Virus record (IMG/VR): IMGVR_UViG_3300049491_000404
Span: 1-28,276 of that record
Source of the DNA: a virus
DNA: 28,276 bases
Reading direction: 5' to 3' (one strand)
How positions within the stretch are numbered: the stretch's first letter is position 1; each line of letters begins with the position of its first letter. The notes beneath the pieces are model-generated. The model did not search any database. It was not told the origin of the DNA and saw only the letters and a program-made list of their open reading frames with translations. The position numbers were made by a program, and so were the translations under genes. Below are positions 1 through 28,276 of the stretch, piece by piece.

Positions 1-65
1 CGCACTGCCTGCAGGAGGACCCGTGAACGCGAGCGCCTCTCACTAACCGCACCTCGATGGCTCAT
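1..65 (-). CDS. partial late gene, C-terminus outside window
   Basis: An open frame begins with ATG at 65-63 and runs to the left edge without a stop, giving 21 codons (it starts MSHRGAVSERR). Its start overlaps the stop of the upstream gene in an ATGA arrangement, the pattern seen at most junctions in this phage, and that is the main reason for calling it. The product cannot be identified from so few residues. By position it would be the next gene of the leftward late operon. Confidence 0.4.
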   Translation of the reverse strand, partial: MSHRGAVSERRSRSRVLLQAV

Positions 66-814
66 ATCCCGCGACCCAGCGTCAGCGACGCAGCGATGCG
101 AAACTGCTCTTGATACTCACGCGCATATGTGCGCGCCGCAATCTTCTTGAACGGGAAGCGCGTCGTGTACGAAGGCGCATCCGAACTGAAGGTGAGCACG
201 GCCTGCAATGGTCGTTGCACCGGACCGAACTGATTGGACACGCGATGATAGATACCAGGCTTCAGGTGTCCGCCGGCACGTGCGGCGAAGTAGCCCACTT
301 TGCCCTTGCGCTTGCCCTTCCGGTTGCTGCCCTTGGTGGCGTTCTGCTCAGGGTCCGGTGATGCACGGACCTGAGACAGGATGCGGGTCACAACACTCGC
401 TGGAATGTTGCCCTGTGCGTTCAGCTTGTACGAACGCGCGGGATACGCGAACTCGTTGCTCGCCATCACGCCTGCCGAACGAAGTGCGCGCTCGAACCGC
501 TTCACTCTTCGAGGGCCGCCCTCTGTTTCTGGTGCCAGGTACTTGACCGGAGGCGTGCCCTTGCTGGCCTCATCACGCAGGAACACATCCCGCTCAAACG
601 GCCCGCGCTTGTTGGCCGCCTTGGTCAGGAAGACAGACCCCTGCGTCAGGCCCACGGGGGCATTGAAGACCTGCGGGATCGTCGCCTTCAGCTCATCTCG
701 AACCAACGCCGATGTGCGGTTGACCGCCAGCGAGGTGATGAAGGGCAGCTGCTCACGCTCGAGCTTCGAGAACGCGCGTTCCAGGTCCGAGGTGTCGACC
801 TTCGCCGAGATCAT
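62..814 (-). CDS. tail-completion / minor tail-like virion protein
   Basis: The 250-residue protein starts at ATG 814 behind a GAGG Shine-Dalgarno 5 nt upstream. The N-terminal part (SKLEREQLPFITSLAVNRTS, about residues 16-35) resembles phage minor tail or head-tail-joining proteins of the lambda gpZ / HK97 gp10 kind, where a short helix and an alanine-rich 'AVNR' segment open the protein. A very basic stretch at about residues 160-172 (KGSNRKGKRKGK) is followed by a Gly/Phe-rich C-terminal half with no membrane segment. It lies in a leftward late cluster with a coiled-coil protein upstream. Role in joining or completing the tail is inferred from resemblance and position. No catalytic motif is visible. 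Confidence 0.5.
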   Translation of the reverse strand: MISAKVDTSDLERAFSKLEREQLPFITSLAVNRTSALVRDELKATIPQVFNAPVGLTQGSVFLTKAANKRGPFERDVFLRDEASKGTPPVKYLAPETEGGPRRVKRFERALRSAGVMASNEFAYPARSYKLNAQGNIPASVVTRILSQVRASPDPEQNATKGSNRKGKRKGKVGYFAARAGGHLKPGIYHRVSNQFGPVQRPLQAVLTFSSDAPSYTTRFPFKKIAARTYAREYQEQFRIAASLTLGRGI

Positions 815-837
815 CGCGGCCTCGCTGCGAGCGAACG

Positions 838-1044
838 TTAGACGGCGTCGGGTATGACGTCGTCCGAGGCCTGCACCTGGGCGCGCAGCGCTTCGAGTGC
901 CGCGTCGACTTCGGGCGTTGTGCTGCCGGCATTGGCGATGGCGGCTTCAAGTTCCGCGATCTTGGCCAGCGTCTCGTCGCGGGTCTTGGCGACCTGGGCG
1001 GCGAGGGCTCCGAGGGCAGCAGCGTGTTCGGTTTGGTTGGTCAA
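838..1044 (-). CDS. small coiled-coil phage protein
   Basis: This 68-residue Ala/Glu-rich protein has heptad-like spacing (LGALAAQVAKTRDETLAKIA and LEAAIAN) and an acidic C-terminus ending DDVIPDAV. The start is uncertain. I chose TTG at 1044 because GGAGAAG sits 6 nt upstream with good spacing. The alternative GTG at 1104 has no Shine-Dalgarno and lies inside a strong hairpin (1090-1109). Such short helical proteins often sit beside virion genes in phages, as here between a fibronectin-III protein and a tail-like protein. I do not recognise the family, and a structural or scaffolding role is only a guess. Confidence 0.5.
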   Translation of the reverse strand: MTNQTEHAAALGALAAQVAKTRDETLAKIAELEAAIANAGSTTPEVDAALEALRAQVQASDDVIPDAV

Positions 1045-1089
1045 GATCTTCTCCAGTCGAATGTGGACGAGTCGAAGGGATGCGAACAG

Positions 1090-1109
1090 CCCGGGTACAG
1101 ACACCCGGG
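1090..1109. repeat. 7-bp hairpin in late-operon intergenic gap
   Basis: CCCGGGT and ACCCGGG form perfect 7-bp arms around a 6-nt loop, in the gap between the fibronectin-III gene and the small coiled-coil gene. No T-run follows on either strand, so it is not a standard intrinsic terminator. It may stabilise the mRNA or separate expression of the flanking genes. Confidence 0.5.
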
Positions 1110-1136
1110 GCCGCTGGCCCAAAAGATTCAGCAGGC

Positions 1137-1982
1137 TCACGTCGCCGCGCGACAGCGCGCCGCGATGATGCCGCCCGTCAGCGGCTTGGTGATGGTCGCG
1201 CCGACGAACGAGGTGTAGGCGCCGACCAATGTCTCCAGGCAATTCGCACCGAGCGGCACGGAACCCACAGCCACGAACGCAAACTTGCCACCAGGTAGTG
1301 CCTGCAGCTCGTAGGCGATCGCGGCCACGGTAACCAGGGTCGGCGGCTTCGGCCGCGGGAACAACGTCACGGTCGAGTCAGCGGTCACCGTCGCTACCGT
1401 GATGAGCTTGCTGACCGTGGTCGAGGGGCTCGACTCGGCGCCCGCATCGTTCACTGTCTTCACACCGAAGTAGCGCGTGCCAGCCGGCAGGCCAGTGATC
1501 GTGATGGCGTTGGCGGGAGGAGGCACGAGAATCGGGGTCGCGCCGAACACCATGCCACTGGTCGTCGAGTGATAGACCTTGTAGCCGCCCTGATTCGTGT
1601 ACGGAGTGCCGTCGACGTTCTGGGTCGCTGGCGTCCAACTGAGGTCGGCCGTACCCGTGCCGCCGGTGCAGGTGAGGGTGAAGGTGCTGGTGCCTAGGAC
1701 ATTGGCGACAACTTCGGTGCCGCCGGTCGCCGCCTTGGCGCCACTCCATCCGCCAGAGGCTGTGCACGAGCTCACTTCCTGCGCCGTCCAGGTCACCGTG
1801 ACGCTGGTGGGCGCGGTCGTCGCCGCCGGCACGGCGGTGATGCTGATCGCAGGAGCCGCCTGCGCCGTGTTGAAGACCAGGCCGAGAATGCTGATAAGAG
1901 CGAGCACGGTGATCCACAGCGCCACCGAGGCCGGCAGGTAGTTGCGGTCGAGCCAGAATACGAACCGGTCGCTGAGCTTCAT
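1137..1982 (-). CDS. membrane-anchored fibronectin type III domain protein
   Basis: The 281-residue protein starts at ATG 1982 with GGAGA 7 nt upstream. Upstream in-frame starts would run through the tRNA gene and are rejected. Residues 1-19 are a short charged head, 20-40 are a hydrophobic segment (VALWITVLALISILGLVF) acting as a signal anchor, and the rest should be exported. Residues about 45-115 look like an Ig-like fold with two cysteines (SSCTASGGW and LTCTGG). Residues about 115-205 match a fibronectin III domain (LSWTPA, GYKVYH, ITGLPAGTRYFGVKTVNDAG). Such domains in phages often mediate adhesion to cell surfaces or sugars. It is the first protein gene after the tRNA and the terminators, so probably late. 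Function is inferred. Confidence 0.65.
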   Translation of the reverse strand: MKLSDRFVFWLDRNYLPASVALWITVLALISILGLVFNTAQAAPAISITAVPAATTAPTSVTVTWTAQEVSSCTASGGWSGAKAATGGTEVVANVLGTSTFTLTCTGGTGTADLSWTPATQNVDGTPYTNQGGYKVYHSTTSGMVFGATPILVPPPANAITITGLPAGTRYFGVKTVNDAGAESSPSTTVSKLITVATVTADSTVTLFPRPKPPTLVTVAAIAYELQALPGGKFAFVAVGSVPLGANCLETLVGAYTSFVGATITKPLTGGIIAARCRAAT

Positions 1983-2078
1983 GCGCGTTTCTCCAAGGCG
2001 TAAGGCGCCGCGCCTGCGGGTCTCTGCAGACAAGCGTGCATGTGGGGTGATGGCCCGGGCGCGGCGTGATCGGGTAAC

Positions 2079-2153
2079 TGGTAGCAGCGGTCGGAGTTGC
2101 ACCGACGACCTTCGGGTTATGAGCCCAACGAGATGCTGCTTCTCTACGCTGCA
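2079..2153 (-). tRNA. initiator-type tRNA-Met-like gene (anticodon CAT)
   Basis: The minus strand folds as a full cloverleaf of 75 nt with encoded CCA. The acceptor is TGCAGCG/CGCTGCT: six pairs plus a T1-T72 mismatch. The D stem is GAGA/TCTC, the anticodon arm TTGGG-CTCATAA-CCCGA, the variable loop AGGTC and the T stem GTCGG/CCGAC. Initiator hallmarks are present: mismatched 1-72, A11-U24, and three G-C pairs next to the anticodon loop. The anticodon and variable region matches the E. coli tRNA-fMet sequence as I know it. Oddities are a 7-nt D loop (AGCAGCA) without GG and a T loop TGCAACT in place of TTCRANY, so the usual elbow contacts cannot form. It follows a terminator and precedes the late genes. 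It could be a working phage tRNA or a tRNA mimic. Confidence 0.7.
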
Positions 2154-2157
2154 ACAG

Positions 2158-2189
2158 AAAAAAGCCGCCAACACGAAGAGCGTGGCGGC
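2158..2189 (-). terminator. intrinsic terminator before tRNA and late genes
   Basis: On the minus strand GCCGCCA and TGGCGGC form a 7-bp GC-rich stem, extended inward with one bulge, followed at once by six Ts. It lies downstream of the Q-like gene and just before the tRNA, where a late antiterminator would act. Confidence 0.8.
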
Positions 2190-2231
2190 CGAATGCGGGA
2201 ACAGCCCGCTCCACCAAGGACTGGAAATGAC

Positions 2232-2260
2232 AACGCCCGCAGGGGGAGTGCGGGCGTTTT
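2232..2260. terminator. intrinsic terminator, bidirectional stem
   Basis: AACGCCCGCA and TGCGGGCGTT form a perfect 10-bp stem with a 7-nt GGGGGAG loop. TTTT follows on the plus strand and the minus strand has TTGTC. With the second terminator 40 bp away it forms a double stop between the early and late leftward genes. Confidence 0.75.
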
Positions 2261-2355
2261 CGTCAACGGCTTACCTGGTCGGCGACCGCGTTCAGTGGCC
2301 GGTGGTGGCAACTAACGCAGCAGAGCAGGAAGGTAGTCGAGATACTCCAGAATTT

Positions 2356-2763
2356 TCAATGGCGAGATTTCAGCATCCGCACAACATCAGCCACCGTGCG
2401 CCTTGCGCGCTTCACGCGGCGGTAAAACTCCCCCACGTCGCAGTGACACGTTTTTGCCTTGTCCACGGCGCGTGCGTAGTGCAGGTAGTAGACGTGAAAG
2501 GCCTTCTTTTCCTTGCGATTGAGCTTCTCGACGCCCTCGTTCACCTGCGCCACCGTCTCCGGCATCTCGGGATCAACGGACGTGCCGCGCGCAGCGATGC
2601 CGACTTCCTTGGCCTTCATAAGCCGCCAGGCGACAGAGGTCGAGGCGAAGCCCAGGCCGTCGCCGTGCTGCTTCATCCAGTACGCCCACGCGTCCATGTC
2701 GGCCGCGATGTCGGTCGGGATCTCGTCGAGCAGGCCTCGGCGTCGGTCAATCGTTGAGGTCAT
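2356..2763 (-). CDS. putative late antiterminator (Q-like)
   Basis: The 135-residue basic protein begins MTSTIDRRRG at ATG 2763 and overlaps the upstream gene by 17 nt. The C-terminal half (EKLNRKEKKAFHVYYLHYAR then DVGEFYRRVKRARRTVADVV) has the layout of phage Q-type antiterminators and sigma-70 region-4-like helix-turn-helix proteins. A cysteine pair, CHC at about residues 105-107, is present but too little for a full zinc finger. Being last in the early operon, directly before two terminators, a tRNA and the late genes, is the classic place for Q. It would let RNA polymerase read through the terminators at 2158-2260. Identity rests on resemblance and position, and other small phage transcription regulators remain possible. 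Confidence 0.5.
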   Translation of the reverse strand: MTSTIDRRRGLLDEIPTDIAADMDAWAYWMKQHGDGLGFASTSVAWRLMKAKEVGIAARGTSVDPEMPETVAQVNEGVEKLNRKEKKAFHVYYLHYARAVDKAKTCHCDVGEFYRRVKRARRTVADVVRMLKSRH

Positions 2764-2980
2764 GGACGACCAGGTGCTGCTTGGGGATTGAGTGCCCGTA
2801 CACGTAATTGCGGGCGGTATTAGGGCTCACGTTCCACTTGAGGGCGAGCTCGGCGATCGAGGGCAGCTTCGCGCGTTGCTCGAGCACGACCGCGTACTGT
2901 CGGCGCAGCTCCGCCGCTTCGGCCAGGTGCTCGTCTGAGAGCGAGGGCTTGCGCCCGGCCCATCGTTTCGTTCGCGTCAT
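2747..2980 (-). CDS. small helix-turn-helix protein
   Basis: The 77-residue protein starts at ATG 2980 in an ATGA overlap with the preceding gene. A basic N-terminus (MTRTKRWAGRKPSLS) is followed by a helical part and a clear helix-turn-helix (PSIAELALKWNVSPNTARNY, about residues 46-65) of the resolvase/Hin-like type. It probably binds DNA. It lies between a small unknown gene and the Q-like gene in the early leftward operon, so it may tune early-to-late switching. The target site is not identifiable. Confidence 0.55.
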   Translation of the reverse strand: MTRTKRWAGRKPSLSDEHLAEAAELRRQYAVVLEQRAKLPSIAELALKWNVSPNTARNYVYGHSIPKQHLVVHDLND

Positions 2981-3246
2981 GAGCGCTGGGACCTCCAGGC
3001 GCCGGGGAAGCCGGACTGCTGCATCAGGCCGGTCCGCACCTCGAGCGCGATCGCCTTGCGCTCGGCCGGCGGCAGCACGTGGTCGAAGAGCGGTTGTCGA
3101 CGCTCGGCCTGCAGTTCGGCCCGCAGCTGCTGGCGCTTGGCCTGCTCGAGGCCGCGGATCGTGTCGCGCATGTGCATGACTTCGGCCTGCCGCTCCTTGG
3201 AGATCGACGTCTGCCCGGGCATGTTCGTGCTTCTCGGTCGCCCCAT
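2977..3246 (-). CDS. small basic early protein of unknown function
   Basis: The 89-residue protein starts at ATG 3246 behind a purine-rich GGAGGGTGGAA leader that ends next to the ATG. The opening MGRPRSTNMPGQ is basic and flexible, and residues 20-55 form a charged, glutamine-rich helix (RGLEQAKRQQLRAELQAERR) likely to be a coiled coil. I do not recognise a family. It follows the integrase gene after 47 bp, the longest gap inside this part of the operon, and is coupled by ATGA to the helix-turn-helix gene. Confidence 0.55.
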   Translation of the reverse strand: MGRPRSTNMPGQTSISKERQAEVMHMRDTIRGLEQAKRQQLRAELQAERRQPLFDHVLPPAERKAIALEVRTGLMQQSGFPGAWRSQRS

Positions 3247-3293
3247 TTCCACCCTCCCCAACCCTTGGAATTTGTCCGCTCGGTGATAAGTCG

Positions 3294-4439
3294 CTAGACG
3301 CCAGATGCGGGAATTGATGCTGTCGCCGCATCCGACCCTGCCCCAAACCTGCCCCGCGTTTCTGCGCGCCTGAATGCTGCCGCGATGTCCTCTGGCGCTG
3401 CTGACAGGTAGATCGCCGTGATGCGCAGACTGCTGTGGCGCATCGCCCGCCGGATCGCTTCCGGGTTGCAGCCGGCATCTGCCATGGCGAGCGCGCAGGC
3501 GTGCCTGAAGCCGTGCAGGCCGCGCTTGCGCAGGCCGAGACCGATCAGTAGCGCATGCAATCGCTCGCGCAGCGCCTGCGCCGTCTCCGGTCGTCCTGTG
3601 GCGTCCCGGAACAGGTAGCCCGTGTCGCAGGCGTCGAACGTCTCGCGGTAGGCGGTGAGCTGATCGAGGAGCCCGGGCGGTGCGGCGAGCACCGCGGCAC
3701 TGCCCTTGGTCTTGAGCGGCCTGATCTCGCCGTCGAGCGCCTGCTGGCGAACATCAACCAGGCCACGCTCGAGGTCGACGACGGGCCACTCGAGCCCGAG
3801 CACCTCGGAAGCGCGCAGGCCTAGCCGGTAGGCCAGCGCGTAGGCCGCTGCATCGCGCACCGTTGCCGCTCCGATGATGCGCAGGCACTCGGCATCGCTG
3901 AACGCCTTCTGGCGGACTGCAGCCGTCACCTTCGGGTTGGTCGGGATCTCACACTCGGCGAGCGTCGGCGGTGTCGCCGCGAGCCCTTCCCGCTTCGCCA
4001 CCATCAGCATGCGGCGCAGCACCGCGAACCGTGCGCCGACGGTGGCTGGGGCGGCGCCGGCCTGCTGCTCGCGGTTGATGAAGGCCTGCGCAGCGAACCG
4101 GTCGATTTTGTGCACCGGCCCACTGAACGCGCCACGCAAGTGCGACTCGATGATGGACGTCTGCGTCGCGACCGTGCCCTTCGCCTTCTTCGACAGGTGG
4201 TCGAGCAGGTAGCGGTCGACCCATTCGTTCCACTCGATCGGTGTGCCGGCGTGCAACTCTCGCGGATCGATGTTGTCGAGGTAGCGGTCGGCCGCCTGGC
4301 GCGCGGCCGCCCGGGTGCGCAGCTCGTCGATCGTGCCGATCCGCACCCAGATACGTCGCGTCTGCCCTTCTCCGTCGGTGCGGCGGAGTTTCAGCCGCCA
4401 CGTGCGGTGATCGAGGCGCAGCGTCCCGCGCTGCCTCAC
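3294..4439 (-). CDS. int: tyrosine recombinase (phage integrase)
   Basis: The 381-residue protein starts at GTG 4439 in a GTGA overlap with the VRR-NUC gene. The frame is open further upstream but that part reads through the nuclease gene. Residues 1-60 resemble the integrase arm-binding domain and 65-165 the SAM-like core-binding domain. The catalytic domain carries Arg209 (LRASEVLGLEW), a Lys at 243-245 (LKTKG), His309-x-x-Arg312 (HGFRH), His335 (HSSLR) and nucleophile Tyr344 (ITAIYLS), so it looks intact. It should catalyse integration or excision between attP and attB. It sits within a tightly coupled early operon, not beside the switch. A serine recombinase at 15358-16929 also occurs, so which one integrates this phage is open. 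Confidence 0.9.
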   Translation of the reverse strand: MRQRGTLRLDHRTWRLKLRRTDGEGQTRRIWVRIGTIDELRTRAAARQAADRYLDNIDPRELHAGTPIEWNEWVDRYLLDHLSKKAKGTVATQTSIIESHLRGAFSGPVHKIDRFAAQAFINREQQAGAAPATVGARFAVLRRMLMVAKREGLAATPPTLAECEIPTNPKVTAAVRQKAFSDAECLRIIGAATVRDAAAYALAYRLGLRASEVLGLEWPVVDLERGLVDVRQQALDGEIRPLKTKGSAAVLAAPPGLLDQLTAYRETFDACDTGYLFRDATGRPETAQALRERLHALLIGLGLRKRGLHGFRHACALAMADAGCNPEAIRRAMRHSSLRITAIYLSAAPEDIAAAFRRAETRGRFGAGSDAATASIPASGV

Positions 4440-4828
4440 AGGCGGGCCCTCACCACGACGTTGTGCGTGCCCTTGCGCAAGTACTTCTCGATGTCGAGCG
4501 CACACTCCTGCCAGTGCCAGTACGTGTTCACGTAGTGGCCGAATCCGCGCAGCAGCGTGTGCTTGTCGATCTGGTTCGGTGTCAGCTGGTTGCGGCCCGC
4601 CTTCAATTCCCACCAGCCACCGACGTAGCCACCGCAGGCAAGCGGGAGCTGCAGGTCGGGGACGCCGTCCTGCACGCCCATCGACTTGAAGATCGCGGCC
4701 TCTCGCGGTGAGCGCCAGCCACCCGCCGGGTAGTGCCAGAGCAGCGTCGACAGCGGCCGCGCACCGACGCTGACGAAGGACGCCCATTGCATCAGCGCGA
4801 TCTGGTCGAGTTGCTCGAGACGCTTCAC
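4436..4828 (-). CDS. VRR-NUC family nuclease
   Basis: From GTG 4828 (GTGA overlap with the upstream stop) the product is 130 residues. GTG 4849 is an alternative, but 4828 has GGTGGA upstream and matches the family's usual opening (EQLDQIALMQWA). The VRR-NUC fold shows in GVQDGVPDLQLP (catalytic Asp), WWELKAGRNQLTPNQ (catalytic Glu and Lys) and the downstream Gln/His helix. This PD-(D/E)XK subgroup includes phage replication/repair nucleases that cut branched or looped DNA. Here it is coupled directly to the integrase gene and lies in the replication operon, suggesting a role in resolving DNA intermediates. The family call is firm; the substrate is inferred. Confidence 0.8.
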   Translation of the reverse strand: MKRLEQLDQIALMQWASFVSVGARPLSTLLWHYPAGGWRSPREAAIFKSMGVQDGVPDLQLPLACGGYVGGWWELKAGRNQLTPNQIDKHTLLRGFGHYVNTYWHWQECALDIEKYLRKGTHNVVVRARL

Positions 4829-5199
4829 GTGGAACGTTCCACCGGCCACCAGGTGAGCAATGGGCGAGGCCCGGGACGCTTTACCTCCTCGCCGCGGCGG
4901 ATGTGGTGTGGCTCGAGCTCCTTCAGGCGGCGCGCGACCGCGTGGCGCTCAATGTTGGCGTAGCCGGCAATCTCGACGTACGTCGCGCCCGGGTGCGCCC
5001 GTACCGTGTCGAGCACGAGCTGCTGATGACCCTTGAGCACGCCGGAGCGGCGAACCCAATCCGCGGCTTCGTGCGAGCTGTTCGGATCGTCACGGCGAGC
5101 ACGCGGTGTGTCGGTGCGCAGCCCTCGCGTTCCTTGGCGGCGATTCGCCCGTGCGCTGCTCAGGCTGAGCCAATCCAACTGATCAACGTTGGTGCTCAT
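4825..5199 (-). CDS. putative winged-helix DNA-binding protein
   Basis: The 124-residue protein starts at ATG 5199, overlapping the upstream stop as ATGA. Residues 1-60 are polar and likely disordered, rich in Arg. Residues 63-115 form a winged-helix-like unit: LKGHQQLVLDTVRAHPGATY, EIAGYANIERHAVARRLKEL and a wing HIRRGEEVKRPG. This resembles MarR/ROK-type or phage early helix-turn-helix modules. It probably binds DNA and may regulate or assist replication. Both flanking genes overlap it by 4 nt, so all three are likely translated together. Confidence 0.6.
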   Translation of the reverse strand: MSTNVDQLDWLSLSSARANRRQGTRGLRTDTPRARRDDPNSSHEAADWVRRSGVLKGHQQLVLDTVRAHPGATYVEIAGYANIERHAVARRLKELEPHHIRRGEEVKRPGPRPLLTWWPVERST

Positions 5200-5519
5200 C
5201 GGCGAACCTCGTTCTCCGCGTGTTTCCAGCACGCCTGTCGCGCCTCGTCGGCCGTGGCGTGCATCCGAGTCCATGTCGGCGGCTCCCATCGCGCCTGCTC
5301 GGGCGGGCCGTGTCGACGAAACGTCTGGAACCGCTGCGTGCCATCCTCGGGTGACACCCGGCGAACGATCGTGTAACGCCCGCAAGCGCTGGCAATTGCG
5401 TCTTCGGCGAGGGTGCCGTCGCGCTCGAAGGCCTGGCGCCAGGTGTCGCGATCACGGAGGTCGGCCAGCGGAACCGTTTCGCCGGCGAGCGTTGCTCGCA
5501 GCATGGCGATGCCAGTCAC
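5196..5519 (-). CDS. small early protein of unknown function
   Basis: Starting at GTG 5519 (GTGA overlap with the helicase-loader-like gene) the product is 107 residues; ATG 5504 is the alternative. It is acidic-to-neutral and rich in Trp and Arg, with RDRDTWRQAFERDGTLAEDA in the middle and a C-terminal WTRMHATADEARQACWKHAE helix. The layout suggests a compact beta-strand centre (GRYTIVRRVS) between helices. No family is recognised. Its place in the coupled replication operon is the only functional hint. Confidence 0.6.
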   Translation of the reverse strand: MTGIAMLRATLAGETVPLADLRDRDTWRQAFERDGTLAEDAIASACGRYTIVRRVSPEDGTQRFQTFRRHGPPEQARWEPPTWTRMHATADEARQACWKHAENEVRR

Positions 5520-5989
5520 AGTTTCGACAACCCGCCACGCACCGGCGCGTCGAGCAGAGGGGGCATGCCCACCAGGTGCGGCAATGCTTGGCGCGTTTCG
5601 GTCACGTCCTGCAGCTCGTCGTACACCTCGCAGAATCGGCGCTGGACCCACTTCAACTCGTCGAGATCGATGTGCCCCAGGTAGCGGCCCTGCGTGGCGA
5701 TGTGCCGCGCCCGAACAATCAGCGGATCGTCGGTCGTGCCGCAGGCGATCTGCCACGCCTCACCCGCCGTCGGACGGCCCGCCTTGCGCAACTCGTGGAA
5801 ATCCGCGGGCCGCGGCATGAACTTTGCCGTCGCCATCAGTCGCGCACTTGCCGCTTCGAACTCGGCGAGCGACCACGGGGCGAGCGCCAGCCAGTACGCA
5901 TCGAGCAAGGGCCCACTCAGGTCGCGCTGGTACACCTCGGCCATGCCGGCCATGACGGCGCGGAAGCGCGTGAAGTCAGCCTGCTGCAT
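5516..5989 (-). CDS. putative replicative helicase loader/inhibitor
   Basis: The 157-residue protein starts at ATG 5989 with GGAGG 6 nt upstream; a longer frame exists but would overlap the replication gene deeply. The pattern FRAVMAGMAEVYQRDLSGPL, then YWLALAPWSLAEFEAASARL and FMPRPADFHELRK is typical of small phage proteins that load or hold the host helicase (G39P/lambda P-like role, Pfam helicase-loader-inhibitor type). The rest is helical without enzymatic motifs. It overlaps the replication initiator by 14 nt, the order seen in O-P style replication modules. Family assignment is by pattern and context. Confidence 0.6.
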   Translation of the reverse strand: MQQADFTRFRAVMAGMAEVYQRDLSGPLLDAYWLALAPWSLAEFEAASARLMATAKFMPRPADFHELRKAGRPTAGEAWQIACGTTDDPLIVRARHIATQGRYLGHIDLDELKWVQRRFCEVYDELQDVTETRQALPHLVGMPPLLDAPVRGGLSKL

Positions 5990-6812
5990 TGCGCGCCTCC
6001 GGCGGGATCCAGTCGGCGACGGCGACGACGTTGCGGCGCGTTTGTGCGCTGAGGTCAGTTCGCGGCGGATCTCGGGCAAACCGCAAGCCAGCGTCGACGT
6101 GCTTCGCGTCCCGCAGAAAGACCTCGATGTCGTCGTACACCGTGGCCCGATCGTTCTGGCCCATGTGGTGCGGCGAGTGGCGATACCCGTCGATGGCCAG
6201 ACGCAGGTCGTCGACGGTGTAATCCCGCAGCCGGTCTCGGATCAACTTCCTGCGCTTGCCGTCCAGTTGCGCCCGCGGGTGCCCGAAGGTCGTCCGCCAG
6301 TGACTGAAAACCACTTCGACATCGCCGGCGAACGGATCGTCGTCCCGCTCTGCGGGACAAGGTTCCGAAGGAACCCTCTTACTGGTCTTGGTCTTGGTCT
6401 GGTCTTGGTCTGGTAACGTGGTTGTTAACGCTCCTGTAACGCTGCCGCGTTTCCTGTGTGTCTCGACACGCTTCTGGGTGAGGGCTTTCTTGCGCGCCTC
6501 CGTGCCGTTATGTGCTTGAAAATTCGGGAGTTCAACCGTGTGATCGTCGATCTCCCGAAGCCAGTCCGGCGGGATGATCGAGCAGAAGCCGGGGATGCCA
6601 ATTAGCTCGTCCAACTCGGCCGCCCCAAGGTCGAGCGTGTCGTCTTCCCGGGCGTGGGAGTCCGCGTATGACCACAATCTGACGAGTCCACCGCACACCA
6701 GCGTTACAGGGTGAAACGCTCCTGCGTTACAGATGCGTTTCAGGTCGCGGGCCATGCGCAGCACACGCGGGTCGGCCTCGATTTCCTTCTCCCACTTGAT
6801 CCAGCCACTCAC
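5976..6812 (-). CDS. phage replication initiator-like protein
   Basis: The 278-residue protein starts at GTG 6812 behind GGAGGG 8 nt upstream. The N-terminal 100 residues (GWIKWEKEIEADPRVLRMAR, then a winged-helix-like segment to LREIDDHTVELPNFQ) match the DNA-binding domain of phage replisome-organiser/O-like proteins. A basic, Thr/Lys-rich linker at about 120-150 (DQDQTKTKTSKR) leads to a C-terminal helical domain (VVFSHWRTTFGHPRAQLDGK to YDDIEVFLRDAKHV) like the DnaD/phage replication C-terminal unit. It should bind the origin and recruit the helicase loader encoded next. Lambda-type origins often lie within this gene; I could not see clear iterons. Confidence 0.7.
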   Translation of the reverse strand: MSGWIKWEKEIEADPRVLRMARDLKRICNAGAFHPVTLVCGGLVRLWSYADSHAREDDTLDLGAAELDELIGIPGFCSIIPPDWLREIDDHTVELPNFQAHNGTEARKKALTQKRVETHRKRGSVTGALTTTLPDQDQTKTKTSKRVPSEPCPAERDDDPFAGDVEVVFSHWRTTFGHPRAQLDGKRRKLIRDRLRDYTVDDLRLAIDGYRHSPHHMGQNDRATVYDDIEVFLRDAKHVDAGLRFARDPPRTDLSAQTRRNVVAVADWIPPEARNAAG

Positions 6813-6830
6813 AACAAGAACCCTCCGGCT

Positions 6831-6863
6831 CGGTGACCAGCCGAGCACGCCGCCGAGTCACCG
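6831..6863. repeat. inverted repeats upstream of the replication gene
   Basis: CGGTGAC (6831-6837) and GTCACCG (6857-6863) are perfect inverted 7-mers, and GCTCGG/CCGAGC forms a second, overlapping 6-bp pair around 6829-6846. They lie in a 163-bp gene-free gap (6813-6975) just upstream of the replication initiator. A regulatory or origin-related role is possible, but no T-run or iteron array supports either. Confidence 0.35.
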
Positions 6864-6975
6864 GTGCGCACGGACGGAGGGGGTTGTGTGCTGCCGAACC
6901 GACAGACGCCTGTACCAGGCCTACGGTTAAGTAGCGGAGCTATTGCCCACGAATGCTGCAGCGCGAAAAACAGGT

Positions 6976-7188
6976 TCACCGCCTGTCCCCCGGCTGCCAC
7001 GCAATACCCTCGCTATCCAGATTATGTAAAGTTAACTTCGCGACATGGATCTTCTTCATCGCCCACTCGTGCAGAATTTGGCGGCAGATTTCGCTGCGCT
7101 CCTTGCCGGTCGCGCGCGCCTCCGCCGCCAGGACGCAGTGCGCCTCCGGCGTCAGCTTCACGCGCTGGTCGTGAAGTTCGAGGCTCAT
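6976..7188 (-). CDS. small ribbon-helix-helix-like early protein
   Basis: The 70-residue protein starts at ATG 7188, 10 bp after the cro-like stop. The segment HDQRVKLTPEAHCVLAAEAR followed by RSEICRQILHEWAMKKIHVA has the strand-helix-helix look of Arc/MetJ-type DNA-binding proteins, with RVKLT as the DNA-contacting strand. It is second in the early leftward operon and may repress early genes or act with the Cro-like protein. Identity is by pattern only. Confidence 0.55.
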   Translation of the reverse strand: MSLELHDQRVKLTPEAHCVLAAEARATGKERSEICRQILHEWAMKKIHVAKLTLHNLDSEGIAWQPGDRR

Positions 7189-7198
7189 CGCATGAGCC

Positions 7199-7426
7199 TC
7201 ATACGGACTGGTACTCGTCGGGTGGATAGATGTCAGGGCGCAGCTGGTGGCGCTTCACCTGCCCGTCCGTTGCTCGCTCGATCGGAATCGCCTGCTCGGC
7301 CGGCACGCGCCGACGGAACTTCTGGATCGCCTGGTAACTGACGCCGATCAGTTGGGCGAGCTTTCGTTGCCCACCGGCAATTCGTATCGCGCGATCAATA
7401 GGCGATTCAATGGGAGATGAAGTCAT
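7199..7426 (-). CDS. Cro/YdaS-like helix-turn-helix regulator
   Basis: The 75-residue product starts at ATG 7426; TTG/GTG-type starts slightly upstream lack support. The helix-turn-helix AIRIAGGQRKLAQLIGVSYQ-AIQKFRRR (about residues 10-38) followed by the PAEQAIPIERAT segment is characteristic of the YdaS/Cro-like family that shares operators with a phage repressor. It is the first gene of the leftward lytic operon. The predicted -10 ends about 10 nt from the ATG with no Shine-Dalgarno, so the mRNA may be leaderless. Its start codon shares the CATG at 7424-7427 with a possible upstream start of the divergent repressor. Likely role: switch the phage toward the lytic path. Confidence 0.8.
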   Translation of the reverse strand: MTSSPIESPIDRAIRIAGGQRKLAQLIGVSYQAIQKFRRRVPAEQAIPIERATDGQVKRHQLRPDIYPPDEYQSV

Positions 7427-7433
7427 GGACGGC

Positions 7434-7463
7434 AATCTACAACCGATAGTTGCAGAACGTCAA
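7434..7463 (-). promoter_or_regulatory. early leftward promoter (cro/replication operon)
   Basis: On the minus strand TTGACG (7463-7458) is followed after 16 nt by TGTAGA (7441-7436), or after 18 nt by TAGATT. Twenty of 30 positions match the rightward promoter at 8647-8676, with the same operator in the spacer. The predicted transcript start near 7428 leaves almost no leader before the ATG at 7426. Confidence 0.65.
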
Positions 7464-7477
7464 CAACTGATTCGTGT
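7439..7477. promoter_or_regulatory. operator pair at leftward promoter
   Basis: ACAAC-CGATA-GTTGC (7439-7453) lies in the promoter spacer. A second site, 7463-7477, keeps one half (GTTGT on the minus strand) while the other half is degenerate. Centres are 24 bp apart, the same spacing as the pair at 8633-8671. They are probably bound by the CI-like and Cro-like proteins. Confidence 0.65.
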
Positions 7478-7493
7478 AATCCGTACGCAGACA

Positions 7494-8030
7494 ATGCAAC
7501 CCATGGTTGCTCTCATCAAAGACACTGAACGCCGGCGCTTCGCAGAGCGACTTAACGCCGCTTACGACAACAAGTACGGAGCACCGAAATCGGGTCGTCG
7601 GGCTTCCTGGCTCGCTCGCGAGCTCAAGATGCTAAATAACAACCAGAAGGTTGTATCCATTGAGTCGGCACGAAAATGGCTAGGCGGCGAATCGATGCCC
7701 GACCAAGTGCACATGGCTCTGCTTTCGAGACACTGCGGAAGATCCGTGCAGTTTCTGCAAACCGGGCAGGACGAACCCGGCAGCAAGGTCATGGAGCGGC
7801 GGACGGAAACCAGGCACCCCTTCCACGGAATACAACTCAGCCTCGAAGGTGCTCGCCTCGGCGAAGAGTGGGAGCGCCTTCCGTCGGTCTACAAGGCAAC
7901 GATCCGAGAACAAATACGGCTGCTCGTCGCCGCACACAAACGACATGAGCTGCCGGATCTGGAGCCGGCGGAAAAACCAGAGAAAATTAAGCCAACAGCT
8001 CGAATTGAGGATCGAAGACGGCCCTCGTGA
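7494..8030 (+). CDS. CI-like phage repressor (helix-turn-helix only)
   Basis: From ATG 7494 the product is 178 residues. ATG 7503 is equally likely, and ATG 7425, which has a GGGAG Shine-Dalgarno, cannot be excluded but would put the operators inside the gene. The core DTERRRFAERLNAAYDNKYG, SGRRASWLARELKM and SARKWLGGESMPDQVHMALL followed by QFLQTGQ is the standard phage-repressor helix-turn-helix. The C-terminal part is a charged helix (YKATIREQIRLLVAAHKRH) with no S24/LexA-like Ser-Lys protease, so RecA-driven self-cleavage is unlikely. Operators lie upstream and over its start, suggesting autoregulation. It heads a two-gene lysogeny unit with the zinc-ribbon gene. Confidence 0.75.
   Translation: MQPMVALIKDTERRRFAERLNAAYDNKYGAPKSGRRASWLARELKMLNNNQKVVSIESARKWLGGESMPDQVHMALLSRHCGRSVQFLQTGQDEPGSKVMERRTETRHPFHGIQLSLEGARLGEEWERLPSVYKATIREQIRLLVAAHKRHELPDLEPAEKPEKIKPTARIEDRRRPS
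7496..7510. promoter_or_regulatory. operator-like perfect palindrome over repressor start
   Basis: GCAAC-CCATG-GTTGC matches the RCAAC-N5-GTTGY pattern of the switch operators with perfect arms. It covers the two possible repressor start codons (7494 and 7503), fitting negative autoregulation. Confidence 0.5.
7639..7654. promoter_or_regulatory. operator-like palindrome inside repressor gene
   Basis: ACAACC-AGAA-GGTTGT is a perfect 6-bp-arm palindrome with the same ACAAC/GTTGT half-sites, but the spacing between half-sites is 6 nt instead of 5. It may be an auxiliary binding site or a chance match in coding DNA. Confidence 0.3.
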
Positions 8031-8045
8031 CAAAGGGAAATCTAA

Positions 8046-8567
8046 ATGGCAATAGTGAAGTGCCGAGAGTGCAACGCGGAAATTAGCAGCAAAGCGGCGG
8101 CCTGTCCGAAGTGCGGAAATCCGGTTCAATCCAGCAAAAGCAGTGGCGGCGGGTGCGGCAGAATTTTCGTGTATGCGCTCATCGGCCTCGCGGTGCTGAT
8201 GGTGTTCGTCGTAACCAGCAATCAATCAGGCTCCGATGGCAAATCCGCCAAACCAGCGAGCCCAGCCGACCAGTCACAGAACATCGACAAAAGCCCAGCG
8301 ATGCAGGAGAGCCGCCAGAAGTTGATTGTAAAACTGCATGTCATGGGCGTCTTCAAAAAAGTTGACTGCCGAAATCGAGCCGCGGATGTGTGGGTCGGTA
8401 GCGCGTTCGACGCACTGAGTTTTGATGACAAACAGAGTTTCGTCAGTGTCTTCTACGCGTGGTGCCACGACCGCATGGAGCTCGGCACGTTCGTGAAGGT
8501 GCGCAGCTTCACGACCAACAAAGAACTCGGCGTCTACACCGCCGATCGAGGGCTCCGGCTCGAATAA
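8046..8567 (+). CDS. zinc-ribbon, single-span membrane protein
   Basis: The 173-residue protein starts at ATG 8046 with an AAGGGAAA leader. Residues 6-23 form a zinc ribbon (Cys6, Cys9, Cys20, Cys23: CRECNAEI and CPKCG), residues 40-57 are a hydrophobic span (IFVYALIGLAVLMVFVV), then comes a Ser/Lys/Pro-rich linker. The C-terminal domain of about 90 residues contains VDCRNRAADVWVGSAFDALS and two more cysteines. It follows the repressor after 15 bp and precedes a hairpin and the rightward promoter, so it is likely expressed in the lysogen. Genes in that position often encode superinfection exclusion or other host-altering functions; that role is inferred. Confidence 0.7.
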   Translation: MAIVKCRECNAEISSKAAACPKCGNPVQSSKSSGGGCGRIFVYALIGLAVLMVFVVTSNQSGSDGKSAKPASPADQSQNIDKSPAMQESRQKLIVKLHVMGVFKKVDCRNRAADVWVGSAFDALSFDDKQSFVSVFYAWCHDRMELGTFVKVRSFTTNKELGVYTADRGLRLE

Positions 8568-8584
8568 TTCAACGTTGCTTTTGC

Positions 8585-8611
8585 GCGGCTGAATCAGCCT
8601 GGTTCAGCCGC
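8585..8611. repeat. 9-bp inverted repeat after the lysogeny unit
   Basis: GCGGCTGAA and TTCAGCCGC are perfect arms around a 9-nt loop, 18 bp after the zinc-ribbon gene. The position suits a terminator of the repressor transcript, but no T-run follows on the plus strand, so it may work poorly, need a cofactor, or be a protein site. Confidence 0.45.
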
Positions 8612-8632
8612 CAATTGGACGCAGGTCACATT

Positions 8633-8671
8633 ACAACTACAGGTTGTTGACAGACTGCAACCGATAGTTGT
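8633..8671. promoter_or_regulatory. operator pair at rightward promoter
   Basis: ACAAC-TACAG-GTTGT (8633-8647) has perfect 5-bp arms and its last base is the first T of the -35. GCAAC-CGATA-GTTGT (8657-8671) fills the -35/-10 spacer and shares its CGATA centre with the site at 7439. Centres are 24 bp apart. Binding here would block polymerase directly. Confidence 0.7.
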
Positions 8672-8674
8672 AAT
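8647..8674 (+). promoter_or_regulatory. early rightward promoter
   Basis: A consensus TTGACA (8647-8652) is followed after 16 nt by TGTAAT (8669-8674). It reads into the operon starting at 8715, which holds the ParB-like gene, the retroelement and the serine recombinase. Both operators of the pair overlap it. Confidence 0.75.
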
Positions 8675-8677
8675 TTA

Positions 8678-8708
8678 CCCTCCAACAAGCTCAAACGAGC
8701 TTGGAGGG
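8678..8708 (+). promoter_or_regulatory. leader hairpin overlapping the Shine-Dalgarno
   Basis: CAAGCTC (8686-8692) pairs with GAGCTTG (8697-8703) around an AAAC loop. CCCTC (8678-8682) pairs with GAGGG (8704-8708) across a 3-nt bulge. GAGGG is the ribosome site of the gene at 8715, so folding would hide it. The predicted transcript start near 8681 would trim the outer arm, so the control value is uncertain. Confidence 0.4.
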
Positions 8709-8714
8709 AACGAG

Positions 8715-8951
8715 ATGAACGCAGTCCAGATCCGCCGCCAGCACGAGGTCACGCAGACCCCTGCTCGCGCAGCCGCGCTGCACACGCTGTCGCAGCTCCG
8801 TGGTCGCCTTGATCTGCTCGAGGCCCGCATCGCCAGTGGTGAGCCCACGCTGACCCTGCTCGCCGCCGAGGTGGAACTCCTCGGCCAGCGCCTCGACCGC
8901 CAGGTCGCGAAGGTCGTCGACGACGAAACGAAATTCGTGGTGCCGGCATGA
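8715..8951 (+). CDS. small helical protein, first gene of rightward operon
   Basis: The 78-residue protein starts at ATG 8715 behind GGAGGG. It is mostly helical with a Leu-rich, coiled-coil-like centre (LSQLRGRLDLLEARIASG and LLAAEVELLGQRLDRQVAKV) and no cysteines or membrane span. I do not recognise it. As the first product of an operator-controlled lytic operon it could be a small regulator or host-takeover protein. It overlaps the next gene by 4 nt (ATGA). Confidence 0.6.
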   Translation: MNAVQIRRQHEVTQTPARAAALHTLSQLRGRLDLLEARIASGEPTLTLLAAEVELLGQRLDRQVAKVVDDETKFVVPA

Positions 8952-9289
8952 ACAAGCACCCCCACCCAGTGTCCCAGGCCTCGAACGATCTGCGTGACTG
9001 CGCGCTGCAGGCTGCCCGTGACCTGCTGCTCGAGCGCAACGATGCACCGGTCAGCGACGAGCAGCTGCTGGTGATCATGTACCTCCGCGCGTTTCGCGCC
9101 GGCGTGCAGACGGCCAACGCCGCAACTGCCCACGTGCTCGATGAAGTGGATCGCGAGACGGGATCCGATCATCAACCGTACAGCAACGACAGCTGGCTGC
9201 CGGAACACATCCGGGAGTCACTCACCGGCGCGCGTTACCAGGCGGACTTGCTCGAGTTCGTTACCGATCAGGCGGTGTCCCATGTATGA
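8948..9289 (+). CDS. early protein of unknown function
   Basis: The 113-residue protein starts at ATG 8948, ATGA-coupled to the preceding gene. It is acidic and helical, with ALQAARDLLLERNDAPVSDE and LLVIMYLRAFRAGVQTANAA as the main helices and a final EFVTDQAVSHV. No domain, zinc motif or membrane segment is seen and no family is recognised. Confidence 0.6.
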   Translation: MNKHPHPVSQASNDLRDCALQAARDLLLERNDAPVSDEQLLVIMYLRAFRAGVQTANAATAHVLDEVDRETGSDHQPYSNDSWLPEHIRESLTGARYQADLLEFVTDQAVSHV

Positions 9290-9473
9290 CGACTGGGACA
9301 TCGTCGGCCTGGTGTTCTGCCTGTTCATGCTCGGCGGTTGCGTGCTGTTCTGGCTGATCCTCTGGCTCGACCGCAACAGCCCGTTCGTGAACACGCGCCG
9401 CAACATGGACGGGCGCAAGAGCATGGCGACGGACTGGCGAAAGCCGCAGTACCTGCCCGAGGACTGGCAGTGA
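9282..9473 (+). CDS. small single-span membrane protein
   Basis: The 63-residue protein starts at ATG 9282, overlapping the upstream gene by 8 nt. Residues 8-28 are a strong hydrophobic helix (IVGLVFCLFMLGGCVLFWLI) after an acidic head (MYDDWD), with a basic cytoplasm-like tail (RRNMDGRKSMATDWRKPQ). It would sit in the inner membrane. The function is unknown; small membrane proteins in early phage operons may alter host envelope or exclude other phages. Confidence 0.6.
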   Translation: MYDDWDIVGLVFCLFMLGGCVLFWLILWLDRNSPFVNTRRNMDGRKSMATDWRKPQYLPEDWQ

Positions 9474-9688
9474 TGCCGGCCCCCACCTACCACGAGCACG
9501 TCTCGAAAGCACCCGAGTTCGAGGTGATCGAGTACGTCCCCGCACCCGATGCCGAGGCCTGCGCTCTGCGCGTGGCCCTCACCCGCGTGACCGAGGAGCG
9601 CAACCAGTGGCGCGAGGCATACCTGAAGCTGCAGCGTCAGGCCGCCGCCGGCACAAACCAGATCCACAACGGAGACATCGTCCGATGA
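9473..9688 (+). CDS. small early protein of unknown function
   Basis: The 71-residue protein starts at ATG 9473, sharing one base with the upstream stop (TGATG). It has an acidic N-terminal half (PEFEVIEYVPAPDAEA) and a helical C-terminal half (RVALTRVTEERNQWREAYLK). No family is recognised. It is ATGA-coupled to the next gene. Confidence 0.5.
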   Translation: MPAPTYHEHVSKAPEFEVIEYVPAPDAEACALRVALTRVTEERNQWREAYLKLQRQAAAGTNQIHNGDIVR

Positions 9689-10086
9689 GTCATGAGTGCC
9701 AGCGCTGCGGCGAGAACAAGCCCGCGGGTGAAATGGTGGTGCGTGGAGGCAAGCCGTCGCGCACGTGTGTTGAGTGCTTCCGCAAGGCGATGGGCAAGCC
9801 GCGAGCGGGCAAAGCCACGGCCAGCACGCGGGCGAAACGCAGCAAGCGCCAGGCACGTGAGGTCGAGACCCAAGTACCCGAACCGGTGACGATCGCCGGG
9901 CTGAGCCTCGAGATCTTGCCGGGCTTCGGATTTCGTGCGGGCATTGAGAATGAGCATCTGCAGCTCGAGCAGGATGCGGGCCAGGGCGAAGACGCGCGTA
10001 CCGACAGCATCACGCTGAGCAAGACCGAGGCGAAGGTCTTCATCGTTCAGTTCGCGGAATGGGCGGGCGTGGAGCTGGCGGCATGA
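9685..10086 (+). CDS. zinc-finger early protein
   Basis: The 133-residue protein starts at ATG 9685 (ATGA overlap). Cys5, Cys8, Cys28 and Cys31 (ECQRCGENKP and RTCVECFRK) form a zinc-binding module. A very basic linker at about 35-60 (GKPRAGKATASTRAKRSKRQ) and an acidic C-terminal domain with strands (PVTIAGLSLEILPGFGFRAG) follow. The finger plus basic linker suggests nucleic-acid binding. It is ATGA-coupled to the ParB-like gene, so the two may work together. Confidence 0.6.
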   Translation: MSHECQRCGENKPAGEMVVRGGKPSRTCVECFRKAMGKPRAGKATASTRAKRSKRQAREVETQVPEPVTIAGLSLEILPGFGFRAGIENEHLQLEQDAGQGEDARTDSITLSKTEAKVFIVQFAEWAGVELAA

Positions 10087-11666
10087 GCACCAAGGCAAAG
10101 ACCGCGCTCCAGCGCTTCGCCGTCACCGAGGTAGCAATCGGCGCACTGACGCCCGACCCGAACCAGCCGCGCAAGGCCTTCGACGACAAGGCACTGCAGG
10201 GGCTCGCGGCCAGCATTGGCGAGCGCGGCATCCTGCAGCCGATCCTTGTTCGCCAGGACGGCAACCGCATCGTGATCGTCGACGGCGAGCGCCGCTGGCG
10301 CGCGGCGAAGCTCGCGAAGCTCAAGGTCGTGTCCGTGCTGCTCGCGGATCTCGACGAGGACGACGCACAGCAGCTGCTCGTTGACCAAGTGAGCGTGAAC
10401 CAGTTCCACGAACACCTGCGCCCGATGGACCTCGCCCGCGTGCTGCGCTCGATGCGCGACGCCGGCAAGACCGTGAACGACATCGCGGCCATGCTCGCGA
10501 AGCAGGGCCACGAGGCATTGAAGCCGGCGCAAATCACGGCCATGTCCGATCTCGTGGACCTGCCCGAGTGGGTTCACGCAATGGTCAACGCCGAGGAGAT
10601 CGAGGCCGGGCCGGCCGGCAAGCTGCTGCCGCTGATCGCGATCAAGGGTGTCGACAAGCCGCTGCAAAAGCGCCTGCACCAGGCGGCTGGATACACGGGC
10701 AAAGTTGCGGCGTCGAACGTTGAGCATGAAGCGAAGCGCGTCTTGGCCGACCTGTTCGCGGACCTTGGCCGGACTGACAGCTGGAGCAACAATCCCGTGC
10801 TGTTCGCGTGGAAAACGCGCTGCAAGGGCTGCGAGCACCTGCTGACGTTCGAGGGCAGCGGCTATTGCCGCAACGTGAAGCTGTTTCTCGAACACCAGAA
10901 GGAAGCCAAGGACGCTGGCCTGCTTCCGGGCGGCAAGCGCCCCGAGAAGCCGAAGCCGGTCACCGGCAAGGCCGCGGAGAAGGCCGAGGCCGCGAAGACC
11001 GAAGTGCGTGAGGCCTCGCTCGGCGAAAAGGCCCGCGACTACCTGCACAGTTACCTCGCTCGGAAGCTGCAGGGAGCGGTAGCCGATTCGCCACGCCTGG
11101 AGCGCGTGCTCGTCATTTGGGCTGCAATCAAGAAACCGGGGTCCTCCGGCGGCCGCGGTCCGCTTGGGGTGTTCTACGGTGGCGAGCCTGGCGCCAGCGC
11201 GGCGCAGTCGCAGGGCGTGGTCAGTCTTGAGTCGTTGCTGCTCGGCGACACGGATGACGAGACGGCGGCGATGGCAGCCGCCGCACAGGAAATCGTTTGC
11301 GATCTCCAATGGCGAGAGACACACGCCTTCGCTCGGTACTACTGGCCGAAGCTCGGCGATGTCTGGACGCCTGACGCAGCGTTCTTCGACCTGTTCCGCA
11401 AGGCCGAGCTCTTCCACCTCGCGGTGAAGCACGAGTGCAACCCGGGCGAGGGACGCCTGTGGGATCGCATGAAGGCCGGCGACGTCAAAGCGGCCCTGCT
11501 CAACGAGTCGCCGCGCATCACGCGGCCGGCCATTCTCGTCGATCTCTACGAGGGAGAGATCGACGAGCCCTACAACCCGCGGGGGTGGGACGAAGACGAA
11601 GACGACAGCCAGGACGAAGACGCGCTCGACGATGCGCCGCTCCCGGTTGAACAGCTGAGTGGCTGA
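10083..11666 (+). CDS. ParB-like protein with long C-terminal extension
   Basis: The 527-residue protein starts at ATG 10083 (ATGA overlap). Residues 15-110 are a ParB/Spo0J N-terminal domain: LTPDPNQPRKAF, LAASIGERGILQPILV and the GERRWRAA box (68-75) that binds CTP in this family. A helix-turn-helix-like domain follows (IAAMLAKQGHEALKPAQITA). Residues about 245-262 hold a cysteine cluster (TRCKGCEHLL, GYCRNVK). After a Lys/Glu-rich linker comes a C-terminal domain (about 385-500) and a very acidic tail (WDEDEDDSQDEDALDD). It is much longer than chromosomal ParB and resembles plasmid KorB/PRTRC-type ParBs. No ParA is encoded nearby, so a role in regulation or DNA loading is as likely as partition. 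Confidence 0.75.
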   Translation: MSTKAKTALQRFAVTEVAIGALTPDPNQPRKAFDDKALQGLAASIGERGILQPILVRQDGNRIVIVDGERRWRAAKLAKLKVVSVLLADLDEDDAQQLLVDQVSVNQFHEHLRPMDLARVLRSMRDAGKTVNDIAAMLAKQGHEALKPAQITAMSDLVDLPEWVHAMVNAEEIEAGPAGKLLPLIAIKGVDKPLQKRLHQAAGYTGKVAASNVEHEAKRVLADLFADLGRTDSWSNNPVLFAWKTRCKGCEHLLTFEGSGYCRNVKLFLEHQKEAKDAGLLPGGKRPEKPKPVTGKAAEKAEAAKTEVREASLGEKARDYLHSYLARKLQGAVADSPRLERVLVIWAAIKKPGSSGGRGPLGVFYGGEPGASAAQSQGVVSLESLLLGDTDDETAAMAAAAQEIVCDLQWRETHAFARYYWPKLGDVWTPDAAFFDLFRKAELFHLAVKHECNPGEGRLWDRMKAGDVKAALLNESPRITRPAILVDLYEGEIDEPYNPRGWDEDEDDSQDEDALDDAPLPVEQLSG

Positions 11667-11853
11667 TCCTGAAATGACCCGTTACGCGCGCAACAACCCG
11701 GAGCGCGATCGCGCAATCGTCGCCGATCGCCGAGCGGGTGCGTTTTACAAAGTGATCGCCGCGAAGCATGACCTGACCGACGAGCGCGTCCGACAGATCT
11801 GCATCGCGGCCGGGCTCACCCGCCGCCGGCGCTCACGTTCGAAAAAGCAATGA
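11659..11853 (+). CDS. small sigma-like helix-turn-helix protein
   Basis: Starting at GTG 11659 (8-nt overlap with the ParB-like gene) it has 64 residues; ATG 11674 is a possible start. RDRAIVADRRAGAFYKVIAA and KHDLTDERVRQICIAAGL form a helix-turn-helix like sigma-70 region 4, where 'DERVRQI' is typical of the recognition helix. The C-terminus is strongly basic (RRRRSRSKK). It lies directly before the retroelement targets and may regulate them; that is inference. Confidence 0.6.
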   Translation: MADPEMTRYARNNPERDRAIVADRRAGAFYKVIAAKHDLTDERVRQICIAAGLTRRRRSRSKKQ

Positions 11854-11861
11854 GGACACCC

Positions 11862-12281
11862 ATGACCACGTACACCAAGCTCGCAGCCGACCTGTCCCCA
11901 GTCGACACCGACCACCAGATCGTTCGCATAGAACACCCGCTGCTCGTGGTGCCGCTGCTCGTCACTGCTCACTTCGCGCCGAAGGAAATGACGTGGAAGG
12001 CCGCGAAGAAGTGGGCCGAGTCGTTGGATCTCGGCGGCCTCGCGTGGCGCCTGCCGACCATCGAGGAAGCGTTCTTCATCCCCGACCGCTCGAAGTACCC
12101 GGCGTACGACTCGACGGTCTTCGTCGGCGCGAAGGAAAAGTACCCGTGGATCTGGACCAGCACGGTCGATGCGGATGACCCCTCGGGCTTCGCGTGGGAC
12201 GTCTATCTCCATGACGGCGATTCCGGCCGGTTCTACCAGGACGGTCTCTATCTCGTCCTCGCGGTCCGCGCCGGTCAGTAG
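11862..12281 (+). CDS. DGR target protein 1 (DUF1566/C-type-lectin-like)
   Basis: The 139-residue protein starts at ATG 11862 with GAGG 6 nt upstream; ATG 11850 is possible. The N-terminal half is a short adaptor with a strand-rich part (HPLLVVPLLVTAHFAPKEM). Residues 62-85 show the DUF1566 signature (AWRLPTIEEAFFIP, DRSKYPAYD), then the CLec end WIWTSTVDADDPSGFAWDVY and LVLAVRAGQ. The last 33 codons are variable repeat 1, with variable residues in the ligand-facing pattern known from Mtd/TvpA-type proteins. Only three bases separate VR1 from the stop. A role as a displayed, diversified ligand-binding protein is inferred from the family. No signal peptide is seen. Confidence 0.85.
   Translation: MTTYTKLAADLSPVDTDHQIVRIEHPLLVVPLLVTAHFAPKEMTWKAAKKWAESLDLGGLAWRLPTIEEAFFIPDRSKYPAYDSTVFVGAKEKYPWIWTSTVDADDPSGFAWDVYLHDGDSGRFYQDGLYLVLAVRAGQ
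12180..12275 (+). repeat. DGR variable repeat 1 (VR1)
   Basis: This 96-bp segment aligns without gaps to the template at 13373-13468. All 15 differences fall on the 24 adenines of the template (A to T, G or C), and all 72 other positions are identical. Codons AAC/AAT in the template have become GAC, TAT, CAT, GAT, GGC, TTC, TAC and GGT here. The GC-rich 3' end is unchanged and reads GGTCAGT, against GGTGAGT in the template, which fits an initiation-of-mutagenic-homing (IMH) site. Confidence 0.97.
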
Positions 12282-12314
12282 TTTGGCCCTTGGCTCACCT
12301 CACCTGAGACACCC

Positions 12315-12872
12315 ATGAACGCATTCAAGAATGACCTTCACGACCTTGTCGCGCGGCACGTTGCTGCGGCACCGCCCGCGAAGCTGTTTCACCTGGTCGA
12401 GGCCATGGCCGGCGATACGGAACCGGCCGCGGTCAAGTTCGATGCGCGGCCGCGCTTCCTGAAGCTCGACCCCGCATGCAAGGAGACCGCCGGCGACCAC
12501 GTCGCGGTCTACGACCACACCACGGATCTCGTCTGGACGGCCGAGCCGCTGGGCAACGGATCCACGTTCAACCACGCCAACGCGCTCAAGGCATGCGCCG
12601 ACCTCGAGCTGCTCGGCTCAGCGGGCTGGCGCGCACCGACGATTCAGGAGCTGCTGTCGATCGTCGACTACACGCGCTACGACCCGGCCGTCGACACGGA
12701 GTATTTCAAGGCCCCGTACGGCTGGACGTGGTCAGCCACTGAGGCGGCGTCGCCCTCGGGCGTCGCGTGGAGCGTCGATCTCACTGACGGCTATTCCGAC
12801 CGGAACTACCAGGACTTTCGCAATCTCGTCCTCGCGGTCCGCGCCGGTCAGTCCCTGGGCTTTCGGTTCTGA
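12315..12872 (+). CDS. DGR target protein 2 (DUF1566/C-type-lectin-like)
   Basis: The 185-residue protein starts at ATG 12315. A helical N-terminal region (NDLHDLVARHVAAAPPAKLF) precedes a full DUF1566/Lcl-type domain from about residue 60: DHTTDLVWTAEPLG, HANALKACADLELLGSAGWR, APTIQELLSIVDYTRYDPAV, WTWSATEA and SGVAWSVDL to LVLAVRAGQ, ending SLGFRF. VR2 covers codons for about residues 145-178. It is longer than target 1 and adds six residues after the repeat. The 33-bp gap to target 1 and the shared leader GACACCCATG suggest gene duplication and joint expression. Probable role: diversified surface-binding protein. Confidence 0.88.
   Translation: MNAFKNDLHDLVARHVAAAPPAKLFHLVEAMAGDTEPAAVKFDARPRFLKLDPACKETAGDHVAVYDHTTDLVWTAEPLGNGSTFNHANALKACADLELLGSAGWRAPTIQELLSIVDYTRYDPAVDTEYFKAPYGWTWSATEAASPSGVAWSVDLTDGYSDRNYQDFRNLVLAVRAGQSLGFRF
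12747..12848 (+). repeat. DGR variable repeat 2 (VR2)
   Basis: This 102-bp segment aligns without gaps to 13367-13468. Eleven of the 24 template adenines are changed, with a single non-adenine change (T to G in the first variable codon, TAC to GTC). VR2 shares 6 more 5' bases with the template (GCGTCG) than VR1 does. The 3' end reads GGTCAGT, as in VR1. Confidence 0.97.
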
Positions 12873-12881
12873 AGCGCTGAA

Positions 12882-13313
12882 ATGAACCGCGAGCTGCCAC
12901 CAATCGCGAAGCTGGCCATGCGCGTCCTGGCTTGCGTCGAGGAAGCCGTCACGCGCTTCCCTCGCAGGCACCGGTACACGCTCGGCTCGGACCTCCGCAG
13001 TCGGGCGATGGCTGTGGCGCGTGCCACGCACATGGCGTGGCGCGACCAGACACGGCGGCAGCAGCGCGTGCACGAGCTGGCGCTCGCGATCGATGACCTG
13101 AAGATCACCCTGCAGCTCGGCAAAGAGGTGCAGGCATTCCGCAGCTTCGGACAGTTCGAAGCCGTGGCCCGACTCGTCAACGACCTCGGACGGCAATGTG
13201 GAGGGTGGCTGAAGCAGATGCGTTCTCAGGGCCAGAATGCGGCGAGCCAACCCTCGGCGCAGCGTGCCCCGACACTGAGTTCCCGTGCCGCCCTGCAAGG
13301 GGCATCACAGTGA
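12882..13313 (+). CDS. avd: DGR accessory variability determinant (Avd)
   Basis: The 143-residue protein starts at ATG 12882, 9 bp after target 2. It is an all-helical, Arg-rich protein: LPPIAKLAMRVLACVEEAVT, FPRRHRYTLGSDLRSRAM, AVARATHMAWRDQTRRQQRV, HELALAIDDLKITLQLGKEV and FRSFGQFEAVARLVNDLGRQ, matching the four-helix-bundle Avd/23S-IVP family. Avd forms a basic pentamer that holds template RNA and reverse transcriptase together, as known for Bordetella phage BPP-1. The C-terminus beyond about residue 115 is low-complexity and overlaps the RT start (CAGTGA: stop and GTG share bases), so the two are translationally coupled. Confidence 0.88.
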   Translation: MNRELPPIAKLAMRVLACVEEAVTRFPRRHRYTLGSDLRSRAMAVARATHMAWRDQTRRQQRVHELALAIDDLKITLQLGKEVQAFRSFGQFEAVARLVNDLGRQCGGWLKQMRSQGQNAASQPSAQRAPTLSSRAALQGASQ

Positions 13314-14608
13314 CGAAGATCCCCTACCCCTTCGGATGGGCATCCGGGTCCAAAGTGTGCGGGATAGCGTCGCCCTCGGGCTACGCGTGGAACGTCAATC
13401 TCAATGACGGCAATTCCAACCGGAACAACCAGGACAATCACAATCACGTCCTCGCGGTCCGCGCCGGTGAGTGTCAGGACGATGTTTCCTTCCGCGCCCT
13501 CCACGCGGCCTACCGCAAGGCGCGGCGCGGCAAGAAGCCGAGCGCCGACCAGCTCGCCTTCGACGCGAACTGGATCGACGAGCTGCTCGAGCTCGAGGAG
13601 CGGCTACGCGCAAGCACCTGGCACCCGTCGGCACCGACATGCTTCATCGCCGTGGCGCCCAAGGCCCGCGAGATCCACGCGCCGGCGTTCGCGGACCGCG
13701 TGGTGCACCACCTGATCGTCCCGCGCCTCGAGGCTATCTACGAGCCGACGTTCATCCACGACAGCCACTCGAACCGCATCGGCAAGGGCACGCACGTCGC
13801 GGTCCGACGCCTGCAGTCCTTCGTGCAGCAGGTCGCGAGCGGCCAGGGCGGCGGCTACTACCTGCAGCTCGACGTCCGCAACTTCTTCAACAGCATCCAC
13901 CGGCCGACGCTGTACGCCATGCTCAAGGTGCGCATGGAGCGGGCCGGGCTGCCCGAGTGGCAGCGCCGGGCGGTTCACGCCCTACTCGCCTACCCGATCA
14001 GCCGGACCGGCGTGCGCTGGGCCTGCACACCCGCCGAGCGCGAGCAGGTGCCCGCACACAAGCGGCTGGAGAGCGCCGCGCCTGGCTGCGGGATCGCGAT
14101 CGGCAACCTGTCGTCGCAGTTCTTCGCCAACGTCTATCTCGATCGGCTTGATCAGTTCGTGAAGCACGAGCTGAAGGTGCGGCGGTACGTCCGGTACGTG
14201 GACGATTTCGTGCTCGTGCACCGCGATCTAGTCCAGCTGGAAGTTTGGCGACTGAAAATACAGGAGTTTCTGCACAGTGAGCTTGGACTAGAACTGAAGG
14301 CCGAGCAGCGGCTCGCACCGCTGAGCCAGGGAATCGACTTCCTCGGCTACGTGACCTACCCGACGCACACGGTGGTGCGCCGTCGAGTCATTGGCCACGT
14401 TCGCGCGAAGCTCGCCGCCTGGGAACGTCTCCACGTGCGTGACGGGGAGATCCGCGGCAACCGCGAGGCCTGCGAGAAGCTGCGGGCCGTCTGGGCCAGC
14501 TACTGCGGACACTTCGGCCACGCCAGCAGCCATCAGCTGATGCAGCGGATCTTCGATCGCTTTCCCTGGCTCGTGTGGACAACGCTGGAGGTAAGCAATG
14601 AAGATTGA
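13310..14608 (+). CDS. DGR reverse transcriptase, with in-frame TR leader
   Basis: I start at GTG 13310 (GTGA overlap with avd, AAGGGG 7 nt upstream), giving 432 residues; GTG 13355 is an alternative. No NTG start exists between the TR and the first conserved RT residues, so residues 20-53 are TR-encoded. The usual RT start corresponds to FRALHAAYRKARRGKKPS (61-78). RT motifs: LQLDVRNFFNSI (Asp188), GIAIGNLSSQFF (264-270, the DGR-type replacement of QGxxxSP), YVRYVDDFVL (catalytic Asp298-Asp299), and GIDFLGY. The thumb follows to residue 420. It makes adenine-mutagenised cDNA from TR RNA for transfer to the VRs. All catalytic residues are present. Confidence 0.95.
   Translation: MTKIPYPFGWASGSKVCGIASPSGYAWNVNLNDGNSNRNNQDNHNHVLAVRAGECQDDVSFRALHAAYRKARRGKKPSADQLAFDANWIDELLELEERLRASTWHPSAPTCFIAVAPKAREIHAPAFADRVVHHLIVPRLEAIYEPTFIHDSHSNRIGKGTHVAVRRLQSFVQQVASGQGGGYYLQLDVRNFFNSIHRPTLYAMLKVRMERAGLPEWQRRAVHALLAYPISRTGVRWACTPAEREQVPAHKRLESAAPGCGIAIGNLSSQFFANVYLDRLDQFVKHELKVRRYVRYVDDFVLVHRDLVQLEVWRLKIQEFLHSELGLELKAEQRLAPLSQGIDFLGYVTYPTHTVVRRRVIGHVRAKLAAWERLHVRDGEIRGNREACEKLRAVWASYCGHFGHASSHQLMQRIFDRFPWLVWTTLEVSNED
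13367..13468 (+). repeat. DGR template repeat (TR)
   Basis: This is the 102-bp template with 24 adenines, most of them in eight AAC/AAT codons (Asn codons can mutate to 15 amino acids at two positions without giving stops). It encodes SPSGYAWNVNLNDGNSNR and then NNQDNHNHVLAVRAG. Its 3' end carries GGTGAGT, the altered form (IMH*) that keeps the template itself from being a target. It lies between avd and the conserved RT domain, inside the RT frame. Confidence 0.97.
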
Positions 14609-14681
14609 ACGCATTATTGGCGTCGTCATATTCATCGCCCTGGGACTGCTAGTCGTCAAGGTGCTGACGGGGTGGCCGTGA
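14598..14681 (+). CDS. 27-residue membrane peptide
   Basis: ATG 14598 has a perfect GGAGG 6 nt upstream, inside the end of the RT gene. The peptide is MKIERI plus one hydrophobic helix (IGVVIFIALGLLVVKVL) and TGWP. The strong ribosome site, an 11-nt overlap with RT and a GTGA overlap with the next gene argue that it is translated. The function is unknown; small single-span peptides in phages can be holin-like or modulate host membrane proteins. Confidence 0.6.
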   Translation: MKIERIIGVVIFIALGLLVVKVLTGWP

Positions 14682-14908
14682 TCCTCGATGAAGCCGGACT
14701 CCGCTGGCAGATCCTCCGCTCGGCGATGGGTCCGCATGGCGAGGAATGCGTGCAACGGGGATGCGTACAGCACAAGCGCATCACCAGCCTGACGCAACGG
14801 CCCAACGCGGACGCCGGCTACGTGACGCTGTACTACGTGGACGGCCTGGCTAACCAGTACCACACGCCGGCTGAGGCGCTCCGGGCAATGAGGGAAAACC
14901 CGGCGTGA
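14678..14908 (+). CDS. small protein of unknown function
   Basis: Starting at GTG 14678 (GTGA overlap) it has 76 residues. It has two cysteines (ECVQRGC), a beta-rich centre (GYVTLYYVDGLANQYHT) and a C-terminal helix (PAEALRAMRENP). No family is recognised. It lies in the coupled chain after the RT. Confidence 0.55.
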   Translation: MILDEAGLRWQILRSAMGPHGEECVQRGCVQHKRITSLTQRPNADAGYVTLYYVDGLANQYHTPAEALRAMRENPA

Positions 14909-15018
14909 GCCCGGCCCTGCGCAACTTGGTGCAGCTGCTGGCCCGCCGCGCCTACGAGCGCGAGCGCCAGCGCGAGCAGGAACGGGAGAAATTGCCAGCT
15001 CCCCGACCGGCGGCGTAG
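14905..15018 (+). CDS. 37-residue basic/charged peptide
   Basis: GTG 14905 overlaps the previous stop as GTGA. The product is a single charged helix (LVQLLARRAYERERQREQER) with a Pro-rich tail. Only the 4-base coupling, repeated throughout this phage, supports it. Confidence 0.4.
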   Translation: MSPALRNLVQLLARRAYERERQREQEREKLPAPRPAA

Positions 15019-15058
15019 GCTCCCGGCCCGCTGCACCGATACCGTCGGAGATCCCGTC

Positions 15059-15352
15059 GTGGGAATGTTTGACACCCTGATTGTTCGCCATGAGCTACCC
15101 AGCGCGCTGCGCAAGCCACCCATCGGCGCATGGTGGCAGACGCAGGATCTTGAATGCGTTTTGGAGACTTACACGCTCACCGAAGATGGTCGCCTGCTCG
15201 ATCCGATGGGGCAGCTGCTTGCCTTTGATGGACCGCTTGAGTTCTACACAGGCGATCAGGGCTGGTGGTGGTTGTACGAAGCTCAGTTCATGTCCGGCGA
15301 GTTGCAAACCATCGCGCTGGTTGCGTGCACCGCTCCTGTTGGGGAGCAATAA
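15059..15352 (+). CDS. small protein of unknown function
   Basis: The 97-residue protein starts at GTG 15059 with GGAG 8 nt upstream; ATG 15065 is an alternative. It opens MGMFDTLIVRHELPSALRK and has a Trp-rich, beta-type centre (WWQTQDLECVLETYTL, GDQGWWWLYEAQF). Proteins that open MFD-L and contain a 'QTKDLDC'-like stretch are common small phage/plasmid hypotheticals of unknown role. It ends 5 bp before the serine recombinase, so the two are probably co-transcribed. Confidence 0.6.
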   Translation: MGMFDTLIVRHELPSALRKPPIGAWWQTQDLECVLETYTLTEDGRLLDPMGQLLAFDGPLEFYTGDQGWWWLYEAQFMSGELQTIALVACTAPVGEQ

Positions 15353-15357
15353 CGCTG

Positions 15358-16929
15358 ATGCGCGCCGCCCTCTACGCCCGGTTCTCCACCGACAAACAGT
15401 CGAGCACCTCAGATCAGCTGCGCGTGTGTGCGGCGCTCGCAGAGCGCGAAGGCTTCACGGTCGTTCACCAGTTCACCGACGAGGCACTCAGCGGCGGCAC
15501 GGCAAGCCGGCCAGGCTATCAGGCCATGCTGACCGCGGTGCGCGCCGGCGAAGTCCAGGTGATCGTCGCCGAGGATCAATCGCGTCTGTGGCGCAACATG
15601 GCCGAGCAGGCGCCGCGCATGGCCGAACTGATCGACCTCGGGGTGTTCGTCGTTACCCACGACAACGACACGCGGCAGGAGATGTCCGACTGGATGAGCG
15701 CCATCCTGGGCACCTCATCGCAGGTGTACCGCAAGGAGATCGGGCGCCGCGTCCGCCGCAGTGCCGAGGGACGAGCTCGAGCGGGCAAGCCGGTTGGCGG
15801 TCGCGCCTACGGCTACAGCTCGACGCGGGAAATCCTGCCGGACCAGGCCGAGGTCGTCCGCGAGATCTTCTCGCGGTTTGCCGCCGGCGACACGCTGCTG
15901 TCGATCGCCAGCGACCTGAACGTGCGTGGGGTTCCGTCCCCTGGCTCAGTGTGGACCCGCAAGACTCGACGAAGTGACGGCGCGTGGATGATCTCCGCGC
16001 TGCACTCGATGCTGAAGAACGACGTGTACACCGGCCAAATCGTCTGGAACCGCCGCACCTGGGTGCGCTCGGCCGTTGACTCGTCGAAACGCAGGCCGGT
16101 GATGAACCCGCCCAGCACATGGATCGTTCACGAGCGGCCAGATCTCCGGCTGGTCGACGAGGTCACCTGGCATCGCGTGCAGAAGCGCCTGGCGGAGCGG
16201 CGTGACTTCTACAAGCCGGGGCCGGGCGCCAGGTCGCAATACCTACTGTCCGGATTGCTCCGGTGTGGCATCTGCGGGGCGGCGTACGTGATCACGGCTC
16301 ACCGGCCGGTGCGGTATGCGTGCTCGTCGCGCAAGCATGGGGGCGACTCGGTCTGCGGGAACCGGCTGACGCTCCGAAAGGACGTGGCCGAGGAGGCCCT
16401 GATCGCGCCCGTGGTCGAGCAGCTGCTGTCGCCGGCGGCGATCGACCTGGCCGTGAAGACGATGCAGCAGCTTGCGGCCGAGGCCGGCAAGCCGCCGACA
16501 CCCGCGGCACTGGAAAAGATCGATGGCGAGCTGGCGGAGCTGCAACGCCTGACGGCGGCCGGAGTGTTGTCACAGGAGACGGTTGGGGAAATGCGTCAGC
16601 GATTGCTGGAACGCAGGGGCATGCTCGAGCGCGAGATCCGCAAGTCGAACGTGTCGCGGGCTGTCTTCGGGGCCGAACGCATCTACCGCGAAGCCGTGGC
16701 CGACATGCGGGAGATCCTGCAGGGGGACGATGTCCGCGCTGCGCAGGAAGTACTTCGGGATCTGGTCGGGGAGATTCCCCTGGTGCCGGACAGCACGGAG
16801 CCGGTGCTGTGGGCCCAGTTGGCCGCCCGCCCACTCGCTTTGGCAGCGGCAGGCGGGGTCAACTGGAGTGGTAGCGGGGGGCTGATTTGGAGCGGTTTGC
16901 AGGTCCGTTTGCCGGCCGGCTGGGGCTAG
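15358..16929 (+). CDS. large serine recombinase
   Basis: The 523-residue protein starts at ATG 15358; the open frame extends upstream but overlaps the preceding gene. Residues 1-140 are the resolvase catalytic domain with nucleophile Ser10 (ALYARFSTDKQ) and Arg8, Arg76 and Arg79 (EDQSRLWRN). Residues 150-280 are the recombinase domain (PDQAEVVREIFSRFAAGDTL, AWMISALHSMLKNDVYTGQI). A zinc ribbon follows (Cys303, Cys306, Cys322, Cys333), then a coiled coil at about 385-435 (KIDGELAELQRL, MRQRLLERRGMLEREIRK). All catalytic features are present. Such enzymes integrate phages and ICEs at short attP/attB sites or move transposons. With an intact tyrosine integrase elsewhere, it may be a second integrase, an inversion switch, or cargo. 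Confidence 0.92.
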   Translation: MRAALYARFSTDKQSSTSDQLRVCAALAEREGFTVVHQFTDEALSGGTASRPGYQAMLTAVRAGEVQVIVAEDQSRLWRNMAEQAPRMAELIDLGVFVVTHDNDTRQEMSDWMSAILGTSSQVYRKEIGRRVRRSAEGRARAGKPVGGRAYGYSSTREILPDQAEVVREIFSRFAAGDTLLSIASDLNVRGVPSPGSVWTRKTRRSDGAWMISALHSMLKNDVYTGQIVWNRRTWVRSAVDSSKRRPVMNPPSTWIVHERPDLRLVDEVTWHRVQKRLAERRDFYKPGPGARSQYLLSGLLRCGICGAAYVITAHRPVRYACSSRKHGGDSVCGNRLTLRKDVAEEALIAPVVEQLLSPAAIDLAVKTMQQLAAEAGKPPTPAALEKIDGELAELQRLTAAGVLSQETVGEMRQRLLERRGMLEREIRKSNVSRAVFGAERIYREAVADMREILQGDDVRAAQEVLRDLVGEIPLVPDSTEPVLWAQLAARPLALAAAGGVNWSGSGGLIWSGLQVRLPAGWG

Positions 16930-16936
16930 ATCTGCC

Positions 16937-17248
16937 GTGCCGATTCGGCCGGAAAACAGGACTCGCTACCCGTCGGACTGGGCCTTGCGCAGCTACTTCG
17001 TCAGGTTCGTACGAGCGCGCGGGCTGTGCGAGTGGTGCGGTGCCGCGGATTTGTGCGCTCACCCGATCACGGGCTCCAAGGTCGTCCTGACGACGGCCCA
17101 CGTCCACGACGATCGCCCGGAGGCCTCAGGCCTGCTTAACCTGGCCGCCCTCTGTCAGCGCTGCCACCTGCGGCACGATGCCAAACTGCATGCGCGCAAC
17201 GCTCGAGCGAGGGTCATCGCGGAGTCTGGTCAGCTCGCCCTGCTTTGA
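16937..17248 (+). CDS. HNH-type nuclease-like protein
   Basis: The 103-residue protein starts at GTG 16937, 7 bp after the serine recombinase. Cys31/Cys34 (LCEWCGA) and Cys73/Cys76 (LCQRCHLRHD) form the zinc frame, with TAHVHDDRP (His55) and NLAALC (Asn68) supplying the HNH catalytic pattern. The N-terminus is basic (RPENRTRYPSDW). It may act in DNA packaging, as HNH proteins beside phage packaging genes do, or as a homing or host-DNA nuclease. Its last 35 nt overlap the convergent Rz-like gene. Either way it is the last gene of the rightward operon. Confidence 0.75.
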   Translation: MPIRPENRTRYPSDWALRSYFVRFVRARGLCEWCGAADLCAHPITGSKVVLTTAHVHDDRPEASGLLNLAALCQRCHLRHDAKLHARNARARVIAESGQLALL

Positions 17249-17786
17249 TTCCCGTCCACCAGGCGAGCCAGCCGGCTAATTCCTCAGAATCGAGGGCGCA
17301 GGCGGCGAGGTGGTCGGAAGTAGCTCGGTCAACCGCTTCGCCGTCTCCGGGCTCCGTGGCGGCACCAGCAGGCTGGGCGGCGGATCCGGCAACGAGGGGC
17401 ACGGCGCTGCTACACCGACGTGCTTGGTGGTCTCGCAGCCGGCGAGCCAGGTCACGAGCACCAGCATCAGCAGCGACCAGCTTTGTCTGCAATTCATTTT
17501 CGATCCTCTCGGCGGTCACGCGGTCGGCGGCTGCGACGGTTTCGGCTTGCAGCACCGCGCCCGCGTAGGCCAGTGCGGCGGCGGTCTGGGAGTCGGTGCA
17601 TTGCTGCAGGCTTGCCACGCTCTTCGCCAGCGCTTTTTCCGTGGCTTTCACGCGCTTGTGTGAGTCGTGCCAGACGGTGATCCGCCAGCCAGCGAACGCC
17701 GTGGCGATGACGATGGCGACGGACAGCACGACGCGGATCGTGAGCAGGTAGGGCTCGAGCGCGGCGCGGGCAGCGGCGAGGATCAT
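17214..17786 (-). CDS. Rz: inner-membrane spanin (Rz-like)
   Basis: The 190-residue protein starts at ATG 17786 (ATGA overlap). Residues 14-35 are an N-terminal membrane anchor (LLTIRVVLSVAIVIATAFAG), followed by a long periplasmic helical domain (KATEKALAKSVASLQQ, AERIENELQTKLVAADAGAR) and a C-terminal Ala/Asp-rich part. With the nested Rz1 it would fuse inner and outer membranes in the last step of lysis. The family is diverse in sequence, so the call rests on topology, position after the endolysin, and the embedded lipoprotein gene. Confidence 0.8.
   Translation of the reverse strand: MILAAARAALEPYLLTIRVVLSVAIVIATAFAGWRITVWHDSHKRVKATEKALAKSVASLQQCTDSQTAAALAYAGAVLQAETVAAADRVTAERIENELQTKLVAADAGARDLARRLRDHQARRCSSAVPLVAGSAAQPAGAATEPGDGEAVDRATSDHLAACALDSEELAGWLAWWTGIKAGRADQTPR
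17276..17497 (-). CDS. Rz1: outer-membrane spanin lipoprotein (Rz1), nested in Rz
   Basis: The 73-residue protein starts at ATG 17497 with GAGG ahead, lying entirely inside Rz in another frame. A lipoprotein signal (LLMLVLVTWLAGC, lipidated Cys21) precedes a Pro/Ser-rich mature part (PCPSLPDPPPSLLVPPRSPE, then TTSPPAPS). Small size, Pro content and the nested position are exactly those of Rz1 outer-membrane spanins. Confidence 0.88.
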   Translation of the reverse strand: MNCRQSWSLLMLVLVTWLAGCETTKHVGVAAPCPSLPDPPPSLLVPPRSPETAKRLTELLPTTSPPAPSILRN

Positions 17787-17965
17787 GGCGGCCCCTTGAG
17801 GACACCGAAGACGTACGCGACGGAGCGTTCGATGCGGCGGATCTCGTTCTCGATCGCATTGGGATCCGCGAGCCTGCCCTGGTCCTTGGCCTCGATCAGC
17901 ATGCGCAGTCCGGCCGCGTACTGGAGAGCGTGCTGCAGGTGATCGGACGGCGCGGACGGGTTCAC
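17783..17965 (-). CDS. small lysis-cassette protein of unknown function
   Basis: The 60-residue protein starts at GTG 17965 (GTGA overlap with the holin gene) and ends in an ATGA overlap with Rz. It is soluble and helical (LQHALQYAAGLRMLIEAKDQ, ENEIRRIERSVAYVFGVL). Its place between holin and spanin genes suggests a lysis regulator or an unrelated short helper. No family is recognised. Confidence 0.6.
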   Translation of the reverse strand: MNPSAPSDHLQHALQYAAGLRMLIEAKDQGRLADPNAIENEIRRIERSVAYVFGVLKGPP

Positions 17966-18318
17966 GGCCCGATCATGCCCTGCAAACGCTTGCCGGCGGC
18001 GTCGGCGATCGACGGCATGAAGAAGCCGCCCAGGTAGGCGGCCAGCGGGTTCATCGGCTGCGTGTCGGTCGATCCAATCAGCGCGGCGAGTTCAGGCCAG
18101 CCACGGGCAATGTGCGGGATCACGAAGTAGCCGACGAAGAGCCCGATGATGGAGATCGCCAGCGAGTACGGGTCGGCGGTCCAGTAGGACATCAGCGACG
18201 GCTTTTCCTTGCCGGCTGCTTCGGCGACCAGGCGCGCCTTCTTAACCGCCTGCAGCCAATGCGTGAGCCAGCCGAGCGCGAGAAGGATGATGGTGAGCCA
18301 GGAGAAAGGGGCATTCAT
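17962..18318 (-). CDS. holin-like membrane protein
   Basis: The 118-residue protein starts at ATG 18318 (ATGA overlap). Hydrophobic stretches lie at about 6-23 (SWLTIILLALGWLTHWLQ), 51-71 (YSLAISIIGLFVGYFVIPHI) and, weaker, 92-105 (LAAYLGGFFMPSI). A basic loop separates the first two. Two or three spans, small size and location between the endolysin and spanin genes fit a holin that opens the inner membrane on schedule. The alternative is a lysis-cassette membrane protein of other function. Confidence 0.65.
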   Translation of the reverse strand: MNAPFSWLTIILLALGWLTHWLQAVKKARLVAEAAGKEKPSLMSYWTADPYSLAISIIGLFVGYFVIPHIARGWPELAALIGSTDTQPMNPLAAYLGGFFMPSIADAAGKRLQGMIGP

Positions 18319-18746
18319 TTTCGGCCCTCGTGCTCAATGCTGTAGTGCGGAGTATCGCCGAAGTCCCCGCCGTAGCGGTGATCCACGCCAAGCCCTTTCC
18401 AGTAATCGCCGAGCAGCTGGTAGGCGTAAGCGTCCTGCAGCCAGGCGCCCGCACGGTCGTACAGCTGCAGGTCGATGGCCAGACGGTCGGTGTGCAGGCT
18501 CGCGCGGATACCGTTGGCCGCTTTACCGTTGTCTCGAATCTTCTTCGCCAGCAGCGGGAAGGCTCGCTCGAGCAGTTGCGCTACCTGCTCGCGGCCGGAG
18601 GCGCCGAGCGCGTTGATTTCCGCCTGTTCGTTTGAGCGGGCCACCTCGCCAATGGTCACGTCATATCCGAGCGAGTACGCATAGTCGAGCAGCCGTGGAA
18701 CCTGCCGAGCGAACCGGCTTTGCTTCTGGCGCAGCGTCTCCGTCAC
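18315..18746 (-). CDS. M15-type peptidase endolysin
   Basis: The 143-residue protein starts at GTG 18746. It shows the M15 (VanY/L-alanyl-D-glutamate peptidase) pattern: IGEVARSNEQAEI, then RASLHTDRLAIDLQLY with zinc ligands His85 and Asp92, and DFGDTPHYSIEH with His134. Asp131 or Glu138 would support catalysis. It has no signal peptide, so it needs the holin to reach peptidoglycan. The neighbouring holin and spanins make it the lysis enzyme. Confidence 0.88.
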   Translation of the reverse strand: MTETLRQKQSRFARQVPRLLDYAYSLGYDVTIGEVARSNEQAEINALGASGREQVAQLLERAFPLLAKKIRDNGKAANGIRASLHTDRLAIDLQLYDRAGAWLQDAYAYQLLGDYWKGLGVDHRYGGDFGDTPHYSIEHEGRK

Positions 18747-18748
18747 GG

Positions 18749-19024
18749 TCAGTTCTCGCCCCGGTTCGCCTTGCCCGCCAGGTCAGTGCGCAATTGGTCG
18801 AAGCCTCGATTCATGGCGGTCTCCAGGCGCGTGATAGCGGCCGAGAAGTCATCACGGCGCATGTAGGTGTTCGCGGTGTCGTGCTGATTCTTGTTCACGG
18901 AATCAGCCAACGCCTGCATGTCCTCGCGCAGTTTCTTGAGGGAGTCCCACACGACCGTTGTCAATGCGCCCATCAGAAACGTCGCGATCCCGAAGGCGAC
19001 ATTGAATGCGGTCTGCCAATCCAT
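18749..19024 (-). CDS. membrane-anchored coiled-coil protein of lysis cassette
   Basis: The 91-residue protein starts at ATG 19024. Residues 4-25 form a membrane anchor (QTAFNVAFGIATFLMGALTT) and the rest is a charged coiled coil (DSLKKLREDMQALADSVNKN, AITRLETAMNRGFDQLRTDL). Proteins of this layout next to endolysins are often holin partners or antiholin-like, and also occur as DUF1515/DUF2730-like phage proteins. It is the first gene after the tail-tip protein and ends just before the endolysin start. Confidence 0.6.
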   Translation of the reverse strand: MDWQTAFNVAFGIATFLMGALTTVVWDSLKKLREDMQALADSVNKNQHDTANTYMRRDDFSAAITRLETAMNRGFDQLRTDLAGKANRGEN

Positions 19025-19074
19025 GTTTCGTCAGGTCCTCGAGGTTAAAAGCGTTCACTGTAAATGCGGTTCTG

Positions 19075-22000
19075 CTAAGAGATTTCCGTGACCAGCAGCG
19101 ATGAATTTCGGCGGCGCACGGTCGCGCCAGCGTTGCTTGTGTTTTGCGCCCATCGGTAACTGAACGTGCCGCCGCTCGCACCGACTTCGATCTGCACGGT
19201 GATCTGCGCGACGTTCGTCTGCGTGCCTGTGTTGGCCACCGCCTGCGACGTGTTCAGCGCGTCGCCCGACACAATCAGTACGGTTGAACCCACCGCGCCA
19301 GCCGCGAGGCTCGAGGTGGTCATCGTTGAATGTAGCCACACCCAGAACATCGATGTCGTCGTGCCGGTAAAGTTGAGATCCCACTTGGCATCGGCTGTCG
19401 CGTTCGTATCGGTCTGAACGTAGATCTCGATGCGGTACTTTTTGCTGGCCGTCAGCGTCGTTACAAGAGCCGCGTCATCCGCGAGAACGGCATCGCTTGC
19501 TTTCGACTGGTTGGCATTCGCATAGACGCCATACGTGCCACCGGCCGCGGCGCCTACCGACCCCCAAAGCGGATTGCCGCCGGCGCCGCTCGTCTGCAGG
19601 ACATGGCCAGCCGTGCTACCGGCCGCGAGTCGGGCCCACGAGCTCGCTCCCCGGTACAGGATATCGCCTTGCGCCGCCGAACCAATGAAGTCCAGAAGCT
19701 CGGAAAGTGTGCAGTCTTCCGGGTCGCCAGTACTGCCGGTTTTGCGCGCCTTGATGGCGTTTGCGACCATGTTCGCGAGCTTCGCGTTCGTCACCGCGTC
19801 ATTGGCAATCGTTGCCGCCGCGCTGCCTGGCCCGGTCGCCGTTACATCTCCGGTCAGAGCGCTGATGGCTCCGCTGCCACTGGTGAGCTGCGCGAACGCG
19901 ATCGACGTACTGCCGACCGTGATCGTGGCATTCGTCGAGCAGGTCCACTGTGTATCAGCGAGAGTCGTTCCCTCACTCACGTAGACCGTCGCGTTGACGA
20001 GCTCGGCGCCGGTGTTGGCATCGAGCGCCCGGGTCGGTGCGCCGCTCGCGTTGACGGTGTAAATGCCGTTCTCGCTGGCGCTCGCCTGATCCTTAAGCAG
20101 GATTCGATCGCCGGTGGCCAATGTCACGCCGTCGACGGTGTCGCCATTCTCGAAGCTCGATGCGAGCGTGCCGGCGACCGTCGTCGCCGCCCGCACGGCC
20201 TGCTTCCACGAGATGCCGGCCACCAGGTTGTCAATGTACGACTTAACGGCCGCCTGCGTGGGAACGTTGCTGTTGCTATTTGCTGCCAGCGTCGTGTCGG
20301 TGTCGGAAGCTAGCGTCGCTACCGTGCCAAGACCGAGCGTCGTCCGCATTGCGGAGGTCGTCGTGTCATCCAGCACGGTACGAGCGGCGGCGGTGACAAC
20401 GGACGAATCGAAGTTAAGCGCAGTTCCACCGCCACTGACTACGATGTCACCGTAGTCGCCGTCAGACAGCCCACCGCCCGTGCCGCCACTGATCTGTGCG
20501 AACACCAGCGACGTCGAACCGAGCGTGATCGGCGCATCCGTCGTGCACGAGAATTGCTTGTTTCCGTTCGCCGTCCCTTCGCTGACGAAGACAGTCGCAC
20601 CCAGGATCTCGGCCGAGCTGTCGGCATCGGTCGCCCGGGAAGGCGCGCCGCTCGCCTTCACGACATAGATGCCGTTCTGGGACGCGGTTGACTGATCCTT
20701 TAGCAGTATGCGATCACCCGTGGCGAGCGTCACGCCGTCAACGGTGTCGCCGTTCTCGAAGGCACTGGCCAGCGTACCGTTCGCGGTGGTAGCGACGCGG
20801 ACAGGCGCCTTCCACGCGAGCAGACGGATAGCCAGGTCCCACGGAGCAGGAGTCGTACCACCGGCGCCGTCGAAGGTTTGGTACGAGCCGCCGCCGTCGG
20901 CGACGTAGACAACGGGCGCGCCGTCAACTGTCTCGAAGACCCACTCCGACTCCTCTTCGTCCCAGGTCGCGACTTCGCCCGCGTGTCCAGCCCAGGCGCC
21001 GGTGGCGCCGGTCGGCACGTAGTAGGTGTCGCCATCCGCCGGCGAGCCAGGCGGCGCAGTGGTCGTCGCGGACAGCACCGTGCCGCCCGTCGAGTTCTCC
21101 TCGTCCGGCGTGTCGGGGCGGGTTGGAATTGCATCGACCGACGTTGCTGCCGTGTAGACCGACGTTGCAAGCCCGAAGATGTCCTCGGCAATGTCGATCT
21201 CGATCGAGCCGTCCTCGAGCGTGCCCTTGCGGATCGCCATGACCCGGTGCACGACATCGACGAGGCCTTCCTTCTCCCACGAGAACCGGAAGACGTGACC
21301 CTGCTGATACTTCCAGGCGCGCCGACTGCAACGAATGGTGCCGCGACCGAGCGGCGTCGAACGCTGTGCGAGTTCGCGCGCAGCGACTGTCTGCGCGACA
21401 CCAGCGTTGCGGATGCCGGGGAACTGGACGGCCTGCGAAATCACGCGGCCTTGCGAGCGGATGTTGCCGAGGTCGTGAACGGGCACGCCCGTCGACTTGA
21501 AGCTGTCCGGATCGGTATAGAAGACGTTGATTTCGTTGACCGTCTCGCCCCAGCCCTGGCGCGAGTAACGGACCATCTCGATCACGGTGTCTTCGTCGAT
21601 CAGGTCGAGGTCGGCAGCGACGTAGTTGTCGCGCAGCAATGTCAGCGTGTACTTGCCGGTCGTCGGATCTTCGCCGAGGACCATGCCGGCGTGTGAGCAG
21701 ACCTCGCCCAGGAAGCCCTCGAGCTCGTCGGTGTTCACCCACTGGATGTTGAGACCGAAGTTCTCGGTGACGAACTGGTCGGCGGCGGCGCCGAAGGAAA
21801 CCTCGTCGATCGACGCGCCGGGCTCGCCGTATCCAAAGTTCGAGTTCGTCAGCACCTCGTAGACGATGTGCGCCGGGTTCATGCCACCGTCAACCGTGAC
21901 GTCAGCAGGGTTCCAGCAGGTCCCTCCTTCCCAGCCAGCCGCCGTGCGGCGAACCGTGAACGAGACCGGCTTCAGGTACTGGCTCTTGCCGACGTACCCA

Positions 22001-22551
22001 CCCTTCCACACCACCGAGGTGACGCCGCGGTAGGCCGACAGCGGCGCCCCGATGTTGGCCAGCAGGTAGGCGTTCGGGGACTGGGTCTGTTCGCCCATGT
22101 CCAGATCGAAGAACCCAACCAGGCCGCCCTCGCCGTTCTTGCCGCCGAAGAGCTTCGGCAGGTCGATCGACTCGGTGCCGGAGGTCGAGCGGCTACCCGA
22201 CCATGCAATCTTGTCGTCCCACTCCCAGGCCATGAACTCGTCGATCGGCCCGAACGACAGGACGTAGTGGAGGCCGAGGTAGTACTTGTAGCCCGTGGTC
22301 TGCGACGAGCCGAAGAGCGACTTCTTCTTGATCGGCTTCTTGTCGAGGTCGCCATACCAGACGACGTTCGGGCCGGTGATCCGCACCGTGCCGAAGATCA
22401 CGGGGATCGAGCGCCCCTCCTCCGCGGTAGGAACCGTGAAGTCCTCGAGCGAAGCTGCCTTGGCTTTGGGTGGGCGTGGGGCGAGCGCAATGGAGATGAT
22501 CGTCGTCGCGACGAACCAGATGGCTTGGACGACCCAGACTGGCCAGATCAC
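19075..22551 (-). CDS. tail-tip / host-specificity protein (gpJ-like)
   Basis: The 1158-residue protein starts at GTG 22551, sharing a base with the upstream stop (TAGTG). After an N-terminal hydrophobic segment (VWVVQAIWFVATTIISIALA) come PVIFGTVRITGPNVVWYGDL, a tail-hub-like region to about residue 470 (AHIVYEVLTNSNFGYGEP, LEGFLGEVCSHAGMVLGEDP), and then Thr/Ser/Gly-rich fibre-like sequence. Two copies of a roughly 110-residue unit lie at about 579-689 and 781-893, and a C-terminal domain of about 150 residues ends the protein. As for lambda gpJ and the gene-transfer-agent hub, it should form the tail tip and contact the host receptor. It is the last virion gene before the lysis cassette. 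Confidence 0.85.
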   Translation of the reverse strand: MIWPVWVVQAIWFVATTIISIALAPRPPKAKAASLEDFTVPTAEEGRSIPVIFGTVRITGPNVVWYGDLDKKPIKKKSLFGSSQTTGYKYYLGLHYVLSFGPIDEFMAWEWDDKIAWSGSRSTSGTESIDLPKLFGGKNGEGGLVGFFDLDMGEQTQSPNAYLLANIGAPLSAYRGVTSVVWKGGYVGKSQYLKPVSFTVRRTAAGWEGGTCWNPADVTVDGGMNPAHIVYEVLTNSNFGYGEPGASIDEVSFGAAADQFVTENFGLNIQWVNTDELEGFLGEVCSHAGMVLGEDPTTGKYTLTLLRDNYVAADLDLIDEDTVIEMVRYSRQGWGETVNEINVFYTDPDSFKSTGVPVHDLGNIRSQGRVISQAVQFPGIRNAGVAQTVAARELAQRSTPLGRGTIRCSRRAWKYQQGHVFRFSWEKEGLVDVVHRVMAIRKGTLEDGSIEIDIAEDIFGLATSVYTAATSVDAIPTRPDTPDEENSTGGTVLSATTTAPPGSPADGDTYYVPTGATGAWAGHAGEVATWDEEESEWVFETVDGAPVVYVADGGGSYQTFDGAGGTTPAPWDLAIRLLAWKAPVRVATTANGTLASAFENGDTVDGVTLATGDRILLKDQSTASQNGIYVVKASGAPSRATDADSSAEILGATVFVSEGTANGNKQFSCTTDAPITLGSTSLVFAQISGGTGGGLSDGDYGDIVVSGGGTALNFDSSVVTAAARTVLDDTTTSAMRTTLGLGTVATLASDTDTTLAANSNSNVPTQAAVKSYIDNLVAGISWKQAVRAATTVAGTLASSFENGDTVDGVTLATGDRILLKDQASASENGIYTVNASGAPTRALDANTGAELVNATVYVSEGTTLADTQWTCSTNATITVGSTSIAFAQLTSGSGAISALTGDVTATGPGSAAATIANDAVTNAKLANMVANAIKARKTGSTGDPEDCTLSELLDFIGSAAQGDILYRGASSWARLAAGSTAGHVLQTSGAGGNPLWGSVGAAAGGTYGVYANANQSKASDAVLADDAALVTTLTASKKYRIEIYVQTDTNATADAKWDLNFTGTTTSMFWVWLHSTMTTSSLAAGAVGSTVLIVSGDALNTSQAVANTGTQTNVAQITVQIEVGASGGTFSYRWAQNTSNAGATVRRRNSSLLVTEIS
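19873..20211 (-). repeat. tail-tip internal repeat, copy 2
   Basis: Codons for SWKQAVRAATTVAG to AFAQLTSG, including FENGDTVDGVTLATGDRILL, form the second copy of a repeated fibre module. It is similar at DNA level to copy 1 (20485-20817), which points to a tandem duplication that has since diverged. The FENGDTVDG...DRILLKDQ...NGIY pattern is common in phage tail-fibre proteins. Confidence 0.85.
20485..20817 (-). repeat. tail-tip internal repeat, copy 1
   Basis: Codons for AWKAPVRVATTANG to FAQISGG form the first copy of the module, with the same FENGDTVDGVTLATGDRILL core as copy 2. About 90 residues with a different composition separate the two copies. Confidence 0.85.
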
Positions 22552-23378
22552 TAGAACACGCTCCCGCCACCGTACGGATTCTTCTGCGGCACGTGCCGGA
22601 AGCCACCGTAGTTGTCCGAGTTCGAGAACGTGTCATCGCAGACGGTCATCTCGTGGGTGCAGCCCGCATACACGACGACCTCAGCGAGCGCTGCCAGACC
22701 GACGATCGGGTGCGTCACCTCGATCTCGTTGCCGACGTGGCGCTTTATGCCGCGGTATTCCATCCGGCCGCTGCCGGCATCCCATTCGAGCTCGCCGCCG
22801 GCGTAGTAGCCGTCCGGCTTCGTCGCAAAAGTGAACGACTGCAGCGTGACGCCAGAGACGGCCGACAAGCTCGCCGTGGTAGCAAACACCGCCTTGTTCG
22901 CGTTGCACTTGCTCGGCCCCTCGCCATAGAGCACGTGCGGACACGGGCGCTGGTACTTGCGCGTGAGGCCCAGGCGCTTGAGGCCCGTTAGCACGGGCTC
23001 ACAGTGCAGCGTGGCCGAGATCGAGCCTTCAATGCTGCGGTCGATGACACGGCCCGACCAGATCAGCGCCCGCTCGGTGTCGCCAGCATGAATGCGGAAC
23101 ACAGAAAGCCGCACGACGTTCGAGGGTGGCGCCACACGGAACAGTTCACAGATAGGGAAGTCCCTGGCGACGGTAAGGTCGAGCGGCGAGCGCGAAAGCT
23201 CCTGTGTGTCCTCGATCGCCGAGCGCTTGATCGAGGCGGCCGTGAACGTGGTCACGAGGTCGTAGAGGTAGTCCTCGTGGTAGGAGGTGTAGCGCGTGAC
23301 GGTCACCCCGGACGTGAACTCATAGAGCTCGATCGGCTGCCCGTCCTGCTCGCTGCCTTCGTAGGTATCAATGGGCAT
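22551..23378 (-). CDS. BR0599-type tail protein (baseplate/tail-tip assembly)
   Basis: The 275-residue protein starts at ATG 23378. It has the arrangement of the phage BR0599/DUF2163 family: an N-terminal beta domain (IELYEFTSGVTVTRYTSYHE, DLTVARDFPICELF), then SISATLHCEPVLTGLKRLGL and the Cys-containing C-terminal region (RPCPHVLYGEGPSKCN, VVYAGCTHEMTVCDDTFSNS, GGFRHVP). The four cysteines fit the conserved metal/disulfide cluster seen in gene-transfer-agent and lambda gpL-like proteins. It sits directly before the gpJ-like gene, as gpL-type proteins do. Confidence 0.75.
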   Translation of the reverse strand: MPIDTYEGSEQDGQPIELYEFTSGVTVTRYTSYHEDYLYDLVTTFTAASIKRSAIEDTQELSRSPLDLTVARDFPICELFRVAPPSNVVRLSVFRIHAGDTERALIWSGRVIDRSIEGSISATLHCEPVLTGLKRLGLTRKYQRPCPHVLYGEGPSKCNANKAVFATTASLSAVSGVTLQSFTFATKPDGYYAGGELEWDAGSGRMEYRGIKRHVGNEIEVTHPIVGLAALAEVVVYAGCTHEMTVCDDTFSNSDNYGGFRHVPQKNPYGGGSVF

Positions 23379-25059
23379 TGCGCGGTCCGGTCAATGTGAC
23401 GGTGGCCTCGGCGACGCTGGCAGAGACCCATTCGATTTCGACCAGGTCGTCGTCGAGCCGGGCAAACATCATCCAACTGATGCGCCGCACGGCAGCGGGA
23501 GTGATGGTGGCACCGAGCGCGGTGCTCAGGGTCATGCGCTCGGTGTCGGCATCGACCAGTGCGAACGCGGACACCCGGCGGTAGTAGATCGTGCCGTCGA
23601 CCAGCTCGATGCGGATGTCCTGCCGCCCGACATCGGCCGCGACAAACTGGGTGAGACCGACGTTTTCGACGTCGATGTTCACGGCGGACGGCGCGATCGT
23701 GTCGACGAGCTTCAGGTCGGAGGCGAACGTCGGGACCCAGATCCCGCGCCAGCGCCCGCGGCGCGCCCACAGGAACTTCCGCAGCGCGGCGATCTCGGTA
23801 CGGTCGAAGGCCGACCAGAGCATCGTCTGCGCCGGCTCGGCGAGGCCTGAACGGTCCTGCACCAGCAGCGCACCGGTCAGGTTGTCGAGAACGTCCAGTT
23901 GACGACGGTAGGCAAGGCCCGGCTGGTCGCGCCAGTTCGGCTCGTGCTCGAGGACGGGCAGGCCTCGGTAGAGCGACTCGGCCGTGTACGTGACCGTGAT
24001 CTGCTCGACCGTCTCGAAATCCGCGGAGCCTGTGGCCAGGTCGGTCGTGAACCGGCCGAGCCCTTGTGTGCCCGTCAGGCGCGCCTGGCGAGCCGGGTAG
24101 CAGGCCGTTCCGACTGGCCAGGAATTCAGCAGCGGTCGGGCCAGCGTGATTGAATCCGCAGCAACGGTATCGACCTCGAAGCTTTCGTAGCTGAGGCCAT
24201 CTCCCGACAACAGCAGGCCGAGGCCTCCCACGTGGTAGTCACGGATAGCCGTTGTCAGCGGGATCGAGGTGGCGCCCGCCGTCAAGGGCGCCGCGATCTC
24301 GACGATGTCCGGCCAGATTGGCAGCACCCAGATCCGCGAGCCCCACGCGAACAGCTCCGACTCGAGCGTGCGGCGAAGCCGGCCGGCACAGTCGAACGTG
24401 AACGACCACCCCTGCCGCGGACCCTCGCGGAGTGAGAAGCGCTGCTCGGCGCCGGACTCGGCGCGCTGGACGTCTGTAAGCCAGGTCAGCGACTCTCGGA
24501 CCGGATCGACCCAGTTGGGTGCGAAGTGCCAGGCAACGATGCGAACGCCCGTGATTTCGACCGTGATGTCGATCACGTCCGTATCGAAGAGGATCGTGGC
24601 GTCGATGGTCGGCGGGCCGTCCGTCGAGATCGCGAGTTCGTAGATCAGCTCCTGCCACGGCGCCAGCGTCAGTGGCGTGGCGGCGGGCTCGGTCAGCACG
24701 AGGCCATCGCCGTTTCCAAGTGTCACGTCGTTCAACGTTCGGTCGACGAAGTACGTCGAGAACAGCGAGATCTCGCGCACCTGGCTGGAAATCAGGTTGC
24801 CGAGCGCGAGCGTCAGCGGTGTGACGTGGATCCGGTTGTACCAGTGCAGGAACCCAAACGAGTCCGCTTCAAAGCCGACCTGAGCGTCATGCGGCTCCGG
24901 GCTCGGTGGGAAGTTGTCGGCATGCGTGCCGGCGAGTGCGGCCGATGGAATGATTGAGTCAGCCGTCGTGCTGTTCGTGTCTTTCCCGCCGAGTGCAGGG
25001 TTGGTCGGATCGCTGACGCTTACCCCGCCACTCGCCTCGAAGGCCGTGAACGTGGTCAT
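23368..25059 (-). CDS. large tail/virion structural protein
   Basis: The 563-residue protein starts at ATG 25059 (ATGA overlap with the gene at 25056); a longer frame overlaps that gene. It is rich in beta-strand residues with no signal or membrane span. Features: an N-terminal domain with HVTPLTLALGNLISSQVREI, a middle domain (WHFAPNWVDPVRESLTWLTD, RFSLREGPRQGWSFTFD), and a C-terminal part (LEHEPNWRDQPGLAYRRQLD, KFLWARRGRWRGIWVPTFAS) like DUF2460/distal-tail-type proteins. Its place between the paralogous virion proteins and the BR0599-like gene fits a tail-tip component. The exact role is inferred. Confidence 0.65.
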   Translation of the reverse strand: MTTFTAFEASGGVSVSDPTNPALGGKDTNSTTADSIIPSAALAGTHADNFPPSPEPHDAQVGFEADSFGFLHWYNRIHVTPLTLALGNLISSQVREISLFSTYFVDRTLNDVTLGNGDGLVLTEPAATPLTLAPWQELIYELAISTDGPPTIDATILFDTDVIDITVEITGVRIVAWHFAPNWVDPVRESLTWLTDVQRAESGAEQRFSLREGPRQGWSFTFDCAGRLRRTLESELFAWGSRIWVLPIWPDIVEIAAPLTAGATSIPLTTAIRDYHVGGLGLLLSGDGLSYESFEVDTVAADSITLARPLLNSWPVGTACYPARQARLTGTQGLGRFTTDLATGSADFETVEQITVTYTAESLYRGLPVLEHEPNWRDQPGLAYRRQLDVLDNLTGALLVQDRSGLAEPAQTMLWSAFDRTEIAALRKFLWARRGRWRGIWVPTFASDLKLVDTIAPSAVNIDVENVGLTQFVAADVGRQDIRIELVDGTIYYRRVSAFALVDADTERMTLSTALGATITPAAVRRISWMMFARLDDDLVEIEWVSASVAEATVTLTGPRNAH

Positions 25060-25961
25060 GAGCGCAGGTAGGCGTACCCGTAGTGCCCTGACGACGGAGT
25101 CGAGCTGGGGTTCGCGCCGCTCGTGTCCGTTCGGGAAGTCACCGGCCAAAGCTGCCAGTCATCGCCACCGATGGCGAGAATTTCGCCAGGAACGTAGTTG
25201 CGGAGACTGCAGTAGCGCATCGCCGGCACCCGCCCGGCGATTGAGCGCAGCGAGCTCGCCCTATTCACAAACAGCTCGATTGGCCAGAGTGGCGTGCGAA
25301 GATTCCAACGCTGGTAGCCGGTGACGACAGCGTTGTACCACTTGCCATCGCCGCGGACCGAGCCCGTACCGTAGTCGATTGGCGCCGCAACAGCGTTCGC
25401 CGAGGCGACCAGTACGAAGTGATCGGTCTCACCGTCGTTGTCGCAGTGAAACTGACCGCGCGCGGTGCCCTCGTAGATCGTGTCCGCGATATAGCGGTGG
25501 TTCACACTGTTGGTGCGATTCGTGTCGTCAGAAGTCGTGTCGTGAAGGGTAGAGTCGGAATACCCGCCACCGGTCCACGTGCCGTACTTGATCAGGTCAC
25601 ACAGGATCCAGTGCCGATAGACGCCCGCCGAGATTTCGACCACGACACCGAGGAAGTCCTTCCCCTCCTCAGTCTCCGCGTAGAAGTGATAAGCCGTGTA
25701 TGGACCGGCGCCCAGGTTGCAGATGTGTGTGATGCCGGAATGGTTCGGCTGAGCGTTCCAGGCCGATCCTGAGCTGTAAGACGTACAGCCGCGCGAGTCG
25801 AGCGAGTCGGCGTCGGCATTGACGCCGCAGAACACCGTGCCCTTCGAGAAGACCTTGCCGCTGGTCGGCGTCTGCACGGTCCAGCCGTTGCTGGTCGCAA
25901 AGGTGATGAGGTCGGCGAGCAGGTCGGAGGGATCGCTGGCTGCACCAGTCTGGTAGGGCAT
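25056..25961 (-). CDS. virion protein, paralogue B
   Basis: The 301-residue protein starts at ATG 25961. It begins MPYQTGAASDPSDLLADLIT and ends in an IGGDDWQLWPVTSRT / GHYGYAYLRS pattern. The same N- and C-terminal frame occurs in the neighbouring gene (25965-26873), so the two are paralogues. It is rich in Ser, Thr, Gly and aromatic residues and has six or more cysteines (VFCGVN, RGCTSY, THICNL, ILCDLI), unusual for a cytoplasmic virion protein. It probably builds the tail tip or a decoration. No precise function is known to me. Confidence 0.6.
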   Translation of the reverse strand: MPYQTGAASDPSDLLADLITFATSNGWTVQTPTSGKVFSKGTVFCGVNADADSLDSRGCTSYSSGSAWNAQPNHSGITHICNLGAGPYTAYHFYAETEEGKDFLGVVVEISAGVYRHWILCDLIKYGTWTGGGYSDSTLHDTTSDDTNRTNSVNHRYIADTIYEGTARGQFHCDNDGETDHFVLVASANAVAAPIDYGTGSVRGDGKWYNAVVTGYQRWNLRTPLWPIELFVNRASSLRSIAGRVPAMRYCSLRNYVPGEILAIGGDDWQLWPVTSRTDTSGANPSSTPSSGHYGYAYLRS

Positions 25962-25964
25962 CGG

Positions 25965-26873
25965 TTACGCCTCGAGGATCGCGGCGTAGTTGTAGCGCGC
26001 GGTCCGATAGGTGTCTTGGAAGACGAGATAGGTATCACCCCCAATGGTCAGGTCGTCTTCGCTGACCGTGCCGAATCCAGACACCGCGTACGCCCCGTCC
26101 AATTCGCCATAAATGTCGGGAGTCGGATAGTTGCTCGTCAGGATCAGCGGGAACCGTGTGTAGGTGCCGTCAATGTTGTTGCGAAGCTCGCGCCAGCGGA
26201 TCGCCGGCTTCACCGAGGTCGAGCCCGATCGATCTTGATAGGGATGCACGAAGTTTCCCGACGATGCGTTTGTTTCGGCTCCGGCGACGTCGACGAAATT
26301 CGAGGCGGCCACCCATGACCCGTTCGGCTGCAGCACTTGCGCACCGATGCCCGGGTCCCAGAAGTTGCGGAAGCTCTGGTTTTCCAGAGAAAAGCGCCCT
26401 GGCACCGAGTACGGCATGCCGAGGTAGTAGGGCTGACCGTATTCGCCCGGCGTGCCGTATTGCAGGAACTTGCCGATGTAGCTTGACGTGTAGACCGTCG
26501 AGCACTTGGTGACGACGATCACACGCTGCCCGTTGGCAAAGAACCAGTACGGGATCGACGTGTCGAGTGTCGGGTGGAACATCTGAGCCGAGGTTCCAGG
26601 CTGCAGCCAGTGCGCGAGGCCGCTGTCATACGCCCGGAACATCCAGCCATAGAAGCCGAAGACATCATCCCCGGTGCTTTCATACAGCTGCAGCCCGACG
26701 TGGATCTCCTCCGTGCCCGACAGGCCCGGAGCCTGGAATAGCACCGAACGGTCGCCCGTGCTGTAGTCGAGTTCGGTCCAGTTCTCGCCGGTGCCGATAC
26801 CAGACGTCAGGAACGTGCGCAGCAGCTCGAACAGGTCGTCGTGATCGGTTGCGGTGCCGTAAGACGTTGTCAC
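25965..26873 (-). CDS. virion protein, paralogue A
   Basis: The 302-residue protein starts at GTG 26873 behind GGTGAG. It starts with SYGTATDHDDLFELLRTFLT and ends IGGDTYLVFQDTYRTARYNY, paralogous to the adjacent 25056-25961 product. It contains one visible cysteine, unlike its sister. It is acidic, beta-rich and aromatic, with no membrane segment. It follows the tape measure gene after 4 bp, where lambda-type phages have minor tail proteins M and L. A minor tail role is inferred. Confidence 0.6.
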   Translation of the reverse strand: MTTSYGTATDHDDLFELLRTFLTSGIGTGENWTELDYSTGDRSVLFQAPGLSGTEEIHVGLQLYESTGDDVFGFYGWMFRAYDSGLAHWLQPGTSAQMFHPTLDTSIPYWFFANGQRVIVVTKCSTVYTSSYIGKFLQYGTPGEYGQPYYLGMPYSVPGRFSLENQSFRNFWDPGIGAQVLQPNGSWVAASNFVDVAGAETNASSGNFVHPYQDRSGSTSVKPAIRWRELRNNIDGTYTRFPLILTSNYPTPDIYGELDGAYAVSGFGTVSEDDLTIGGDTYLVFQDTYRTARYNYAAILEA

Positions 26874-26877
26874 ATGC

Positions 26878-28276
26878 TCACCTGACGATATTGCGGAGGG
26901 CGCCCTGATTGCGGTTCAGCCGCTTGACCAGGAAGCGATCGAAGTCCTCGGTGTCGAGCTGCTTCATCACGAGGCCCGGCTCGAGGCCGATCACGCCGGC
27001 GAATCCGGCCGCGCGATCGCCCGCCTTCGCCGGCCCGACGTCGCCCGTGATACCGCCGCCAGCCAGGCGGCGAGGCATTCCACGGATCGGCGTGTTCAGT
27101 GCCCGGTGGCCTGCGTTGATCTTGTGCAGCAGGTCGAGATTGCGGGCCGTCGCCGCGGCGTTGACCACAAACTCGCCATTGCTAACGAGTAGCGGCTTGC
27201 CCGAAGTCGTGATCGCCCGGATGCTGTCGCTGGTGCCGGTGCCGGGACCGCGCAGGCGCCCGCCACCCGTGGCGTCGATCGCGCCACCGCCGGCGAGGCC
27301 CACCACGCCGCCGCGCTTCAGCGGCGCGGAGTTGATCGCCGTCATGGAGTCGAATCCGCCGAGGCCACCACCACCGAAGCTGCCGAAGGCACTCATCGCG
27401 AGCTTGAGCAGCTGGGCCTGGATGTAGGTGGCGAGCATCTCCGCCGCAATGTTCTGCAGCGCGTTGGCCACGGTGCTGGCCAGCGACGTGAAGATGTCCC
27501 CGACGTCCTCGTAGTCCTGCAGGTTCGAAAGGACCTCGGTCAGCCCGCCCTGCAAGGCCTCCTGGGCGCCCTGCTCCAGCTTGATCAAGCTGTCGGACGC
27601 ATTTTCAACAGTGATCTGGACCTGGCGGATCTGCTCGTTCAAGGCCTCGGCGTCGGCCTTGGCTTCCGGCGTGCCGACGGCCTGCGCGGCGCTGGTCGCC
27701 CGGCCGGCGATCGCCTGCAGGATTGCGAGGCGTTCTTTCTCGATCGCGAGGATGTCCTGCTCACCCTGGTACTGGGAGCGGATACCGAGCTCGACGTCCT
27801 GCTGGATCCGCGTACGCAGTCGCGACAGCTCATCGAGCGCGGCCTGGCCCTCCGCCAAGGCCTGCTCGAGGTCGATGCCGGCAACCGCTGACTTGCGGAC
27901 CTGCGCGAACTGCGCGTCGTCCTGCGGCGTCACACCGCCGGTGGCGAGGGCGAGGATCTCTCGCTGCTTGGCCAGCTCAACGTCGAGCGCGCGGATCTTC
28001 GCCTGGCTCTGCTGGCCGGAGATTTCGAGGATGCGTTGCTCGAGTTCAAAGCGCGCATCGCCGGCGGCCTCGTCTGCGCGGCGCTGGTCTTCGGTGATCT
28101 TCGCCGCCTCGCGCGCGGCCTTCTCGGCTTCACGCTGGGCGTCGGCGGCAGCTTTGTCCCTGCCGCCCTTGCCAGCCGCAGCCGCTGCGGCATCAGCTTT
28201 CGCCAGTGCGGCAGCGACCTCGGCCTGCGCCTTTGACGTGTCAACCTTGATCGGCAGGACGATCGGCGGCGCATCC
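26878..28276 (-). CDS. tail tape measure protein, N-terminus outside window
   Basis: The frame is open through the right edge and ends at 26878, giving at least 465 residues. A long Ala/Lys/Glu coiled-coil part (AQAEVAAALAKADAAAAAAG, QREAEKAAREAAK, VELAKQREILALA) leads to helical segments and, from about 27300 leftward, a Gly-rich stretch (GGGGLGGF, GGGRLRGPGTGTSD). The C-terminus contains SNGEFVVNAAATARNLDLLH and KINAG, typical of lambda-like tape measure C-termini. It sets tail length and passes DNA and protein into the host. Its place before the minor tail genes is as expected. Confidence 0.85.
   Translation of the reverse strand, partial: DAPPIVLPIKVDTSKAQAEVAAALAKADAAAAAAGKGGRDKAAADAQREAEKAAREAAKITEDQRRADEAAGDARFELEQRILEISGQQSQAKIRALDVELAKQREILALATGGVTPQDDAQFAQVRKSAVAGIDLEQALAEGQAALDELSRLRTRIQQDVELGIRSQYQGEQDILAIEKERLAILQAIAGRATSAAQAVGTPEAKADAEALNEQIRQVQITVENASDSLIKLEQGAQEALQGGLTEVLSNLQDYEDVGDIFTSLASTVANALQNIAAEMLATYIQAQLLKLAMSAFGSFGGGGLGGFDSMTAINSAPLKRGGVVGLAGGGAIDATGGGRLRGPGTGTSDSIRAITTSGKPLLVSNGEFVVNAAATARNLDLLHKINAGHRALNTPIRGMPRRLAGGGITGDVGPAKAGDRAAGFAGVIGLEPGLVMKQLDTEDFDRFLVKRLNRNQGALRNIVR

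Follow-up and report, generated by a model that had tools for sequence, protein, structure and literature searches.

Mechanistic knowledge of diversity-generating retroelements (DGRs) stems, in the literature accessible to us, mostly from the Bordetella phage BPP-1 (mtd / avd / TR / brt), where RNA downstream of the template repeat (TR) recruits and primes the enzyme. The folded 144-nt spacer between TR and brt serves to recruit bRT-Avd and contributes the adenine used for priming, and a motif in the 3' end of avd terminates reverse transcription (PMC12875486). In BPP-1, a GC-rich hairpin or cruciform is additionally needed after the variable repeat (VR) (PMC3240598). A large group of DGRs, among them those of Lysobacterales, Pseudomonas, Burkholderia, Shewanella and Bacteroides phages and prophages, cannot accommodate such a downstream RNA. 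Overlap of TR with the open reading frame of the reverse transcriptase (RT) was catalogued by Schillinger et al. (2012) as structural group 3, a positional class whose arrangement the authors judged irrelevant to the mechanism.

Here, a 28,276-nt stretch of viral DNA representing a whole IMG/VR record (the window) was analyzed. Its DGR shares with BPP-1 the RT family, Avd, adenine-specific differences, a C-type-lectin target, the IMH/IMH* marker difference and the order target-avd-TR-RT, but lacks the spacer and has the TR inside the RT frame. It is further distinguished from BPP-1 by conserved RNA upstream of TR and by two targets.

Results

The element is a genuine, complete DGR in which one template serves two independently altered targets, and all parts listed in a preliminary description were found at their places (Table 1). 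As described there, the VRs form the C-termini of two DUF1566/C-type-lectin genes, now substantiated by Pfam (Lcl_C) and Foldseek matches and corresponding to the position expected for a DGR target with C-type-lectin (or Ig-like) fold. For target gene 1, the ATG at 11862 was taken as start, with another in-frame ATG being present at 11850. The AF2 model of the target gene 2 product has a pLDDT of 91.8, and its best PDB match in Foldseek is 8q4e, the C-terminal domain of Legionella Lcl (E 4e-5). The accessory protein typical of DGRs (Avd or similar) is encoded by avd, which scores 38.1 bits against Pfam bAvd, slightly below the family cut-off. The RT bears the previously noticed IGNLSSQ and YVDD motifs and matches the PHROG RT family at E 1e-101. 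A profile built from its close relatives finds as best PDB match the chain set 8ub7 plus eight further entries (E 1e-52; 328 aa, deposited name 'Reverse transcriptase'), a series representing the BPP-1 RNP as solved by cryo-EM.

Table 1. Features of the DGR locus and of its 5' RNA leader (positions in the window).
Feature	Position	Strand	Description
Target gene 1	11862..12281	+	139 aa; Lcl_C / DUF1566 C-type-lectin fold, C-terminal VR1; Pfam PF07603, E 2e-13
VR1	12180..12275	+	96 bp; 15/24 template A altered, 0 other bases; followed by IMH CAG (12276-12278)
Target gene 2	12315..12872	+	185 aa; Lcl_C C-type-lectin fold, helical N-terminus, VR2 near C-terminus; Pfam E 2e-23
VR2	12753..12848	+	11/24 template A altered plus T13382G; followed by IMH CAG
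avd	12882..13313	+	PHROG 3206 'Avd protein of DGR', E 4.7e-18
5' RNA leader domain (model R1)	13258..13373	+	Spans avd 3' end, RT ribosome-binding site and start, and first RT codons; defined by covariation
P1 5' strand GACACT	13271..13276	+	Pairs with 13470-13475; 99.7% of cells paired, 49 sequences
P2 5' strand	13282..13288	+	Partner 13357-13363; 97.7% paired; 7/7 pairs changed on both sides
P3 hairpin	13290..13303	+	Stem 13290-13293/13300-13303; 98.5% paired; 3' strand is the RT Shine-Dalgarno stretch
DGR reverse transcriptase	13310..14608	+	432 aa; residues 1-52 encoded by leader and TR; core after about residue 55
P4 hairpin	13318..13344	+	Within RT codons 3-12; 96.3% paired; 4/5 pairs changed on both sides
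TR	13373..13468	+	96 bp, RT frame 0; PSGYAWNVNLNDGNSNRNNQDNHNHVLAVRAG
IMH* marker	13469..13471	+	GAG in TR versus CAG in VRs
P1 3' strand AGTGTC	13470..13475	+	Directly past last transferable TR base

The 102-bp template previously proposed to align without gaps to both VRs holds for VR2, where the match runs 6 bp further 5' (to 13367), but not for VR1, which lacks this extension and shows an adenine-only match of 96 bp (13373-13468). Recounted within these 96 bp with their 24 template adenines, the reported substitutions, confined to adenines in VR1 and affecting adenines plus a single T in VR2, remain unchanged (Table 1). If the differences were distributed randomly among 96 sites, the probability that all of them (15/15) hit adenines would be 1e-11 for VR1, while for at least 11 of 12 in VR2 it would be 3e-7. 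A direct comparison of both VRs shows 14 differences, 13 at template adenines, and the changes from TR to VR comprise A>T (14), A>G (10), A>C (2) and T>G (1). Directly past the shared block, position 13469 is G in TR and C in both VRs; likewise, the clade-A loci inspected read GGT/CAG after VR and GGT/GAG after TR throughout. A further VR was not found in the window. Stems of at least 6 bp follow neither VR, and in clade A a post-VR hairpin was found in 9 of 109 cases versus about 11% by chance.

Absence of VR variation in related genomes, or variation not favoring adenines, had been named as counterevidence to the DGR assignment. When relatives with at least 98.5% identical TR and conserved flanks were pooled, however, VR differences were found at 208 of 597 template-adenine sites and, of the 2182 remaining sites, at 37 (odds ratio 31), a single indel-shifted pair accounting for 25 of these 37. 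The clearest example is L021/L022 versus L034, in which identical TRs are associated with VRs differing at 11 of 23 adenines and 0 of 94 other positions. VR variation with fixed TR is thus documented in family members, a near-identical copy of the phage itself not having been found.

The GTG start codon of the RT gene (13310-13312) overlaps the TGA stop codon of avd (13311-13313), and a start/stop overlap of this kind (ATGA/GTGA) is present in all 60 of 60 clade-A loci, a clade including, for example, the DGRs of Rhodanobacter glycinis (L062) and Stenotrophomonas rhizophila (L069). TR lies within the RT reading frame, as in Schillinger group 3, and wherever a TR was detected in a clade-A locus, this frame runs through it without a stop. 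As evidence for translation, the open frame alone was dropped, as many loci have all three frames open owing to high G+C, and the coding status of TR was judged by codon tests instead. The 5' extension of RT shows a pN/pS of 0.60 in frame (0.51-0.69 for random disjoint pair sets) versus 1.04 and 1.11 in the other frames. Moreover, TR is read in another frame in L009, L070 and L133, with the RT frame still being joined, and the RT frame of the window does not contain any ATG, GTG or TTG between the TR end and 13652. Judging from these sequence comparisons, translation of RT runs in frame through TR, which thereby encodes a disordered N-terminus under purifying selection at the codon level. The RT core starts about 30 nt past TR, and a structured spacer of the BPP-1 type between TR and RT is absent.

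Helices P1 to P4 of the leader (Table 1) were recovered unprompted by RNAalifold. Overall, 98.1% of cells in the leader RNA are paired and 15 of 23 pairs show double changes, with 115 cells changed on both sides versus 24 in shuffles; on all measures, this was reached by 0 of 500 shuffles. Slid partners, used as control, gave only 19-49% pairing. The pair 13273-13473, for example, occurs as CG (21), AU (16), UA (7), GC (3) and UG (2), and the window's own P4 contains compensated A-U pairs. Beside P1, the invariant A13278 faces T13468. The RNAalifold pair table holds 73 G-U versus 9 A-C cells, and due to this excess the conserved entity can be assigned to the sense-strand RNA.

Permutation of P1 strands between own and other loci resulted in p = 5e-5 for clade C and 0 of 20000 for clade B. 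Model R1 locates the leader beside TR in 17 clade-C loci left out of model building. A scan of 299 genomes from a single bacterial family yielded 11 matches to R1; the nine loci read are all at a DGR with intact P1, and the remaining two are known DGR loci. Perfect P1 helices are found in two loci new to the set, L158 and L162. Mismatches in P1 occur in some clade-C loci, for example, L095, L097 and L105. Applied to clade B, BPP-1-type phages and Bacteroides phage F2, R1 gave no credible match; the clade-B leader was recognized by eye and by the P1 permutation, and homology of the leader is not claimed for any of these three.

A single-sequence search for helices between the TR edge and up- or downstream RNA gave no signal in most groups, with P1 not rising above shuffles, and thermodynamic folding of the window RNA alone was no better than shuffles (z -0.20). 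As neither approach provided a signal, the case for the RNA rests on covariation, which replaced the single-sequence search, a procedure also missing the known BPP-1 pairing. Rfam at gathering threshold detected only a tRNA (2082-2153) in the window. The preliminary description had overlooked that TR is RT coding sequence, that the BPP-1 spacer is absent and that a 5' leader pairs across TR.

Discussion

An RNA strand pairing with the 3' edge of TR, characteristic of the BPP-1 type, is provided here by P1, albeit from the 5' side: in BPP-1, the spacer strand AGGUGGU complements AUCACCU at the TR end from downstream, whereas in the window the facing strand lies upstream. We consider it fairly likely that the locus is a working-type DGR diversifying two lectin-fold proteins and belongs to a branch with permuted template RNA, in which priming would be based on P1. 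By sequence comparison, one RNA segment represents both the 5' coding part of the RT mRNA and the template. Avd and RT might bind the leader, P1 would bring the 3' end of TR into the active site of RT, and cDNA synthesis would start next to 13468, the last position where VR equals TR. P1 and leader would do the job of the BPP-1 downstream spacer, with A13278, in analogy to Sp A56, as putative priming nucleotide. The mutagenized cDNA would then replace VR, and the G/C difference at 13469 may keep TR and VR distinct. Since the ribosome-binding site of RT is covered by P3, the same RNA probably serves either translation or templating at a given time.

That the leader only controls RT translation, with P3 hiding the ribosome-binding site and coupling RT to avd and P1 merely stabilizing, appears improbable. 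The Shine-Dalgarno stretch in the 3' strand of P3 is indeed located right before the start codon in 49 of 49 sequences, and the conserved avd/RT overlap fits such coupling, but pairing of P1 about 200 nt away, past TR and exactly at the TR/VR boundary, would be needless for this purpose. Moreover, leader and TR have been kept together in L126, L102 and L112 despite a transposase-like ORF, an insertion that may be recent. We regard it as quite unlikely that the leader is a 5' cDNA terminator as in BPP-1 and that priming occurs by other means. It covers the 3' end of avd just as the BPP-1 terminator does (PMC12875486), yet termination does not call for pairing of P1 with the site of cDNA initiation at the TR 3' edge; a coexistence of both functions is conceivable.

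Very little weight is given to a conventional BPP-1-like spacer concealed in the RT coding sequence downstream of TR, a position reminiscent of the BPP-1 spacer and conceivable in view of RT and TR sharing a transcript. Right after TR, pS amounts to 0.54 versus 0.36-0.54 elsewhere in RT; as the synonymous rate is not lowered there, a hidden spacer RNA is not indicated, and RNAalifold did not predict any helix in the stretch included past P1. The least credible explanation is a start of RT downstream of TR at a rare codon, the open TR frame being a by-product of the high G+C, which leaves few stops in all TR frames. Besides the missing start codons up to 13652, the codon-level purifying selection in the extension, the invariable start-stop overlap and the joining of the RT frame from another TR frame in three loci are at odds with it.

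A 5' leader with P1 engaged in priming would explain the cDNA start in the spacer-less group. The leader also provides a covariance model for detection, offers individual base pairs as targets of swap experiments and prompts the question of how ribosome and reverse transcriptase share one RNA. The kind of element is known, TR/RT overlap having been described since 2012, and the overlap of TR with the 5' part of the RT ORF is shared with group 3 of Schillinger et al. (2012); beyond this class, the overlap here is shown by sequence comparison to be translated, is kept in all 60 loci and is linked to a leader with covariation. The RNA architecture appears to be new, no earlier description of a 5' leader or of P1 having been found in the literature accessible to us, and it points to a possible second way of starting the copying, with a presumed role of P1 in priming.

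In the RT tree, one branch (SH-aLRT 100) separates spacer-type from TR-abutting DGRs. With about an even chance of being correct, a single deep split in the sampled RT tree may be proposed to have given DGRs two RNA designs, one with a 3' spacer (BPP-1) and one with a 5' leader, the latter having the positioning or priming strand upstream of the template; in derived clades of this leader design, the same RNA segment would be translated and copied, its folding switching between messenger and template. In the three clade-C loci mentioned above, TR and RT are separated by the transposase-like ORF; this arrangement was considered as proof for assigning the leader to TR, but counts as weak support, as the insertions may be recent. 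Vibrio phage VP58.5 and Pseudoalteromonas phage ACA1 share an annotated RT that begins at the avd stop and crosses TR, but in both a spacer of some 150 nt separates TR from the RT core, and they are placed on the BPP-1 side of the tree. Clade B (Burkholderia phage Magia, Pseudomonas phages LPPA56 and phPA-G, Shewanella phage QDWS) differs from the present locus by another leader sequence, unmatched by R1, and by TR being in another frame, but shares a TR that abuts the RT core within the RT frame as well as P1 at the TR 3' edge.

The DGR of the Window and Its Relatives

The diversity-generating retroelement (DGR) is in itself ordinary and was correctly read in the preliminary description, with one template repeat (TR) at 13373 and two variable repeats (VR1 and VR2) at 12180 and 12753; no further VR is present in the window, which is the complete IMG/VR record. 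Over the 96 bp of the TR, VR1 is changed at 15 of the 24 template adenines and at no other base, VR2 at 11 adenines and by T13382G, reproducing the earlier counts. With randomly placed differences, such adenine-only patterns are expected at P = 1e-11 (VR1) and 3e-7 (VR2). The previously claimed gap-free repeat of 102 bp holds for VR2, whereas the match of VR1 extends over 96 bp. Both target proteins possess the Lcl_C (DUF1566) domain, and the AlphaFold model of target 2 (pLDDT 91.8) finds the C-terminal domain of Legionella Lcl as top PDB match and then C-type lectins, in agreement with the proposed DUF1566/CLec-type targets. Likewise, the accessory gene was identified as avd and the reverse transcriptase (RT) profile best matches the PDB chain set 8ub7 (E 1e-52), bearing out the two proteins said to complete the system.

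Relatives were collected from viral contigs (53), bacterial genomes (78) and phage loci (15, two of which cover the Bordetella phage BPP-1). Where the TR is near-identical and the flanks are conserved, paired loci show VR differences at 208 of 597 template adenines versus 37 of 2182 other sites; a single indel-shifted pair accounts for 25 of the latter 37. Between loci L021/L022 and L034, TR and flanks are identical while the VR differs at 11 of 23 adenines and at none of 94 other sites. This adenine bias at a fixed TR upholds the initial DGR interpretation, which thereby passes the refutation check put forward along with it. Most VRs of clade A, comprising the close relatives of the window, are followed by a conserved stretch, CAGTRAT(C/T)GGCC.TTTTG, in which no hairpin of at least 6 bp was found.

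Features of the window
Feature	Position	Strand	Remark
tRNA gene	2082-2153	-	Rfam 52.8 bits
Tyrosine integrase	3294-4787	-	
Accessory block	10059-17245	+	ParB, targets, avd, RT, integrase
Conserved stretch after VR	12276-12295		
avd	12882-13313	+	
P1	13271-13276 / 13470-13475		alignment fold
P2	13282-13288 / 13357-13363		alignment fold
P3	13290-13293 / 13300-13303		covers RT Shine-Dalgarno stretch
RT	13310-14608	+	432 aa
P4	within 13318-13344		alignment fold
TR	13373-13468		
Large serine integrase	15265-16926	+	directly downstream of DGR
Lambda-J-like tail protein	19075-22551	-	

The TR Is Part of the RT Gene

While the parts list of the preliminary description stands, it overlooked that the TR lies inside the RT coding sequence, that a spacer is missing and that a 5′ RNA leader is present. 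In the window, the RT core starts about 30 nt past the TR, whereas in BPP-1 144 nt separate the TR from the RT gene brt. As neither ATG, GTG nor TTG occurs between the TR and position 13652 within the RT domain, the only plausible RT start is GTG 13310, which overlaps the avd stop (GTGA) and is preceded by AAGGGG. In 60 of 60 clade-A relatives (from Stenotrophomonas, Xanthomonas, Rhodanobacter, Dyella, Lysobacter, Steroidobacter and others), RT start and avd stop overlap, the N-terminus reads MT[KT]PRYP.GC.AGSQ or similar, beginning about 60 nt before the TR, and the RT frame is open across the TR. Moreover, the 5′ extension is under protein-level selection, with a pN/pS of 0.60 in frame versus 1.04 and 1.11 when read in the two alternative frames (disjoint pairs). 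Hence, the TR codes for part of the very enzyme that copies it. The N-terminus encoded by the extension is predicted to be disordered (residues 1–52 with pLDDT <50, core mostly >90). In the clade-A loci L009, L070 and L133, the TR is read in a different frame still joined to the RT frame; in these and in clade B, another group of TR-abutting DGRs, the TR frame differs from the VR frame, giving a Thr-rich peptide. Thus, lineages have shifted frame and kept the fusion. TRs overlapping the RT ORF had already been catalogued, with the conclusion that this arrangement is irrelevant to the mechanism (Schillinger et al., 2012; PMC3521204).

In two loci with clade-B-like RTs (L040 and L041), no TR/VR pair was detected; they are possibly decayed or use a distant target. 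REP-associated (Y1) transposase-like ORFs are found between TR and RT in L126 (3379–3909), L112 (2282–2815) and L102 (1648–2166), the latter having the RT N-terminus in two copies, one on each side of the insert.

A Conserved Leader RNA Pairs With the TR End

The RNA architecture of the window DGR is a new variant. When 49 clade-A loci were aligned across the leader at the avd–RT junction and folded as an alignment without a supplied structure, four helices, P1 to P4, emerged. Of all cells, 98.1% are paired versus 86.2% after shuffling, 115 versus 24 are changed on both sides, and none of 500 shuffles matched the observed pairing on any measure; slid partner strands are merely 19–49% paired. 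One P1 pair occurs as CG in 21, AU in 16, UA in 7, GC in 3 and UG in 2 sequences. In the pair table, G-U cells outnumber A-C cells by 73 to 9, which points to a conserved sense-strand RNA rather than DNA. P1 sits precisely on the TR/VR boundary, 13468 being the final base common to both; beyond it, the clade-A loci inspected have CAG in the VR versus GAG in the TR, facing the mismatch G13277/G13469. A spacer RNA after the TR is not indicated, since synonymous divergence there is not lowered (0.54, matching the highest value elsewhere in the RT). Rfam gave no match for the leader, and no description of it or of P1 was found in the DGR literature searched, a partial coverage of the field.

A leader-only covariance model (R1) finds 10 of 10 clade-A loci searched, the window among them, as well as 17 loci of the more distant clade C; the leader adjoins the TR directly or lies no more than about 60 nt upstream. 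When leader strands were compared with TR edges of their own and other loci, own pairs won (clade C, p = 5e-5; clade B, 0 of 20000 permutations). A like pairing is seen by inspection in Bacteroides phage F2 (L148), GTTATCTG with CAGATAAC. Searched against 299 genomes from one family, R1 produced 11 matches. The nine that were read each lie at a DGR with intact P1 (the script missed the start in L165), and the remaining two belong to known DGR loci. L158 and L162 are new to the set, both with perfect P1. In an RT tree of 118 sequences, one branch (SH-aLRT 100) splits spacer-type DGRs (BPP-1, VP58.5, ACA1, BalMu-1, FP_Lagaffe, ANMV-1 virus and others, two rows being without detected TR) from TR-abutting ones; owing to a quick search and some long branches, the tree does not fix the root and the placement of L148.

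Proposed Role of the Leader

The BPP-1 spacer folds, recruits bRT-Avd and supplies the priming adenine (PMC12875486). In it, AGGUGGU forms the complement of AUCACCU at the TR end, with an A two bases beyond, as counted on the sequence. Handa and colleagues are said to have identified this adenine in 2018 as Sp56 and as the primer. In the window, the strand opposite the TR end is not spacer-borne but located upstream of the TR (GACACUGA), and an invariant A (A13278) lies two bases past P1. Leader and P1 probably do the job of the BPP-1 spacer, binding the enzyme and offering it the TR end, with A13278 as candidate primer. The base at the equivalent place differs in clades B and C, so primer identity may differ from clade A. 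As P3 would hide the RT ribosome-binding site, translating and templating are probably mutually exclusive. The most serious rival explanation is a leader serving translation control alone.

Phage Context

Judged by its minus-strand tail genes together with ParB, replication-initiation and integrase genes, the window is a phage. Serine and tyrosine integrases together are unusual in a 28-kb record. The tRNA gene, located among overlapping ORFs, is a possible attachment site or phage tRNA. The DGR resides in the accessory block, apart from the tail operon, and its targets are perhaps not tail fibres. In six relatives (L004, L006, L060, L062, L069 and L075), DGR neighbours are ParB, AAA, DNA methylase or integrase genes. 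Within the lambda-J-like tail protein, a stretch of about 100 residues (W-K-x-x-V-R-x-A-T-T ... F-A-Q) occurs twice in near-duplicate form.
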